Part shown: one piece after another, positions 1-64,000 of the stretch
Position numbering within the stretch: the stretch's first letter is position 1
Layout of the letters: every line of letters starts with the position of its first letter
Translations under genes and position numbers: made by a program
Notes under the pieces: model-generated
Told to the model about the DNA's origin: nothing
The model's database searches: none
Seen by the model: the letters and a program-made list of their open reading frames with translations, nothing else
Assembly (NCBI GenBank): GCA_018266955.1
Contig: JAFDZI010000016.1
Location: forward strand, 1 to 64,000
DNA length: 64,000 bases
Source: Bacteroidota bacterium
GTDB lineage: Bacteria; Bacteroidota; Bacteroidia; Flavobacteriales; Weeksellaceae
Direction of reading: 5' to 3'

Positions 1-120
1 TTACACACTTTATTGGACACTACCATCAACTTAGACAAAAAAAACAATTCTCCGAAAAGCAATCAATCGTACAACATAAAACCATTCTTTATCTTTAATT
101 TAAAATCAAATTTCTATACT

Positions 121-151
121 AAAAAAAAATGGCTGCCTTTAAAAGACAGCC
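121..151 (-). terminator. Rho-independent terminator of the superoxide dismutase gene
   Basis: An inverted repeat (ggctg...cagcc with an inner cttt/aaag extension, 131-151) is followed on the minus strand by a run of about nine T (the A run at 121-129). It lies 24 nt past the sod stop codon. Bases 1-120 to its left show no gene, RNA or repeat that I can recognise. Confidence 0.8.
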
Positions 152-174
152 AAAACAATAAACTATAAAACAAT

Positions 175-771
175 TTATTTATTGAACAATTCTTCAACTT
201 TATCCCAGTTAATCACATTAAAAAATGCGGTAACATAATCGGGTCTTCTGTTTTGGTAATTCAAATAATAGGCATGTTCCCAAACATCCAATCCAAGAAT
301 TGGCGTTCCTTGGCAGTCTGCCACAGGCATTAAAGGATTGTCTTGGTTAGGAGTAGAACATACCGCTACAGATCCGTCTTCTTTTTTGCATAACCAAGCC
401 CAACCAGAACCAAATCTAGTTTTAGCGGCATTAGAAAAATCTTCTTTAAATTTTTCGAAACCACCATAGTTATCGATTGCTTTAGCTACATTTCCTACTG
501 GAGTATTGCTTCCTCCTGGTGTCATAACTTTCCAAAAAAGAGAATGGTTAAAGTGACCACCTCCATTGTTTCTTACTGCAGGTTTATCGGTACCCATCGC
601 ACAAATTTCTTCGATGGTTTTCCCTTCTAGTTCTGTGCCTGCAATTGCGTTGTTCAAGTTATCAATATACGCTTGGTGGTGTTTTGTATGGTGGATTTCC
701 ATAGTTCTAGCATCGATGTTGCTTTCCAAAGCATCGTATGCATATCCTAATTTAGGTAATTCGAATGCCAT
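175..771 (-). CDS. sodA: Superoxide dismutase, Fe/Mn family (Mn-type features)
   Basis: This 198-residue protein has the usual length for a cytoplasmic Fe/Mn superoxide dismutase, which converts superoxide to peroxide and oxygen. The four metal ligands are visible as His27, His76, Asp162 and His166, the last two in the family signature DVWEHAYY. The GGHFNH segment and the Gln in NQDNP near residue 143 match the Mn-type arrangement, so a manganese or cambialistic enzyme is more likely than a strict iron form; that is inference. There is no signal peptide. The gene stands alone, with its own terminator downstream and a promoter that overlaps a Fur-box-like palindrome upstream. Confidence 0.95.
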
Positions 772-813
772 AATGTTGATGTTTTTTGATTTTATAATTC
801 TTTATTTGACGCC

Positions 814-834
814 CAAAGATAATGATAATTATCA
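814..834 (-). promoter_or_regulatory. sod promoter -7 box overlapped by a Fur-box-like palindrome
   Basis: On the minus strand TATCTTTG (821-814) fits the Bacteroidota -7 consensus TAnnTTTG and lies about 43 nt before the sod start; no well-spaced -33 TTG is seen. Overlapping it on the plus strand is GATAATGATAAT (818-829), the first two hexamers of the classical Fur box, running into the perfect 12-bp palindrome TGATAATTATCA at 823-834. An operator at this position could block the promoter. Control by an iron or manganese regulator is inferred. Confidence 0.5.
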
Positions 835-945
835 ACTTTTTATAAGGTGTTATGGTTCAAAATTTTAATCACAGAAATAGACAAAAACAAATGATTTAAA
901 ATCCGAAAAAAGTCTTTACCTTTAAGGTTTTAAATTGTTCTAGAC

Positions 946-1854
946 ATGAATATAAAAATAGGAACCCGAAATTCTCCTTTAGCACTTTGGCAAGCCAGAG
1001 AAGTAGCCAGACAACTTCAAAATAAAAATTACTTAACCGACATAACCCCTATTGTTTCTTCTGGAGATAAAGACCTCTCGCAACCTCTTTATGCCATGGG
1101 AATTACTGGAGTGTTCACCAGAGATTTAGACCTTGCTTTACTAAACAAAGAAGTTCATATTGCGGTTCATTCCCTGAAAGATGTCCCTACAATGATGCCA
1201 GAAAATATAGAATTGATTGCCTATTTGAAAAGAGATTTCCCTCAAGATGTATTGGTAAGAAGCTCCACGGCTAAAAACAAGCCTCTACACGAACTTAAAA
1301 TAGCAACCAGTAGCCTTAGAAGAAGAGCCTTTTGGTCCAAAGAATTCCCAGGAACTGAGTTTGTTGATATTAGAGGAAATGTAAATACCCGCTTACAAAA
1401 AATTGAAGACGGCTTGGCTGATGCAACTTTGTTTTCTCTTGCCGGAATCAAAAGATTAGACCTTAAAATTGCTTACGAAGAACTCCCTTTTATGATTTCT
1501 GCACCCTCCCAAGGAGTTGTTGTTGTGGCAGGACATAAAGAAAACACAGAGATTAATGCAATTCTTAGAACACTCAATGATACTGACACCCAAATATGTG
1601 TAGAAGCAGAACGAACTTTTCTAAAAACATTAGAAGGTGGCTGTACTGCCCCTATTGGTGGTTTGGCTTCCATACAGGGGGATCAACTTTACTTTAAAGG
1701 CAGGCTCTGCTCTTTGGATGGCAAACAATGCATTGATATTGATGAGGCTTTTTCTAAAAACGATAAAAACATAGGCGAATATTTAGCGCAAAGAATCATC
1801 AACCAAGGTGGAGACCAAATGATGAAGGAAATAAAAGCGCAAATTAATGAATAG
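946..1854 (+). CDS. hemC: Hydroxymethylbilane synthase (porphobilinogen deaminase)
   Basis: HemC joins four porphobilinogen units into hydroxymethylbilane in tetrapyrrole synthesis. The protein has 302 residues, the normal family length. It begins with the typical IGTRNSPLALWQA motif, has the basic TSSLRRRA segment at 121-128 that binds substrate carboxylates, and carries the dipyrromethane-cofactor cysteine at Cys233 in the motif EGGCTAPIGG. It is the first gene of a compact hemC-hemD-hemE operon, with only two bases before hemD. Upstream at about 916-923 lies TACCTTTA, one base off the TAnnTTTG promoter box. The heme made here would serve the c-type cytochromes of the act operon. Confidence 0.96.
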   Translation: MNIKIGTRNSPLALWQAREVARQLQNKNYLTDITPIVSSGDKDLSQPLYAMGITGVFTRDLDLALLNKEVHIAVHSLKDVPTMMPENIELIAYLKRDFPQDVLVRSSTAKNKPLHELKIATSSLRRRAFWSKEFPGTEFVDIRGNVNTRLQKIEDGLADATLFSLAGIKRLDLKIAYEELPFMISAPSQGVVVVAGHKENTEINAILRTLNDTDTQICVEAERTFLKTLEGGCTAPIGGLASIQGDQLYFKGRLCSLDGKQCIDIDEAFSKNDKNIGEYLAQRIINQGGDQMMKEIKAQINE

Positions 1855-1856
1855 AC

Positions 1857-2543
1857 ATGAGAGTTCTTTTTACCAAAAAAAGTATTGAACAAGAAGTTAC
1901 AAAAAAACTGAATCCAAAGATACAATGTGATTTCATCAATGTTTTAAAAATAAAACACATCCCTACTGTTCCTTGCTCACTTTCTAATTACTCTTTAATA
2001 TTTACGAGTGTAAATGGGGTACAGTCTTTTTTTGAAAACAACTACCAGCCCAACGAAGATTTCACCAATCAAATTGGGTTTAATAAAATTTATGCCGTTG
2101 GACTTAAAACCAAAAAAGAACTTCGCAAAAACGGTTTCGGAACTTATAAAGTAACCAAACACGCCAGCGAATTGTTGGACTTCATAATAGAGCATTCAGC
2201 AAAAGAAAAATTCATCCATTTTTGTGGAAACTTGGCTTTGGATCTTTTAGACAAAAAGCTGCCTTTACAAAATATTCGTTATAAAAAAGTTGTGGTTTAT
2301 GAAACCGAACTTCTTTATCCTAAAGTTGATGAAAATCATGATGCTATTTGTTTTTTTAGCCCAAGTGGAGTTCGTAGCTTTGCAAAATTCAATTCCTTGG
2401 ACAACAAGATTCTTTTTTCTATAGGTGAAACAACAGAAAAAGAACTGAAAAAATGGACGCAAAACAAAATTATTACCAGTAAAGAAAGCAGCCTGAATGA
2501 CTTGTTACGACTTGTCAATCAAAACATTGAAGCTTCTTTATAA
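1857..2543 (+). CDS. hemD: Uroporphyrinogen-III synthase
   Basis: The 228-residue product is assigned as HemD, which cyclises hydroxymethylbilane to uroporphyrinogen III. This family is poorly conserved, so the call relies on length, on the two-lobed pattern with segments such as FTSVNGVQSF (about residues 49-58) and FFSPSGVRSF (about 162-171), which are typical of the family, and on its place between hemC and hemE. It starts two bases after the hemC stop, which suggests translational coupling. It is a soluble cytoplasmic protein without a signal peptide. Confidence 0.9.
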   Translation: MRVLFTKKSIEQEVTKKLNPKIQCDFINVLKIKHIPTVPCSLSNYSLIFTSVNGVQSFFENNYQPNEDFTNQIGFNKIYAVGLKTKKELRKNGFGTYKVTKHASELLDFIIEHSAKEKFIHFCGNLALDLLDKKLPLQNIRYKKVVVYETELLYPKVDENHDAICFFSPSGVRSFAKFNSLDNKILFSIGETTEKELKKWTQNKIITSKESSLNDLLRLVNQNIEASL

Positions 2544-2562
2544 ACCCTATTTATTATAGATT

Positions 2563-3591
2563 ATGATCAAAAACGATTTATACCTTAGAGCCTTAAAAGG
2601 CGAAACCGTAGAAAGACCACCGGTATGGATGATGCGACAAGCCGGAAGGTATTTACCAGAATTTATCGCACTTCGCGATCAGTATGATTTTTTCACACGA
2701 TGCCAAACGCCGGAATTGGCTGCGGAAATCACCGTTCAGCCTATCCGCAGATTTCCTTTGGATGCTGCCATCTTATTCTCGGATATCTTGGTGGTACCTC
2801 AAGCGATGGGGATCGATTTTAAAATGAAAGAAAGCGTAGGTCCTTGGTTGGATACCCCAATCCGAACCATGGAGCAAGTACAAGCCATAGAAATCCCAGA
2901 TGTAAACGACTCGTTGGGTTATGTTTTTGATGCCATAGAAATTACATTACAAAAATTAGACAACGAAGTCCCATTAATAGGATTTGCCGGCTCCCCATGG
3001 ACCATTCTTTGCTATTGCGTGGAAGGCAAAGGTTCCAAAGCCTTTGACATCGCCAAATCCTTCTGCTTTCAGCATTCTGAAGCCGCACATCTTTTATTAC
3101 AAAAAATTACGGATACAACCATTGCCTATTTAAAAAGAAAAGTAGAAAAAGGCGTTTCTGCAGTACAAGTTTTTGACTCTTGGGGCGGCATGCTTTCCCC
3201 TGAAGATTACCAAGAATTTTCCTGGAAATACATACAACAAATTGTGGATGCATTGGCGCCACTAAGCCATGTTGTTGTCTTCGGTAAAGGATGTTGGTTT
3301 GCTTTAGAAGAAATGGCCAAATCCAAAGTTTCTGCCCTTGGAGTAGATTGGACCATTACTCCGGAAATGGCAAGAAAACTAACTCAGAACAACATGACAC
3401 TACAAGGCAATTTTGATCCTGCCAGATTGCATTCGAATCCGGCAACCATCAAAAAAATGGTCAACGAAATGATTCATCGTTTTGGAAAAGACCGTTATAT
3501 TGCCAATTTAGGTCATGGTATTTTGCCTAATATCCCTTTAGAAAATGCAGAAGCCTTCATTAGAGCTGTGGTGGACTGGAAGGAAAACTAG
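2563..3591 (+). CDS. hemE: Uroporphyrinogen decarboxylase
   Basis: HemE removes four carboxyl groups from uroporphyrinogen III to give coproporphyrinogen III. The 342-residue length is standard. The N-terminal signature [17 protein letters not shown] and the later GFAGSPWTI and GHGILPN segments are diagnostic of the family. It is the last gene of the hemCDE cluster, 19 nt after hemD, and is followed by a strong terminator. The later heme-pathway genes (hemF/N, hemG, hemH) are not in this window. Confidence 0.97.
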
Positions 3592-3610
3592 GAATAATAT
3601 TCAAAACTAA

Positions 3611-3646
3611 AATCGGCTGAACACAAGTGTTCGGCCGATTTTTTTA
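3611..3646 (+). terminator. Rho-independent terminator after hemE
   Basis: A 14-bp stem (aatcggctgaacac paired with gtgttcggccgatt, with G-U wobble) closes a two-base loop and is followed by a T run. It lies 20 nt past the hemE stop. Confidence 0.9.
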
Positions 3647-3685
3647 TACGCTAAATTTCTTCTTAACACTTGGTTCTCCAATAAC

Positions 3686-3866
3686 TTTCTTTCGCAAAGT
3701 CGAGAGACTTTACGGTGCAGGGTATTACGGAGTTTTGTACGATTTACTTGGGTAAATGTAGTAAATCATATTGCGTGTTACGGATTGATTTTGCAGATGA
3801 AATGGTAATTTGTTCTGGAGTGGGGATTGTGATTCTTGGCACAAGCGTAACGCTTGCGCCAGCGTG
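3686..3866 (-). repeat. Degenerate palindromic intergenic repeat, copy A
   Basis: This gene-free stretch holds two short hairpins: gcaaagtc/gactttac around 3694-3713 and caagcg/cgcttg at 3842-3856. The 29-base segment 3820-3848 matches 26 of 29 bases of the reverse complement of 31184-31212, and both places also carry a nearby caaag...ctttg hairpin. The open frames crossing this area look accidental. It appears to be a worn dispersed element rather than a gene. Confidence 0.5.
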
Positions 3867-3918
3867 GAATCTTGGGAGAGAAAAAACATATCCCGATCTA
3901 CCAGCTGTTTATATTTTC

Positions 3919-4563
3919 TCAATCTGGCTTCACCCAATCCATTGCAGAAAAATGAGTAATAAATTTCTGAATTTTCGGGCCTACCACCGCCGAACAATAA
4001 GGCTGATTGGGATTGGCATTAAAATACCCTTGGTGATAAGTTTCCGCAGGCCAAAAATGCTTCAATGGCTCTAATTCAGTTACAACTGGGGTTTGGTACT
4101 TTTCAGATTGATTTATTGAGGAAATTTTTTCTTCTGCATATTTCTTTTCTTCCTCATCATTATAAAAAATTATCGAACGGTATTGGGTACCAATGTCATT
4201 GCCTTGCCTATTAATTTGAGTAGGATCGTGTAGGAAAAAGAAAACATCCAATAGTTGTTCATAGCTTATCACAAGGGGGTCATAGGTAAGTTGCACTACT
4301 TCGGCATGCCCCGTTTCTCCTGTACAAACTTCTTGGTAGGTGGGATTGTCTTTATGCCCACCAGCATACCCTGAAATGGCTTTTTCTACTCCTTTTAAAC
4401 GATTAAAGCAAGATTCTATACACCAGAAGCATCCGCCACCAAATGTGATTGTTTTCATATGTAGAGATTTATTGTTGTTCATTTTAGTCAATAATTTATC
4501 ATTCTTATCCTGTGAATGACAGGAAAAACACAATAAAAGGAAAAGAATGGGTAGATATTTCAT
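3919..4563 (-). CDS. msrA: Peptide-methionine (S)-S-oxide reductase, lipoprotein form
   Basis: MsrA reduces the S-epimer of methionine sulfoxide in oxidised proteins. The catalytic motif GGCFWC puts the nucleophilic Cys at residue 45, and the family segments SGYAGG, YDP and IGTQYRS are present. The 214-residue protein starts with a hydrophobic leader and a lipobox ending FSC at Cys15, so the mature enzyme is probably a lipoprotein of the cell envelope; starting at the internal Met36 would give a cytosolic form. There is no fused MsrB domain. It is the last gene of a leftward unit with the glucokinase and apt, 12 nt after the former. Confidence 0.95.
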   Translation of the reverse strand: MKYLPILFLLLCFSCHSQDKNDKLLTKMNNNKSLHMKTITFGGGCFWCIESCFNRLKGVEKAISGYAGGHKDNPTYQEVCTGETGHAEVVQLTYDPLVISYEQLLDVFFFLHDPTQINRQGNDIGTQYRSIIFYNDEEEKKYAEEKISSINQSEKYQTPVVTELEPLKHFWPAETYHQGYFNANPNQPYCSAVVGPKIQKFITHFSAMDWVKPD

Positions 4564-4575
4564 GACTCAATGTCG

Positions 4576-5544
4576 TTAATTTTCCCATACTAAAGAGGCA
4601 GCGCCTAAAATTGCTGCATCGGACTCTTTCATTTGACTTACAGCAAAATTAACTTTGTTTTTAAATATGGGCAACAAATCCATTTCCATTTGTTCATACG
4701 CTGGTTTTAGTAAATAATCGCCAGCTTTTACTACTCCTCCGAAGAATAAAATAGCTTCAGGGGAAGAGAACATTACAAAATTGGATAATGCTTTTCCTAA
4801 AATCTCTCCAGTAAATCGAAATACTTCCAAAGCAGCTTCATCTCCTTTTTCAGCACATTCGAAAGCGGCTTTAGCATTACATTCGGCCTCGGAATAATGA
4901 TGCAATAAAGAGGCAGGATATCTATTTCTAAATTCTTTGGTAGTAATGGCAATTCCTGTTGCAGAGGCATAGGCTTCTAAACTTCCCTTAGATCCTGTAC
5001 TCCAATGTTTCCTTCCATCGGGAATGACGATGGTATGTCCCAATTCTCCGGCAAAACCATCATGTCCATAGACCAATTGCCCATTGATGACAATACCGCT
5101 ACCAACACCTGTACCTAAGGTAATCATAATGAAATTTTTTAGTCCTTTGGCGGCACCAAATTGCATTTCTCCTTTCGCAGCTGCATTGGCATCGTTGGTA
5201 ATAATGGTTTTTGTTTTAAACTTTTGGGTCATTAATTCTACCATAGGAGTAGTCCCAGTCCATAATAAATTGGGTGCATCTTCTATTGTTCCTTCATAGA
5301 AATTAGCATTGGGGGCTCCCATTCCTATGCCTATTAAATCACATTTTTTTGCATATTGTTCTAGCATGGGGTTGGCGACAGCATATAATTCATCTATAAA
5401 ATCATTCACATCTTCGTGTACATCGGTTCTGATGGTATTTTGGCAAAGAATTTCGCCTCTGGAATTTACCAAGCCAAATTTTGTGGTGGTACCTCCTATA
5501 TCTATTCCTAAAGCTATTTGATGGGACAGGTCAATAATGGACAT
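4576..5544 (-). CDS. ROK-family glucokinase/sugar kinase
   Basis: The 322-residue protein has the ROK kinase fold: the phosphate-binding DIGGTTTK motif at 15-22, the catalytic Asp118 in TNDANAA, the LGTGVGSG phosphate loop near 143-150 and GELGH with His170. It probably phosphorylates glucose or a related hexose with ATP. The zinc-binding cysteine motif CxCGxxGC that normally follows is replaced by residues HWSTGSKGS at 180-188, so the structural zinc seems lost although the neighbouring sequence is well kept. It sits between apt and msrA with 15 and 12 nt gaps. Substrate is inferred from the family only. Confidence 0.9.
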   Translation of the reverse strand: MSIIDLSHQIALGIDIGGTTTKFGLVNSRGEILCQNTIRTDVHEDVNDFIDELYAVANPMLEQYAKKCDLIGIGMGAPNANFYEGTIEDAPNLLWTGTTPMVELMTQKFKTKTIITNDANAAAKGEMQFGAAKGLKNFIMITLGTGVGSGIVINGQLVYGHDGFAGELGHTIVIPDGRKHWSTGSKGSLEAYASATGIAITTKEFRNRYPASLLHHYSEAECNAKAAFECAEKGDEAALEVFRFTGEILGKALSNFVMFSSPEAILFFGGVVKAGDYLLKPAYEQMEMDLLPIFKNKVNFAVSQMKESDAAILGAASLVWEN

Positions 5545-5559
5545 AAAAAATATATGATT

Positions 5560-6090
5560 TTAATATTCTAAAATTTGATGAATTGTTGCGTTGAATCGTT
5601 GTAATTTTTCTTTCCCTTTCAAGTCTTTGAGTCCAATTAAAAAAGAAAACTGACTGACGGTTGCTCCTTGTTTTTCCACAAGCATGGCGGCTGCTTCTGT
5701 TGTTCCACCGGTGGCCAACAAATCGTCGTGTACGAGTACCCTTTGCCCAGGTTGCAGTTGTCCTGCTTTCATTTCTATCTCAGAAGTCCCGTATTCCAAT
5801 TCGTAGGACTGAGAAATAAATGGGGGTGGCAATTTTCCTTTTTTCCTTATCAAAATAAAAGGGACATCCAAGGCTATTGCTATGGCGATACCAAAGAGAT
5901 ATCCACGGCTTTCTATGCCACATACAACATCTATTTTACCTTTAGAAAATTTGGCCAAATCATCTATTACTGCCTCATAAAGTTTAGGTTGAAGAAAAAT
6001 TGGCGTAATATCTTTAAATTGAACCCCTGCAATAGGGAAATCTGGAATATTTTCTATAACATTATTGAGCCTTTCCTGAAGTGTCGTCAT
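5560..6090 (-). CDS. apt: Adenine phosphoribosyltransferase
   Basis: Apt salvages adenine by joining it to PRPP to form AMP. The 176-residue length is standard, and the PRPP-binding motif VLVHDDLLATGGT is complete near residues 118-130. The N-terminal FPIAGVQFKDITP segment and the GIESRGYLFG loop are typical. It is cytoplasmic. It lies 19 nt after a lipoprotein gene and 15 nt before the ROK kinase, so co-transcription from the promoter at 7281-7310 is likely. Confidence 0.96.
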   Translation of the reverse strand: MTTLQERLNNVIENIPDFPIAGVQFKDITPIFLQPKLYEAVIDDLAKFSKGKIDVVCGIESRGYLFGIAIAIALDVPFILIRKKGKLPPPFISQSYELEYGTSEIEMKAGQLQPGQRVLVHDDLLATGGTTEAAAMLVEKQGATVSQFSFLIGLKDLKGKEKLQRFNATIHQILEY

Positions 6091-6109
6091 CGTCTTGGTT
6101 GAGGATATA

Positions 6110-7225
6110 TTATTGAATTTGATAGGATGTTATTTTCCATTCGCCATTGACATTTTTCAGTCCGAAATTAACTTTCAAAGCTGTTGTATTTCCGTTTTTG
6201 TCTGTTACATCATAGGTTGCTGAAACAGATGCCGAATTGGGTGTGGATTGAATTGGGTTAATATTTTTAACCGTTAGAGATTTTACCGCACCAAAACCAG
6301 AAGTTGGATTAGCAAAAGATTCATAGGAGCCCCAACTTGGATTTTGAGCAGATTCAAAAGCAGCTTTTAGATTTTGGGAACTTAAATTGTTTAAAAACTT
6401 ACTCACAATTTGTTTGGGTTCCACTATCGGAGTAGGATTTTCTGTACTTGGTGTAGGAACTACTTGGGTAGAATCTATCACTGGTGCTTTAGGTTGTTGT
6501 AAAGCACTTGGATTGATTGCAATTCCTGTTTTGGTGAGTTGAAATGTCTTTTTGGTTGTTTTAATACTTACTTTAACATCAATTTTATTATCAAAAACTT
6601 TGTCCGCAGGTAGAGAGGATAGTTTTAAATAAAATCCTTTAAAATGATTATCGGAGATAATATTTTTAGCAGTCATTAATTTTGCTCCTCCACTAAAGAC
6701 TTCCATAATAGCTTCTAACCCAGCCCCGGAAAATTCTACTTCCTTATCTGTTGCATCTACCAAACGAGGGACAATTTGTAAAGCTTTTACCCCTAAACTA
6801 TCATTTCCTATGGGTTTAACTTGAATAAGCACTGCATTTGCCGCGATGTCATTATGATCTACTTCTTGTGCAGAGACATTTCCAAAAATATTCATTTCTC
6901 CAAGTGATGGAGGACCAGTACTTGTCCATGCCATTCCATTTTTTTGAGCAACAGTATCGGCAAGCTGTAAGATTTCTTGAACATCTTTACCATTAAGATA
7001 CTTTGCCAACTGTTTAAGCTCTGTAATGTCATCGTCTCCATTGACGGCAAACTTTTTTAAGATATAAAGCGCTTCATTAAATTTTATTTGTTGAAGAGTC
7101 GTTAAGGAAGACTGCATATCATTAATACTCGATTGAAAAGCTTGTGTACTTGAAGCATCTACACGATCTTTCTTACATGAAAGCAGAAAAAATAACAAAA
7201 GGAGAAATAAAAGGTTTTTCTTCAT
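6110..7225 (-). CDS. Lipoprotein of unknown function
   Basis: This 371-residue protein starts with a hydrophobic leader ending in the lipobox LLSC at Cys17, so it is a predicted lipoprotein. I do not recognise the central part. The last 100 residues, ending in GEWKITSYQ, look like an NTF2-like/DUF4878-type domain in which a short helix is followed by a curved sheet; this is a pattern resemblance only. A proline-rich linker (PTPSTENPTPIVEPK) separates the two parts. It is the first gene of the unit leading to apt, glucokinase and msrA, and has a well-formed promoter upstream. Confidence 0.75.
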   Translation of the reverse strand: MKKNLLFLLLLFFLLSCKKDRVDASSTQAFQSSINDMQSSLTTLQQIKFNEALYILKKFAVNGDDDITELKQLAKYLNGKDVQEILQLADTVAQKNGMAWTSTGPPSLGEMNIFGNVSAQEVDHNDIAANAVLIQVKPIGNDSLGVKALQIVPRLVDATDKEVEFSGAGLEAIMEVFSGGAKLMTAKNIISDNHFKGFYLKLSSLPADKVFDNKIDVKVSIKTTKKTFQLTKTGIAINPSALQQPKAPVIDSTQVVPTPSTENPTPIVEPKQIVSKFLNNLSSQNLKAAFESAQNPSWGSYESFANPTSGFGAVKSLTVKNINPIQSTPNSASVSATYDVTDKNGNTTALKVNFGLKNVNGEWKITSYQIQ

Positions 7226-7280
7226 AAAAATTGATATTAATACAATTCTCTAAAAGATGAGAATATGCATAGTGTATATA

Positions 7281-7310
7281 CAAATTTATGAAAAAAGCTT
7301 AATTACGCAA
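7281..7310 (-). promoter_or_regulatory. Bacteroidota promoter of the lipoprotein-apt-kinase-msrA unit
   Basis: On the minus strand TTG (7310-7308) is separated by 19 nt from TAAATTTG (7288-7281), a full match to the TTG-N17-23-TAnnTTTG consensus. The -33 end lies in a perfect 15-bp tandem duplication (7308-7322 and 7323-7337) that also places a second TTG further upstream. Confidence 0.7.
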
Positions 7311-7337
7311 GAGTAGAGAATACAAGAGTAGAGAATA
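7308..7337. repeat. Perfect 15-bp tandem duplication
   Basis: The unit caagagtagagaata occurs twice in a row without mismatch. It lies between the stem of the small-RNA candidate and the -33 element of the lipoprotein promoter, so a change in copy number would alter promoter spacing. Confidence 0.8.
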
Positions 7338-7342
7338 AAAGA

Positions 7343-7414
7343 GGAGGCGGATTTTAAGTAATGAAATTACCTAAAGGTTTTGCTTGCTTTTGATGTCCCG
7401 CCTCCAATATTTTT
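7343..7414 (-). ncRNA. Candidate small RNA with long closing stem
   Basis: On the minus strand a promoter at 7447-7419 predicts a start near 7411-7415. The transcript would begin just before GGAGGCGG (7405-7398), which pairs perfectly with CCGCCTCC (7350-7343), and is followed by the T-rich TCTTTTATT. Inside the 47-nt loop is a small hairpin gtaat/attac (7358-7370). There is no open frame of note. It could be a free RNA of about 70 nt or a structured leader of the downstream lipoprotein gene, which has its own promoter. I do not recognise the family; it lacks SRP and known riboswitch motifs. Confidence 0.45.
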
Positions 7415-7418
7415 TTTG

Positions 7419-7447
7419 CAAATATAGAATAAAATCTTTTGCCTCAA
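7419..7447 (-). promoter_or_regulatory. Promoter of the small-RNA candidate
   Basis: On the minus strand TTG (7447-7445), an 18-nt spacer and TATATTTG (7426-7419) form a complete Bacteroidota promoter directly upstream of the GGAGGCGG stem. No protein-coding gene starts within 190 nt downstream. Confidence 0.6.
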
Positions 7448-7544
7448 AACTAAACGAATGATTAATAAAAAATGAAATAAAAAAACTTTTAGTTTTTAAG
7501 AAAAAACATACTTCACAAGCATACATTTTTCAATCTTAATACTC

Positions 7545-7678
7545 ATTTAGGATGAAATGTAAAGTAGGAAAAGTAAATAATTATGTCTATAATTATTCAA
7601 TTAGAAACAGCCAGAATTGGTCTGATTTTATACATTGTGTTTTCCTGATGTTACTCAGCAAAGAGTAACGCTTTTTTT
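7545..7678 (+). ncRNA. Candidate small RNA ending in an orphan terminator
   Basis: The hairpin gttactc/gagtaac (7650-7669) followed by seven T (7672-7678) is a good plus-strand terminator, yet no plus-strand gene lies upstream. The preceding 100 nt can form a perfect aataattat/ataattatt hairpin (about 7577-7598) and a ccagaattgg-centred hairpin near 7610-7623. Two further helices interleave: aatgta with tacatt, and aggaaaa with ttttcct, which could be alternatives or a pseudoknot. I found no clean promoter, so the start is a guess. Confidence 0.3.
7650..7678 (+). terminator. Orphan plus-strand terminator
   Basis: A 7-bp stem with loop agcaaa is followed by gc and seven T. It points away from any annotated gene, and its reverse complement lacks the T run. 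Confidence 0.65.
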
Positions 7679-7714
7679 CATCATAACAAAGATAATATTT
7701 TTTTATCAACATAT

Positions 7715-7743
7715 ATAAAAAATGCCCGATTAAAATCGAGCAT
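7715..7743 (-). terminator. Terminator of the act operon
   Basis: On the minus strand the stem atgctcgat/atcgggcat (one mismatch) at 7743-7722 is followed by a T-rich tail. It lies 24 nt past the actF stop and marks the end of the six-gene operon. Confidence 0.75.
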
Positions 7744-7766
7744 TAAAAATTTTATATCTAAAATAA

Positions 7767-9095
7767 TTAGAACGGATATTCAAAAATCATAGATTCGTGT
7801 AGGTAAGGGTTTCCTGAAGGGATAAGTTTCATTTTGCTTAAAGTGGTCATCACTACAAAAATAAATAATCCAGCAAAGAAAACTACAGATCCAATTTCTA
7901 ACAATCCGAAATTCCAGAAAGGACCTACTGTACCAGGCATTACCATTAGGAAGTGAATAATCAATTGTCCCAATATCACGATGCAAGCCATGGTTACTAC
8001 TACTTTATAATTTCTCTTTATGCTGGAACTTACCATAACAATAAGAGGGATTAAGAAAGTAGGAATTAAACTCGGTAAGAAAAGTGCTGAATAGTACTCG
8101 AATCTTCCAAAGAAATAATTTACTTCTTCAGGGATGTCGGCATACCAATACAACATAAACTGACAGAACCAAGTATAAGTCCAAAGCATAGAAGATGCAA
8201 ATAAGAACTTCCCTAAATCGTGTAAGTGGTTGTCATTAAACTGAGGTAAAAATCCATTCTTTTTTAAGTAAACAGAAATAATGATAATTACTGCAATTGC
8301 ACTTGCCAAACAGCTTACCAAAGCATACCAAATGTACATGGTTGAATACCAGTGTGGGTCGATGGACATTAACCAATCCCAAGCCCAAGCAGCTGAACAG
8401 AATCCGAAGAAAGCGATATATCCTACAGACCAGCTATAGACTTTTTTATAATCTTCTCTTGATTTAGTTTCGTCCACTTTTTTGGTGAGTGACTTTAATT
8501 TCCATACAAAGAAAGAGCCTCCAAGAACATAAATTAATGTTCTGATTACATAGAAAGGTACATTCAAAAACTTTTTCTTTTCATAAATAAGCGGATCAAA
8601 TTCTGATGAATTTGGATCTACCAAAGCAGGATCCATCCAATGGAATAAATGTCCATAGTGTGCTGCATTCAGAATTGCTACGATAATAAGTACTCCTCCT
8701 GCCCATGGCATGAAAGATCCTACCGCTTCCATTACTCTAGTCACAATAATAGACCAACCTGCATGTGAAGCATGCTGAATAGAATAAAAGAACATTGCCG
8801 CAGCGGATAAACCGAATAGGAATACTGCTACAAAGTGTATTGCAGATAAAGGTTCGTTTGCGATTTGATGTTTAACATGTTCAATATGTGACGCCGCATT
8901 ATGTCCTCCATTCATTTCACTTGAATGTGTGGGTGCATTGTGTCCATTCGAATGTACGGTTTCCATAAGGTGAGTAATTTTAGCTTCATCACCCAATAGA
9001 CCATGATTCATCATATAACCAGCGCCAAAAAGAACCAATCCCAGAACAATGAGTATTATAGATATTAATCTTAATTTTGGTGAAAATGTGTACAT
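7767..9095 (-). CDS. actF: Alternative complex III subunit ActF
   Basis: ActF is an integral membrane subunit of alternative complex III, the quinol:cytochrome c/electron-acceptor oxidoreductase that replaces cytochrome bc1 in many Bacteroidota. The 442-residue protein shows about ten hydrophobic segments, with a His-rich periplasmic or cytoplasmic loop (residues about 40-75: NGHNAPTHSSEMNGGHNAASH) after the first. It is the last gene of the act operon, 12 nt after actE, and is followed by a terminator instead of the cytochrome oxidase genes often found next in relatives. Confidence 0.92.
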   Translation of the reverse strand: MYTFSPKLRLISIILIVLGLVLFGAGYMMNHGLLGDEAKITHLMETVHSNGHNAPTHSSEMNGGHNAASHIEHVKHQIANEPLSAIHFVAVFLFGLSAAAMFFYSIQHASHAGWSIIVTRVMEAVGSFMPWAGGVLIIVAILNAAHYGHLFHWMDPALVDPNSSEFDPLIYEKKKFLNVPFYVIRTLIYVLGGSFFVWKLKSLTKKVDETKSREDYKKVYSWSVGYIAFFGFCSAAWAWDWLMSIDPHWYSTMYIWYALVSCLASAIAVIIIISVYLKKNGFLPQFNDNHLHDLGKFLFASSMLWTYTWFCQFMLYWYADIPEEVNYFFGRFEYYSALFLPSLIPTFLIPLIVMVSSSIKRNYKVVVTMACIVILGQLIIHFLMVMPGTVGPFWNFGLLEIGSVVFFAGLFIFVVMTTLSKMKLIPSGNPYLHESMIFEYPF

Positions 9096-9107
9096 TTTTT
9101 AATTCTT

Positions 9108-9818
9108 TTATTTAGTTGCTGTTTTATCTTTTGCATCCGTTGTTGCTTCAGGTGCAGTTGTAGTTGCTGCTACAGTTGTTGCAGGAGCTGGATTTATTCC
9201 ACCTTTAAAAGCACTCATTACATACATGGCTACTCTCCAACGATCGCCAGGGTTAAGTTGTCCTGCAAAAGAACCCATTGCGTTTCTACCATGGCTCAAT
9301 ACATAATGCACAGAACCAATAGTTACTTCTCTATCTTTATAGTTAGGAACTCCTGCATAAGCACCTCCTTGTACTATACTTCCTTGTCCATCTCCAGCTT
9401 CTCCATGACAAGCGGCACAAACTTGATTAAACAATTTTTTACCTCTTTCTATATCTTTTGCTTGGTTTGCAGGATTTAGAGGGGAAGATGCAATTAATTT
9501 AGATGCATCATAACCTGCGTTATATTCGTCCGCTTTCATCATTTTGGATGAATTCACATCTACGACACCATCAATATTTTGAGAAACAGTACCATCAACA
9601 GAAACCAATCCTGTAGCTCCATCGTTTTTTACGAAAGAAGGTATTGTATTTTCATGTTTAGAATAAGCGTCTTCCGCTTTTTGCAAAGGGTCATACGCTA
9701 CCGGGAAATACATATCCGGGAAATAAACCAATGGTGGGTTATCTTTAGGACCACAAGAATTAAGTAATACCGTTGTTATACCTAAGACAGCTCCAATTTT
9801 TAAAATATTATTTTTCAT
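9108..9818 (-). CDS. actE: Alternative complex III subunit ActE, monoheme cytochrome c lipoprotein
   Basis: ActE carries one c-type heme on the periplasmic face of alternative complex III. The leader ends in a lipobox LLNSC at Cys22, so the protein is membrane-anchored by lipid. The heme motif CAACH is followed by the expected fold, with the distal Met probably in NAMGSF. After the cytochrome domain comes an Ala/Thr-rich tail (residues about 215-236) of low complexity. It is 12 nt upstream of actF and one base after actD. Confidence 0.92.
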   Translation of the reverse strand: MKNNILKIGAVLGITTVLLNSCGPKDNPPLVYFPDMYFPVAYDPLQKAEDAYSKHENTIPSFVKNDGATGLVSVDGTVSQNIDGVVDVNSSKMMKADEYNAGYDASKLIASSPLNPANQAKDIERGKKLFNQVCAACHGEAGDGQGSIVQGGAYAGVPNYKDREVTIGSVHYVLSHGRNAMGSFAGQLNPGDRWRVAMYVMSAFKGGINPAPATTVAATTTAPEATTDAKDKTATK

Positions 9819-9819
9819 A

Positions 9820-10341
9820 TTAAGCTTCTTTTATGGTTATTTCTTCTACCCCTGTTTCTATAAAAAGTTGTTTTACAGCTTCCACATTATCTGTAACAAT
9901 CTCCATCAGAAACTTATCATCCGTTGTTCTTGGATCAGGATTCTGAGGCGGACAACCAGGATACATTTTATTTCTTACCAAGAAAGTCCAAGACATCATG
10001 TGTGCCGAGCAGAATACCATTAGCTCAAACATTGGTACTACGAATGCTGGCATATTATGTGCCCAATCAAAAGCTGGTTTACCACCGATATTCATTGGCC
10101 AATCATGGTTCATCATATACCAAGTTGTAAGAATACCAATTGTAATTCCATAAACGGCATAGCACCAAGCGGCATCAGAAATTCTAGTTTTCTTTAAGCC
10201 TAAAGCTTTATCGAGTCCATGAACTGGAAAAGGGGTATATACTTCTTGTATTTCAATTCCTTTTTCTTTAAATGATTTTACGCCTTGCATCAAATCATCA
10301 TCGTCGGCATATAAGCCATATACAATTTTAGTGGTGCTCAT
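9820..10341 (-). CDS. actD: Alternative complex III subunit ActD (DUF3341)
   Basis: ActD is a two-helix membrane subunit of alternative complex III. The protein begins MSTTKIVYGLYADDDDL and shows two transmembrane segments (about residues 57-79 and 93-115) after a soluble N-terminal domain, as is usual for DUF3341. I chose the ATG at 10341, which gives 173 residues; a GTG 27 nt upstream would add nine residues lacking conservation. The start overlaps the 3' end of actC by 14 nt, and the purine-rich aagaaggag just before the ATG acts as a ribosome-binding site. Confidence 0.92.
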   Translation of the reverse strand: MSTTKIVYGLYADDDDLMQGVKSFKEKGIEIQEVYTPFPVHGLDKALGLKKTRISDAAWCYAVYGITIGILTTWYMMNHDWPMNIGGKPAFDWAHNMPAFVVPMFELMVFCSAHMMSWTFLVRNKMYPGCPPQNPDPRTTDDKFLMEIVTDNVEAVKQLFIETGVEEITIKEA

Positions 10342-11725
10342 CTCCTTCTTTTGCTTTATAAGTTTCACCAGACATTTTCAAAATAGTTTTCAATTCGGCC
10401 TGTGCAATTACAGGGAATGTTCTTGCGTACAATAAGAATAATACAGAGAAGAATCCTATTGTTCCTAAGTAAACACCAACATCGATTATCGTTGGCATAA
10501 ACATAGTCCATGTAGAAGGTAAGTAGTCTCTTGAGATATTAATTACGATAATATCGAATCGCTCAAACCACATCCCGATGTTGATTATTAAAGCAACAAA
10601 GAAAGTCCAGAAGATGTTCGTTCTTAATTTTTTGAACCAGAAAGAAGCCGGAACTACTAAGTTACAAATAATAAGTGCCCAGAAAGCCCACCAATAAGGC
10701 CCCGTAGCTGCACCAGGAGAAAGATAAGTAAAATCTTCATATCTGGATCCTGAATACCAACCGATAAAATACTCAGTGGCATAAGCAACTGTTACCATAC
10801 CACCAGTAACAACGATTACAATGTTCATAATCTCGATATGATACATGGTGATGTATTCTTCTAAGTTACAAACTTTTCTTGCTACCAATAAGAGTGTTTG
10901 TACCATGGCAAATCCAGAGAAAATAGCTCCTGCTACGAAATATGGTGGATAAATTGTAGAGTGCCATCCTTTAATTACTGAAGTAGCAAAGTCAAAGGAT
11001 ACCGTGGTGTGTACTGAGAATACCAATGGTGTTGCAAGACCTGCCAACACTAAAGATAGTTCTTCAAATCTTTGCCAGTGTTTTGCTTTTCCACCCCAAC
11101 CGAAAGACAATAAGGTATAGATCTTTTTTGTCCAAGGAGTTTTAGCTCTATCTCGAATCATGGCAAAGTCAGGAATTAATCCCATAAACCAGAATACAGT
11201 AGAAACAGAGAAATAAGTAGAGATTGCAAATACATCCCAAAGAAGTGGTGAGTTGAAGTTAGTCCAAAGTGAACCATATTGGTTGGGAATTGGGAACACC
11301 CAATATCCTACCCATACTCTACCCATGTGAATTACTGGGAAGATGGCCGCTTGCACAACGGCAAAGATGGTCATCGCTTCCGCAGAACGGTTCACAGACA
11401 TTCTCCATCTTTGTCTAAATAATAATAGTACCGCTGAAATTAAGGTTCCGGCGTGACCAATACCTACCCACCAAACGAAGTTGGTAATATCCCAACCCCA
11501 GTTGTTGGTTCTGTTGAGTCCCCATGCTCCAATACCGGTTCCGATAGTGTAAGCGATGCACCCGAATCCATAGATGAATAGTACTAAGGCTGCATAAAGT
11601 GAAATCCACCATAATTTGCCTGCTCTTTCTTCTATAGGTCTAGCGATATCTTCTGTGATATCATGATAAGTCTTATGACCAATAATTAAAGGTTCCCTTA
11701 TCGGAGCTTCGTAATGTCCTGACAT
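10328..11725 (-). CDS. actC: Alternative complex III subunit ActC (NrfD-like)
   Basis: ActC is the NrfD-like quinol-oxidising membrane subunit, with about ten transmembrane helices in 465 residues. The N-terminus MSGHYEAPIREPLI and the WWVGIGHAGTLISA segment (about residues 89-102) are typical, the latter holding the His and polar residues close to the quinone site in characterised complexes. It follows actB by 18 nt and overlaps actD. Confidence 0.94.
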   Translation of the reverse strand: MSGHYEAPIREPLIIGHKTYHDITEDIARPIEERAGKLWWISLYAALVLFIYGFGCIAYTIGTGIGAWGLNRTNNWGWDITNFVWWVGIGHAGTLISAVLLLFRQRWRMSVNRSAEAMTIFAVVQAAIFPVIHMGRVWVGYWVFPIPNQYGSLWTNFNSPLLWDVFAISTYFSVSTVFWFMGLIPDFAMIRDRAKTPWTKKIYTLLSFGWGGKAKHWQRFEELSLVLAGLATPLVFSVHTTVSFDFATSVIKGWHSTIYPPYFVAGAIFSGFAMVQTLLLVARKVCNLEEYITMYHIEIMNIVIVVTGGMVTVAYATEYFIGWYSGSRYEDFTYLSPGAATGPYWWAFWALIICNLVVPASFWFKKLRTNIFWTFFVALIINIGMWFERFDIIVINISRDYLPSTWTMFMPTIIDVGVYLGTIGFFSVLFLLYARTFPVIAQAELKTILKMSGETYKAKEGDEHH

Positions 11726-11743
11726 TTTTTACCTATTTATTAT

Positions 11744-14700
11744 TTAAACTTTATTTTCTTTTCTATTTCTCACTTTGGTATGGTAGAATACATTCGGTTT
11801 AGTTCCGATTTCTTCTAACAAGATATATCTTCTGTTGCTTGCGAAAAGCTTTCTAACATGTGAAGATTTATCATTCATATCCCCGAATTGGATAGCGCCT
11901 GTAGAACAAGCTTTAGAACAAGCTGTTTGGAATTCACCATCTTCTACTTTTCTGCCATCTTTTTTCGCTTCTAAAATGGTCTGCTGTGTCATTTGAATAC
12001 ACATAGAACATTTTTCCATTACCCCTCTGGTTCTTACAACTACATCAGGATTCAATACCATTCTTCCTAAATCATTGTTTTGGTTATAATCGAACTTATC
12101 ATTCAAATTATAAGTAAACCAGTTGAATCTTCTTACTTTGTACGGACAGTTGTTGGCACAATATCTAGTTCCTACGCATCGGTTATAAGCCATTTGGTTT
12201 TGACCTTGTTTCCCGTGAGAAGTTGCCGCTACTGGACAAACTGTTTCACAAGGAGCGTGGTTACAATGCTGGCACATTACCGGTTGGAAAATTACATCTG
12301 GATTATCTGCCGGATGGTTAAGGATACCACTTTCTTTATTGAAAGCATTACCATACATACCTGGCACATCCAATCCTTCAGAAACTGCTTGTTCTTGAGT
12401 TAATTTTCTTTTCGCAGAGTAATAACGGTCAATTCTTAACCAATACATATCTCTGGACATTCTTACTTCATCTTTACCAACTACAGGTACATTATTTTCA
12501 GCCTGACATGCAATGATACAAGCACCACATCCTGTACACGCATTCAAATCTACAGACATGTTAAAGTGTGGTCCATCGGTATCGTCAAAAGAATCCCAAA
12601 GGTCTATCTTTCTTGCAGCTGTTGCTTGACCAGAAATGGTGTGATATTCAACAGGTTTATTCCAACCTTTTTTAGGATCATCAAATGGTACATTTAAGAA
12701 ATCTGCCAAAGGAACTTCCTTAGCGATATCATAACGACCCATCAATGTATTTTGTAATTGCATTCCAGCGAATTCATGTCCTGAACCTGTTTTTTCAATT
12801 TTTACATTAGAAAGAACAAGATTAGAACCATCAAAAAGTGGATAAGCATTGATACCCGTTGCTGCTACTTTTCCTGAATTCTTTTTTCCATAACCTAAAG
12901 CCAAACCAAAGGATCCTTGTGCTTGTCCTGGTTGGATAAATACAGGTACATTTTCAATTTTAACATTCCCTGCAGTTAGGGTTACATAGTCACCATTCAA
13001 TTGCATTCTACCATTAAGGTCATTGTCTAGACCTAAAGTTTTAGCATCAGCAGGTGAAATGGTTAAGTAATTGTCCCAAGAAAGTCTGGAGATAGGATCT
13101 GGTAACTCTTGTAACCATGGGTTGTTGGCTTGTGTACCGTCGCCTATTGCAGTTTTTGTATATAATTTTAATTCGAAATCTGAAGCTTTAAAATTACCAA
13201 GTTCCGCAACTGCTTGTGCTGCGTTTCCACCTGTATAAGACAATGTAGTTGCAATACCACCGGCATTAAAGCCATGATACAACGCTTGATTAAATGAGGT
13301 AGATCCTAGCAATGTTGTAGCGTTGGCCTTCAAATATTCATAATAATTGTTTTCTGGTGCTCCTTTACCATTAATCCAAACCAATAATGATTCTTCAATC
13401 TGTCTTGGTTTAAATATTTTTTGGATGGTTGGCTGCATTAAGGAATAAGCGCCCGTTTGCGGTGCAATATCTCCCCAAGACTCTAACCAATTGGCTACAG
13501 GAATTACAACTTTAGCGGCATCGTACATTTCATTTTTCTTATCGGAAAATGCAACTACGAAACCTGCTTTGGAAAGAGATTTTTTAAAATCCTCCCCTTT
13601 GTTGCTAGAATAAATTGGGTTGATGTTGTTGGTAATTAATACCCCAACTTGACCTCCATTTAACCAAGATAAAAACTCTTGATATCTTGCTCCATCAAAC
13701 TCTTTCAAGAAATTAGCTTTTCCTGTAAAAGCAGATGAGTTAATTTTTTGGTTGATTAAGTGAGATAAAACGATTGCTGCTTTTGAACCATCAGCAAGAA
13801 CAACGGCATTACTTCCTTTTTCTTGTAACTTTTTCACAAGTTCAGAAGCTGTCTTATCGGATGTTCCACCATTAAGTCCATTGTAAACTTCTACTAAAAG
13901 TTTATTAACAGCACTTGGTTTTAAAGGAATTCTTGTATCTGAGTTGGCACCAGTTAAAGACATATTGGTTTCCACTTGTATGTGTTCCAACATATTTTCT
14001 CCCGGTTTTCTTGCCGCTGCATAAGAAGATTCTAAGCTTTGCGCATTAAAATCTCCTAAGAAATCAGCTTGGAAAGAAATTACCAATTGAGATTTGCTTA
14101 AATCATATACCGGTAAAGCTCTCATTCCGAATACTTCTTGTGCTGCATCTAAATTGGCTGCATAAGGTATTGCGTCGTAAGTAACCAACTCTGCAGATGG
14201 ATATTTGGTTTTGAAATCACCAAATAATTTTTTGAAAGTTGGAGAGGCAAAAGAATGCGATAAAACAACGATTTTCTTGTTGGATGAAGCTGCGGAAGTT
14301 AATGCTTTTAGCACTTCATCATCCACCTTATCAAAAGTTTCGTCTTTTCCGTTTAATTTAGGTTGTTTTACTTTGTCATTGTCATACAAAGAAAGCACAC
14401 TCGCTTGAGCTCTAGCGTTGGTCTTACCCAACTCATTCGCTGCAGGATTTGCTTCAATTTTGATAGGTCTTCCCTCTCTTGTTTTTACCAGCACACTAGC
14501 AAAATCAGATCCATCAAAATAAGTGGAAGCGAAATAGTTTGCTACCCCTGGGATGACATCATGAGGTTTTACTACATAAGGAATCGTTTTAATAACCGGA
14601 GCTTCGCAGGCGGCCAAAGTAACTGCTGCCGTAGAGAAACCTAATAGTTTTAGGAAGTCTCTTCTGGTCGTGTTTACTGGACTGCTTTGATCTCCGCTTC

Positions 14701-14812
14701 TTATTTCATCCACTGGAATTTCATCCTGGAACTCTTTTTGCGCCAATCTTTTTGTCAAGGTTGGATCTTGTAGTTCGTGGATACTTCTGAATTGTATTTT
14801 ATTTGAAGCCAT
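11744..14812 (-). CDS. actB: Alternative complex III subunit ActB (molybdopterin-like plus 4Fe-4S domains)
   Basis: This 1022-residue subunit joins a molybdopterin-oxidoreductase-like domain with a ferredoxin-like domain. A twin-arginine export motif TTRRDFLKLLG (Arg50-Arg51) is followed by a lipobox-like Cys69. The C-terminal part has four cysteine clusters, beginning CTGCGACIIAC, CQHCNHAPCETVC, CVGTRYCANNCP and CSMCI, which would hold the iron-sulfur clusters that pass electrons towards the hemes of ActA. In known complexes the first domain has no molybdenum cofactor. It sits 22 nt after actA. Confidence 0.95.
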   Translation of the reverse strand: MASNKIQFRSIHELQDPTLTKRLAQKEFQDEIPVDEIRSGDQSSPVNTTRRDFLKLLGFSTAAVTLAACEAPVIKTIPYVVKPHDVIPGVANYFASTYFDGSDFASVLVKTREGRPIKIEANPAANELGKTNARAQASVLSLYDNDKVKQPKLNGKDETFDKVDDEVLKALTSAASSNKKIVVLSHSFASPTFKKLFGDFKTKYPSAELVTYDAIPYAANLDAAQEVFGMRALPVYDLSKSQLVISFQADFLGDFNAQSLESSYAAARKPGENMLEHIQVETNMSLTGANSDTRIPLKPSAVNKLLVEVYNGLNGGTSDKTASELVKKLQEKGSNAVVLADGSKAAIVLSHLINQKINSSAFTGKANFLKEFDGARYQEFLSWLNGGQVGVLITNNINPIYSSNKGEDFKKSLSKAGFVVAFSDKKNEMYDAAKVVIPVANWLESWGDIAPQTGAYSLMQPTIQKIFKPRQIEESLLVWINGKGAPENNYYEYLKANATTLLGSTSFNQALYHGFNAGGIATTLSYTGGNAAQAVAELGNFKASDFELKLYTKTAIGDGTQANNPWLQELPDPISRLSWDNYLTISPADAKTLGLDNDLNGRMQLNGDYVTLTAGNVKIENVPVFIQPGQAQGSFGLALGYGKKNSGKVAATGINAYPLFDGSNLVLSNVKIEKTGSGHEFAGMQLQNTLMGRYDIAKEVPLADFLNVPFDDPKKGWNKPVEYHTISGQATAARKIDLWDSFDDTDGPHFNMSVDLNACTGCGACIIACQAENNVPVVGKDEVRMSRDMYWLRIDRYYSAKRKLTQEQAVSEGLDVPGMYGNAFNKESGILNHPADNPDVIFQPVMCQHCNHAPCETVCPVAATSHGKQGQNQMAYNRCVGTRYCANNCPYKVRRFNWFTYNLNDKFDYNQNNDLGRMVLNPDVVVRTRGVMEKCSMCIQMTQQTILEAKKDGRKVEDGEFQTACSKACSTGAIQFGDMNDKSSHVRKLFASNRRYILLEEIGTKPNVFYHTKVRNRKENKV

Positions 14813-14834
14813 TGATACTTCTAATTTTTAGTTA

Positions 14835-16208
14835 TTAATAATGACATTTACCACACTCAAGACCTCCAATTGCATCTACTGTGATTTTACCGCCAGAAGC
14901 AGGATATTGCTTGGCAAGTTTATCATGTAAGTTTTTGAAGTATTCTTTATTATAACCGTTGTTCATATCTACTTCAGTAGTTCTATGACATTCGATACAC
15001 CATCCCATTGTAAAGTCATTGGCCATTTTCACCTGATCCATTTCATCTACTTTACCGTGACAAGCTTTACATACTACATCAATTTGATCATTTGGATTCT
15101 TCTTGTTGTATGAATTAATAATTGCTTGTTCACCAGCCACGACATGTTGAGAGTGATTGAAATAAACGAAATCTGGCATGTTGTGGATTCGTACCCATTC
15201 TACTGGTTTGGTTTTTCCTGTGTACATCTGTTTTGCAGGATCCCATCCTGTAGCGGCATAAATTTTTTGAATTTCACCGTCGTAGAAAGCCTTATCCTTG
15301 CCTTCTTCCATGTATTTTCCATTGTATTCAGAAATCATTCTGTGGCAATTCATACAAACATTCATGGAAGGTATTTCGGAAACTTTTCCATATTTAGCTC
15401 CTGTATGACACATTTGACAGTCAATCTTGTTTTCTCCAGCGTGAATTTTATGGGAAAAATGAATTGGTTGCTCTGGTTGGTATCCTTTGTAAACACCAAT
15501 CCACATGAGCCAGTTCCACACACCATAGAAAGCAAAAACAGCCAAAAGGCCTAATGCTAATTTCCCAATACCATTGTATTTTTTATAAAAATCAGCGAAA
15601 GAAGTAATTCTGTTTTCGTTTAATCCGCTTAATTCTTCAGATTGCTGAAGTTTTACTAGGCTTTTTATTTTAATTAATAACCAAACCAAAAGACCTCCAA
15701 TAGCCAACAATGAAGCGAACACAATCAATCCATCGTTTTTACCTTGTCTTTCTTTTTCTAAATCCGCAGCAGATCCTTGATCTGTAGTTGCAGCACCAGC
15801 AGCATCTTCTGCTTTAGGCTCTTCCTTAGGCGGATTGGTTGTGTACTCAAGAATGTCTTTGATGTCCTGATCCGTCATACTCGGGAAGGCAGTCATCTCA
15901 ACCTTGTTGAATTTTTCATAAAGCTCATTGGCATACTTGTCTCCAGATGCTCTAAGTGCTTTATTGTCCTTAATCCACTTGATGAACCACGCTTCATCAA
16001 GGTTTTGCTCCTTTTTAACTTTATCTACAACGCCGCCTAATGCTGGACCAACCAACTGCTTGTCTAAAGCGTGACAAGCCGCACAGTTAGTTTTGAAGAG
16101 TTTCTCTCCATTTTTAGCATCTCCTTGCGCATAGATAGAAGCAGTAGTTGATAGCAATAAACCTATTGCTAACAATCCTTTTTTGTAATGCTTACTCCAA
16201 CTAATCAT
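14835..16208 (-). CDS. actA: Alternative complex III subunit ActA with an N-terminal cytochrome c domain
   Basis: The 457-residue protein contains six heme-binding CxxCH motifs. The first, CAACH at 42-46 after a signal peptide, belongs to a separate monoheme domain. The remaining five (CQMCH, CMNCH, CKACH, CIECH, CGKCH) form the usual pentaheme ActA unit. An acidic Ala-rich linker and two hydrophobic segments (about residues 160-183 and 213-240) lie between. It is the first gene of the operon. A -7 box TACTTTTG lies at 16262-16255 on the minus strand. The periplasmic hemes receive electrons from ActB and pass them to a soluble carrier or an oxidase. Confidence 0.93.
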   Translation of the reverse strand: MISWSKHYKKGLLAIGLLLSTTASIYAQGDAKNGEKLFKTNCAACHALDKQLVGPALGGVVDKVKKEQNLDEAWFIKWIKDNKALRASGDKYANELYEKFNKVEMTAFPSMTDQDIKDILEYTTNPPKEEPKAEDAAGAATTDQGSAADLEKERQGKNDGLIVFASLLAIGGLLVWLLIKIKSLVKLQQSEELSGLNENRITSFADFYKKYNGIGKLALGLLAVFAFYGVWNWLMWIGVYKGYQPEQPIHFSHKIHAGENKIDCQMCHTGAKYGKVSEIPSMNVCMNCHRMISEYNGKYMEEGKDKAFYDGEIQKIYAATGWDPAKQMYTGKTKPVEWVRIHNMPDFVYFNHSQHVVAGEQAIINSYNKKNPNDQIDVVCKACHGKVDEMDQVKMANDFTMGWCIECHRTTEVDMNNGYNKEYFKNLHDKLAKQYPASGGKITVDAIGGLECGKCHY

Positions 16209-16254
16209 TTATTAAATCTTGGGTTAGAAAAAATTGAGTGTATAATCAATTGCG

Positions 16255-16262
16255 CAAAAGTA
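16255..16262 (-). promoter_or_regulatory. -7 box upstream of the act operon
   Basis: TACTTTTG on the minus strand matches TAnnTTTG and lies about 47 nt before the actA start. No TTG is found at the right distance, but the spacer contains a direct repeat tctgttaa...tctgttaa that might bind a regulator. Confidence 0.5.
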
Positions 16263-16368
16263 ACACTTTTAACAGATATTTAACAGAAACAAAATATGAC
16301 AATTCTGTCTTAAAGGCTAATTTATAATTATTCTAAATAACTATCGCGCTCATCTATTTTATTTATTT

Positions 16369-16376
16369 TAATTTTG
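16369..16376 (+). promoter_or_regulatory. -7 box of the SPOR-domain gene
   Basis: TAATTTTG matches TAnnTTTG and overlaps an in-frame GTG at 16376, so that GTG cannot be the start of the message. This supports the ATG at 16394. Confidence 0.5.
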
Positions 16377-16393
16377 TGAAAAATATTTATTTG

Positions 16394-16921
16394 ATGAAAA
16401 TGAAAACCCTTTTTACTCTTCTTTTATTGATTTTTACTTCCTATTCCTTTTCAGCTCAGCAAGTTGTAAAAAAAGATACTCTAAATGGCACACCACTTAC
16501 CGTAACGATGGACGCATCTATAGCTAAACTTATGAATGGCCTTGAAGAAAATTGTAGCGGAACAAACAATGCGAACAACAATGCAGCCAATTTAAATAAC
16601 CCCAATAAAGTTATAAAAGTCCCAAGTCGTGCTCTTACAAACGAAGAAATTTGCAGACAAAACCCAAGAATTTCAGGTTATAAAATACAAGTTATCGTTG
16701 CAAAATCAAATGACGAAGCAAATAAAATAAGAAGTGAATTCCGTTCTAAATTCCCAAATTTAAAAGTAGAAATTGATGCCTCACTAAGACCCAATTACAA
16801 AGTTTTGGCGGGCAGTTATTTTACTAAAGCAAGTGCCGCTAGTGATCTTAAAAATATTCGAAAAGAGTTTAGTACGGCTGTTCCTATTCAGTATAGGATT
16901 TTTTGTGCAGAAGCAAAATAA
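16394..16921 (+). CDS. SPOR-domain secreted protein
   Basis: A signal peptide (MKMKTLFTLLLLIFTSYSFSAQ) is followed by a short low-complexity Asn-rich stretch and a C-terminal SPOR domain (about residues 100-170, with YKIQVIVAKSNDEA and YKVLAGSYFTKASAASD). SPOR domains bind septal peptidoglycan stripped of stem peptides. I chose the ATG at 16394 because a -7 promoter box overlaps the earlier GTG. It diverges from the act operon, an arrangement I recall from other Flavobacteriia, though a functional link is not evident from sequence. Role in cell division or wall binding is inferred. Confidence 0.85.
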   Translation: MKMKTLFTLLLLIFTSYSFSAQQVVKKDTLNGTPLTVTMDASIAKLMNGLEENCSGTNNANNNAANLNNPNKVIKVPSRALTNEEICRQNPRISGYKIQVIVAKSNDEANKIRSEFRSKFPNLKVEIDASLRPNYKVLAGSYFTKASAASDLKNIRKEFSTAVPIQYRIFCAEAK

Positions 16922-17014
16922 GATGAAATATTTATAAACCATCGCTTTTTATTTTTATTCCCTTACAATTAAAATTCTTTGGAACATTATAAAAAACTTA
17001 CTATCCTAAATTGG

Positions 17015-17057
17015 ATAAAAAATGGCAGTCTTCTTTAATGAGGACTGCCATTTTATT
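17015..17057. terminator. Bidirectional terminator
   Basis: A perfect 10-bp stem (aatggcagtc/gactgccatt, 17021-17052) is flanked by A on the left and T on the right. It serves the SPOR gene and the convergent metallopeptidase gene. Confidence 0.85.
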
Positions 17058-17076
17058 TAAATTTATTGGTACGATT

Positions 17077-17937
17077 TTAACGGAGTAATTGATTAAAAGT
17101 ATCCCCTTGATGAATATCTCCAGATTCGTATCCTTTCATAAACCATTGCATTCTTTGTTGGGAGGTACCATGGGTAAAAGCTTCTTGATTTACATAGCCC
17201 GATGATCTTTTTTGTATATTATCATCACCCACAGCTGCGGCAGCTTCCATAGCACTTTGCACATCACCAGGTTCTAGAAAATGTTCTCTTTCATCCGTTT
17301 TTTTTGCCCATAAACCAGCAAAAAAATCTGCTTGTAATTCAGTAGCAACCGATATTCTATTCAAATCTGCTTCAGAATAACGACCACTCTGCCTAAGTTG
17401 ATCTACTTTTTGTGTTGTTCCCAATAAAGTTTGAACATGATGTCCTATCTCATGCGCCATTACATAAGCCACTGTAAATTCGGTTACTTTTGCACCAAAC
17501 TTTTGTTGTAACTCACTGAAGAAACTCATGTCCATATAAACCGTTTGATCGGCTGGACAATAAAATGGCCCCATTGCAGATTGTGCGGTTCCACAACCCG
17601 ATTGTGTTGTATTTTCAAATAACACCACCCTTGGTTTTCGGTATTGCAAACCATTTTCTTGAAAAATCGCTGACCATGTTTGTTCGGTTTCGGCAGTGAT
17701 CATGTTGACCATTTTGCCTATTTGTTGTTCTTGGGGTGATAGTTGTCTTTGCTCTGTGGTTTCATTTTGAGATTGCGACATGCCCGATTGTAAAATTCCT
17801 GAGGGATCGCCTCCAAGAAAAAAAACAATCGCTGCCAGAATGATGGTTCCTAGTCCCCCACCTACGAGCATACCGCCACCACCACCTTTGCCACGGCGGT
17901 CGTCCAACATATCACTTGTATCATTTGTCCATTTCAT
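17077..17937 (-). CDS. ypfJ: Neutral zinc metallopeptidase, YpfJ family
   Basis: The 286-residue protein belongs to the YpfJ-type putative zinc metallopeptidases. It has a cytoplasmic glycine-rich start, one transmembrane helix (about residues 25-43) and an outer domain with the zinc motif HEIGHH and a downstream ELQADFFAGLW segment that supplies the third ligand. The C-terminal TSQQRMQWFMKGYESG is highly typical. Natural substrates are not known for the family. It stands alone between a bidirectional terminator and a dispersed repeat copy. Confidence 0.9.
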   Translation of the reverse strand: MKWTNDTSDMLDDRRGKGGGGGMLVGGGLGTIILAAIVFFLGGDPSGILQSGMSQSQNETTEQRQLSPQEQQIGKMVNMITAETEQTWSAIFQENGLQYRKPRVVLFENTTQSGCGTAQSAMGPFYCPADQTVYMDMSFFSELQQKFGAKVTEFTVAYVMAHEIGHHVQTLLGTTQKVDQLRQSGRYSEADLNRISVATELQADFFAGLWAKKTDEREHFLEPGDVQSAMEAAAAVGDDNIQKRSSGYVNQEAFTHGTSQQRMQWFMKGYESGDIHQGDTFNQLLR

Positions 17938-17967
17938 ATGTACCTATTTTTTATTTATTAAAGACTC

Positions 17968-18060
17968 TATGGATAACTAATGAAGTGGTACGATGAAGTC
18001 AATCGACAATCTTCATTGTTGATTGTTTGAAAAAGATTTTTTAATGGTGATTTCATATTT
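17968..18060 (+). repeat. Dispersed ~90-bp repeat, copy 1
   Basis: From tatggata to tttcatattt this segment aligns along its length with 56880-56971 (same strand) and with 44897-44987 (opposite strand). Shared blocks include gaagtggtacgatgaagtc, atcgacaatcttcatt and gatttcatattt. It lies between the starts/ends of two leftward genes and codes for nothing visible. Confidence 0.75.
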
Positions 18061-18107
18061 GTATTTTTAATTATATCAAAATTAATAAAATAGTATCGTT
18101 CAAATGA

Positions 18108-20192
18108 CTAACGATTTAACTTTTTTTGTTGTACCCAATAACTGGTACTTTGATAAGCTGCAATGGTTTGTTTTACTAATTCTTCATTATTATTTTTCAA
18201 CAACACTTCGTTATACATCAACTTAAACGCAGGAGGTAAAGAGGATTCTTGCAAGGAAAGTGCGTATTGTTTTACTTTTCTTGTTGGAGAAATAACCGTT
18301 AAATAATTATCCTTAATCAGTCCCAAATCTTGGTAAGTTGCAATATACGCTCTTGGGGAGTAATGAGGTTGTAAAACATCTTGGCCCAAAAACTTAGAAG
18401 AGTAATTAAAATGTAGCAGTCCCAATAAGGTAGGCATCACATCAATTTGTGACATGGTAGATTCAAAAAATTGTGGTGCCACAAAACCTTCGGAAAAAAT
18501 CATCCCTGGAATCCTGTACTTATCCAGTGGGAGTTCCGTTTTACCAGCACTGGAAGCACAATGGTCGGAAACGATAACAAACACGGTATTCTTGTACCAT
18601 CGTTGCTTTTTTGCCATGGCAAAAAATCGTCTTAAAGAATAGTCGGTGTATTTTACTCCACCCTCTCGGGATTTGGCATTTCCTGGAATATCAATTTTAC
18701 CTTCTGGATAAGTAAAAGGTCGGTGATTGGAGACCGTCATCCAATGATTGAAGAACGGTTTGCCAGTTTTGGCTTCTTCGTTCATAACCTGAATGGCTTT
18801 TTTCGCCATATCTTCGTCGCAAACGCCCCATACATTGGCAAAGGAAATTTCGTTGGGTTTAAAATTATCTCGATCCACAATATCATAACCATTGCCAGAG
18901 AAAAAATCTTTCATGTTATCAAAATAACTGTACCCTCCGTACAAATATTTAACCTGATAACCTTTGGACTTAAAAACCGAACCCGTTGAAAATTTATTTT
19001 TATTGTCTTTTCTTTTCACAATACTTTCACCAGCCGTAGGAGGAATACAGAGTGTAAGTGCTTCCAAACCACGAACGGTTCTGTTTCCTGTGGCATAAAG
19101 ATTGGTGAACATGAGCGAGTGATTGGCCAATGAATCCAAAAATGGAGTTATTTTGTTGGGATTGCCATAATGCTCCATAAAATCGGCCGACAAACTCTCA
19201 ATGGAAATGAGTACAACATTTTTCTTTTGTTCCGCACTGGAATTCTGTACTTGTCTGAGTAAATGAGGCGGTTGGAAATCTTGTAAAAAAATCTGTTCAG
19301 CCTCTTTTTGGTTAATTGTGGGGTAAAAGGTAAAATAATCCAATTCTTTGTTTACAAATGCATCATAGAATTTGGGTAAACCGTTGGCTTGAATTTCTGT
19401 TACAAAAATATTGGTCGATTTAATTTTTGATAGTTGCTGAATGCCCAAAAGTGATATTCCACATAAAGCGATAAATGAAAACAGTAATACTAATTTTTGG
19501 GTAAAGGTTGGTAGTTGTAAAAGTGAAGTTTTACTCTGTTGAAACACCCAATAACTAAGCCCTAAAGTAATGATAAAAATAGCACCAAATAACGGTATTA
19601 CCGGATAGCTTTCCATTATATTCCCAATGACTTCGTTGGTGTAAATAAGATAATCGACGGCGATAAAATTGTATCTCAGTCCAAATTCATTCCAAAAGAA
19701 ATATTCGCTAACAGAATTGAAGACGATGACCAAAACATACAAAAACAAGGTGATGAAATACAAAATATTTCTGATAGATATTCGGTATTTTGGCAAGAAT
19801 AGCATAAAACCAAAGAGTAACATTTTTAACCCAACAAATGCCATGGCAATTTCTGGAAAACTTCCACCATATTGTTTGAAAATATTATTCGGCATAAAAG
19901 CGGTGTACAAAAAAGCCAGCACCAACAATCCGAAAATAACATATCCCCATGGTTTTTGATATTTACCATTAGATAAAAATAAAAAATACAATGCAAGAAT
20001 AGAACTGGCCAATGTAAACACCAATACATCCGTTATCATTCCTAAAGATAACATCGAAAGAACTTCAAAGATACCAAAGCTAGCAGTTGTTATCGGGTGG
20101 AACACAAACACCAATCGTAGGATAAGGGAAAGCAAAACATAAATGATTCCTAATAAAAAGAATGGTTTTATTTTATCTTGATAGTTTTTCAT
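18108..20192 (-). CDS. LtaS-like membrane sulfatase/phosphoglycerol transferase family protein
   Basis: The 694-residue protein has about six N-terminal transmembrane helices (residues 1-270) followed by an alkaline-phosphatase-fold domain. Metal-binding and nucleophile segments can be seen as VVLISIESLS, TGNRTVRGLE (Thr as likely nucleophile) and VSDHCASSAG. This is the architecture of lipoteichoic acid synthase and of phosphoglycerol or phosphoethanolamine transferases. Gram-negative Bacteroidota do not make lipoteichoic acid, so the true substrate, perhaps a lipid or glycan head group, is unknown. It appears to be transcribed alone. Confidence 0.88.
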   Translation of the reverse strand: MKNYQDKIKPFFLLGIIYVLLSLILRLVFVFHPITTASFGIFEVLSMLSLGMITDVLVFTLASSILALYFLFLSNGKYQKPWGYVIFGLLVLAFLYTAFMPNNIFKQYGGSFPEIAMAFVGLKMLLFGFMLFLPKYRISIRNILYFITLFLYVLVIVFNSVSEYFFWNEFGLRYNFIAVDYLIYTNEVIGNIMESYPVIPLFGAIFIITLGLSYWVFQQSKTSLLQLPTFTQKLVLLFSFIALCGISLLGIQQLSKIKSTNIFVTEIQANGLPKFYDAFVNKELDYFTFYPTINQKEAEQIFLQDFQPPHLLRQVQNSSAEQKKNVVLISIESLSADFMEHYGNPNKITPFLDSLANHSLMFTNLYATGNRTVRGLEALTLCIPPTAGESIVKRKDNKNKFSTGSVFKSKGYQVKYLYGGYSYFDNMKDFFSGNGYDIVDRDNFKPNEISFANVWGVCDEDMAKKAIQVMNEEAKTGKPFFNHWMTVSNHRPFTYPEGKIDIPGNAKSREGGVKYTDYSLRRFFAMAKKQRWYKNTVFVIVSDHCASSAGKTELPLDKYRIPGMIFSEGFVAPQFFESTMSQIDVMPTLLGLLHFNYSSKFLGQDVLQPHYSPRAYIATYQDLGLIKDNYLTVISPTRKVKQYALSLQESSLPPAFKLMYNEVLLKNNNEELVKQTIAAYQSTSYWVQQKKLNR

Positions 20193-20371
20193 AGTCGTTA
20201 GTTGTTTTGTTTTTAATGTTTAGATGCAAACGCATCTTGTCCTAGATATTGACATGAAGTGCAATTCTTTGAATGCAGACTTATTGTCATTCTTTATTTA
20301 TTTTCTAGTTTTTTTCTCCTTTAATAAATAAATTTTTAAATAAAGCGAAATGCTTGTACAAATAATTTGAG

Positions 20372-20425
20372 ATAAAAATAAAAAAAATAACCACATCCAT
20401 CACTTAAAAAGTGTCTGTGGCTATT
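20372..20425 (-). terminator. Terminator of the TPR protein-ribH unit
   Basis: On the minus strand aatagccaca pairs with tgtggttatt around an inner cactt/aagtg stem (20386-20425), followed by a long T run. It lies 20 nt past the ribH stop. The rest of 20193-20371 shows nothing I can name. Confidence 0.85.
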
Positions 20426-20445
20426 AAATTGGTGAAGTCTAATTT

Positions 20446-20928
20446 TTAGATATTTCTTTTAAAATCAATCATCTGTAGTGCTGTAACGGCAGCTTCAACG
20501 CCTTTATTACCAAGATTACCTCCGCTTCTGGCGATGGATTGTTCTTGGTTATCGTCGGTTAAAACACAAAAGATGGTAGGAACATCCGTAAGGATATTGC
20601 AATCTTTTATTCCCTGAGCAACACCAGAACATACAAAATCAAAATGAGGAGTTTCGCCACGAATGACGCAGCCAATGGCAATCACAGCATCGTATTTTTG
20701 GGATTTGCATAATTGCATAGATGCATAATTCAATTCGAATGCACCAGGAACTTGATGAATTGTTATATGCTCTTTCAATACGCCTTCGTGTACCAAAATA
20801 TCTACACATGCGTCTCTTAGGTTGTGTGTTACAAAAGAATTCCACTCAGAAAACACAATGCCGATGTGGAATTCATCGGCATTGGCTATTGTAAGTGGCT
20901 TATAATCTGATAGATTAACTGTTGCCAT
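20446..20928 (-). CDS. ribH: 6,7-dimethyl-8-ribityllumazine synthase
   Basis: RibH makes lumazine, the direct precursor of riboflavin. The 160-residue product is of standard length, with VFSEWNSFVTHNL near the N-terminus, the substrate loop GAFELNYA and the IRGETPHFDFVC segment holding the catalytic His. It follows the TPR membrane-protein gene by four bases, and the two should be co-transcribed from the promoter at 21664-21693. No FMN riboswitch is visible ahead of the unit. Confidence 0.96.
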   Translation of the reverse strand: MATVNLSDYKPLTIANADEFHIGIVFSEWNSFVTHNLRDACVDILVHEGVLKEHITIHQVPGAFELNYASMQLCKSQKYDAVIAIGCVIRGETPHFDFVCSGVAQGIKDCNILTDVPTIFCVLTDDNQEQSIARSGGNLGNKGVEAAVTALQMIDFKRNI

Positions 20929-20932
20929 AATT

Positions 20933-21643
20933 TTAAAAGTATTTTACCATTTCTATATAAGCATCGCTCATGCCATTGTCTTGGTCTTTAAATTTCTCAT
21001 CAATGGTGGAGAAATATTTCTTTGCTTCTGCTTTTTTATTCATTCCCAATGCCAAAATACCGGCTTTTTTGGTGAAGAAATAAGAAGTATATGGGTCATT
21101 TGAAGTCCCTATCGCTTTATCCAACAAGGATAGTGCTTCTGTATTCTTATTTAAACCAGACTGGCAGTCTGCCATTGCACCATATTTTAACGCTTCGAAA
21201 GTTTTGTTGTCGGATGAAAATTTATCCAACAAATCATAGGCTTTCTGGAAGTTTCCTTTTTTGAATTCAATAAGACCTGCGTTGTATGCCGATAGCTTGC
21301 CTACAGTAGTATCAGAATATGCATCGTAAGTACCTATGAAACCTGGTTTTGCTTTTGATTTCCCACCTAAAGCTTCGTCTTCTTTACCTTCGGACAATTG
21401 TTTTTGAGCCATCATAAAACCTTTGATTGCTTCGTCGTTTTTAGGCTGTACAATGTATTGTTGATAAGCAAAATACCCTAAAACACCAGCAACAAGTAAA
21501 GCGAAAATCCCTCCTACAGGTTTTGCGTACTTTTCCAAAAACTTTTCGGTTTGTAATGCTTCTCTATCTAAGTCTTGGAAAAACTCTACCGTTTCTTTCC
21601 CTTCCAGCTCATGTTGACTTTTTTTTGTCGTATGTTTTGCCAT
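20933..21643 (-). CDS. Membrane-anchored tetratricopeptide-repeat protein
   Basis: The 236-residue protein has a charged N-terminal cytoplasmic tail, one transmembrane helix (about residues 44-64) and a C-terminal region of TPR-like helical repeats (about 110-225). It resembles the YfgM/YbgF-like ancillary proteins found near cell-envelope genes; the precise role is unknown. It is the first gene of a two-gene unit with ribH. This pairing is known to me from related Flavobacteriia but its meaning is unclear. Confidence 0.85.
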   Translation of the reverse strand: MAKHTTKKSQHELEGKETVEFFQDLDREALQTEKFLEKYAKPVGGIFALLVAGVLGYFAYQQYIVQPKNDEAIKGFMMAQKQLSEGKEDEALGGKSKAKPGFIGTYDAYSDTTVGKLSAYNAGLIEFKKGNFQKAYDLLDKFSSDNKTFEALKYGAMADCQSGLNKNTEALSLLDKAIGTSNDPYTSYFFTKKAGILALGMNKKAEAKKYFSTIDEKFKDQDNGMSDAYIEMVKYF

Positions 21644-21663
21644 ATTTTTATAAAATTGAAATG

Positions 21664-21693
21664 CAAATTTAATTGTTTCTTAACAATTTACAA
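21664..21693 (-). promoter_or_regulatory. Promoter of the TPR protein-ribH unit
   Basis: On the minus strand TTTTG ends at 21691, followed by a 19-nt spacer and TAAATTTG (21671-21664). This is a full match to the Bacteroidota promoter and lies 20 nt before the start codon. Confidence 0.7.
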
Positions 21694-21743
21694 AATTCTT
21701 TTTATTTAATGATGCTTTTTTTATAAATAAAGGAAAAATGATG

Positions 21744-22067
21744 TTATTGCATCCAAATTAATTGACGAACTTTAGTCTTATCAAAACCTAAGTTTTCTAT
21801 TTCGGTGGTATTTGTAATTACTTTTATCGATTTTAACTTATTATGATCCATCATTGTGTTGAGTTTTTCTTTTGAAATTACTTTCCCTTGATATGCATAA
21901 ACCGTTTGGGCATACATTTTATCAATAGAACGACTAACTTTTCTTTGAGCATTTATTTGTTCATAGCTCCCTTGAATGTCGTAAATAGGTCCTTTTTCTA
22001 GGGTATATTTATGTGATGTACAAGATATTGAAAATACCATTAGGAGTACAATTGGAAATCTTTTCAT
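21744..22067 (-). CDS. Small lipoprotein of unknown function
   Basis: The 107-residue product has a signal peptide with lipobox SISC (Cys16). The mature part contains a segment (about residues 60-100, VISKEKLNTMMD through FDKTKVRQLIW) with no family I recognise. It starts 19 nt after the TMEM175-like gene and is probably co-transcribed with it. Confidence 0.65.
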   Translation of the reverse strand: MKRFPIVLLMVFSISCTSHKYTLEKGPIYDIQGSYEQINAQRKVSRSIDKMYAQTVYAYQGKVISKEKLNTMMDHNKLKSIKVITNTTEIENLGFDKTKVRQLIWMQ

Positions 22068-22086
22068 GTTCTGTATTTTTTTGTTG

Positions 22087-22713
22087 TTATTTTGTTTTTA
22101 ATTTGAAATTTTCCACCAAGCCAAAGGCATAATTTACTTGTACCAAAATAATGAAAGAAACGCTCAAAATTGGGTGGAAAAAGCAGAGCAGCGCGCCTAA
22201 GAAATATAATGCTTGAGCGGAAAAAATCCTTTTTCTCATGGCTTGGTTAATGATGGCTGCAGTTTCTGGATTGACCATTTTTTTACGATAAGCATAATTC
22301 CAACTTAAATACAGAAAAAAGCCCATGAAAAAGATATTAAGCCAATAGACGAATATCGAAAATTTATACTCTAGAAAATCTCCTAAAAATGCGGTAGAAA
22401 ATGGCAACAAAGTAACCATCAAAAGAAAGAGTAAATTAATCCAGCTTAGATTTCTATCACTTCTTTCGATGTGCTTAAATTGAGCGACATGTCCATTCCA
22501 AAAAATACCCCCAGTCATAAATGCCAAAAGATAAATCAAAAATTTTTCTTTTAATAAAAAAAATTCATCCATGAGATTCGCTTCCGAATGAATGGCTTCT
22601 GAAAGAGGGACCCGAATATCCAAAACCAATAATGTTAAAGCAACACCGAAAACCCCATCGCTTATTGCAATAATCCTTGTGATGTCTTTTCCGGCTATTT
22701 GATTGTATGCCAT
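22087..22713 (-). CDS. TMEM175-family (DUF1211) membrane channel protein
   Basis: This six-helix protein of 208 residues carries the DUF1211/TMEM175 signature near its N-terminus, ITRIIAISDGVFGVALTLLVL, in which the RxxxxSDGxFA-type motif lines the pore of the potassium channel family. Bacterial members have one such unit and work as tetramers. I set the start at the ATG 22713, because the upstream TTG lies inside the -7 promoter box. Potassium conductance is inferred from the family. Confidence 0.85.
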   Translation of the reverse strand: MAYNQIAGKDITRIIAISDGVFGVALTLLVLDIRVPLSEAIHSEANLMDEFFLLKEKFLIYLLAFMTGGIFWNGHVAQFKHIERSDRNLSWINLLFLLMVTLLPFSTAFLGDFLEYKFSIFVYWLNIFFMGFFLYLSWNYAYRKKMVNPETAAIINQAMRKRIFSAQALYFLGALLCFFHPILSVSFIILVQVNYAFGLVENFKLKTK

Positions 22714-22731
22714 AGAGTTTAGATTGATGCT

Positions 22732-22759
22732 CAAAAATAATAAAAATATGACAATTCAA
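22732..22759 (-). promoter_or_regulatory. Promoter of the TMEM175-lipoprotein pair
   Basis: On the minus strand TTTG ending at 22757, a 17-nt spacer and TATTTTTG (22739-22732) form a promoter. The message would begin at about 22726, leaving a leader of roughly 13 nt before the chosen ATG. Confidence 0.6.
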
Positions 22760-22834
22760 ATTTATAAAAATTTGGATACTGGATTGTTTCCCCAAAAACC
22801 TATTCATCATTTGTTTTTTATCAATTCAATCCAT

Positions 22835-22866
22835 CAAAAAAAGAGTTGCCTTTCGACAACTCTTTT
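22835..22866 (-). terminator. Terminator after secA
   Basis: On the minus strand an 8-bp perfect stem (aagagttg/caactctt, 22864-22841) is followed by a T run. It lies 20 nt past the secA stop. Confidence 0.85.
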
Positions 22867-22885
22867 ATAATCATTTGCTTATCTA

Positions 22886-25800
22886 TTAAGCAGGTATTTC
22901 TCCTTTGTACAAGAAAGAGATCGTTTCTTTATTGATCTTATCCACCATTTCGCTGAATAGATAGAAGGATTCTTGCTTGTAAATTACCAATGGATCTTTT
23001 TGTTCGTACACTGCCCCTTGAGAAGATCTTCTTAAATCATCCATTTCTCTTAAGTGTTGCTTCCAATTATCATCAATAATAGACAAGGTAATATTCTTTT
23101 CGAAATCGTTGATTAAATTTTCACATTTCGTTTCATACGCTTCCTTCAAATCGGTGACAATGGTCATGGATCGATGTCCGTCAGTAAAAGGCACTTGTAT
23201 CATTTTGAACATATTTCCTTGGTTTTGATATACATTCTCAATAATTGGGAAAGCTTTATCTCTTAATAGGTTCAGTTTATTTTGATAGTCTTCTTCTGCT
23301 GCTTTAAATACAACTTGTGTAAGTTCTTCTACCGTTTTATTTTTGAAATCAGCTTCACTTATTGGTGATCCCATTGTAAAGTTTTTAATGACTTCATATT
23401 CAAAATCTTTATAATCTCCTTCCAATTTCGTTTTAGAAACAATGGAATGAGAAACATCGAAAATCATGTTTTTGATGTCGTATTTTAAATGATCGCCAAA
23501 CAATGCGTTCTTTCTTTTCTTGTAGATCACATCTCTTTGTTTGTTCATTACATCATCATACTCCAACAATCTTTTACGGATTCCGAAGTTGTTTTCCTCA
23601 ACTTTCTTTTGGGCTCTTTCAATAGATTTAGAAATCATAGAATGTTGAATAACTTCTCCTTCCTTGTGCCCCATTTTGTCCATCATTTTGGCAATTCTTT
23701 CCGAGCCAAATAAACGCATCAAATTATCTTCCAAAGAAACATAAAACTGAGAGCTACCCGGATCTCCTTGTCTTCCGGCACGACCTCTGAGCTGTCTGTC
23801 CACCCTTCTGGAATCGTGTCTTTCGGTTCCGATGATGGCCAAACCTCCGGCGTCTTTTACTTCTTTACTCAATTTAATGTCAGTCCCTCTACCCGCCATA
23901 TTGGTGGCAATGGTTACTACCCCTGCTCTACCGGCTTCGGCAACAATTTCTGCTTCTTTTTTATGTAATTTAGCATTCAAAACCTGATGCTGAATTTTTC
24001 TCAATTGTAATGCTTTAGACAACAATTGGGAAATCTCAACTGAGGTAGTCCCGACCAGTACTGGTCTTCCTTGTGCCGTTAGTTTTTCTATTTCTTCTAT
24101 TACGGCATTGTATTTTTCTCTGTTGGTTTTGAAAACCAAATCGTGTCTATCGTGTCTTTGTATGGGTCTATTGGTAGGAATTACCACGACATCTAGTTTG
24201 TAGATTTGCCAAAATTCCCCTGCTTCTGTTTCTGCCGTACCCGTCATTCCCGCCAATTTATTGTACATACGGAAATAGTTTTGCAGCGTAATGGTCGCAA
24301 AAGTCTGGGTTGCCGCTTCAATTTTCACATTTTCTTTGGCTTCAATTGCTTGGTGCAAACCATCGGAATAACGACGACCTTCCATAATACGGCCGGTTTG
24401 TTCATCCACAATTTTCACCTCTCCGTCCATCACCACATAAGCATCATCTTTTTCGAAAAGCGTGTAGGCCTTTAGCAATTGGTTCATGGTATGTACCCTT
24501 TCGGACTTATTGGCAAAATCGGCAAAAAGTTTTTCTTTCGCTTCGAATTCTTCCTCTTTAGGTAGGTTTTTCGCTTCCAATTCGGCAATTTCAGTTCCAA
24601 TATCCTGTAATACGAAGAAGTCTTTATCTTCATACCCTTGGGACATATATTCAACGCCTTTATCGGTAAGATCGATTTGATTATTTTTCTCATCGATTAC
24701 GAAATAAAGGTCTTTATCCACAATAGGCATATCGCGGTTGTTGTCTTGCATGTATTGTGCTTCCACTTTTTGCAAGAGCGCTCTATTCCCGGTTTCGGAA
24801 AGAAATTTTATAATATTTTTGCTTTTCGGCAACCCACGATAGGCTTGCAATAATTTGAAGCCACCTTCTTTGGTATTCCCTTGGGCAATAAGTTTTTTAG
24901 CTTCCCCAAAAATATGGGTAACTGTTTGCTTTTGTACTGCAACAATTCTATCCACAGAAGGCTTTAGCACATCAAACTCTTGTCTATCTCCTTGTGGTAC
25001 AGGTCCTGAAATAATAAGTGGTGTTCTTGCATCATCTACCAAAACAGAATCCACCTCATCCACAATGGCAAAGTTAAGTTCCTTTTGCACCAATTCATCT
25101 GGATTGGTAACCATGTTATCTCTTAAATAATCGAAACCAAATTCGTTGTTGGTTCCATAAGTGATATTGCAATTGTATGCATTTCTTCTGGCATCTGAGT
25201 TGGGCTGGTGATGATCAATACAATCAATCGATAAACCATGGAACTGATATAAAGGCCCCATCCAAGCAGAGTCTCTTTTTGCCAAATAGTCATTTACCGT
25301 TACCACATGTACTCCTCTTCCTGGTAAAGCATTAAGATAGATAGGTAAAGTTCCTACTAAAGTTTTCCCTTCACCAGTTGCCATTTCGGCTATTTTCCCT
25401 GAGTGCAATACCACACCACCGATAAACTGAACATCATAATGTACCATATCCCAAACCACTTCGGTACCATGGGCATTCCAGTGGTTTTTCCATACGGCTG
25501 TATCCCCTTGTATCTCTACAAAATCTTTGGTTTGTGCCAAGTTCCTATCGTAGTCGGTTACTTTTACACGAATTTCTCCGTTTTGCGCCCATCGTCTTGC
25601 CGTTTCTTTCAGTAATGCAAAAGCTTCGGGTAAGATTTGGCTGAGAACTGCTTCTTCTAAATTGTATGCTTCTTTTTTAAGCGTTTCAATCGTTCCGAAC
25701 AATGTTTCTTTTTCGTCCACATTGTTAGAATTTTTAATTTGCTCCTTTATTTTATCTATTTTCTCGGTTACTGAAGCCGAGGCAGCTTTAATTTTGGATT

Positions 25801-25957
25801 TAAACTCTTCGGTTTTCTCTCTCAGTCCATCATCTGACAGCTGTTGTATGGTAGGTTCTACAGATTTTACTTTGGCTACTACTTTTTTTACTTCCTTTAA
25901 GTCGTTGGCATTTTTATCGCCAAGAAAACTTTTAAGGACTTTATTTAAAAAATTCAT
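22886..25957 (-). CDS. secA: Preprotein translocase ATPase SecA
   Basis: SecA drives unfolded preproteins through SecYEG using ATP. The Walker A motif [10 protein letters not shown] lies near residue 187-196, the DEVD-type Walker B segment [20 protein letters not shown] follows, and the second helicase domain shows [13 protein letters not shown] and [14 protein letters not shown]. At 1023 residues it is about 120 longer than the E. coli protein; the extra sequence lies in the first motor domain (about residues 330-430), as is usual in Bacteroidota. The C-terminus ends in YKGEIPA with no zinc-binding cysteine tail, so SecB-type docking through that tail is not expected. It is essential and stands alone except for the small gene upstream. 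Confidence 0.97.
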
Positions 25958-26020
25958 ATTTAGTTTGTTTTAACCTAAAAAATTTAGGATAGTATAATAT
26001 TCGCTTGCGCTATAAACAAT

Positions 26021-26054
26021 AAAAATAGGCTTACCGCAAAATTGCTTAAAGCCT
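26021..26054 (-). terminator. Likely terminator of the DUF2795 gene
   Basis: On the minus strand aggcttt...taagcct with an inner gcaa/ttgc stem is followed by a T-rich stretch. It suggests that most transcripts of the small gene end before secA. Confidence 0.6.
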
Positions 26055-26063
26055 AGGTTGATT

Positions 26064-26285
26064 TTAATACTCGTCTTCGTTCCAAAGGAAGTCTTCATCG
26101 GTAGGGTAATCACTCCACACCTCTTCGATGCTTTCATAGATTTCTCCTTCATCCTCAATGGCTTGAAGATTTTCTACCACCTCCATGGGTGCTCCTGTTC
26201 TGATGGCATAATCAATAAGTTCTGCCTTGGTCATTGGCCAAGGAGCGTCGCTCAAGTATGATGCTAATTCTAATGTCCAATACAT
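26064..26285 (-). CDS. DUF2795 protein
   Basis: The 73-residue acidic protein matches the DUF2795 pattern: an N-terminal LELASYLSDAPWPMTKAELI helix pair, then a second alpha-helical unit and an acidic tail. Function is unknown. It lies just upstream of secA in the same orientation, a pairing that seems common in relatives, but it has its own promoter and probable terminator, so the link may only be positional. Confidence 0.85.
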   Translation of the reverse strand: MYWTLELASYLSDAPWPMTKAELIDYAIRTGAPMEVVENLQAIEDEGEIYESIEEVWSDYPTDEDFLWNEDEY

Positions 26286-26302
26286 AAAATTATTTTTTTT
26301 TG

Positions 26303-26332
26303 CAAAAGTATAAAAATAGGTGAATAATCAAA
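26303..26332 (-). promoter_or_regulatory. Promoter of the DUF2795 gene
   Basis: On the minus strand TTTG (26332-26329), an 18-nt spacer and TACTTTTG (26310-26303) match the Bacteroidota consensus, 17 nt before the ATG. Confidence 0.65.
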
Positions 26333-26402
26333 GTTTTTTCTTACTGATTTTTAGCGTTTTGCTTTACTGAAAAGCATGATAAATATACAGCCTTAAAAAA
26401 CA

Positions 26403-27431
26403 TTAGTCTCTATTTTTCAAAAACCATTCCACAAATTTTTTTATGCCATTTTGGAACTTCGTTTTTGGATGGTAGCCTAAAAGAGTTTGTGCCTTTTCAA
26501 TATCCGCATTGGTTTTGGACACATCGCCAGGTTGCATTGGGAGTAACTTTTTAATGGCTTTTTGGTTCAAATTTGTTTCTATTTCCCCCAGCATTTCGTC
26601 TAAACGAATTACTTCATTTTCCCCTAAATTAAACACTTCATACACCCTATCGTTTTGATGCAAATAGCCTATCGATCTCACAATACCATCAATTATGTCA
26701 TCAATATAAGTATAATCTCTGGCCGTACTTCCGTCCCCATAAAAAGGGACTTCTTGCTTTTTAAGTATGCTTTGTGTAAATTTTCTGATGGCAAGATCTG
26801 GTCTTTGTCTTGGTCCATATACGGTAAAAAACCTCAGCTGCACCATATCTATTCCATATAAATGATGGTACACATGTCCCATAATTTCGCCACACTTTTT
26901 GGTAGCGGCATAAGGAGATATTGGGTAATCTACATTATCCTTTTCATTGAATGGAATTTTCTCATTATTCCCATAAACACTGGAACTTGAAGCACATACA
27001 AACTTTTTAACTGAAAATTCTTTACATAATTCCCACAAATTCATCGAGCCACGAAGGTTCACTTCCTCATAGTCCAGAGGCCTTTCTATTGATGGTCTTA
27101 CACCAGCCAATGCAGCTAAATGGATCACCATGTCCACCGTATGGTTTTCAAAGATAGATTTCAACCCTTCTTTATCGCGAATATCTTGAAAATAAAGCGT
27201 ATATTTATCTGAATTACACACTGTTATCAACTTTTGGATATCCGAATCTTTATCTGAATAATGAAAATGGTGATTATTATTGGTACTTTCTAAAGTATTT
27301 TGAATTTTAATACGATAATCGTAAAAACTGTCAAAATTATCAATATTAATGACAGAATGTCCACTTTTCAATAAGTTCTCTACCAAATGAGAGCCAATAA
27401 AACCACTTCCGCCTGTAACCAAATAAGTCAT
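26403..27431 (-). CDS. NAD-dependent epimerase, probable UDP-glucuronate 4-epimerase
   Basis: This short-chain dehydrogenase-type protein of 342 residues has the Rossmann motif TGGSGFIGSHL at the N-terminus, an SSSVYG catalytic Ser/Thr segment and the YAATK catalytic Tyr-Lys pair. The spacing and segments such as DNFDSFYDYRIK, FFTVYGPRQRPDLAI and FYGDGSTARDYTYIDDI fit the UDP-glucuronate 4-epimerase (CapI-like) group, which makes UDP-galacturonate for surface polysaccharides. I chose ATG 27431 (MTYLVTGG) over an upstream start adding six residues. It stands alone; no polysaccharide cluster is next to it. Confidence 0.88.
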   Translation of the reverse strand: MTYLVTGGSGFIGSHLVENLLKSGHSVINIDNFDSFYDYRIKIQNTLESTNNNHHFHYSDKDSDIQKLITVCNSDKYTLYFQDIRDKEGLKSIFENHTVDMVIHLAALAGVRPSIERPLDYEEVNLRGSMNLWELCKEFSVKKFVCASSSSVYGNNEKIPFNEKDNVDYPISPYAATKKCGEIMGHVYHHLYGIDMVQLRFFTVYGPRQRPDLAIRKFTQSILKKQEVPFYGDGSTARDYTYIDDIIDGIVRSIGYLHQNDRVYEVFNLGENEVIRLDEMLGEIETNLNQKAIKKLLPMQPGDVSKTNADIEKAQTLLGYHPKTKFQNGIKKFVEWFLKNRD

Positions 27432-27509
27432 AAAATTGTGTTTTTGCAATTTTATGGATTTAAAGATTGATAGGCAATATTTTTTTTAACATTATTTTGT
27501 GAAAAATAC

Positions 27510-27517
27510 TAAATTTG
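27510..27517 (+). promoter_or_regulatory. -7 box of the small lipoprotein gene
   Basis: TAAATTTG matches TAnnTTTG; no -33 TTG is properly spaced. It argues for the ATG at 27545 rather than upstream alternatives. Confidence 0.45.
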
Positions 27518-27544
27518 TGTCACCAAACTTTAAATATTCATTCT

Positions 27545-27826
27545 ATGAAAAAAACATTATTCGCAACTTTATGTTGTTTGTTATCTGTGATTTCCGTTAC
27601 TTCATGTAGTAAAAAAGAGGAACAAAAAACCACAGAGAGCACAGAAGTACAACAAGACTCAACAAAAATCCAACAAGATGAAGAAGTCTTGATTAATGAC
27701 TCTGCTACTGTAAAAACTGCAACAGGTGTAGCTGATGAAGAAAAAAATGCACAATCCCAAGAAACCAAAGAAGGGGAACAATTAAAAAAAGATGAAGCAC
27801 AACTAAAAAAAGATGAAAAAAAATAA
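27545..27826 (+). CDS. Small charged lipoprotein of unknown function
   Basis: The 93-residue product has a signal peptide with lipobox VTSC (Cys21). The mature part is almost entirely low-complexity, rich in Lys, Glu, Gln, Thr and Asp, with a short tandem repeat at the end (LKKDEAQ LKKDEKK). It is probably disordered and displayed from a membrane. No function can be assigned. A good terminator follows. Confidence 0.7.
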   Translation: MKKTLFATLCCLLSVISVTSCSKKEEQKTTESTEVQQDSTKIQQDEEVLINDSATVKTATGVADEEKNAQSQETKEGEQLKKDEAQLKKDEKK

Positions 27827-27850
27827 ATCATCTCATCATCTTTAAAAAAA

Positions 27851-27888
27851 AACAGGCTTTCCGATTCATTTGGGAAGCTTTGTTTTTT
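27851..27888 (+). terminator. Rho-independent terminator
   Basis: The stem aacaggctttcc/gggaagctttgtt with one bulged base (27851-27883) is followed by six T. Confidence 0.75.
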
Positions 27889-27976
27889 AGTATCCCTTAT
27901 TTATCGTGTTATTATCAGAAAAAAAGCAAAAACAATTTCATTAATTTTATCCTTATCTTTATAAAAATTTTTATTC

Positions 27977-28771
27977 ATGATTTTTGAAGGTCCCTTTCTT
28001 AAAATGCCCACATCTATAGGCAATCCCATACAATATTACCTCAACCTTTCACAAGATTTACTCTCTGTAAATCAATTGATTGGAAAAATCATTACGCTCA
28101 AACACATAGGCTATTCCTGCGTTAATTGTGGTAAAAATGAAAAAATCTTCAGGATGGGATTTTGTAAAAAATGTTTTTTCGAAAGTCCTTACGCCAGCGA
28201 AACCATCATTAGACCAGAACTTTCTAAGGCTCATTTGGGAGAGGAAGAAAGAGATTTGGAGATCGAAAAAGAAATTCAATTGCAACCCCATATTGTTTAC
28301 CTAGCCTACACAGGCGATGTAAAAGTTGGCGTTACCAGAGAAACCCAAGTACCTACCCGATGGATAGACCAAGGCGCCACCTTGGCTTTACCTATTGCTA
28401 AAACCGAAAACCGCTATCAGGCTGGCATGATAGAAGTAGCGTTAAAAAATCATTTGGCCGACAAAACCAATTACAAAAAAATGTTGAGCGAACAAGGGGA
28501 ATATGTGGACTTGTATGAGTTTAGAAATCGAGTAAAAGAGTACATCCCAGAAGATTTTCGATTATTTTATCTGGCAGATGAAACCATTGTATCACTAGAT
28601 TATCCTTATACTGTACCAGAAAAAATAAATGCTTTTACATTAGATAAATTTCCAACTTTTTCTAGTGTTTTAAGAGGCATCAAAGGACAATACCTTTGTT
28701 TTGACGATGGAAATGTAATGAATGTGAGAAATCATGAAGGCTATGTGGTACAACTGGAAATTATCAAATAA
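27977..28771 (+). CDS. DUF2797 protein with zinc-ribbon motif
   Basis: The 264-residue protein belongs to the uncharacterised DUF2797 family. A CxxC...CxxC zinc-ribbon (CVNC and CKKC at about residues 47-66) is followed by a domain with YLAYTGDVKVGVTR and RWIDQGA, which resembles the GIY-YIG nuclease-type start, and DKTNYKKML. The GIY-YIG likeness is my reading of the pattern, not a proven activity. It sits alone between two terminators, with TATCTTTA (one base off the -7 consensus) about 20 nt upstream of the ATG. Confidence 0.85.
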   Translation: MIFEGPFLKMPTSIGNPIQYYLNLSQDLLSVNQLIGKIITLKHIGYSCVNCGKNEKIFRMGFCKKCFFESPYASETIIRPELSKAHLGEEERDLEIEKEIQLQPHIVYLAYTGDVKVGVTRETQVPTRWIDQGATLALPIAKTENRYQAGMIEVALKNHLADKTNYKKMLSEQGEYVDLYEFRNRVKEYIPEDFRLFYLADETIVSLDYPYTVPEKINAFTLDKFPTFSSVLRGIKGQYLCFDDGNVMNVRNHEGYVVQLEIIK

Positions 28772-28786
28772 AAAAATCTTAAATAA

Positions 28787-28824
28787 AAATAACTCGCAAC
28801 CTTCATTGCGAGTTATTTCTTTTT
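28787..28824. terminator. Bidirectional terminator
   Basis: A perfect 13-bp stem (aaataactcgcaa/ttgcgagttattt, 28787-28818) has A on the left and T on the right and separates two convergent genes. Confidence 0.88.
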
Positions 28825-28897
28825 GAAAAACGGATTTTTCATTTAAAAAGAGGAACAAAGTAAAAACATATTCTTTTTTGTTCCGACATTTTGTATT

Positions 28898-31027
28898 TTA
28901 CTTCTTTTCTAATTTCTTGATGCCCATTTCGTATAAAGCGAAACTTAGCAAATCGGTATTTTCGCCTATTACTTGGGCGGTGCTTCTACCTGCTCCATGC
29001 CCTGCGTTTACTTCAATTCTAATTAATATCGGCTGTTGGCAATTTTGTTTTGCTTGCAATTCGGCACCCAATTTAAAAGAATGTGCCGGCACTACTCTAT
29101 CATCATGGTCGCTGGTAATAATCATGGTGGAAGGATAGCAAATTCCTTTTCTAACATTGTGCACCGGAGAATAAGAATACAAATATTCGAACATTTCTTT
29201 GGAATCCTCCGCCGTGCCGTAATCGTACGACCAGCCTGCTCCAGCGGTAAATTTATTATACCTCAGCATATCCAAAACTCCAACCCCAGGGAAGGCAACT
29301 TTGGCCAAATCGGGTCTCATGGTCATGGTGGCACCTACTAATAATCCGCCATTAGATCTTCCTGAAAGCGCCATATATTCTTTGGAGGTATAACCTTTGG
29401 TTTGTAGATATTCTCCAGCTGCTATAAAATCGTTAAAAACATTTTTCTTTTGAAGTTTGGTTCCTGCGTCATGCCATTTTTTACCATATTCGCCACCCCC
29501 TCTCAAATTGGGAACCGCATATATACCGCCATTATCCATCCACACAGCATTAACCACAGAAAAAGAAGGTGTTAGACTGATATTAAAACCTCCGTATCCA
29601 TATAAAATTGTTGGGTTTTTACCATCGAGTTTAATACCTTTTTTATAAGAAATCATCATTGGAATTTTCGTTCCATCTTTGGAAGTATAAAAAACCTGTT
29701 CCGAAACATAATCTTCTGGATTAAATTTCACTTTAGGCTTTTGATACACTATAGAAGTACCCGATTCTACATTGTATTTATAAATGGTAGGTGGAGTAAT
29801 GTAATTGGTAAAAGTGTAGTACAAATCTTTCTCTTTGTCTTTTCCTCCAAAGCCACTAGCGGTACCATTCCCAGGTAATTTAATTTCTCGAATTAATTTT
29901 CCGTTATAGTCCAATTGTTGCACAAACGAAAGAGCATCTTTCATGTATTTGGCAAACAAATACCCTCCCCCAGTGGAGATTTGCAATACTTCTTTGGTTT
30001 CGGCAATTACAGTTTGCCAATCATTGGGTTTTTGAATATTGACTTTTACTAATTTATTATTGGGTGCGTCTTTGTCGGTCATCAAATATAGAAAATCTCC
30101 TTTGGTATCGACAACGGAACTAGAATTAGCAAAACCTTTTTGCAAAGGAATCCAGTCGGATTTTGTTTTTAAATCTTTGATGTACAATTCATTTCCACTG
30201 GTGGTTTCGGAAGCAGATAAAATTAAAAATCGTTGATCTTCGGATACGCCAATCCCCATGTATCTTCTTTTAAAATCTTGTCCACCAATCACCAATTTGT
30301 CCTCACTTTGCTTGGTTCCCAGCTTATGAAAATATACTTTTTGCATATCGGTAATTCCGGACAACCTACTTCCTTCTTTGGGTTGGTCGTAAGTGGAATA
30401 ATAAAAACCTTCGTCGCCCAGCCAAGAGGCACCAGAAAATTTCATTACGATAGGTTCATCAATAATTTTCTTGGTTCCCACCTCCATGATGATGATTTTT
30501 TGCCAATCCGATCCTCCTTCGGAAATGGAATAGCCTACCAAAGTTCCTTTTTTGTTAAAAGAAATACCAGACATAGAGGTCGTCCCTTTTTCGGAAAACT
30601 TATTGGGATCTAAAAACACTTCTGTTTTTCCATTCTTATCCGTTCGGTACAAAACGGATTGTGCCTGCAGGCCATCGTTTTTGTAAAAATAAGTGTAGTT
30701 TCCTTTTTTGAATGGCGCAGAGATTTTTTCGTAATTCCAAATGTCATTCAACTCTTTTCTGATGTCTTCACGGAAAGGAATTTTTGAAAGATAATCGTTG
30801 GTGAAAATATTTTCTTTTTTCACCCACTCTTGTGTCTCTTGGGAGCGATCATTTTCCAACCAACGATAAGGGTCGTTCACATCTTTACCGAAATAGACAT
30901 CTTTTTGGTCCACCTTTGGGGTAATGGGATATTTCATTTCTTGCGCTTGTAAGTTAGGGTATCCAGCACCTAGGATGAAAAGGAAAATAGGTGCTACATT
31001 TTTAATTTTGGAGAGGTTCATAAACAT
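28898..31027 (-). CDS. Prolyl oligopeptidase, S9A family, secreted
   Basis: The protein cleaves short peptides after proline by family inference. It has a signal peptide (ending near LQAQ, about residue 29), the seven-bladed propeller region and a C-terminal alpha/beta-hydrolase domain with the nucleophile in GRSNGGLL, the Asp in DHDDRVVP and the His in NAGHGAGRS. The 709 residues match the usual size. A second in-frame ATG six bases downstream is equally possible as the start. The export signal suggests a periplasmic enzyme for peptide feeding. It is monocistronic. Confidence 0.94.
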   Translation of the reverse strand: MFMNLSKIKNVAPIFLFILGAGYPNLQAQEMKYPITPKVDQKDVYFGKDVNDPYRWLENDRSQETQEWVKKENIFTNDYLSKIPFREDIRKELNDIWNYEKISAPFKKGNYTYFYKNDGLQAQSVLYRTDKNGKTEVFLDPNKFSEKGTTSMSGISFNKKGTLVGYSISEGGSDWQKIIIMEVGTKKIIDEPIVMKFSGASWLGDEGFYYSTYDQPKEGSRLSGITDMQKVYFHKLGTKQSEDKLVIGGQDFKRRYMGIGVSEDQRFLILSASETTSGNELYIKDLKTKSDWIPLQKGFANSSSVVDTKGDFLYLMTDKDAPNNKLVKVNIQKPNDWQTVIAETKEVLQISTGGGYLFAKYMKDALSFVQQLDYNGKLIREIKLPGNGTASGFGGKDKEKDLYYTFTNYITPPTIYKYNVESGTSIVYQKPKVKFNPEDYVSEQVFYTSKDGTKIPMMISYKKGIKLDGKNPTILYGYGGFNISLTPSFSVVNAVWMDNGGIYAVPNLRGGGEYGKKWHDAGTKLQKKNVFNDFIAAGEYLQTKGYTSKEYMALSGRSNGGLLVGATMTMRPDLAKVAFPGVGVLDMLRYNKFTAGAGWSYDYGTAEDSKEMFEYLYSYSPVHNVRKGICYPSTMIITSDHDDRVVPAHSFKLGAELQAKQNCQQPILIRIEVNAGHGAGRSTAQVIGENTDLLSFALYEMGIKKLEKK

Positions 31028-31159
31028 TGAATTTAATTAAACTAATATTTTAGTTGATTCTACAAATGATAATTAATAAAAACATAAAATAAAAACTTTT
31101 CAAAAATAGCGAATAATAGTGAATGAATGATTATCTGTGAAAATTTAACACAATTAAAC

Positions 31160-31265
31160 AACTCTGTTGTGAAAGGTCTCCCCACGCTTGTACCAAGCAT
31201 TACAATCCCCACAATTGCATGATTTGTTCCCGCTGAGCAAAGTCTCCCGGCTTTGTACCACTGCT
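31160..31265 (+). repeat. Degenerate palindromic intergenic repeat, copy B
   Basis: This lies in the 370-bp gap between the oligopeptidase and GH3 genes. Bases 31184-31212 match 26 of 29 bases of the reverse complement of 3820-3848. Downstream is a hairpin caaag...ctttg (31238-31255) like the one in copy A, and upstream a palindromic acaactctgttgt. The remainder of the gap (31028-31159 and 31266-31385) is AT-rich with no other feature I can name. Confidence 0.5.
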
Positions 31266-31385
31266 TTATCCATCAACCATTTAATTTTTCAAAAAGATTC
31301 ATTCCTTTTACTTTCACTATCATTCATACAGAAAATTCAAAACAAATAAATATTTCAAAATCACATTTTGAATATCAAAAAAAAT

Positions 31386-31393
31386 TATCTTTG
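31386..31393 (+). promoter_or_regulatory. -7 box of the GH3 gene, almost touching the start codon
   Basis: TATCTTTG matches TAnnTTTG and ends five bases before the ATG at 31399. A TTTG lies only 15 nt upstream, shorter than usual. The transcript would start at or very near the ATG. Confidence 0.55.
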
Positions 31394-31398
31394 TGAAT

Positions 31399-32922
31399 AT
31401 GGCAACAAAAGCACTCTTCAATTCAGTAGTTAATTGGTTTATCAAACAAAGAATCGATCAAATTCAGCATTTTATCGATTATCCTATTGATACCCAACAT
31501 GGGGTTTTGTTCTCACAACTCTATCATGCCGAAAATACAGAATATGGCAAGAAATACGGGTTTAGTAGTATTTCGTCCTACGAAGATTTTAAAAATAAAG
31601 TCCCAGTAGTGAGCTACGAAGGGATAGAACCCTTTATAGAACGAGCAAGACAAGGAGAGAAAGACATCATTTGGCCAGGACAAATCCGAAATTTTGCTAA
31701 ATCGTCTGGAACCACGAATGCCAAAAGCAAATACATTCCCATTACCGAAGAAAGTTTGGAATTTTGCCACTTAAAAGCCGGAAAAGATTTGGTGTCCATC
31801 TATGCCAACAACCATCCCGAAAACCAGTTGTTTGTCAATAAAAATCTTAGACTGGGAGGCAGTGCCGAGTTGTACGAAAATTTCAATTCAAAATTTGGAG
31901 ACCTTTCTGCCATACTCATCGACAACCTTCCGTTTTGGGTAGAAATAACCACCACGCCGTCCAAAAAAGTTTCGCTCATGTCCGAGTGGGAAACCAAACT
32001 AAAAGCCATCATAGCCGAAGTGAGAAACGAAAATGTAGGCAGCTTAACAGGTGTGCCTAGTTGGATGATGGTGCTATTACAAAGGCTTTTACAAGAAACC
32101 AACAAGGCTAGTATTTCGGAAATTTGGCCCAACTTGGAGGTCTTTTTTCACGGGGGCATCAGCTTTAAACCCTACCGAGATCAGTACAAAAAAATCATAG
32201 GAAAAGAGATTAATTACTATGAGATATACAACGCATCCGAAGGTTTCTTTGCCATACAAGACCAAAGTGGCAGCGACGAAATGCTTCTGATGCTGGATTA
32301 TGGTATATTTTATGAATTTATTTCATTAGACGAAATAGGACAAGAACATCCCAACACCCTGTCGCTAGAACAAGTAGAAATTGGTAAAATTTATGCCATG
32401 GTGATTACCACCAATGGTGGGTTATGGCGTTATATGATAGGCGATACCATCGTTTTTACCTCTACCCAACCCTACCGAATTCGTGTGGCTGGGAGAACCA
32501 AGCACTACATCAATGCTTTTGGCGAAGAATTGATGATAGATAATGTAGAAACGGCTTTGGCAAAGGCTTGCGAAAGTTCTGGCGCAACGATAAGAGAGTA
32601 CACAGGTGCTCCCGTTTATATGAAAGACGGAGAAAGTGGTGCCCACGAGTGGATTTTTGAATTTGATGAAAAACCAAGTGATCTGAACTATTTTATTGAG
32701 GTTTTCGACAATAATTTAAAAGCAGTGAACTCCGACTACGAAGCCAAACGATATAACAACATGACACTCAAAAAGCCCATGGTTCATATCGCAAAAGAAA
32801 ATTTATTTTATGCTTGGATGGAAAGAAAAGGGAAATTGGGCGGACAAAATAAAGTTCCACGACTGAGCAATACTAGAGAATTCATCGATCCTCTTTTGGC
32901 TCTCAATCAACGCTTAGCTTAG
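31399..32922 (+). CDS. GH3 auxin-responsive promoter family protein (acyl-acid amido synthetase fold)
   Basis: The 507-residue protein belongs to the GH3 family of acyl-adenylate-forming enzymes, which in plants join amino acids to jasmonate or auxin. The ATP-binding motif AKSSGTTNAKSKYIP (about residues 100-114) and the segments YEIYNASEGFFA and RYMIGD with IRVAGRTKHYINAFGEEL are typical. The bacterial substrate is unknown. Start at ATG 31399, since the GTG six bases upstream is the end of the -7 box. Its 3' end overlaps the convergent lipoprotein gene by 20 bp. Confidence 0.92.
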   Translation: MATKALFNSVVNWFIKQRIDQIQHFIDYPIDTQHGVLFSQLYHAENTEYGKKYGFSSISSYEDFKNKVPVVSYEGIEPFIERARQGEKDIIWPGQIRNFAKSSGTTNAKSKYIPITEESLEFCHLKAGKDLVSIYANNHPENQLFVNKNLRLGGSAELYENFNSKFGDLSAILIDNLPFWVEITTTPSKKVSLMSEWETKLKAIIAEVRNENVGSLTGVPSWMMVLLQRLLQETNKASISEIWPNLEVFFHGGISFKPYRDQYKKIIGKEINYYEIYNASEGFFAIQDQSGSDEMLLMLDYGIFYEFISLDEIGQEHPNTLSLEQVEIGKIYAMVITTNGGLWRYMIGDTIVFTSTQPYRIRVAGRTKHYINAFGEELMIDNVETALAKACESSGATIREYTGAPVYMKDGESGAHEWIFEFDEKPSDLNYFIEVFDNNLKAVNSDYEAKRYNNMTLKKPMVHIAKENLFYAWMERKGKLGGQNKVPRLSNTREFIDPLLALNQRLA

Positions 32923-33253
32923 GTTGTTTTTCGGGAGAGGTGTCCACGGGTTTTTCATCCATTTTAATGGATTTTTCAACTTCTTTTTTCAGTTTTTCTT
33001 CCAAGGCTTTTTGCCTTTTAAGTTCCGCTTCTTTTTCAAGAGCTTTTTTCAAAGAGTCTTGATAGTTTTGTGAAGACATTCTAATTCTTCTAGCTACTTC
33101 TGCAGAAGTTGCCCCTGGCGAAAAAGAATCAACAGGCGTCGTATCGTACTTTGGTTCAATGTACGGACTGTCTGGATAAGTGAGTTCCACATTTTTTTTG
33201 AAACAATTGTAGAAACAAAAAAACAGTCCTAAAGCAAAATATATTTTTTTCAT
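32903..33253 (-). CDS. Small predicted lipoprotein with charged helical tail
   Basis: The 116-residue product has a hydrophobic leader with a likely lipobox FYNC at Cys17. Residues about 55-100 are rich in Lys and Glu (for example LKKALEKEAELKRQKALEEK) and probably form a coiled coil. I do not recognise a family. It overlaps the EEP gene upstream by four bases (ATGA), which suggests translational coupling, and overlaps the convergent GH3 gene by 20 bp at the 3' end. Confidence 0.7.
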   Translation of the reverse strand: MKKIYFALGLFFCFYNCFKKNVELTYPDSPYIEPKYDTTPVDSFSPGATSAEVARRIRMSSQNYQDSLKKALEKEAELKRQKALEEKLKKEVEKSIKMDEKPVDTSPEKQPKLSVD

Positions 33254-34236
33254 TCATTTAGTATTTTAAATTCTGCAATCACCGGAAAATGATCGGAAAT
33301 GTTCACCGAGCGATCCACTTGATAGGTTAATGCTTTAATTTGACTTGAACTAAGGATATAATCAATCCTAATTGGAATTTTATAATCATGAAAACTAGTT
33401 GCCCAACCCGATCCACTAAGTACAAAAGCATCACTCAATCCCTTGGAAAGTTGGTAGTATTCGTACGAATTAGGAACCGAATTAAAGTCGCCACATAAAA
33501 TTACAGGATAAGGAGATTTCGCGATAAACTCTTTAATCTCCGAAACCTGTTCGGCATGAATTTTAAAGGTTTTTAGTAAAGTGGATAAAACGATTTTGCC
33601 TTTAATTTCATTTTGATCCATATCTTGACTGGGCATAATTTTATTTTTTACAAAAAAATACGGTTCCAGATAAACATTAATGCACCGAATAATTTTTCCT
33701 TTCACCAAAATGTCTGCAAATTGCGCTTTTCCAATTCTTTCTTTGTCTTCCATAAAAGTGCCTTGCTTCAGAATTTTATAACGGCTATAGATTGATAACA
33801 ACCACTCTTGATCCGTCTGATACTTCAAATCAAGTTCTGGCATAGAAGCCCCTTTAGTTCCGGATTCTTGCAAAAAAACCAAATCTGCCTTTTGCGCATT
33901 AAGATAGTCCTGAGCATTTTTTTTGCTTTTATTGTTAAATGTAATCACTTTTAAATCTGCTGACTGGCTTTGTACCGGATGATAATTTACCCACCGTAAT
34001 GTGGGAAGGACAAAAAATACCGTTCCAAGAATGAAAATGACCGCTCTTTTTTTGAATTGAATAATCCAAAATCCCAACAATAAGCAATGTAAAGCCATTA
34101 AAAAGGGAAATGCCAAAGACAACAAGTTGAAATACGAAAACAACTTTGGCGATAAAAAGGTATTAAAAAATACACTCATTAGCAAAAGCAAAATGAGGAG
34201 ATGAATTCCTGTAAATAATATTCGAATCGCTTTCAA
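33250..34236 (-). CDS. Membrane-anchored endonuclease/exonuclease/phosphatase-family protein
   Basis: Three hydrophobic segments (about residues 5-27, 38-60 and 66-84) precede a DNase I-like EEP domain. The catalytic pattern is present: VITFNNKSK, VFLQES, CGDFNSVPNS, RIDYILSS and SDHFPVIAEF. Such proteins hydrolyse phosphodiesters in nucleic acids, lipids or sugar phosphates; the target here is unknown. It lies three bases after the rhomboid gene and overlaps the lipoprotein gene, in a unit that begins with mutL. Confidence 0.9.
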   Translation of the reverse strand: MKAIRILFTGIHLLILLLLMSVFFNTFLSPKLFSYFNLLSLAFPFLMALHCLLLGFWIIQFKKRAVIFILGTVFFVLPTLRWVNYHPVQSQSADLKVITFNNKSKKNAQDYLNAQKADLVFLQESGTKGASMPELDLKYQTDQEWLLSIYSRYKILKQGTFMEDKERIGKAQFADILVKGKIIRCINVYLEPYFFVKNKIMPSQDMDQNEIKGKIVLSTLLKTFKIHAEQVSEIKEFIAKSPYPVILCGDFNSVPNSYEYYQLSKGLSDAFVLSGSGWATSFHDYKIPIRIDYILSSSQIKALTYQVDRSVNISDHFPVIAEFKILNE

Positions 34237-34239
34237 AAT

Positions 34240-34998
34240 TTAATAAATTCTAAATCGATTTTTCTTCCAATATCGCGCCATAAAATACCCGACAATAGCC
34301 CCACCTACATGAGCAAAATGAGCCACTCCTCCTACATTTCCGCTCAGCCCTAGATAGATAGATACCACAATGATGATGGGCAATAATACTTTGGCTTTAA
34401 TAGGAAAAGGAATAAACATAAACATTAGTTTGGCGTCCGGAAATAAGGTTGCAAAAGCGGCCACAATTCCAAAAATTGCTCCCGAGGCACCCAACATAGG
34501 ACTTCTAAGATCCATAAATAGCTGACGAGAAAGCTCAATTCCTTGTTGCGATTTGGCCTCGATGGTTAAATCGCCCTGATAATTAAGTGCCGATTTTCTG
34601 TAAATTTCACTTACATCGACACCCAAATTTTGCAACTCGGACACCAATTGATTTACTTGATAAAAATTCCAAAGATTGAATAGTAAAAAAGAACCAATAC
34701 CACTAAGAAAATACAACCACAAATATTTTTTTTGCCCTAAAGATTGTTCCAAAACGGGACCAAAACTCCATAGCGTAAGCATATTAAACAAAATATGGGT
34801 AATGCCAATTCCTTGTCCTAGCGGTGCATGCATAAACATGTGAGTAAGAATTTGCCAAATTCTAAAATTCGGAGAAAAAGGATAATACGCCGATAGCACA
34901 TTGTATAAAGCACCTCCCATCAAGAGATTGGTAAGGAGATACACCACTACATTGATGAGGATAATCGTACGCGTTATAGGAGGAATATTTTGAAACAT
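34240..34998 (-). CDS. Rhomboid family intramembrane serine protease
   Basis: The 252-residue protein has six predicted membrane helices. The catalytic Ser is in GASGAIFG (about residues 165-172) and the partner His in AHFAHVGGAIVG (about 226-237), completing the Ser-His dyad. Between the helices there is a long soluble loop (about 113-155) of the kind common in Bacteroidota rhomboids. It would cut single-pass membrane proteins. It begins five bases after the mutL stop. Confidence 0.93.
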   Translation of the reverse strand: MFQNIPPITRTIILINVVVYLLTNLLMGGALYNVLSAYYPFSPNFRIWQILTHMFMHAPLGQGIGITHILFNMLTLWSFGPVLEQSLGQKKYLWLYFLSGIGSFLLFNLWNFYQVNQLVSELQNLGVDVSEIYRKSALNYQGDLTIEAKSQQGIELSRQLFMDLRSPMLGASGAIFGIVAAFATLFPDAKLMFMFIPFPIKAKVLLPIIIVVSIYLGLSGNVGGVAHFAHVGGAIVGYFMARYWKKNRFRIY

Positions 34999-35003
34999 AA
35001 GGC

Positions 35004-36779
35004 TTAAAATTTATTTTTAAAATCATCGAAGGGAATTTCCAGATAACATCGTTTCCCATTGGGCAGGAATTCTGGAAAGCCTAAATTAGTAAAATCTTTG
35101 ATGAGTTGTTCGGCATCATTTTTATAAATAAAATCGAAACGGGATTTACTTTGCAAATGATTCCATTGATTTTGGTAAAAATGCATAAATTCTTCTTCGG
35201 TTTTGTAGTCTAAAATTTCGAATAAATTTTCTAAAAATTTTATGACTTGGGTTTCTTTCAACCCCTCAGGAACAGCATTTATTCTAAGTACATTTTCGTT
35301 GGCTATTTGCATTTGAAAGCCTAAATCTGGCAAATATTTCTTAATGGACTTATACTTTGTTTTTTCAATCTCGTTCATGTGATACTCCAGTGAAAAAAGC
35401 AATGCATGGCTGTTGGAGTTTCTCTTTTGCTGCTTATTATTTTCGCTCATTACCAAACGATGCATTCTACCCAAATCCAACATCAGAGTGGCATTGCCTT
35501 TGTTGAATAGCCAATACCCATTGGGTAATCTCATTAGATCTTCGTCAAAATCTTCATCTTCGAAAAGATTAATTTTTGAAGGAGCCGCTTCTATGCTTTG
35601 GTGGTACATTTCGGCAAGATTTTGAATTTCTGTCTGTCGGGATATCGTTTCTTCCTTGAATGGATTAAAGTCTCTATCTACTGTTATTTCTGGCACTTTT
35701 ATAGAAGTAGAATTCTGAGAAGAAGGACTTTCTTTTCCAAAAAAATCATCCATCTTGGTGTCACGATCAAAATCCAAACTTGGTGCAATGTTGTAAATTC
35801 CGAGCGCTCTTTTGATGGTTGACCGTAAAAGGGCAAAAATCAAATGTTCGTCTTCAAATTTAACTTCAGTTTTTTGAGGATGGATATTCACATCTATTTT
35901 CTCAGGATCCATTTCTAAAAACAAAAAGAAAGAAGGTACATAACCTGGCAGTAGCAAACCTTCGAAAGCTTCTTGTACCGCTTTGTTCAGATAAGGGCTT
36001 TTAAAGAAACGGCCATTTACAAACAAAAATTGCTCGCCTCTCACTTTTTTTGCTCCTTCTGGTTTGGCAACAAAACCATTAAGCTTCAGCCAATCCATCT
36101 CCTCCTTTATGGGAACCAACAAAGGTTGGATTTTCCTGCCAAATACATCCACAATTCTTTGTAGTTGACTTCCTTTTCTCAATCGAAAGATTGGCTCGTC
36201 ATTATGGTACAAATCAAACTCTACTCCCTCGTGCGCCAAAGCTACCCTCTGAAATTCATCAATAATATGTCTGAATTCTATATTGTTGTTTTTCAGAAAT
36301 TTTCTTCGAGCAGGGACATTATAAAAGAGATTTTTAACCGAGAAATTAGAACCTTCAGTTGTCTGTATCGGTTCTTGAAATTGTAGTCCTCCACCTTCAA
36401 TGTAAATATTGGTTCCAATGGGAGATTCTTTCTTTTTGGTCTTGAGTTCTACTTGCGCTACGGCTGCGATAGAAGCAAGAGCCTCGCCCCTGAAACCCTT
36501 AGTAGAGATTTTAAAAATATCCTCTGTATTTTTTATTTTGGAAGTTGCATGTCTTTCAAAAGCCATTCTGGCATCGGTATCCGTCATCCCAATACCATTG
36601 TCCACTACTTGAATTAAATTTTTACCAGCATCCCGAACGATTAATTCAATTTTATTCGCTTTAGCATCTATTGCGTTCTCCATTAATTCTTTTACGATAG
36701 AAGCAGGTCTTTGCACTACTTCTCCTGCAGCAATTTGGTTGGCTACATGATCTGGTAAAAGTTGTATTATATCCGACAT
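35004..36779 (-). CDS. mutL: DNA mismatch repair protein MutL
   Basis: MutL links mismatch recognition by MutS to strand removal. The N-terminal GHKL ATPase is intact: ENAIDA, DNGIGM and GFRGEALASIA. The 591-residue length is normal. In the C-terminal dimer domain, where nuclease-type MutL proteins carry DQHAxxERxxYE, the sequence reads DLGRMHRLVMSE, and the later CPHGRP motif reads PNGKRCY, so endonuclease activity looks absent or altered. It is the first gene of the mutL-rhomboid-EEP-lipoprotein unit. Confidence 0.95.
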   Translation of the reverse strand: MSDIIQLLPDHVANQIAAGEVVQRPASIVKELMENAIDAKANKIELIVRDAGKNLIQVVDNGIGMTDTDARMAFERHATSKIKNTEDIFKISTKGFRGEALASIAAVAQVELKTKKKESPIGTNIYIEGGGLQFQEPIQTTEGSNFSVKNLFYNVPARRKFLKNNNIEFRHIIDEFQRVALAHEGVEFDLYHNDEPIFRLRKGSQLQRIVDVFGRKIQPLLVPIKEEMDWLKLNGFVAKPEGAKKVRGEQFLFVNGRFFKSPYLNKAVQEAFEGLLLPGYVPSFFLFLEMDPEKIDVNIHPQKTEVKFEDEHLIFALLRSTIKRALGIYNIAPSLDFDRDTKMDDFFGKESPSSQNSTSIKVPEITVDRDFNPFKEETISRQTEIQNLAEMYHQSIEAAPSKINLFEDEDFDEDLMRLPNGYWLFNKGNATLMLDLGRMHRLVMSENNKQQKRNSNSHALLFSLEYHMNEIEKTKYKSIKKYLPDLGFQMQIANENVLRINAVPEGLKETQVIKFLENLFEILDYKTEEEFMHFYQNQWNHLQSKSRFDFIYKNDAEQLIKDFTNLGFPEFLPNGKRCYLEIPFDDFKNKF

Positions 36780-36940
36780 AAAAACAAAATAAAGCGCAAA
36801 AGTAAAGAGAATTTATTAATATTATGCTTTGATGCCTGAACCAGACCTGTGCTTTTTAACAAAAATTTATTTTAGATTAACAAAATTTTAAAATTAAACT
36901 TTACTAAAAGGAATAAAATTTGCTGAAACACTACAACAAA

Positions 36941-37150
36941 ATGAAAAATATGAAACAAGAAACTAAAATTTTAGCTGCCATCGGAATTGGATTTTTTGCC
37001 GTATTGGGCGTTTGCGCACTACGAAAAAAGTTATTTTCAAAAAAAAACAAAAAACACAATCTATATTTGTACACAGACGAGCACAGGCACTTTGATATTT
37101 GTGACAATAACGAAGACAACCATGGGGTTGAACTACATGCTCTGAAATAA
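36941..37150 (+). CDS. Small single-pass membrane protein, unknown
   Basis: About 69 residues: a short polar start, one transmembrane helix (roughly ILAAIGIGFFAVLGVCAL), a basic stretch (RKKLFSKKNKKH) and an acidic, His-rich tail. By the positive-inside rule the tail should be cytoplasmic. No family recognised. The ATG at 36941 is chosen; a second ATG lies nine bases later. The following terminator supports it being a real gene. Confidence 0.55.
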   Translation: MKNMKQETKILAAIGIGFFAVLGVCALRKKLFSKKNKKHNLYLYTDEHRHFDICDNNEDNHGVELHALK

Positions 37151-37179
37151 AATATCCTTCCAATATATCATTAACTACC

Positions 37180-37214
37180 AATCAGCAATGTATTTTTCAT
37201 TGTTGATTTTTTTT
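37180..37214 (+). terminator. Rho-independent terminator
   Basis: The 11-bp stem aatcagcaatg/cattgttgatt (one G-U pair) is followed by a T run. It follows the small membrane-protein gene by 30 nt. Confidence 0.75.
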
Positions 37215-37309
37215 ATTGACTTGAATTGATATTTTTTGGTAGAAAACAATCATTTCTATTTTTTCTATAAGCAAATGTTCTAACCCATTACTAAATTCGT
37301 ATTTTTTAT

Positions 37310-37317
37310 TAACTTTG
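37310..37317 (+). promoter_or_regulatory. -7 box of the T9SS surface protein gene
   Basis: TAACTTTG matches TAnnTTTG and covers the in-frame TTG at 37315, so translation should start at the ATG 37336, 18 nt downstream. Confidence 0.55.
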
Positions 37318-37335
37318 TTGGAACATTTTTTTAAT

Positions 37336-39395
37336 ATGAGAAAAATATTCCTACTTACACTTTTCTGGTGTTCACAATATATTTTTGCACAATCCGATTG
37401 CACAACCGCCATCGCTGTTTGTGGAAACACCAACATTTCATACACTCCTTCCGGAAGTGGTAATGTTCAAGAAACTTTAGGCGGTTGCTTAAGTTCCAAC
37501 GAGCATTTTTCAGTTTGGTATAAATTTACTGCAGCAACCGCTGGGACGCTTACTTTCGAAATCGTTCCCAATGGAAATGCCGACTACGACTGGGCAGTTT
37601 ACGGACCCAATGTCAATTGCACCAATCTTGGACAACCCATTCGCTGTTCTTATGACGCACCACCTCCACAAAACACAGGATTAAACCTTACTGCCACCAA
37701 TACTACCGATTCTGCTAGTGGCACAGGATATTGTATGTTTCTTACCGTTCAGCCTGGAGAAACATATTATTTAATTGTCGATAACTTTTCTGCCAACACC
37801 AATGGTTTCGGATTAACCTGGGGAGGTACCGCCACTTTAGCTTCTTCTTTTGACAATCCTGGGGTTCAACCATTTCCTATTATTGCACCAGGCCCCAACC
37901 ATGATGGGGTAATTACCATGTGTGCCACAACGGCATCCTATGACTTCACCCAATTAAACGCTGGAATCATCAACAACAATCCTAACTTTTTTATCACTTA
38001 TCATACCAATACCAACGATGCCATTACGGGTGCCAATCCTATTACATCTCCGTACACCATCAATATTCCATCAACCTATTATTACAGTATTCATTATGAA
38101 GATCCTAATGATCCCAATAATGCCATCAATAGTTGTAGAAAAACAGGACCAATTAATTTTGTGTTTGGAAACATCACCCTTAGTCCGGCAACCATAAAAG
38201 CATGTAACAACAACAATACAGGCATTGGTGTTTTTAATTTGAATTCAGCTGCAGTAATTGCAGATCCCAATGTAACTAAAAATACTATCCAACAATGGCG
38301 GATTTGAATGCTGGGACCAATGAAATTACCAATCCAAATGCCTATTCATCTACTGCACCAAAACAAGTATTTGTAAAAGTAACCACACCACAAAACTGTA
38401 CCAATACCGGAGCGATTAATTTAGAATTTTACCCTACTTTCCCTGTGAATGAAGCTAGTTTAATCAGTTGTTTTATAGAAAACACTCCAACGAAAGCAGT
38501 TTTCAATCTTACAACGGCCAATGTAACGACTCTTACTGGTGCAGTAATTAAATATTACCCAAACCAAACCGATGCCGTAAACAATGCCAATGAAATTCTA
38601 AATCCTACTACTTATATTTCTGAAACAAAAACAATTTATGCTAAAGTTTCCTACGCAAATGGCTGCTATAACTTGGCTAAAATAAATTTAACCGTTACTC
38701 CTCCATCTCCATCCGCTGTTTTGGTGGACAAAGTAATCTGTAACGAAAAAACAACCACCTTGGATGCAGGGCCAGGTTATACTGCATACGAATGGAGTAC
38801 GGGTGCCACAACACAAACCATCACCAATGTAGGCGTAGGAAATTATTGGGTAAATCTTACCAAAAACAATTGCGTTACCAAACAGTTGGTTAAAGTGCTT
38901 CCTTCTGCTGCACCTATTATTTCTTCTGTGGACATAAATAACAGTACCATTACCATTAATGCAACCAGTGGAATACCGCCGTACCAATACTCTATGAATG
39001 GGATAGATTGGCAAAGTTCAAATGTCTTTAATCAAGTTCCTAGAGGATTAAATATGGTTTATGTTAAAGACAGTTTCAATTGTATTCCGGTATCATTACA
39101 AATTACAGTCCCTAATTTGATTAATGCCATTACCCCAAACAACGATGGCATCAATGATGAAATTGATTATTCCGCATTGGCATATAAAGAAAATCTTAGT
39201 TTCAATGTATTCGATCGATATGGGAAAAAAGTAGCGACCGCCGATAAAACCAATGGATATAAATGGGATGGAAAATTCCAAGGAAAAAGGCTGAATACGG
39301 GCACTTATTGGTATGTGATTTCTTGGAATGAAAACGATGCCAACAAAACTCCAGTTGCCTATACCGGTTGGATTTTATTGAAAAATAAAGAATAA
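37336..39395 (+). pseudogene. T9SS type B (gliding-motility-associated C-terminal) surface protein, frameshifted
   Basis: The gene is split into two frames. The first part has a signal peptide (ending FAQ, about residue 19) and a lectin/PPC-like beta domain, and stops at 38307. The second frame continues with repeated Ig-like modules (FFYPTF..., KYYPNQ...) and ends in a type B T9SS sorting domain with ITPNNDGINDEIDY, FDRYGKKV and YWYVISW. Adding one A to the A5 tract at 38278-38282 joins the frames smoothly into VTKKYYPTMADLNAG, a pattern matching the other modules. It may be a true mutation, phase variation in a homopolymer, or a sequencing error. If intact it would be about 686 residues, secreted and surface-attached. 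Confidence 0.85.
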
Positions 39396-39418
39396 AAAAC
39401 AATTTATCTTTCTCAAAA

Positions 39419-39453
39419 TAAAAAATGCTTCATTCAGTTGAAGCATTTTTTAT
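39419..39453 (+). terminator. Rho-independent terminator
   Basis: A stem aaaaatgcttca/ttgaagcattttt (39421-39450) is followed by further T. It separates the T9SS protein gene from dnaB. Confidence 0.85.
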
Positions 39454-39542
39454 TAACACCCCATCACCCTGTAAATAAAACACTTAAACCCTACAACTCC
39501 TTTTTGTTAATTAAATATTAGCCGGATAAAAAGGAAAAGCTC

Positions 39543-39550
39543 TATCTTTG
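39543..39550 (+). promoter_or_regulatory. -7 box of dnaB, four bases before the start codon
   Basis: TATCTTTG matches TAnnTTTG and ends four bases before the dnaB ATG, predicting a leaderless or nearly leaderless message. No TTG at standard spacing was found. Confidence 0.55.
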
Positions 39551-39554
39551 TTTC

Positions 39555-41144
39555 ATGGCTCAGAAAGAAACTTTATCCTCCTTAATACATGGCAATTTTG
39601 CCAAAGAAATGTCTATTGCAAACGGGAAAATACCACCCAATGCTGTGGATTTAGAGAAAGTAGTAATTGGTACTTTTCTTATCGACAAAAAAGGATTGGA
39701 CTATTCCATAGACTTACTTACCCCTGAGGTTTTTTATGACCCCAGACATCAAGTTATTTTTGCAACCATAGTCAAACTCTACTTGGAGAGCAACCCCGTG
39801 GATCTACTCACGGTGATACAAGAACTAAAAAAAAGCGAACAACTCTCATTGGCTGGTGGAGACCATTACATTATAGAACTCACAATGGGCGTTTCTTCTA
39901 GTGCCCATATAGAATATCATGTCCGAATTATTTTGGAGAAATTTATTTTGAGAAGTCTTATCAATGTTTCTGCCAATGTTATCGATAGTTCTTATAAGGA
40001 ATCTACCGATGTATTTGAACTTTTGGATAAAGCCGAACAAAGTTTTTTCGACATTACCAACGGAACCATAAAAAAAGGGTTTGACACGGCCAATTCCTTA
40101 GTAAAACAAGCCGTTGAATCCATTAAAGCACTAAAAGATAAAGAAGGACTATCGGGGGTGCCTTCTGGGTTCTCCAAATTAGATGAACTTACTGGAGGTT
40201 GGCAAAATTCTGACCTCATCATTATTGCCGCTCGTCCTGCAATGGGAAAGACGGCTTTCATCCTTTCTATGGCTAGAAATATTGCCGTGCAGCACAAATA
40301 TCCTTTGGCTTTATTTTCTCTGGAAATGGCTTCGGTACAGCTCATCACAAGAATGATTTCTGCAGAAACAGGTATTTCATCTGAAAAACTAAGAAAAGGA
40401 ACGCTTACCGACGATGAATGGCAAAGACTCTTTACCAATGTTTCTGAATTGGAAAACGCACCGTTGTACATAGACGAAACTCCATCTTTATCCATATTTG
40501 ATTTTAGAGCAAAAGCCAGACGATTGGTCATGCAGCACGATGTAAAAATCATCATGGTGGATTATCTTCAACTGATGACAGCTGGTGGAGGAAAAGGCTC
40601 GGGCAACAGAGAACAAGAAATCTCCATGATTTCCCGATCTTTAAAAGCCATTGCAAAAGAACTCAACATACCCGTAATTGCTCTTTCTCAGCTTTCGCGT
40701 TCAGTGGAAACGCGTTCAGCTACCAATAAAAGACCTCAGCTATCTGACCTTAGAGAGTCCGGAGCCATTGAACAAGATGCGGATATTGTATCTTTTATTT
40801 ACAGACCTGAATATTATAAACTCCCATTTTGGGATAATGACCCTGAAGATGCACAGACTTCTACTGAAAACCAAGCAGAGATTATCGTTGCCAAACATAG
40901 AAATGGTTCTACCGACGATGTACGATTGGCTTTCCTAAAAACCATGGGTAAATTTGCCGATTTGGAAGCACTCACCAGCTATTCAGGCTATGGTTCTTCT
41001 CATTTTTCGGATCAAAACGAACCCTCTGGCTTTGATAAAATAAGAACCACAATAGATCCTGCTTCTGCTTTTTCGATGGGAGGAAGCAATAATCTTACTG
41101 CCTCTTCCATGAATGACGACGACGATACGGATATGCCATTTTAA
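39555..41144 (+). CDS. dnaB: Replicative DNA helicase DnaB
   Basis: DnaB unwinds DNA at the replication fork as a hexamer. The 529-residue protein has the N-terminal DnaG-binding domain (PPNAVDLEKVVIGTFL onwards), the RecA-like motor with Walker A AARPAMGKTAF and Walker B KIIMVDYLQLM, and the arginine-finger region. The Ser/Asp-rich C-terminal tail (about residues 490-529) is longer than in E. coli and likely disordered. No intein is present. rnhA follows after 18 nt. Confidence 0.97.
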   Translation: MAQKETLSSLIHGNFAKEMSIANGKIPPNAVDLEKVVIGTFLIDKKGLDYSIDLLTPEVFYDPRHQVIFATIVKLYLESNPVDLLTVIQELKKSEQLSLAGGDHYIIELTMGVSSSAHIEYHVRIILEKFILRSLINVSANVIDSSYKESTDVFELLDKAEQSFFDITNGTIKKGFDTANSLVKQAVESIKALKDKEGLSGVPSGFSKLDELTGGWQNSDLIIIAARPAMGKTAFILSMARNIAVQHKYPLALFSLEMASVQLITRMISAETGISSEKLRKGTLTDDEWQRLFTNVSELENAPLYIDETPSLSIFDFRAKARRLVMQHDVKIIMVDYLQLMTAGGGKGSGNREQEISMISRSLKAIAKELNIPVIALSQLSRSVETRSATNKRPQLSDLRESGAIEQDADIVSFIYRPEYYKLPFWDNDPEDAQTSTENQAEIIVAKHRNGSTDDVRLAFLKTMGKFADLEALTSYSGYGSSHFSDQNEPSGFDKIRTTIDPASAFSMGGSNNLTASSMNDDDDTDMPF

Positions 41145-41162
41145 CTTTGAAAATTATTTTTT

Positions 41163-41639
41163 TTGATAATAGAAATATTTACAGATGGTGCTTGTAGCGG
41201 TAATCCGGGCAAAGGTGGTTATGGAATACTGATGCGTGTGGTGGGTAAAAATTACCAAAAAACCTACCAACAAGGCTATAGAAAAACCACCAACAACCGA
41301 ATGGAACTTTTGGCGGTAATTGTGGCTTTAGAAAATTTGACTTCTAATGGGCACGAAATCCACATTTATACCGACAGCAAATATGTAGCTGATGCCATTA
41401 ATCAGAAATGGATTTTAGGATGGGTAAAAAAAGGCTTTCAAAAAGTGAAAAACCCAGATTTGTGGAAAAGATTCTACCCTCTTTATCAAAAGCATCACCC
41501 AAAATTCCATTGGATTAAGGGACACAATGGACATCCCGAAAATGAGATCTGCGATCAATTAGCGGTTTCTGCCGCTCAATCTCCACATCTTTTGATTGAT
41601 GAATATTATGAGAAACCTGAAGACCCTGGGTTGTTTTAA
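41163..41639 (+). CDS. rnhA: Ribonuclease HI
   Basis: RNase HI cuts the RNA strand of RNA-DNA hybrids. The catalytic residues are visible: Asp in FTDGACSGNPG, Glu in NRMELLA, Asp in YTDSKYV, and the His/Asp in the GHNGHPENEICDQLA segment. The 158-residue length is normal. No ATG or GTG exists in frame upstream of the first catalytic motif; the only plausible start is the TTG at 41163, directly after a T run. The gene follows dnaB by 18 nt and is likely co-transcribed. Confidence 0.95.
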   Translation: MIIEIFTDGACSGNPGKGGYGILMRVVGKNYQKTYQQGYRKTTNNRMELLAVIVALENLTSNGHEIHIYTDSKYVADAINQKWILGWVKKGFQKVKNPDLWKRFYPLYQKHHPKFHWIKGHNGHPENEICDQLAVSAAQSPHLLIDEYYEKPEDPGLF

Positions 41640-41714
41640 CAATTAATCATGTTTTTTCTTCCCCCACTATTCCGTTGGTGGTGAACTTATTTCTACATTT
41701 TGTAAGGACTGTTT

Positions 41715-41818
41715 GCGTGAAGGATTGTAATGGAAATCCTTGGGCAAGGAACGAAGCCCAAGATTGGAATGGAAAGCCTGACCCGGGAAGGTGGGGATTG
41801 CCATGGCGAGGGACACGC
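41715..41818. ncRNA. Multi-stem intergenic element (flavobacterial RNA/repeat type)
   Basis: Closing pairs gcgtg (41715-41719) and cacgc (41814-41818) enclose a hairpin aaggatt/aatcctt (41720-41741), a second tgggc/gccca (41741-41760), then a half that repeats the first motif (aagattggaatggaaagcc) and a gacccggg...ggtgggg stretch. The arrangement gcgtg-aggatt...gaccc...gggacacgc recalls a family of intergenic elements I know from flavobacterial genomes, possibly the Flavo-1 RNA motif; this needs a covariance search. Strand is undecided. It lies between rnhA and a leftward cytochrome gene, with no promoter of its own that I can see. Confidence 0.5.
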
Positions 41819-41820
41819 CC

Positions 41821-41850
41821 AAAAAAAAGAAAAACCATCTAAATAGATGG
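41821..41850 (-). terminator. Terminator of the small cytochrome c gene
   Basis: On the minus strand the stem ccatct/agatgg (41850-41835) is followed by a T-rich tail. It lies 14 nt past the stop codon. Confidence 0.8.
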
Positions 41851-41863
41851 CTTTCGAAGTGAA

Positions 41864-42166
41864 TTACTTTTTGTAATTGGTTACATAATCGTACACCAAA
41901 GTCGATTGTTTCTCGTCTAATTTTGCTTTAGGTGCCATAGATTTCATAATGCCCACCCATTTTTCTGCTGAATACTCTGTAGGTTTTGGTAGGTCGTGGC
42001 ATTTACCGCACTTACTTTCAAACAAATCTTTTCCCATGGCGTAATCTACGGCAGAAATTTCTTTTTTCACAGTTGTTGTTTTCGTTTCTGCAGTTGCAAC
42101 AGTTTTAGACTTACAAGAAACAACCAATACAGTAGAAACTACTGCTAATGCAAATAATTTTTTCAT
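41864..42166 (-). CDS. Small monoheme cytochrome c lipoprotein
   Basis: The 100-residue product starts at ATG 42166 (MKKLFALAVV) with a lipobox VVSC at about Cys18. After a Thr/Lys-rich linker comes a compact c-type domain with heme motif CGKCH and a likely distal Met in MKSMAPKAKL. It could carry electrons between alternative complex III and an oxidase in the periplasm, which is inference. It diverges from meaB, and their starts are only 50 bp apart. Confidence 0.85.
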   Translation of the reverse strand: MKKLFALAVVSTVLVVSCKSKTVATAETKTTTVKKEISAVDYAMGKDLFESKCGKCHDLPKPTEYSAEKWVGIMKSMAPKAKLDEKQSTLVYDYVTNYKK

Positions 42167-42203
42167 AACTTTCAATTTAAATACTTGTTTCAAATATATA
42201 TAT

Positions 42204-42211
42204 TATTTTTG
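42204..42211 (+). promoter_or_regulatory. -7 box of meaB, five bases before the start codon
   Basis: TATTTTTG matches TAnnTTTG, with TTG (42185-42187) 16 nt upstream. It ends five bases before the ATG at 42217, predicting a leaderless message. Confidence 0.55.
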
Positions 42212-42216
42212 TTTTG

Positions 42217-43209
42217 ATGAAAGTTTCTACAGAAGATTTATACCAAGGTGTTATTTCTGGCAATACCCGGATGCTGGGTAAGGCTATAACTTTGGTGGAA
42301 AGCAAAAAACCGGAGCACCGGCAACAATCGGAGGCCTTATTGAAAAAAATAATGCCCCATACAGGAAATTCTATACGAATTGGCATAACGGGCGTTCCTG
42401 GTGCCGGCAAATCTACTTTTATCGAAAGTTTTGGTTTATTGGCTATTAAAGAAGATAAAAAAGTAGCGGTATTGGCTATAGATCCGAGCTCGGCACTGAA
42501 CAAAGGGTCTATCTTGGGCGACAAAACCCGAATGGAAGAATTAGCAAAAGAACAAAATGCCTTTATCCGCCCTTCTCCAAGTTCTGGATTTTTGGGCGGT
42601 GTGGCGAACACAACTTTTGAATCCATGCTCATATGTGAAGCAGCTGGCTATGACTATATCTTAATAGAAACCGTGGGTGTAGGGCAAAGCGAAGTACTCG
42701 TGGCGGACATTACCGATGTTTTTTTATTCTTAAAAATCATAGGCGGAGGCGACGAATTGCAAGGGATTAAAAGAGGAATTATGGAAATGGTGGACTTAAT
42801 TTTCATAAACAAAGTAGATGAAACAAACGTTCAAAAAGCCAAAAACACAAAATTGGAATTGATGCGTGCCTTACATTTTATACATCCAAAGGAGGAAAAC
42901 TGGAAAATACCGGTACTCCTAGGCTCTGCATTGGAACATAGAGGATTGGAAGCCGTATATGAACAGATAGAAAGCTTTATTCAACTAAAAAAGTCTTCCG
43001 GAAGATTCGAAGAAGTACGCAAACAACAAGCGGAAAAGAGGTTTGACTATTGGGTAAAAGAATTGATTTTACAAAAAACAAAGTCAGGAAATTGGGGGAA
43101 CCAATCCTACAATCAACACAAAAATAGTGTAGCCGAATTAAAATCCAATCCAAGTACAGAAGCAGCTGAATTTGTTCAACAAATATTTAAAAGCAATCAT
43201 CTCCTATAA
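42217..43209 (+). CDS. meaB: Methylmalonyl-CoA mutase-associated GTPase MeaB
   Basis: MeaB is a G-protein chaperone that guards and loads adenosylcobalamin on methylmalonyl-CoA mutase. The 330-residue protein shows the P-loop GVPGAGKST, the switch segments LAIDPSS and GDKTRM, ETVGVGQSE and the NKVDE guanine-specificity motif. Older databases call this family ArgK. The mutase genes are not in the window. Start at ATG 42217; the TTG three bases before it is discounted. Confidence 0.94.
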   Translation: MKVSTEDLYQGVISGNTRMLGKAITLVESKKPEHRQQSEALLKKIMPHTGNSIRIGITGVPGAGKSTFIESFGLLAIKEDKKVAVLAIDPSSALNKGSILGDKTRMEELAKEQNAFIRPSPSSGFLGGVANTTFESMLICEAAGYDYILIETVGVGQSEVLVADITDVFLFLKIIGGGDELQGIKRGIMEMVDLIFINKVDETNVQKAKNTKLELMRALHFIHPKEENWKIPVLLGSALEHRGLEAVYEQIESFIQLKKSSGRFEEVRKQQAEKRFDYWVKELILQKTKSGNWGNQSYNQHKNSVAELKSNPSTEAAEFVQQIFKSNHLL

Positions 43210-43211
43210 GC

Positions 43212-43252
43212 AACAGCCCCTAAGCTTTTATAAACTTAGGGCCTGTTTTTTT
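43212..43252 (+). terminator. Rho-independent terminator after meaB
   Basis: The stem aacagcccctaag/cttagggcctgtt (one mismatch) is followed by seven T, directly after the meaB stop codon. Confidence 0.85.
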
Positions 43253-43278
43253 ATTCTTCCTTAATAATGAATGATTGA

Positions 43279-43803
43279 TTATTGCTCAGCTGGTAACTTC
43301 TCTATATAACCATCATACGAGATAGGCTGTCGATCACTTGCATTAATGGATACCATGGCAGAGCCTTTAGGGTACACTTCCAAATATATTTTTTGAACAT
43401 TGGTAATGTCTCTTGGCTCTATGGTATAGATTATTTTCCCTTTTTTATCCTGCGATTGTTGCATACTGAAATCCTTGGATGTAAATCGAAACGACGCTTT
43501 ATCAGGATTCGAAGGTGCTCTATATGCTTGCCCAAAATAAGGCAAAGAAACAATCATTTCTTTATTTTTGAACTGAATTCCGTAGCCGGTTCCCAAATCC
43601 AGAATTCGAGTGGATGTAGCATTGGGAATAGAAGACACTGTATTTATGACTGCATAATTGGTCGGATTGGCTCTTTTGGCGGTAAACATAAACTCACCAG
43701 ACTGAAGTACTGTGGCCAATTGTTGGGGTTCCATATAAATTTGAGAAGCACAACTTTGTAAAAACAAAACCGATGATGCGATAGACAATATTATATTTTT
43801 CAT
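43279..43803 (-). CDS. DUF4251 lipoprotein
   Basis: The 174-residue product has a signal peptide with lipobox LQSC (about Cys17) when read from ATG 43803; the open frame extends 120 bases further without conserved features. The mature part matches DUF4251 in its pattern: FTAKRANP near the start, a strand-rich middle with LPYFGQAY, and KIYLEVYPKGSAMVSINASDRQPISYDG at the end. The family is specific to Bacteroidota and has no known function. Confidence 0.85.
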   Translation of the reverse strand: MKNIILSIASSVLFLQSCASQIYMEPQQLATVLQSGEFMFTAKRANPTNYAVINTVSSIPNATSTRILDLGTGYGIQFKNKEMIVSLPYFGQAYRAPSNPDKASFRFTSKDFSMQQSQDKKGKIIYTIEPRDITNVQKIYLEVYPKGSAMVSINASDRQPISYDGYIEKLPAEQ

Positions 43804-43992
43804 TTTGTAGATATTTATTTTTTTTATGGTCTTATTCAAGAGTCTAATTTCATGGGTGATTTTCTCAAATCCATTGGTTAGTAGCAACTTCATAAGCTTC
43901 AATTTAGTTACTCTTTTGATCATGGTCTTTTATTGTCTATCAAAAATAATGCTATTCATTATATAAATGGATAAAAACTACTCATTTTTTAT

Positions 43993-44000
43993 TAATTTTG
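43993..44000 (+). promoter_or_regulatory. -7 box of the M48 peptidase gene
   Basis: TAATTTTG matches TAnnTTTG and ends one base before an in-frame ATG at 44002. The message must start after that ATG, so the second ATG at 44038 is the real start. Confidence 0.5.
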
Positions 44001-44037
44001 AATGAACAAACCATCGTTTAACAAAAATTCAAATAGA

Positions 44038-44844
44038 ATGAAAAAACTTAGATTTTTAGGTGCTGCATTTCTAGCTTTAGGAATGATCGCCTGTACCACC
44101 AACCCAATGACGGGGAGATCGTCCATTCAATTGGTGAAAAATTCTGAAATAAATGCTATGGCTTTAAAAGAGTATTCTGGTACACTTTCAAAGTCCAAAG
44201 TAATTAAAAATACTGCGGCGGCAAAAAGCATCGTAGATGTTGGTACCCGAATAAAAAATGCTGCTAATAATTACTACAAAAGTATTGGTAGAGAGGGAGA
44301 TATTGCTGATTATCAATGGGAATTTGCACTAATTGATGACAAACAGCTCAACGCATGGTGTATGCCTGGAGGAAAAGTTGCTGTCTATACCGGAATTTTA
44401 CCAATAACCAAAGACAACACAGGACTGGCCGTGGTTATGGGGCATGAAGTTTCGCACGCTTTGGCAGGACATGGTAACGAGAGAATTTCACAAGCCATGA
44501 TTGCCCAATACGGAGGTGCTATTTTGGGGGGTGCTATATCCAATTCCCAATGGGCTAATATTTTTAACCAAGCTTATCCTATGGGGTCACAAGTAGCATT
44601 GTTGGCGTATGGAAGAAAACAAGAATCCGAGGCGGACCAAATGGGACTGTACCTGATGGCAATGGCAGGATATGACCCAAGACAAGCCATTCCTTTCTGG
44701 AACAGGATGGAAGCCGCATCGCAAGGAGCACAAAGACCTCCAGAGTTTTTATCAACCCATCCTGGCCCTGAAAACAGAATTGCTGGACTGAATGCCAATA
44801 TGGAAAAAGCATTGCAGTATTACAAAGCAGCAGGAGGAAAATAG
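44038..44844 (+). CDS. M48-family metallopeptidase lipoprotein (LoiP/YcaL-like)
   Basis: The 268-residue lipoprotein (lipobox IAC, about Cys19) has an M48 peptidase domain with the zinc motif HEVSHALAGHGNER and a downstream ESEADQMGLYLMAMAGYDP that gives the third ligand. The N-terminal NPMTGRSSIQLV is characteristic of the LoiP/YggG group, periplasmic or outer-membrane quality-control proteases. The promoter box next to the earlier ATG supports the chosen start, which also gives a better signal peptide. Confidence 0.93.
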   Translation: MKKLRFLGAAFLALGMIACTTNPMTGRSSIQLVKNSEINAMALKEYSGTLSKSKVIKNTAAAKSIVDVGTRIKNAANNYYKSIGREGDIADYQWEFALIDDKQLNAWCMPGGKVAVYTGILPITKDNTGLAVVMGHEVSHALAGHGNERISQAMIAQYGGAILGGAISNSQWANIFNQAYPMGSQVALLAYGRKQESEADQMGLYLMAMAGYDPRQAIPFWNRMEAASQGAQRPPEFLSTHPGPENRIAGLNANMEKALQYYKAAGGK

Positions 44845-44854
44845 ATATATCTTA

Positions 44855-44887
44855 TCCCAATGCAAATTTGTATTGGGACTTTTTTTA
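44855..44887 (+). terminator. Rho-independent terminator
   Basis: A stem tcccaat/attggga with loop gcaaatttgt is followed by seven T shortly after, 10 nt past the M48 gene. Confidence 0.8.
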
Positions 44888-44896
44888 ATGATCAGC

Positions 44897-44987
44897 ATTT
44901 TGTAAACGCCATTAACAGGTATTTGCCAGTAAACACTAATGAAGTTTGACATTGGACTTCGTCGAAGCACTTCTTTTGGTTTCCATA
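44897..44987 (-). repeat. Dispersed ~90-bp repeat, copy 2
   Basis: Read on the minus strand from tatggaaacc at 44987, this follows copy 3 closely: aagaagtgcttcgacgaagtc, then caa and cttcatt, gtgttta and tgttaatggcg. It begins right after the M48 terminator and fills the gap before the next small gene. Confidence 0.7.
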
Positions 44988-45017
44988 TAACCTTTCAATA
45001 ACTATAAATATCGACAA

Positions 45018-45278
45018 ATGAAAAGTATTACCATCATAGGATTGGTTTTATTAGGACTTTCCGCATTTCTTTACTATTTAACAGCAGATTTTTCTATAGA
45101 CAAACTCACGCTTCCGCACATTATGGGTATTATGGGAGGAATAGGCATTGGCCTTATTATCGGTGGTATCGTAGGCTATTTAAGTAAGGGCAAAGCAATA
45201 AAAAACGAACAAAAGAAAAAAGAAATAGAAGCCCTACTTAAAGAAAAAGCTGCATTAGAAAAAAATGCAGCTCCTTAG
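45018..45278 (+). CDS. Small two-helix membrane protein
   Basis: The 86-residue product has two hydrophobic segments (about residues 3-22 and 34-57), the second Gly-rich, and a charged Lys/Glu helix at the C-terminus that may form a coiled coil. I do not recognise a family. The body is co-linear and has good codon character, so I take it as real. It converges on the beta-barrel gene with a 21-bp gap and no clear terminator. Confidence 0.65.
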   Translation: MKSITIIGLVLLGLSAFLYYLTADFSIDKLTLPHIMGIMGGIGIGLIIGGIVGYLSKGKAIKNEQKKKEIEALLKEKAALEKNAAP

Positions 45279-45299
45279 TCGTTTCCATAGTATTTTCGA

Positions 45300-45920
45300 T
45301 TAGAACTGATATCCTATTCCCAAAAGCAACTGATTGGGACTATTGTCGTACTGTATGTTGTGGCCGGTTTGTTGGTTGATGAAATTTCTTTCTTCTCGCT
45401 TAAACGCACCTTGATATCGACCTGATAAAATGAATTTTTCTATGGTTATCTGTCCTCCTAATTGGTACCCAAGAGTAAAATCTCCATTGCTTCGTATTTC
45501 TTGATAATCATTGTACCAATGGTTGTTTTTCAATTTAAAAATAGCCACTGGGCCAGCAAAAACACCAAAATAATTCCCTATAAGATCCATTCCTGCCAAT
45601 AAAGGGACATCCACTCTTTTATTTTTAGCAATTAAAGTGGTATTGGTACTGGCTATTGTCCATTCATTTTTAAATTCTGTATAGTAAATCTCTGGCATAA
45701 AAAAGAATGTCCCAGCTAAAGAAAACTTACCCGAAAGACCTACATTGTACCCAACAGAATTCTTTCCTTTTTCATCAATAGCATTCGATAAAGTGCCGGT
45801 TATATCTTTCCAGGTAGAGGATTCTGTAGGCATTAACACATGACCTTTTAATGCGAATTTTGCTTGCGAAAAAAGCATAGAGGAAGCGAAGATTGCTAAT
45901 ATTGCGGTAATTTTTTTCAT
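45300..45920 (-). CDS. Outer-membrane beta-barrel protein
   Basis: The 206-residue product has a signal peptide (ending FSQA, about residue 20) and alternating hydrophobic strands throughout, for example FFMPEIYYTEF and FILSGRYQGAF, and ends in GIGYQF with the C-terminal Phe used for outer-membrane insertion. It fits the PorT/OmpW-sized beta-barrel class. Specific role is unknown. Confidence 0.85.
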   Translation of the reverse strand: MKKITAILAIFASSMLFSQAKFALKGHVLMPTESSTWKDITGTLSNAIDEKGKNSVGYNVGLSGKFSLAGTFFFMPEIYYTEFKNEWTIASTNTTLIAKNKRVDVPLLAGMDLIGNYFGVFAGPVAIFKLKNNHWYNDYQEIRSNGDFTLGYQLGGQITIEKFILSGRYQGAFKREERNFINQQTGHNIQYDNSPNQLLLGIGYQF

Positions 45921-46026
45921 AAAGGGTTAATTTATTTTAATAAAATCGATAAAAATTATTAGTTGAAAAACGATTTTTTAGATAACGAATTTATAATAAT
46001 TTAAATTCAATAATGAAACAACGGAA

Positions 46027-46827
46027 TTATTCGTCTTTTGTTATCTGATTTTGTATGGAGGATTGATTATTATCCAACAAAAATTTTCTAAGTTCTTTGA
46101 AGAGTTCTGAGGAATAAACGAAATCAATTAAATTTTGATTGTTGGCATTAATTAAAATGTCTTTATTTCCTTCCCATTCTTTGATGCCCAAACGGAGATA
46201 AACAATTTTCTCACCTATGGTCATTACCGAATTCATATCATGGGTGTTGATGATGGTGGTTGTGTTGTATTCTTTGGTAATTTCCAAGAGCAGATCATCT
46301 ATTACATTGGAAGTATAAGGATCGAGCCCCGAATTGGGTTCATCACAAAAAAGATATTTCGGATTATTCACAATGGCTCTGGCAATGGCTACTCTTTTCT
46401 GCATTCCCCCAGAAATTTCGGAAGGAAATTTTTTATTGGCATTTACCAAATGTACCCTACCAATCACCTCTTGCACTCGTTTCTTCTTGTCGGTATAGGT
46501 TAGGTTGGTAAACATGTCCAATGGGAACATGATGTTTTCTTCCACCGTCATGGAGTCGAAGAGTGCTGAACCTTGGAAAAGAGTACCAATTTCTGATCGT
46601 AGGTGTTGTTTTTCGTCACGGCTCATTTTGTTAATGTCTTTGCCGTCAAATAATATTTCGCCACTGGTCGGTTGGAAAACATTGAGCAAACTTTTGAGGA
46701 AAACGGTTTTTCCGGATCCACTTTGTCCAATAATTAAATTTACCTTTCCTTTTTCCATAGTGGTAGAAATGCCTTTTAAAACTTCGGCATCACCAAAACT
46801 TTTTCTTAAATTTTTTACTTCTATCAT
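46027..46827 (-). CDS. mlaF: ABC transporter ATP-binding protein, MlaF-type
   Basis: MlaF powers phospholipid transport between the inner membrane and the outer membrane. The 266-residue protein has Walker A GQSGSGKT, signature motif ISGGMQKR, Walker B FCDEPNSGLDP and the switch His in NTHDM. I place the start at the ATG 46827, whose A is shared with the TAA stop of mlaE (TAATG), a sign of translational coupling; 20 extra upstream codons lack conservation. No MlaD (MCE) gene lies next to it. Confidence 0.92.
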   Translation of the reverse strand: MIEVKNLRKSFGDAEVLKGISTTMEKGKVNLIIGQSGSGKTVFLKSLLNVFQPTSGEILFDGKDINKMSRDEKQHLRSEIGTLFQGSALFDSMTVEENIMFPLDMFTNLTYTDKKKRVQEVIGRVHLVNANKKFPSEISGGMQKRVAIARAIVNNPKYLFCDEPNSGLDPYTSNVIDDLLLEITKEYNTTTIINTHDMNSVMTIGEKIVYLRLGIKEWEGNKDILINANNQNLIDFVYSSELFKELRKFLLDNNQSSIQNQITKDE

Positions 46828-47579
46828 TAGCTTAGGATCAGTTGGGTTAAAATTAATTCGGTAATAATAATGGCAATCATGGTCCAAACCACGGCTTGGG
46901 TGCTGGCCCTACCCACTTCCAAGGAGCCACCTTTTACAAAATAGCCAAAATAGGCAGGAATGGTGGCGATGAGGAATGCAAATACGAAGGTTTTGGTAAA
47001 TGCATAGTAGTAGAAAAGATTGGGGGTATAGCGTTGTATTCCCATGATGTAGTCGTTGGTCGTCCAATTTCCTGTCAGAATACCTGCGATATACCCACCC
47101 CAAATACCAAAAACAATACTTAAAGCAATGAGTAAAGGGTTGAATATAAGACTGGCGATAATTTTGGGGAAAATAAGGAAATTGGGCGAATTAACTCCCA
47201 TGATATCCAAGGCATCTATTTGTTCGGTTACCCTCATGGTTCCGATGCTGGATGCGATATATGAACCTACTTTTCCGGCCAGAATTAGGGAAACAATGGT
47301 GGGTGAAAACTCCAAAATGAGTACCGCTTTGGTTGCAAAACCTACAAAGACAATGGGAATGGGAATGGTGGCAGTTTGAAAGTTATTGTACATCTGTATG
47401 GCAACTACTGCGCCGATGAATATGGAGGTAAATACGACCAATCCGAAAGAGTTTACTCCCAAATCGTAAATTTCTCGCATTAATATTTTAAAAAATACTG
47501 ATGCCTTTTGGGGTCTTTTCATAACTTTCCCCATCAGCATAAAATATTCTCCTATTCTCGTAAAGAGTGTTTTAAACAT
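46827..47579 (-). CDS. mlaE: MlaE-type ABC transporter permease
   Basis: The 250-residue protein has five to six hydrophobic segments and the MlaE-family pattern, including GAVVAIQMYNNF, the FSPTIVSLILAGKVGSYIASSIGTMRVTEQIDAL segment in two blocks, and ALSIVFGIWGGY. It forms the membrane part of the lipid transporter with MlaF. It follows the sugar transferase gene by 23 nt and overlaps mlaF by one base, so the three may share a transcript. Confidence 0.93.
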   Translation of the reverse strand: MFKTLFTRIGEYFMLMGKVMKRPQKASVFFKILMREIYDLGVNSFGLVVFTSIFIGAVVAIQMYNNFQTATIPIPIVFVGFATKAVLILEFSPTIVSLILAGKVGSYIASSIGTMRVTEQIDALDIMGVNSPNFLIFPKIIASLIFNPLLIALSIVFGIWGGYIAGILTGNWTTNDYIMGIQRYTPNLFYYYAFTKTFVFAFLIATIPAYFGYFVKGGSLEVGRASTQAVVWTMIAIIITELILTQLILS

Positions 47580-47602
47580 TCTGATTTATATTAAATTAAA
47601 TT

Positions 47603-48976
47603 TTATTTTGCATTTTTATCTCCGAATACCATCAGAAATATGGTTTTTAGGATTAAAATTCCATCTAAAATCATATTCCAATTTTTTACATAATAGGCAT
47701 CGGCCATAATTCTTTTTTGCATTTCTATCTCCATATTGTCCTCCTTATCTCCTCGGTAACCACTTACTTGAGCCAATCCCGTGATGCCAGGTTTCACCAA
47801 ACTTCGAACCGAATATCTACCGATGATGGGTTTATAAAAATCGTCTACCAATAGCATGTGGGGTCTTGGTCCAACAACCGACATATCACCAATGAGGACA
47901 TTGATAAATTGGGGCAACTCGTCTAGGCTGGTCTTTCTGAGGAATTTTCCCAATTTTGTAATTCTACTGTCATTGGCCAATGTTGTTTTAGTAGAAGATT
48001 CATCATTCACCACCATGGTTCTGAATTTGATGCAATGAAAAACCTCATCGTGGTATCCATATCTTTTTTGGGTAAAAAACACGGGTCCTTTGCTCGTTAA
48101 TTTTATCAAAAGTCCAATTAATGGAAAAAGCCAAGAGCCAATCAAAAGTAGAACAATGCTGGAAAATACGATATCAAAGGTTCTCTTATAAAAATAATTG
48201 GTTTGGTTGTCTAAAGGGAATTTAGCAGGAGTAAGTATGGGTTGTGCTTCTATGTAATTCAATTCATACTTAAAATAATGATCCTGAATAATGTTGGGCA
48301 CCAAAATTATTCTCACTTTAGCCAATTCGGCTTCGGCAAATACTTTTTCTTCGGTTTCTTTGTCTAAACCCGAATTTTCTGAATTTAAGAAAACCGTATG
48401 GATGGACTTTTGTTTCCAGAAATTAGTGATTTGTTCTATCGAACTATCGGATGGATTGGCTTGGAAAATTCTGAAACCATAGTCTTTTCTTTGTTTCAAA
48501 ATATCTTCTAAGATAATGGTGGCATTGGTTGCTTTCCCTAGAAACATAACATTTCTAAAGTTTCCTCCTAAAGACCTAAAAGATTTTAAGAAAAAGAAAA
48601 TAAGGCTCTTCATGAAAAGTAAAATCAAAAAGAGTACAAAGACCATCAAAAACCTTTCGGACTTGATGAAATCATTGTTACTGACTTTACCCAAAAGGAT
48701 AATTCCAAAAAGAAAAACAACCATGTGGCTGAAGTATCTTTCCAAGTAGAGGGTATAGGTACTATTTCTGGAAACGCTGTACAAGCGAGTCTTAGTACTC
48801 AGTAGTACCCAAAATAAGGACAATAGGAGAATCGAAAGAAAATTTTGCTCCTGAGCATCGGAACTGATGATTGGGTTTTTTAGTCTAAAAAAATACACAA
48901 AAACACTGGCTATAACCAATAGGTCCAGCAACATTACCGATATTTTTAAATATTTAGAATACCTTAGTCTCTGCAT
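47603..48976 (-). CDS. Undecaprenyl-phosphate sugar phosphotransferase (polyprenyl glycosylphosphotransferase)
   Basis: The 457-residue protein starts a lipid-linked glycan by moving a sugar phosphate onto undecaprenyl phosphate. It has four N-terminal membrane helices, a cytoplasmic CoA-binding-like domain (about 130-240), a further helix and the C-terminal catalytic domain with KRTFDI, KGPVFFTQKRYG, CIKFRTM, DELPQ and SVVGPRPH, ending GITGLAQVSGYRG. This is the WbaP/WcaJ architecture. No glycosyltransferase cluster surrounds it here. It may be co-transcribed with mlaEF. Confidence 0.93.
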   Translation of the reverse strand: MQRLRYSKYLKISVMLLDLLVIASVFVYFFRLKNPIISSDAQEQNFLSILLLSLFWVLLSTKTRLYSVSRNSTYTLYLERYFSHMVVFLFGIILLGKVSNNDFIKSERFLMVFVLFLILLFMKSLIFFFLKSFRSLGGNFRNVMFLGKATNATIILEDILKQRKDYGFRIFQANPSDSSIEQITNFWKQKSIHTVFLNSENSGLDKETEEKVFAEAELAKVRIILVPNIIQDHYFKYELNYIEAQPILTPAKFPLDNQTNYFYKRTFDIVFSSIVLLLIGSWLFPLIGLLIKLTSKGPVFFTQKRYGYHDEVFHCIKFRTMVVNDESSTKTTLANDSRITKLGKFLRKTSLDELPQFINVLIGDMSVVGPRPHMLLVDDFYKPIIGRYSVRSLVKPGITGLAQVSGYRGDKEDNMEIEMQKRIMADAYYVKNWNMILDGILILKTIFLMVFGDKNAK

Positions 48977-49016
48977 GATTTTTTAAGAAAACTCTTTGTC
49001 AATTCTATTCCAATAA

Positions 49017-49646
49017 TTATGGAATATTCAAGTATTTGTGCGTTTGAACAGATGCTTGCCATTGTGGATGAGCGAGAATATAATCCGTAATTTTCGGATA
49101 ATTTTCGGATCGTTTACTCCATTCGCTTTGCAGATAAAGTTTGCAATTCGGATTTACTTTAGCCGCTTGTTCTTCCGCAAATGCAAAGTCATGATTGTTA
49201 AAAATAATCATTTTCAACTCGCTGGCTTTTTGGTAAATTTCGTCTAAAGGCAGTTTGGTTTTCTTTGGCGAAAGCGTTATCCAATCCAATTGTCCGGAAA
49301 GAGGATAGGCTCCGGAAGTTTCTATATGAATCGTGCAACCTAGGTCTTTGAGTTTGGCGGTAATAAAATCTAAGTTATAGGACAAAGGTTCGCCACCGGT
49401 AAGGACAATTGTTTTGCAATGACTAGCAGCGGTAATGGCTATTTGTTCGGCATCCATGAGTGGATGAAGCTTAGGATTCCAACTTTCTTTTACATCGCAC
49501 CAATGGCAACCCACATCGCAGCCCCCCACTCGGATGAAATACGCAGCTAAACCCGTATGGGCACCTTCGCCTTGAATAGTATAAAAATGCTCCATGATGG
49601 GGAGCATTTTACCTTCTTGTAATAATATTTCTTGTTCTTTCGTCAT
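49017..49646 (-). CDS. queE: 7-carboxy-7-deazaguanine synthase
   Basis: QueE is a radical-SAM enzyme that makes 7-carboxy-7-deazaguanine for queuosine. The cluster motif CDVGCHWC (CX3CX2C) lies after GLAAYFIRVGG, and TGGEPL follows. At 209 residues it is the short form typical of many bacteria. It starts six bases after the folD stop and is the last gene of the pgi-methyltransferase-folD-queE unit. No preQ1 riboswitch is apparent in front of it. Confidence 0.94.
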   Translation of the reverse strand: MTKEQEILLQEGKMLPIMEHFYTIQGEGAHTGLAAYFIRVGGCDVGCHWCDVKESWNPKLHPLMDAEQIAITAASHCKTIVLTGGEPLSYNLDFITAKLKDLGCTIHIETSGAYPLSGQLDWITLSPKKTKLPLDEIYQKASELKMIIFNNHDFAFAEEQAAKVNPNCKLYLQSEWSKRSENYPKITDYILAHPQWQASVQTHKYLNIP

Positions 49647-49652
49647 TATTGA

Positions 49653-50537
49653 TTAGTCATTATAGACTGAAGTTTTGTAGGCGATCAATGTATTTTTCAT
49701 CAACATCGATCGAGTCATTGGGCCAACACCCCCTGGTACAGGAGTTATCCAACTTGCTTTTTCGGCACAGCTATCAAAATCTACATCTCCCGCCAAGTGG
49801 TATCCTTTTTCTGTATCGTCATCTACACGGGTAATTCCTACATCGATGATTACTGCACCTTCTTTAATCATATTTCCTTTTAAAAAGTGAGGGTCGCCCA
49901 ATGCAGTGATGACGATATCCGCTTTTTTGGTGTATTCTTCAATATCTTGGGTGTAAGAATGGGTAAGGGTAACAGTAGAGTTTCCTGGGAAGTCTTTTCT
50001 CCCCATTAATATACTCATTGGTCGGCCTACAATACGGCTTCTACCTATAATTACACAGTCTTTCCCTTTGGTTTCTATGTTGTATCTTTCCAACAAAGTT
50101 AATATCCCGAAAGGAGTTGCTGGCAAAAAGGTATCCATTTCTAATGCCATTTTACCAAAATTTTCTGGGTGGAAACCATCTACATCTTTTCTTGGATCGA
50201 TGGCCATAATGATTTTTTCTTGATCGATTTGTTTAGGTAAAGGCAACTGAACAATAAATCCATCTACTTTTTTGGATTTATTCAATTCTTCAATCTTTTC
50301 CAACAATTCTGCTTCTGATACAGTCGCCGGAAATTTAACTAAGGAAGAGGTAAACCCTACTTCTTCACAGTCTTTCACTTTAGAATTTACATATGCCTTA
50401 CTTGCCCCGTTATTCCCTACCAAGATGGCCACCAAATGAGGTGCTCGTCTCTTGTTGTCTAAGATTTTTTTTACTTCTTCTTTAATTTCCAATTTTATTT
50501 CTTTGGAAACTTTTAAACCATCTAAAATTTGAGCCAT
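49653..50537 (-). CDS. folD: Bifunctional methylenetetrahydrofolate dehydrogenase/cyclohydrolase
   Basis: FolD interconverts 5,10-methylene-, methenyl- and 10-formyl-tetrahydrofolate using NADP. The 294 residues contain the catalytic Lys segment YVNSKVKDCEE, the QLPLPKQID motif and the nucleotide-binding GRSRIVGRPMS, ending PGGVGPMT. The family is well conserved and the assignment is firm. It is 11 nt after the methyltransferase gene. Confidence 0.97.
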   Translation of the reverse strand: MAQILDGLKVSKEIKLEIKEEVKKILDNKRRAPHLVAILVGNNGASKAYVNSKVKDCEEVGFTSSLVKFPATVSEAELLEKIEELNKSKKVDGFIVQLPLPKQIDQEKIIMAIDPRKDVDGFHPENFGKMALEMDTFLPATPFGILTLLERYNIETKGKDCVIIGRSRIVGRPMSILMGRKDFPGNSTVTLTHSYTQDIEEYTKKADIVITALGDPHFLKGNMIKEGAVIIDVGITRVDDDTEKGYHLAGDVDFDSCAEKASWITPVPGGVGPMTRSMLMKNTLIAYKTSVYND

Positions 50538-50548
50538 ATTCTTTCTTT

Positions 50549-51373
50549 TTACTTTTTCAAAATTACAATATCCTGAAAGTCATTATCTATTGATTTCAGC
50601 CTAAAATTACTCCAAAATCCTTTAATGAAATTCACATTTTTCAGTCCACTTTGCTCAATCATTGCATGAAGTTTTTCTTCTTCTATAGCGATATTGGCTT
50701 CTTCCAATGAATTGTTTAATAAGCGATAGCCATTTTTTTCATATTCAAATTTAAAACCTTCATTCTTGTTTAAATCCTCCTCTTTTTTATAAATAAAAAA
50801 TGTTGCCAAACAATAGCCATCGGTTTCTAAAACCCTATAAATTTCATTCAAATACTGTTGTATATCTTCAATTGTCATGTGAGTAAAAACAGAGAAAAGA
50901 TAGACCTTGGAAAATGAACAATCCGCATAAGGAAACTGAAACTCTTTGGATTCTCTGGTGTATGAGTTATACAATGAATTTCTAAGGGGTACAAACTGAA
51001 ATTGAAAGTTAGGATACTGAGAATGGATGTTTTTATTACACCAAGAGATTCCTTTTTCCACTACATCAAAACCATGATAAGTCCCTTCTGAAGACAAAAA
51101 CTCTGTAAGCGCCATTGCCGTTCTACCTATTCCGCATCCTACATCCAATACCTTATCTTTGGGTTGCAAATCAATATGTTTTTGCAATAGATGAAGTTGG
51201 TGTTTTCCTTGCAAAACAAAATCGCCGGAGCCAACATAAATATCTCCTTTAGAAGGAGTGTTTGTATTGGTTTTTACAATCATTTTTTCATAAAAATCCA
51301 CAGGCAAATAATAGACTTTTCTTGCCAGCATTCGCATTCCCGGAGTAAGTTTATAATATATTTTCCTTAACAT
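50549..51373 (-). CDS. Class I SAM-dependent methyltransferase
   Basis: The 274-residue protein shows the SAM-binding glycine motif VLDVGCGIGRTA (about residues 76-87) followed by GFDVV and a FSVFTHM-type strand. There is no transmembrane segment. The substrate cannot be told from sequence; the general pattern is that of small-molecule or sugar methyltransferases. It sits three bases after pgi and 11 nt before folD. Confidence 0.85.
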   Translation of the reverse strand: MLRKIYYKLTPGMRMLARKVYYLPVDFYEKMIVKTNTNTPSKGDIYVGSGDFVLQGKHQLHLLQKHIDLQPKDKVLDVGCGIGRTAMALTEFLSSEGTYHGFDVVEKGISWCNKNIHSQYPNFQFQFVPLRNSLYNSYTRESKEFQFPYADCSFSKVYLFSVFTHMTIEDIQQYLNEIYRVLETDGYCLATFFIYKKEEDLNKNEGFKFEYEKNGYRLLNNSLEEANIAIEEEKLHAMIEQSGLKNVNFIKGFWSNFRLKSIDNDFQDIVILKK

Positions 51374-51376
51374 GAG

Positions 51377-53011
51377 TTAGTGGTTTCTATTAAAAAAATT
51401 CATTAATCCTACAGTAGATGAATCGTGCAAAGATACGATTTCTTGATTTTCTATTTCCGATAGGATTTTATTGGCAATCTTTTTGCCCAATTCTACTCCA
51501 AATTGGTCGAAGCTAAAGACATTCCAAATAACTCCTTGAACAAATATTTTGTGTTCGTATAAGGCAATAAGTTGACCAAGAGTATGGGGATTGAGCTCGT
51601 CAAAAATTAAAGAAATACTCGGTGTATTGCCTTGAAAAACTTTATAAGGTGAAAGATTTTTAACTTTAGTCTGCGGTGTTGCTTCTTTATCCGTTTCCAC
51701 TTCTTTTAGTGTTTTACCAAAAGCCAGTGCTTGTGCCTGAGAAAGGCAATTGGCCATCAATTTTTCTTGATGCCCCGAAACGGTATGACAAGATTTTGCA
51801 AAAGCAATAAAATCCACCGGGACCAGTTCTGTGCCTTGGTGAATCAGTTGGAAAAAGGCATGTTGCCCATTTGTTCCGGCTGCACCCCAAATAATAGCTC
51901 CTGTTTCGTAGTCCACAAAATCGCCATTTCTATCTACCGATTTTCCATTACTTTCCATATCGCATTGCTGTAGATAGGCTGGAAATTTTTCCAAATACTG
52001 AGAATATGGTGCAATGTTGTATGAAGTAGCCGCAAAAAAATTCCGATACCAAATCCCTAAAAGTCCCATGATGACAGGAATATTTTGTTGGAAGTCTGAA
52101 TTTTGAAAATGATGATCTATTTCATTAGCACCATGCAATAATTGTTCGAAGTTTTCGTAGCCTATGGCCAATGAAATACTAAGTCCTATGGCACTCCACA
52201 ACGAAAATCTACCGCCAACCCAATCCCAAAATTCAAAAATATGATCTTTGGAAATTCCGAAATCACATACTGCCGAAATATTGGTAGAAAGAGCAACAAA
52301 ATGTTTTTCCACATCGTATTCGTTGGCCGACTTTAGGAACCATTCCTTAGCAGAATAGGCATTGGTCATGGTTTCTTGCGTTGTAAAAGTCTTGGACGCA
52401 ATAATAAACAAAGTGGTTTCTGGGTTTAAATCTTTGAGCACTTCTGCCAAATGGTTGCCATCTACATTGGACACAAAATGTACATCGAGTGGTGTTTTGT
52501 AATATGCCAACGCTTTGCAGACCATGGCCGGACCAAGATCTGATCCTCCAATGCCAATATTTACAACATCGGTAATGGGTTTTCCTTTATAGCCCAAATG
52601 TTCGCCGGAAAGAATTTTGTGGGTAAATTCCTTCATTTGTTGGCGTACATGTTTAATTTTTGGCTGTACATTTTCTCCATCTACCAAAATTTCTTCATCG
52701 GAAAAATCTCTAAGTGCAGTATGCAAAACCGCTCTGTTTTCGGTTTCGTTAATTTTTTCCCCAGAAAAATAAGCTTCCATTGCTGCTTTCAACTGACATT
52801 CCTCGGCCAATGAAAACAAAAGTTCCAAAACTTCTTCATCAAATAGCCCTTTGGAATAATCGAATATAAAATGTTCCTTTTCAATAGAAAAATCTTTGAA
52901 TCGGTTAGGATTTTCATGAAATAAACTTCTTAAATCAAAATCTTTTTCGGCAAAAATTTCATTCAAAAACTGCCAACTTTGGGTTTGTGTAGGATTTACT
53001 TTTGGGAACAT
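51377..53011 (-). CDS. pgi: Glucose-6-phosphate isomerase
   Basis: Pgi interconverts glucose-6-phosphate and fructose-6-phosphate. Read from ATG 53011 it has 544 residues, the standard length. Family signatures include GIGGSDLGPAMV, IIASKTFTTQETMTNA, GGRFSLWSAIGL and the catalytic GTNGQHAFFQLIHQGT. The open frame extends 25 codons upstream, but a complete promoter lies inside that stretch, so the shorter start is right. First gene of the unit leading to queE. Confidence 0.96.
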   Translation of the reverse strand: MFPKVNPTQTQSWQFLNEIFAEKDFDLRSLFHENPNRFKDFSIEKEHFIFDYSKGLFDEEVLELLFSLAEECQLKAAMEAYFSGEKINETENRAVLHTALRDFSDEEILVDGENVQPKIKHVRQQMKEFTHKILSGEHLGYKGKPITDVVNIGIGGSDLGPAMVCKALAYYKTPLDVHFVSNVDGNHLAEVLKDLNPETTLFIIASKTFTTQETMTNAYSAKEWFLKSANEYDVEKHFVALSTNISAVCDFGISKDHIFEFWDWVGGRFSLWSAIGLSISLAIGYENFEQLLHGANEIDHHFQNSDFQQNIPVIMGLLGIWYRNFFAATSYNIAPYSQYLEKFPAYLQQCDMESNGKSVDRNGDFVDYETGAIIWGAAGTNGQHAFFQLIHQGTELVPVDFIAFAKSCHTVSGHQEKLMANCLSQAQALAFGKTLKEVETDKEATPQTKVKNLSPYKVFQGNTPSISLIFDELNPHTLGQLIALYEHKIFVQGVIWNVFSFDQFGVELGKKIANKILSEIENQEIVSLHDSSTVGLMNFFNRNH

Positions 53012-53046
53012 AGTGTTTTTATCAATTGCTAAAAGCTCATAAGTAG

Positions 53047-53077
53047 CAAATGTAAGAAATTTGAAGTGCTCTGTCAA
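53047..53077 (-). promoter_or_regulatory. Promoter of the pgi-folD-queE unit
   Basis: On the minus strand TTG (53077-53075), a 20-nt spacer and TACATTTG (53054-53047) give a full Bacteroidota promoter 35 nt before the pgi start. It rules out the longer start codon. Confidence 0.7.
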
Positions 53078-53093
53078 AAATCCCAAACTACTT

Positions 53094-53843
53094 TTATCCC
53101 ACCAGCCAATTTTTAAAATCTTTTACTCGCTCCCTACTTACGGTAATTTCAACTTCTGGTTGCCTACTTAATTCAACTTTATACAAAGGAGATGTAATGA
53201 TGTTTTTTATGAATGATAGCTGAATAATTACCTGTCGGTTAGTTCTAAAAAATTGAGCTTCGGGCAGGACGGTTTCCAATTCTTCCAGAGAAAAATCCGT
53301 GGGATAGGCTCTTTCTTGGGTTTGTGCATAAACCATTTTGTTATTGGAATAAAAACAACAAATCTCTTGTATGTTGATGATCTTCATCTGATAACCTATC
53401 TTCACCAATATTCTATTGAGTTTTGGTTTTTCTTCTTTCATCATCCTTTTATAATCTGGCAAAGAGTTGCTGGGCAATGTTTCTTGCATTTTTTTAAACT
53501 TATTAATGGCTATGGCCAATTCGTCTTCATCAATTGGTTTAAGTAAATAATCAATGGAATTAAGTTTAAAAGCCTTCAGTGTATAATCGTCAAAAGCGGT
53601 GGTAAAGATGATAAAACTTTGGGGCCTACATTGTTCGAATACATCGAAAGACAAGCCATCACCCAGGACTATATCGCTAAAAATAATACTCGGATGGGGA
53701 TTGTTTTTAAAATAGTCCACACTTTCTTGTACCGATTCTAAAACGGCCACGATTTCGATTTCGGGGAAGTTGGAGAGTAATTTTTGAAGTTTCCTGGCCG
53801 ATGGTTTTTCGTCTTCTATGATGATGGTGGTGAGGGGAGTCAT
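53094..53843 (-). CDS. LytTR-type response regulator
   Basis: The 249-residue protein has a receiver domain with the acidic pair Glu10-Asp11, phospho-acceptor Asp57 in IIFSDIVLGDG and Lys in LLKPID (about residue 106), then a LytTR DNA-binding domain (about 140-245, RNRQVIIQLSFI). It is the natural partner of the sensor kinase encoded 55 nt upstream. LytTR regulators in this group control envelope, polysaccharide or nutrient genes; the targets here are unknown. Confidence 0.92.
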   Translation of the reverse strand: MTPLTTIIIEDEKPSARKLQKLLSNFPEIEIVAVLESVQESVDYFKNNPHPSIIFSDIVLGDGLSFDVFEQCRPQSFIIFTTAFDDYTLKAFKLNSIDYLLKPIDEDELAIAINKFKKMQETLPSNSLPDYKRMMKEEKPKLNRILVKIGYQMKIINIQEICCFYSNNKMVYAQTQERAYPTDFSLEELETVLPEAQFFRTNRQVIIQLSFIKNIITSPLYKVELSRQPEVEITVSRERVKDFKNWLVG

Positions 53844-53898
53844 GTTGTGATGTTTTAGTTTAAGACAAATAAAATGATGAATAGGTAATAAATTTCAT

Positions 53899-54933
53899 TT
53901 ACTTTTCCAGTAAAGGGAGTTTTACTTTAAAATAAGTTTCACTTTTTTCGATAATAACCTTATTGGGACTTTGCAATGCATATCTATTTTCTATATTGGC
54001 TAAGCCTATCCCTTGTCTATGGTCTAGTTTTTCTCTTTCTTGTATGTTATTTTCGACCACTAGAAAATTATTTTCTTGATACACTTTTATCATCAGTGGG
54101 TTGTTTGCTGTGGCAAAATTATGCTTCATGGCATTTTCCAACAATAGTTGCAAAGAAAGTGGCACAACAAAAACAGAACTGAAACTATTCTTTTGTTCTA
54201 AATCTATTTTCAGGCTCTCCTCGAAACGCATTTTCATCAGTTCTGAATATACTTTAGCGAAATCCAATTCTTGTTGAACAGATATCTTTTCTTTATCTTT
54301 TTGTTCTAGTACATATCGATAGACTTTGGACAATTGATGGGTAAATTTCTGTGCCTTTTTGGGGTCTTCATCTATAAGGGCATCCAATACATTGAGTGAA
54401 TTGAATAGAAAATGGGGATCGAGCTGGTTTTTCAAACTGGTAAACTGTGCGCTGGCTGTATTGGCAATCACTTTTTGTTCTTCAATTTTTTCTTTGGCAT
54501 GTTCCTTCATTGCCAACATGAAGCCTCTTGCATGCATGAATGCGGTAACCATCAATGCTAAGTTGATAAAGAACCAATTGGTGAAATTGTATTTAGAACT
54601 AAAAAAATCCTGCGATGGTACTCTTTGTATCATAACCAAATTAATATAATTGAGAAGATAGGTCATGACAAAATTTAATAACAAAGTGCCAATAATTGCC
54701 GTTATGGCTCTTTGCTTGGTATGGGTGAGCCATGGGTACTTTTGGTCAAGAAAATCGTTAAGCAAACCATTGGACAAGCCATAACCAAAAGAGTACATAA
54801 AAGAAACTAAAAGACTGAGGGCATAATTTGTCCATGTCTTTTCTCGGGTAGCTATAAGAAAAATAAGTGTCCCGATGATCCAACCCATCCAAAACAAAAT
54901 TTTTATTCCTTTTTCAAACTTTTCTTTAAACAT
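53899..54933 (-). CDS. LytS-like sensor histidine kinase
   Basis: The 344-residue protein has four hydrophobic helices (about residues 12-130), a short coiled-coil linker and a His_kinase domain with the phospho-acceptor in QLDPHFLFNSLN (His near 172), an N-box NAMKHN and a G-box GIGLANIENR. It has no separate extracellular sensor domain, so the membrane helices themselves may sense the signal. It is paired with the LytTR regulator downstream. Confidence 0.92.
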   Translation of the reverse strand: MFKEKFEKGIKILFWMGWIIGTLIFLIATREKTWTNYALSLLVSFMYSFGYGLSNGLLNDFLDQKYPWLTHTKQRAITAIIGTLLLNFVMTYLLNYINLVMIQRVPSQDFFSSKYNFTNWFFINLALMVTAFMHARGFMLAMKEHAKEKIEEQKVIANTASAQFTSLKNQLDPHFLFNSLNVLDALIDEDPKKAQKFTHQLSKVYRYVLEQKDKEKISVQQELDFAKVYSELMKMRFEESLKIDLEQKNSFSSVFVVPLSLQLLLENAMKHNFATANNPLMIKVYQENNFLVVENNIQEREKLDHRQGIGLANIENRYALQSPNKVIIEKSETYFKVKLPLLEK

Positions 54934-54958
54934 AAGATTCGTTTTTTAAAACTGAAAT

Positions 54959-54966
54959 CAAAAGTA
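54959..54966 (-). promoter_or_regulatory. -7 box of the LytS/LytTR operon
   Basis: TACTTTTG on the minus strand matches TAnnTTTG, 25 nt before the kinase start. No matching TTG was found. Confidence 0.45.
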
Positions 54967-55026
54967 CCTTCATATTTTTAAAAACTAAAAAAAACTTTGC
55001 TGAACGGGAATAATTACGGACTGAAT

Positions 55027-55058
55027 AAAAAAATACCGCTTCCTAATAGAAACGGCAT
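55027..55058 (-). terminator. Rho-independent terminator
   Basis: On the minus strand atgccgtttc/gaagcggtat (55058-55033) is followed by a T run, 25 nt past the gene at 55083. Confidence 0.75.
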
Positions 55059-55082
55059 TGCAAGCTTAACCTATATATTGGT

Positions 55083-55724
55083 TTATGGTTTTTGAGTCAC
55101 AAAATATTCTGCTTCTTCTTTCCCCCAATTAGGGCTAATAGTAGAAGTAGTTTTATAAGTTTTGTACTGGTCTAATGCTTTTTGGAAAAGTACTAATCCT
55201 TTCTCTTTAGAGCCACCAAACTGTGTTGGAGTAAAATAAATATCTTCTGCCTTCAAAAGAGAAATTCTAGGATTATTTGGATCGAGTTTTTCTGCTTTTG
55301 CTAGTTCTTCTGCAGCTTTTTTACCATAAGTCATGTATCGTTCTTGTGGATTAACCAACATTCTTAGGGTATAGCTCATTTTCAACAAGATATGATTTTC
55401 TGCACTTGGATAAAGAGATTCTGCTACTGTAGCAAATTTCTCTCCCAACCCAGCATAATAGTCTAAATCGTTGGTTTTGCCATTTCTCATTTCCAATCTT
55501 CCTTTTTGCAGAGCAGCGTAGGCAGCATAGTAATAAGGCAACCATTCTTTTTGTTCTTTGGAGCCTATTCTCACAAAATCATCATAAGAAGTTTGCAATT
55601 CGTCTGTGGTTTGTGCTTTATTTAGAATGGATATTTTTTCGGTCATTATTTTCTCATAAGCCGATTGTGCAAAAGAAACTGAACTTACTAAAGCCAATGC
55701 CAAACTGAATAATAATTTTTTCAT
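55083..55724 (-). CDS. Secreted helical-repeat (TPR-like) protein, unknown
   Basis: The 213-residue product has a clear signal peptide (ending SFAQ, about residue 19). The rest is all-helical with TPR-like spacing, for example WLPYYYAAYAALQKGRLEM and AKAEKLDPNNPRISLLKAEDIY. It is probably periplasmic, acting as a scaffold in an unknown process. It has its own promoter and terminator. Confidence 0.75.
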   Translation of the reverse strand: MKKLLFSLALALVSSVSFAQSAYEKIMTEKISILNKAQTTDELQTSYDDFVRIGSKEQKEWLPYYYAAYAALQKGRLEMRNGKTNDLDYYAGLGEKFATVAESLYPSAENHILLKMSYTLRMLVNPQERYMTYGKKAAEELAKAEKLDPNNPRISLLKAEDIYFTPTQFGGSKEKGLVLFQKALDQYKTYKTTSTISPNWGKEEAEYFVTQKP

Positions 55725-55759
55725 TGTTATAATATTTTATTGTTGTAAAAAATCTTTGT

Positions 55760-55792
55760 CAAAGATATGCTTTTTTTAAAATTATAGTTCAA
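55760..55792 (-). promoter_or_regulatory. Promoter of the secreted helical-repeat gene
   Basis: On the minus strand TTG (55792-55790), 22 nt and TATCTTTG (55767-55760) match the consensus, 35 nt before the ATG. Confidence 0.6.
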
Positions 55793-55886
55793 TTTTTTTC
55801 CTTGATTGGTTGGTTTTTGCGTCTTAAATGTTGATTTTCTTTACGGAATTGTAAATATGAAACTAGATGAAAAAGAAAAAAATTAA

Positions 55887-55894
55887 TATTTTTG
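55887..55894 (+). promoter_or_regulatory. -7 box of the JmjC/cupin gene
   Basis: TATTTTTG matches TAnnTTTG, 20 nt before the ATG at 55915. No matching TTG. Confidence 0.45.
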
Positions 55895-55914
55895 TTTTAT
55901 AAATACAGATCAAA

Positions 55915-56796
55915 ATGGGATTACAATTAAAACCGATAGATGTTGTAGAAGACATTAGTAAAGAGGATTTTGAAGAAAAATACCTAAAAACAAGAACACC
56001 AGTCGTCATTAAAAACATGGCTAGAAAATGGCCTGCTTACCAAAAATGGACAATGGATTATATGAAAGAGGTGGTAGGCGATGTAACCGTTCCTTTATAT
56101 GATAGTTCCAAAGCCGACCCAGCAGCTCCTATTAATGCATCTGCAGCTGAAATGAAATTTGGCGATTATATCGATTTGATCCAAAAAGAACCTACTGATC
56201 TTAGAATTTTTCTCTTTGATCCGATAAAAAAAGCACCGGGATTATTAAAAGATTATGTTTTCCCCAAAGAATTGATGGGTGGCTTTTTAGATAAATACCC
56301 CACCATGTTTTTTGGCGGTCAAGGTTCTGAGACCTTTCTTCATTTCGATATCGATATGGCGCATATTTTCCATACCCATTTTAATGGCAGAAAACATATT
56401 TTATTATTTGATTATAAATGGAGAGAAAGGCTCTATCAAATCCCGTATGCTACTTATGCATTAGAAGATTACAATATTGTCAATCCGGATTTTGAAAAAT
56501 TTCCTGCACTAAATGGCGTTGAGGGAATAGAATGTTTCTTGGAACATGGCGACACCTTATTTATGCCTACAGGATGGTGGCATTGGATGAAATATTTGGA
56601 CGGTAGTTTTTCTATTTCACTAAGGGCTTGGGACAAATCTTGGGCGGTAAAAGCACATTCTCTTTGGAACCTAACTGTACAACGAAAATTTGATGATTTG
56701 ATGAAAGCCAATTTCAAAAAGAAATATATGGATTGGAAAGAACAACTCGCCGTTATTCGTGCAGAAAGAGCTTGGAAGTCAGGATTGCCGAAGTAA
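55915..56796 (+). CDS. JmjC/cupin_8-type Fe(II) 2-oxoglutarate-dependent oxygenase
   Basis: The 293-residue protein has the JmjC-type double-stranded beta-helix with the iron triad His143, Asp145 (FLHFDID) and His223 (GWWHWM). The TPVVIKN start and the GDTLFMPTGWWH motif are typical of cupin_8 proteins such as FIH-like and YcfD-like hydroxylases. It probably hydroxylates a protein or other substrate with oxygen and 2-oxoglutarate, in the cytoplasm. The target is unknown. It stands alone, upstream of the membrane LuxR-type regulator. Confidence 0.9.
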   Translation: MGLQLKPIDVVEDISKEDFEEKYLKTRTPVVIKNMARKWPAYQKWTMDYMKEVVGDVTVPLYDSSKADPAAPINASAAEMKFGDYIDLIQKEPTDLRIFLFDPIKKAPGLLKDYVFPKELMGGFLDKYPTMFFGGQGSETFLHFDIDMAHIFHTHFNGRKHILLFDYKWRERLYQIPYATYALEDYNIVNPDFEKFPALNGVEGIECFLEHGDTLFMPTGWWHWMKYLDGSFSISLRAWDKSWAVKAHSLWNLTVQRKFDDLMKANFKKKYMDWKEQLAVIRAERAWKSGLPK

Positions 56797-56879
56797 ACAA
56801 TATCTCATCGTTTAATCATTTTTTATGAATTATCATTTATTCATTTCATATGTAGATTTCTATTGTTTTGTAAAGATCA

Positions 56880-56971
56880 TATGGAAACCTAACGAAGTGG
56901 TTCGACGGAGTCAATCGACAATCTTCATTCGTGTTTAATTGTAAAAGCTTGTTAATGCCGATTTCATATTT
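56880..56971 (+). repeat. Dispersed ~90-bp repeat, copy 3, overlapping a start codon
   Basis: From tatggaaacc to atttcatattt this copy aligns with 17968-18060 on the same strand and 44897-44987 on the other. Its right end contains gttaatgccgatttcat, in which the ATG at 56955 is the likely start of the regulator gene, so the repeat supplies the 5' leader and first codons. Confidence 0.75.
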
Positions 56972-58199
56972 AAAAACTTATAAAATTTTAAGTAAATCTT
57001 TCCTACTATTTTTTTTAATCATCACCCAGTTTTTCCATTGTCAATTAAATATCAATGGAAAACTAGCGAAAACGATTGACTCCTACAACAACAAAAGTCA
57101 ATACCAAAAGGCTCAAGATACATTATTTCAGTTGTTAAAAAACACTGAAGGTGAAGAAAAAATAGAAGTTTATGTTTTGCTTTCCAATACCTACAAAAGA
57201 TTACAGGATTATACATCTGTAATCGGGTATTTAAACGAGGCAAAAAAATTAGCGAAAGAAAACAAACTAACCCAGTACTACAATCATATTGATGCCCACT
57301 TGGCATTTGCCTATTTTGACACACAAGATTATCCAAAGGCAAAAACCATGATGGAAGGAATTAGGCATTCTGCTTATAAATCCCTTCCAAAAGATACCGA
57401 AGCATACCTTGTTATGCAAGAAGGTTATCTCTTATTTTTGGAGAAGAAATATAAAGAAGCCCAAATTCGTTATCAGAACTCAATACAACTGCTTAAGAAA
57501 ACATCGCCTTGCGATATCCCTGTGGTGAATGGGAAAATTATGCAACTACTGTATGCACAAACCCAATCTGATAAAGAAGCCCTAAAAATTTATTATGAAA
57601 CTTTGAGCATAGCAGACTCTTGTTCTATTCTGAAGTACAAGCTTTATGCAACCGAAGTGATGATGAATTTATATAAAGAACATCATGAAATAGACAAGTC
57701 ATACATTTTTCAAAAAAAATATGATTCGCTCAGTAATATATATGATATGTCGGAAAATCTAAGTGCTTTGCATATAGAAAAAGAAAAAATCATAACAAAG
57801 GAAAATACAATTAAAGAAAATGTTAATTTTTGGAAGTTGGTATTGGCCATACTCTCATGTATTTTATTATTGGCAATTTCTGTTTGGTTTTATAGAAAGT
57901 CCTCTTTTTACAAAAAAAGAAATGTTGAATATGAAAAAGAAATAGAAAGAATGAAACAGGAACTCATTGAGATTTCTAAAAAATATTCGAAATCCGACTT
58001 ATCACTTTCCGAATTTAACCTCACGGAAAAGCAATTGAAAATTATCGATTGGATTTGTGAAGGGAGAACCAATAAAGAAATTGCCAATAAAATTTCCATC
58101 ACCGAAAGCACGGTAAAATACCACATAAAAACCATCTACGACTTGCTACAAGTAAGTGGACGAAGCGAATTGCGAGAGAAAATTAATAAAAATAGCTAA
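56955..58199 (+). CDS. Membrane-anchored TPR-LuxR transcriptional regulator
   Basis: The 414-residue protein has an N-terminal signal/anchor (ending near FFHCQ), a run of TPR-like helical repeats (about residues 40-270), a transmembrane helix (about 290-310, LVLAILSCILLLAISVWF), a coiled coil and a C-terminal LuxR/GerE helix-turn-helix (LTEKQLKIIDWICEGRTNKEIA...STVKYHIKTIYDLL). This layout, with TPR outside and the DNA-binding domain inside, is common in Bacteroidota as a one-component membrane regulator. The start ATG lies in dispersed repeat copy 3. The next gene downstream is a T9SS-secreted subtilase, a possible target. Confidence 0.88.
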   Translation: MPISYLKTYKILSKSFLLFFLIITQFFHCQLNINGKLAKTIDSYNNKSQYQKAQDTLFQLLKNTEGEEKIEVYVLLSNTYKRLQDYTSVIGYLNEAKKLAKENKLTQYYNHIDAHLAFAYFDTQDYPKAKTMMEGIRHSAYKSLPKDTEAYLVMQEGYLLFLEKKYKEAQIRYQNSIQLLKKTSPCDIPVVNGKIMQLLYAQTQSDKEALKIYYETLSIADSCSILKYKLYATEVMMNLYKEHHEIDKSYIFQKKYDSLSNIYDMSENLSALHIEKEKIITKENTIKENVNFWKLVLAILSCILLLAISVWFYRKSSFYKKRNVEYEKEIERMKQELIEISKKYSKSDLSLSEFNLTEKQLKIIDWICEGRTNKEIANKISITESTVKYHIKTIYDLLQVSGRSELREKINKNS

Positions 58200-58241
58200 T
58201 GCTTTGTCTATCAAAATTTATTATAAATTTTAAACACAAAA

Positions 58242-58276
58242 AAAGGACGGGTCTTTATAGATTCGTTCTTTTTTTA
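58242..58276 (+). terminator. Terminator after the LuxR-type regulator
   Basis: A stem aggacgggtct/agattcgttct (with G-U pairs) is followed by a T run at 58268-58275. The downstream T/C-rich tract starts right here. Confidence 0.65.
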
Positions 58277-58320
58277 TCCTTTTTCATCCTTTTTTCATCC
58301 TCTTTTTATTCCTTTTTCGT
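58264..58320 (+). repeat. Imperfect tandem T/C-rich tract
   Basis: Units of the type cctttttcat occur about five times in a row with small changes (tttttttatcc, tttttcatcc, ttttttcatcc, tctttttattcc, tttttcg). The remaining stretch 58321-58537, in front of the subtilase gene, holds no gene that I can support and no full promoter. Confidence 0.6.
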
Positions 58321-58537
58321 ACTCAAAAATTCTTTGGAAAGCTCTTTCATCAGGTTACTTTGTATCATTAGAAAACAATAAAAAATGAAAGCCTTTTTAC
58401 TCTTTCGTGTCCTATGTATTTGTATGAAAAATAACATTTCGCTTACGCTAAACAATATAAAGGAAGTGTACGATATAGAAAAGATCAAACACAAATTCAA
58501 TCATAAACACTAACCCAATTTAAAACCATCAAGAAAA

Positions 58538-60469
58538 ATGAAAAAATCTGTATTCATTCTTGCAATGCTTTCTTCGTCAATTGGCTACGCACAAACTGTA
58601 GAAGATAGACAAGAAATTGTAAAAAACATCAATCCCAAAGAAATGGCATTGATAAAAACCAAACTAGATGCTGCGTACCAACAAGACGAGGAAAATGTGA
58701 AACAATACCTCGCCTCCCACCGCAATGTTGAACGAAGCTTTTACAAAAATGGCAATTCTTATTTTTTAAAAAGAATTGATAAGGACGGTAATCCTATATT
58801 CATTAACACCAAAGATACAACCGCCAATACAACCGTAAAGGTAAATTCCATACAAAATGGAGGTAGCCTTGGTGTGAACATTACGGGACAAAACATGGTA
58901 TTGGGTGTTTGGGACGGTGGACAAGTAAACGCTACCCACGAACTATTGAGCGGAAAAGTAACCATGCAAACTGGGCAAACGGTTACTTCTTCTGGTGGTG
59001 ATGCTCATCAAACGGCAGTTACTGGAATTGCAATAGGAAAAAATTTGGGAAATACCGCACAAGGTGTTGCTCCCGATGCTACCTCACAAAACTACGATTG
59101 GAATAATGATGTTGCAGAAATGCAGGCTTTTGCTGGGAATGGCTTCTTGGTTTCTAACCATTCTTATGGCTATGGAAATGGAGAAGGTACTGCGCTTTGG
59201 ACATTTGGTGCCTATGATCAAACCTCGGAAATGTGGGATACCATGCTAAAAGCCACTCCTAATTATCTACCCTTTGTAGCCGTAGGAAATGAACAAAACC
59301 CAACGGCCATGAATGGAGGACAACATGTAAATGGAAACTGGAACAAAGGTGGATTTGATATGATTACAGGTTCGTCTGCTGCCAAAAATGTAATGACAGT
59401 AGGCTCTGTAGAAGCCAACAAGGCGATGACCGATTATAGTAACTGGGGACCAACCGATGATGGTAGAGTAAAACCAGATTTGGTAGCACAAGGTTCTAAT
59501 ATGGATGCTCCTTTGTACACCTCCAACAATGGATACACTGGACAAGTTGCTGCTTCTAGTGGTACTTCTTATGCAGCTCCTGTTGCCGCCGCCGCAGGTC
59601 TTTTGTTGCAACAATATTACAAATCCATCTTTAACAAATATATGACTGCCGCCTCATTAAAAGCATTGATGTTGCATACGGCTGAAGATTTGGGTAATCC
59701 TGGTCCCGATGCCAAATTCGGCTGGGGACTATTGAATGTGGAAAAAGCGGCTAATACTATAAAACAAATGCAATCTGGAGGAAGTGCAAAATTAGTTGAG
59801 TTTACAACCAATCCGACAAACGATTCCTCTTCAGAAAAGTCGGTTTCTGGAAATACTGCGGGTGGTGGTTCTGCAAGAGCTTCTATCTGCTGGACAGACG
59901 ATGAAGGAACAGAACAAACAAGTACAGATGGGATTGATAATACCTCCAGAAGATTAGTTTATGGGTTTGATATTTTATTCAGACAACAAGGAACTCCATT
60001 TATAGATTCTCGACCATTTGCTCCACTCAGTATCTCTTCTCCCAATGCGAATGCTGCGGTAAGCACTAGTTGGTTTACGAACAATGTTGATAATTATAAG
60101 CAAGCCAATATCGCAACCACTAATCTTGGAAATAATTTAATTGTGTATATCCGAAAACATAGCACATCGCCTGCAGCGGTTAGAAATTTTTCTATTTTAA
60201 TCACGGGACTGAAAATAAGTAATGCTACCTTGGGAACAACTGAAAATAATACCTCGAATGAAATTGTCTTTTTTGACAATGATGACAATAAAATTAAATT
60301 AATCTCCAATAAAAACAAATCTTTTGGTGACTATCAAATCTTTGATATGTCGGGAAGAGTGGTACAAAAAGGATTTTCTAAAACCAATGAAATCGAAAGT
60401 ATGAGCCTTGGAAAAGGAAGTTACATTTTGCAATCAGCAAATACTAAAGTATTGAAGTTTAGAAAATAA
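58538..60469 (+). CDS. Subtilisin-like (S8) serine protease with T9SS type A sorting signal
   Basis: The 643-residue protein has a signal peptide (ending GYAQ, about residue 19), a pro-region and a catalytic domain with Asp126 (VWDGG), His157 (DAHQTAV) and Ser344 (SGTSYAAPV). The catalytic domain is followed by a beta-sandwich region (about residues 420-560) and a C-terminal type A sorting domain (about 570-643) with YQIFDMSGRVVQKG and YILQ..KFRK. It is exported through Sec and then T9SS to the cell surface. It lies next to a membrane LuxR-type regulator. Confidence 0.94.
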   Translation: MKKSVFILAMLSSSIGYAQTVEDRQEIVKNINPKEMALIKTKLDAAYQQDEENVKQYLASHRNVERSFYKNGNSYFLKRIDKDGNPIFINTKDTTANTTVKVNSIQNGGSLGVNITGQNMVLGVWDGGQVNATHELLSGKVTMQTGQTVTSSGGDAHQTAVTGIAIGKNLGNTAQGVAPDATSQNYDWNNDVAEMQAFAGNGFLVSNHSYGYGNGEGTALWTFGAYDQTSEMWDTMLKATPNYLPFVAVGNEQNPTAMNGGQHVNGNWNKGGFDMITGSSAAKNVMTVGSVEANKAMTDYSNWGPTDDGRVKPDLVAQGSNMDAPLYTSNNGYTGQVAASSGTSYAAPVAAAAGLLLQQYYKSIFNKYMTAASLKALMLHTAEDLGNPGPDAKFGWGLLNVEKAANTIKQMQSGGSAKLVEFTTNPTNDSSSEKSVSGNTAGGGSARASICWTDDEGTEQTSTDGIDNTSRRLVYGFDILFRQQGTPFIDSRPFAPLSISSPNANAAVSTSWFTNNVDNYKQANIATTNLGNNLIVYIRKHSTSPAAVRNFSILITGLKISNATLGTTENNTSNEIVFFDNDDNKIKLISNKNKSFGDYQIFDMSGRVVQKGFSKTNEIESMSLGKGSYILQSANTKVLKFRK

Positions 60470-60502
60470 AGTATAAAAGATTCTAAATCAGAAATATCAA
60501 TT

Positions 60503-60534
60503 AAAAAACGGATGCCATTATTGCATCCGTTTTC
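60503..60534. terminator. Bidirectional terminator
   Basis: A stem aaaacggatgc/gcatccgtttt is flanked by A and T and separates the convergent subtilase and lepA genes. Confidence 0.88.
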
Positions 60535-60557
60535 TATGTTTATTAATCTCTTAAAAA

Positions 60558-62354
60558 TTAATCATTCAGCTTCAAAACCGCCATAAACGCGGATTGTGGC
60601 ACTTCTACCCTACCTATTTGTTTCATTTTCTTTTTCCCTTCTTTTTGTTTCTCTAAGAGTTTTCTTTTTCGGGAAATATCTCCCCCATAACATTTGGCGG
60701 TAACATCTTTTCTCAGGGCCTTAATGGTTTCTCTAGCGATAACTTTGGCTCCCAAAGCGGCTTGTACTGCAATATCAAATTGTTGTCTAGGAATCAATTC
60801 ACGCAATTTTTCGCACATTTTCTTTCCAATATAATAGGCATTGCTATCGTGGATAAGCGAGGACAGAGCATCCACCATATCTCCATTGATGAGGATGTCC
60901 ATCTTTACCAATTTGGATGGTCTAAATCCTATTGGGTGATAGTCAAAAGAAGCATACCCTTTGGAAATGGATTTCAAACGATCGTAAAAATCGAATACCA
61001 CTTCTGCCAATGGCATATTAAAAACGAGTTCCACTCGGTCGGAGGTGAGATAACTTTGGTTGACTATTTCTCCTCTTTTTTCTATACAAAGCGTCATTAC
61101 TGGGCCAACAAAATCGGACTTGGTAATAATAGACGCCTTAATGTACGGTTCTTCTACCCTATCCATGGTCATTGGATCCATCATTTCCGATGGGTTGTTA
61201 ATGAGGATCATGGTGTCTGGGTCTTTTTTGGTATAGCCGTGGTAGGACACATTGGGTACCGTGGTGATGACATTCATATCAAACTCTCTGTCCAATCTTT
61301 CTTGAACAATTTCCATGTGGAGCATTCCCAAGAAACCACAACGGAAACCAAAGCCTAATGCGGCAGAACTTTCGGGTTCGAAAACCAAAGAAGCATCATT
61401 CAGACGAAGCTTTTCAAGAGAGAATCTTAACTCTTCAAAATCTTCTGATTCAATTGGATAAATCCCTGCAAAAACCATGGGTTTCACTTCTTCAAAGCCG
61501 TCAATAGGAGCCAATGCGGGATTTTCTGTAGCAGTTATTGTATCTCCTACTTTTACTTCTCTGGCATCTTTTATACCGGAAATAATATAGCCTACATCGC
61601 CCGTTTTTATTTCTTGTTTAGGAGCTTGTTTTAGTTTTAAGGTTCCTACCTCATCGGCATCATAAGTTTTGCCGGTAGCCATAAATTTTACTTTCTGCCC
61701 TTTTTTTATACTTCCATTAACCACTTTAAAATAAGCCTCAATTCCTCTAAATGGATTATATACAGAATCAAAAATTAGTGCTTGCAATGGAGCGTCTGGT
61801 TCACCTACTGGTGCAGGAATTCTTTCCACAATTTGTTCCAACAAATGATGCACTCCTTCTCCTGTTTTTCCAGAAACACGCAATACATCGTCATAATCGC
61901 AACCGATAAGGTTCATGATTTCGTCGGTTACTTCTTCTGGATTGGCAGAAGGTAAATCTATTTTATTAAGAATGGGAATAATGGTAAGATCATTTTCCAG
62001 TGCTAGATACAAATTGGAAATCGTTTGAGCTTGAATGCTTTGTGCTGCATCAACAATGAGTAAAGCACCTTCACAAGCGGCAATGGAACGGGAGACCTCA
62101 TAAGAGAAATCCACATGTCCGGGAGTATCGATCAGGTTGAGCACAAATTTTTCGCCTTTGTACTCATAATCCATTTGTATGGCATGCGATTTTATGGTAA
62201 TTCCTCTTTCTTTTTCCAAATCCATATCGTCCAAAGTCTGCGATTGCAGTTCTCTTTGGGTTACGGTATTGGTATATTCTAAAAGTCTGTCGGCCAAGGT
62301 AGATTTACCATGGTCTATATGTGCAATGATGCAAAAATTTCGTATGTTTTTCAT
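60558..62354 (-). CDS. lepA: Elongation factor 4 (LepA)
   Basis: LepA is a ribosomal GTPase that assists translation or ribosome assembly. The 598-residue protein has the G-domain motifs [18 protein letters not shown] and NKIDLP, domains II and III, the [22 protein letters not shown]-type tail in two blocks and the family-specific C-terminal region. Length is standard. A -7 box lies 20 nt upstream. Confidence 0.97.
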
Positions 62355-62373
62355 TCAGAGTACTGATAATTTG

Positions 62374-62381
62374 CAAAGGTA
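62374..62381 (-). promoter_or_regulatory. -7 box of lepA
   Basis: TACCTTTG on the minus strand matches TAnnTTTG, 19 nt before the ATG. No TTG at the usual distance. Confidence 0.45.
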
Positions 62382-62463
62382 ATCTTTTTGACAAAAACAT
62401 TAGAATTTTATAGTGAAGTAAAATAAGATTTACTTTGTTTTAAAGAAGAAAATATCGATTTCT

Positions 62464-62943
62464 TTAAATTTCTATCGCCATAGACGAAAAATTTATATTG
62501 ATTTTTACCTGTGAGGTAGTTGGTATCTCTTGGCATTTTGCAGGAGTCCATTTTTGTTTTATTCTTCTAAAAATATATTGCATATCATCAAAGAAATAAT
62601 GGCTATTCTGGATTTTTGGACTTCCTTCGGACTGTATGATATTCCCTTTTTCGTCAATGGTAATGATGAAGGTAAAGTCACCATTTAGTTTATACATATC
62701 CGTATTGAGGTAGTCATACATAAAATTGGTCAATAATTTTTTAAATGTATAGGCTCCTCCTTCAAATTCTGCTGGTTTTAGATGATCACAACCCTTGACC
62801 ACTAATTGATAAAAAGGCATTTTAACATCTATAAAATTGATGTTATTGGAATTTTCTAACATCTGCTCGTTTCTTTCTTCAACATCTTGAGCAAAGACTA
62901 ATCCTGAACAAAAAATTGCTCCAATCAATAATAAATTTCTCAT
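62464..62943 (-). CDS. Secreted protein with TonB C-terminal-like domain
   Basis: The 159-residue product has a signal peptide (ending VFAQ, about residue 19). The C-terminal part, with GDFTFIITIDEKGNI, then FRRIKQKWTPAKCQ and KININF, follows the TonB C-terminal domain pattern of strand-strand-helix-strand. It lacks the N-terminal membrane helix and Pro-rich span of a real energy-coupling TonB, so it is probably a periplasmic protein of unknown role. It follows the TonB-dependent receptor gene by about 96 bp. Confidence 0.72.
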   Translation of the reverse strand: MRNLLLIGAIFCSGLVFAQDVEERNEQMLENSNNINFIDVKMPFYQLVVKGCDHLKPAEFEGGAYTFKKLLTNFMYDYLNTDMYKLNGDFTFIITIDEKGNIIQSEGSPKIQNSHYFFDDMQYIFRRIKQKWTPAKCQEIPTTSQVKININFSSMAIEI

Positions 62944-63039
62944 TTCACATTTATTCCCACAAATGATGCGTGGATTTCATTTCGTTTTTATGGGTATAAA
63001 ATTAATAAATTTAGCGCAATCTCACCACAGCACCTTCAG

Positions 63040-64000
63040 TTACAAATTATTATTGATGGCATCGTTGGTTTTATCTACCCCAAAACTGATGAAAGCACCT
63101 ACAAAAACGAAAGTGCCTATCGGTGGAACCATGGCTGAATTTCTACTTCCGTCATTGGAAAACTGATAACCATAGATATTCTTATTCCCCAAAACATTGT
63201 TGATTGATAATACCAAAACCGTAAAATATTTGGAATCTGATTTTCCTAAATTCGGCAGATAGTTTACTGAAAAATTAAGAGAATTATAGTCTTTTACGCT
63301 ACCAGAATTTCTAAGAACATTTTGCCCATTTTCGTAGCCTATGTCGTAATAAGGTCGGCCAGAATTATAAGTGTAGGATAAGTTAAATCCTGTTTTCCAT
63401 TCGGTTATAAACTTTTTGGCCACTACAGAAAGTGTATGTTTTGCCGCAAAACTAGGAACTAAAGAAGTGGGATAGTTTAAAAAATCTCTTTTCCCATCTA
63501 GGTAAGAATAAGATACCCAATAGTCTATATTTTTGATTGATTTTTTATCTCTCCAAAAAAGCTCAAATCCCTTTGCCATGCCATCCCCAGTTGTTGAATG
63601 AATTGTTGATGCCATAGCGTTACCGAAAGTTTTTTCCAAATTTTGGTACTCTTTAATAAATGCTTCCATTCTAAAAGTTCTCCCCTCAGAATTTCTCTGA
63701 ATTTGTAGAATATAATGTTCCGCTTTTTGAAATCCTAAGGATGCGGGTGCATTAATGTATTTACTCTCAGGATTTTGATAAAAAACGCCATACGCAATAT
63801 TAGAGGTCCAATCTTTAGATAATTTATACGCCAAAGCCAATCGAGGTGCAAGGTTTAATTTTTCCAAAAATGAAGAATTTTCAGCTCTTAGTCCAATTTT
63901 TGTGGAAAGTCTGTTACTGAATGCCCAGTCCATTTCTGTAAACAAAGATGAAATGATATCTTTATAATTTTTGCCAAAATTATTGGTTTCGTGGGTATTG
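63040..64000 (-). CDS. TonB-dependent receptor, C-terminal part (runs off the window)
   Basis: The frame is open from the right edge of the window to the stop at 63040, giving about 320 residues of the C-terminal beta-barrel of a TonB-dependent outer-membrane receptor. Typical strands are visible, for example NIAYGVFYQNPESKY, LQIQRNSEGRTFRMEAFIKEY, GFELFWRDKK and NLSYTYNSGRPYYD. The N-terminal signal, carboxypeptidase-like domain and plug are outside the window. Substrate unknown. The protein ends shortly after the last strand with a short tail. Confidence 0.88.
   Translation of the reverse strand, partial: NTHETNNFGKNYKDIISSLFTEMDWAFSNRLSTKIGLRAENSSFLEKLNLAPRLALAYKLSKDWTSNIAYGVFYQNPESKYINAPASLGFQKAEHYILQIQRNSEGRTFRMEAFIKEYQNLEKTFGNAMASTIHSTTGDGMAKGFELFWRDKKSIKNIDYWVSYSYLDGKRDFLNYPTSLVPSFAAKHTLSVVAKKFITEWKTGFNLSYTYNSGRPYYDIGYENGQNVLRNSGSVKDYNSLNFSVNYLPNLGKSDSKYFTVLVLSINNVLGNKNIYGYQFSNDGSRNSAMVPPIGTFVFVGAFISFGVDKTNDAINNNL

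Follow-up and report, generated by a model that had tools for sequence, protein, structure and literature searches.

Known small RNAs of the Bacteroidota

FopS and GibS of Bacteroides thetaiotaomicron are Bacteroidota small RNAs described as carrying a conserved single-stranded seed (PMC11697453, PMC7366714). The account of FopS gives a length of about 65-70 nt, an intergenic position for 9 of 14 members, canonical sigma-ABfr promoters, paralogous copies and binding by the RRM-1 protein RbpB (PMC11697453); in that description the seed is free at the 5′ end and a terminator hairpin comes after it. Among flavobacteria, Rfp18 of Flavobacterium psychrophilum is reported as an independent small RNA with a strong predicted fold, conserved in its genus and proposed to pair in trans (PMC9723704). 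Flavo-1 (RF01705) is a structured RNA motif of Flavobacteriaceae.

Here we analysed a 64,000-nt stretch of a Weeksellaceae genome (contig JAFDZI010000016.1, hereafter the window) and searched three genomes of its genus, namely the window's own (G000), G001 and that of Amniculibacterium aquaticum KYPW7 (G002). The existence of a genuine conserved small RNA in the window appears likely from the sequence comparisons. Its best reading, which we hold at roughly even confidence, is an independently transcribed, trans-acting RNA of about 80 nt whose exposed core would base-pair with mRNAs. Like FopS and GibS, it would belong to the Bacteroidota small RNAs with a conserved single-stranded seed, but its predicted fold encloses the core within an 8-bp closing stem, beside a nested hairpin, instead of leaving a 5′ seed free ahead of a terminator hairpin; FopS is set apart here by description, not by seed letters. 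Rfp18 is likewise an independent, strongly folded flavobacterial RNA as described, but it comes from another genus, and the region through which it is predicted to pair is its third stem-loop, the comparison again being one of descriptions (PMC9723704). Among the papers listed on the genus, on small RNAs of Weeksellaceae and other flavobacteria, and on Rfp18, GibS and Flavo-1, no title or abstract opening describes the present RNA. On this basis it is new but of a known kind, the intergenic trans-acting small RNA of Bacteroidota, and its open stretch inside a closed stem is unusual.

Predicted anatomy of the element

The whole element lies on the minus strand. The initial annotation had reported, without naming the strand, a promoter leading into a perfectly paired stem and then a T-rich tail, and this arrangement is indeed present. 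The putative sigma-A-type promoter (7447-7419) consists of TTG at 7447-7445, an 18-nt spacer and TATATTTG at 7426-7419. Since the flavobacterial sigma-A-type box TAnnTTTG is described as lying at -12 to -5 (PMC9723704), the transcription start would fall near 7414. With the 3′ end guessed from a U-rich tail, TCTTTTAT at 7342-7335, the predicted small RNA extends from 7414 to 7335, about 80 nt if that start is right and not the 70 nt or so first proposed.

The 5′ arm of the outer stem, GGAGGCGG (7405-7398), forms eight perfect pairs with the 3′ arm, CCGCCTCC (7350-7343), identified from the sequence and from a pair check over three copies. The perfect pairing was as first described; the distance between the arms is 47 nt, not 48. 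Within this stem, RNA folding predicted a nested hairpin, TTTAGGTAAT-TTC-ATTACTTAAA (7375-7353, 7375-7366 pairing with 7362-7353), which had gone unmentioned. Between the 5′ arm and the hairpin lies the predicted unpaired core, ACATCAAAAGCAAGCAAAACC (21 nt, 7396-7376), a candidate pairing or protein-binding site. Its predicted unpaired probability per nucleotide is 0.77-1.0 in the window copy and 0.64-1.0 and 0.89-1.0 in the two A. aquaticum copies, a and b respectively. The tail reads TCTTTTATTCTCT from 7342, with no strong U run, and may be a weak terminator or a processing end; a terminator scan, whose loop limit of 8 excludes the outer stem, found none at the tail of the element.

Positions 7418-7335 fold at -20.5 kcal/mol into two nested helices (z -3.84), and none of 200 shuffles folded as well. 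The longer stretch 7418-7270 is less striking, with a z of -1.69 and 11/200 shuffles equally good. The opposite strand of 7343-7418 also folds well (z -4.34), as would be expected of an inverted repeat, and the strand is assigned from the promoter. Stems of 8 perfect base pairs whose arm has 7 or more G/C letters and whose loop does not exceed 60 nt occur once in the window and in 0/2000 shuffles of the 541-nt intergenic region that holds the element; shuffling the entire window produced them in 3 of 20 cases, and shuffling the A. aquaticum region in 1/2000.

The promoter by itself stands near chance frequency: nine TTG-N17-19-TAnnTTTG sites were counted on both strands of the window against a shuffled mean of 6.75, which is no clear excess. 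More weight comes from copy b in A. aquaticum, which carries the exact TTG-N18-TATATTTG with different spacer letters. Copy a has only a degenerate -7 box, TACAATTG, with no TTG in place. By sequence match, the element of the window appears to have its own promoter of the TTG / TAnnTTTG type.

Tandem copies in Amniculibacterium aquaticum

The genome of A. aquaticum KYPW7 holds two copies in tandem, both on the minus strand (G002:C4:79353-79432 and 79491-79571) and both between actF and a lipoprotein gene, as is the single copy of the window. On its contig04 the two core matches are 137 nt apart. BLAST of a 121-base query aligned at 87% over positions 21-109 and at 83% over positions 36-117, with E values of 1.1e-21 and 5.7e-16. 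A covariance model scored the three copies at 94.5-100.6 bits, these being the copies from which it was built.

The core is identical at 21/21 letters in all three copies, at a distance of 1, 2 or 4 nt from the 5′ arm. Such constraint on an unpaired stretch between two helices is what would be expected of a seed or a protein site. In every copy the 15 modelled pairs are all intact, with 45/45 pair cells standard. The outer stem keeps 8/8 pairs in each, with one G-C to G-U change. The inner hairpin keeps its seven inner pairs, a single A-U having become G-U; its three outer pairs are not all kept in A. aquaticum. Among these three copies from two species the only changes were those two one-sided, compatible ones, with no double-sided compensation. 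When pair partners were slid by 1-3 columns, 38-71% remained paired; the pairing structure was itself derived from these sequences, and the shuffle control (500/500) is uninformative. Taken as it stands, the pair check favours the predicted structure.

Conservation is centred on the element. Identity between copies is 0.89, 0.79 and 0.86 over the body, figures slightly lowered since the slices do not fit the stem exactly, running one letter too long in copy b and one too short in copy a. Over the 60 nt of upstream flank it is 0.54-0.62, against a shuffled mean of 0.55, and downstream it is 0.58. The element reads as a non-coding stretch conserved above its flanks. Loss of both arms from close relatives, which the initial annotation had named as evidence against the element, was not what we found: both are kept in two of the three genomes of the genus. 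G001 gave no match to the element with BLAST or the covariance model, and its lipoprotein gene lies behind a different upstream neighbour. The sequence TTTTATTAATC..GTTTAGTTTT upstream of the window's copy matches the spacer between the two A. aquaticum copies, so that a second copy may formerly have stood in the window as well. Probably the element either originated in an old actF/lipoprotein junction within the genus or entered it by insertion, and was then duplicated.

Distribution outside the two genomes

The core was sought with at most two mismatches in 296 family genomes. Five gave a match: G000, G002 and three more in which the matches lie in long open frames, without stems. In 59 relatives the covariance model returned something at E ≤1 in 35 genomes, only G000 and G002 exceeding 27 bits in a search whose filters are strict and lose weak matches; the best other match (L060, 26.7 bits) is without the core. 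An exact 19-mer of the core was found in 13 stretches of the GTDB 220 contigs, one of Amniculibacterium and 12 without stems, and once in viral contigs, likewise without stems. The pattern GGAGGCGG-N26-54-CCGCCTCC occurred in four of the 59 relatives, and its matches in G021 and G054 lack the core. Matches outside G000 and G002 looked like chance, and the small RNA, as judged by these searches, is apparently restricted to one genus.

Known families gave no identity. There was no Rfam 15 match at gathering score for the element in the window or in the A. aquaticum stretch, and three weak Rfam matches were taken as chance. Flavo-1 was rejected, the element scoring 14.9 bits against a cut-off of 42, and over a shifted stretch (7390-7455). 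No tRNA or tmRNA was found in the window. Elsewhere in the window, a Flavo-1 RNA does exceed its cut-off (41710-41787, plus strand, 48.8 bits), about 430 nt before meaB (42217).

Tandem copies could also be read as an inverted repeat of the DNA, or a small mobile cassette, placed by chance behind promoter-like sequence and yielding no functional RNA, and promoter-like sites are about as frequent here as in shuffled DNA. However, no further strong copies were found in G000 or G002, plasmids gave no match, and phages gave four partial matches at E 0.2-0.7. Furthermore, it is the inner core that stays identical, and not the arms alone. We consider a repeat or cassette of this sort very unlikely, and return to the small RNA.

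Coding potential

The initial annotation had stated that the region holds no open reading frame. This has to be qualified: a mechanical 51-codon frame (7526-7371, minus strand) crosses the promoter and continues through the element's first half, and another of 17 codons (TTG...TAA) begins at the stem. The A. aquaticum copies preserve neither. All three copies share no frame whose start codon falls between the predicted transcription start and the core. Several open frames cross the core, of which the one reading TSKASKT is open in 3/3 copies. Counted from the core, its nearest or only starts are TTG at -51 in the window, GTG at -57 in copy a and TTG at -24 in copy b, with further starts in copy a at -87 (GTG) and -117 (ATG). 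A coding reading was judged unlikely, as all of these starts fall inside or ahead of the promoters, the peptides diverge beyond the core, and small length differences on either side of the core shift the frame. We regard the element as non-coding on these comparisons, and a peptide as unlikely.

The actF/lipoprotein junction

Downstream of the element lies a gene of 371 aa (6110-7225, minus strand), whose product we take to be a lipoprotein from its lipobox-like N terminus; a DUF6694 match is below cut-off. The product is 75% identical in G001 and 71% in A. aquaticum. A candidate promoter of its own (7310-7281, minus strand) comprises TTG at 7310-7308, 19 nt and TAAATTTG at 7288-7281, and the A. 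aquaticum gene has the matching layout TTG-N19-TATTTTTG in the same sense, in agreement with the claim that the next gene is served by a promoter of its own. A perfect tandem repeat of two CAAGAGTAGAGAATA units occupies 7308-7337 (plus-strand reading), from the tail of the RNA to the lipoprotein promoter, and was not seen in the junction sequence of A. aquaticum.

Upstream, at 7767-9095 on the minus strand, is a gene that we presume to be actF from gene order. It sits behind actD and cytochrome c genes; these neighbours match ActD and cytochrome in Pfam, and the actF protein itself has no Pfam match. An intrinsic-terminator-like hairpin follows actF (7744-7721, minus strand), and 541 nt separate actF from the lipoprotein gene in the window. 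A second promoter-like box, TATCTTTG, lies in the same junction (7694-7650, minus strand) with a counterpart, TAATTTTG, in A. aquaticum. In both species it is followed, by eye, by an 8-codon frame (MKKSVTLC and MKKEVTIK) that overlaps a GTTAC..GTAAC hairpin. This box and frame upstream of the small RNA form a possible leader-like element.

The promoter at 7447-7419 might instead drive a transcript that continues into the lipoprotein mRNA, the element then being a cis-acting leader of riboswitch-like or attenuator-like type. Element and gene share a strand, 117 nt lie between the end of the stem and the ATG at 7225 (about 90 nt in A. aquaticum), and no strong terminator separates them. Yet between them stands the second promoter layout that both species keep, and two tandem copies would be unusual for a leader, though possible. 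The distribution also argues against it: a search of 40 genomes gave the lipoprotein gene in 21, and at the 19 loci besides G000 and G002 the model scored at most 13.7 bits. Among the 21 fetched flanks (up to 1500 nt), actF was seen upstream in 10 and not in the other 11. The eight actF junctions besides those of G000 and G002 are without the element; in five the non-coding space is no more than about 80-165 nt, in one it is longer, and two contain another open frame. The element does not travel with the lipoprotein gene in relatives, and the lipoprotein operon to which it was first linked is its address only. We judge a cis-acting leader unlikely.

A separate short structured transcript, as the initial annotation had proposed, is the reading that best fits the sequences. 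It is supported because the body is conserved above its flanks and duplicated in tandem at the same syntenic place, and because the promoter layout recurs before copy b and, in both species, a separate promoter precedes the lipoprotein gene.

Proposed mode of action and candidate targets

In the mechanism that we propose, the housekeeping sigma factor would start transcription near 7414, and the 8-bp GC-rich stem would close the molecule and protect its ends. Together with the nested hairpin, this stem would keep the 21-nt A-rich stretch open as a working surface, most likely a seed that pairs with mRNAs in trans. Pairing would change the translation or stability of the targets, perhaps with help from an RRM-1 protein encoded by the genome; an RRM_1 protein exceeds cut-off in 3/3 genomes of the genus. 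On trans base-pairing with mRNAs as the mechanism our judgement is evenly divided.

Searches for targets were carried out in G000 and G002. With RNA genes set aside, complements of the core with at most three mismatches in 20 nt were no commoner than reversed-pattern controls in either genome. A 16-nt core complement with at most two mismatches gave 16 sites against 9 reversed in G000 and 11 against 6 in G002, counts that include the RNA genes themselves (one in G000, two in G002) and, in G000, four sites that share one repeated word. No gene near the 16-nt sites is common to both genomes, 26 of the 27 loci having given a row and L121 none. The repeated word, TTTGCTACCTTTTGAT, lies at G000 C5:31703, C12:37601, C34:7373 and C42:49722 and may be a repeat that has nothing to do with the small RNA.

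SusC genes, which would be targets as for FopS, were considered at nine start regions, those above the family cut-off among 17 found. Two of the nine, L136 and L140, which belong to G002, did better than about 97% of shuffles, unlike the other seven; at -14.1 kcal/mol, L140 is lower than the -13.6 reached by the best among 53 window ORFs. The SusC candidates are unproven, the G000 loci showing nothing comparable. Pairing of a CCUCC in the 3′ arm with the rpsU leader was rejected, there being no GGAGG within 150 nt in either genome. At 34 orthologous start regions around the locus, pairing energies correlate at 0.12 between the two species. The meaB start region ranks about third of the 34, and core nucleotides 2-9, CATCAAAA, complement TTTTGATG, the sequence around the start codon of, for instance, meaB in both species; the meaB leader is conserved as a whole. 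This leader (...UAUAUAUAUUAUUUUUGUUUUGAUG; window 42217, plus strand, and L153) is almost unchanged between the two species. Across these searches, for which seeds of 7-10 nt are too short, there is no convincing or consistent mRNA target in G000 and G002.

The same core could serve without mRNA pairing if, open and A-rich, it titrated an RNA-binding protein, for instance of the RRM-1 type, or a ligand. Its full identity in three copies, the lack of a close complement in the genomes and the presence of RRM_1 proteins all fit such a role, and duplication would raise the dose; against this, short seeds of 7-10 nt would have slipped past the target searches. To a protein-binding RNA we give a low probability. 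Trans pairing by the small RNA remains the mechanism that we favour.

Significance

To judge from literature listings, little has been charted of the small RNAs in flavobacteria other than Flavobacterium. The locus combines a compact, testable anatomy with a natural duplication, and the invariant 21-nt stretch names the residues to mutate. It is a doubtful extension that the element represents a new small-RNA family of one genus, multiplied in tandem, with a long invariant seed inside a closed stem and possibly covering start codons. The finding is a modest but concrete entry for the family, and it may present a young small-RNA gene in an old gene junction.
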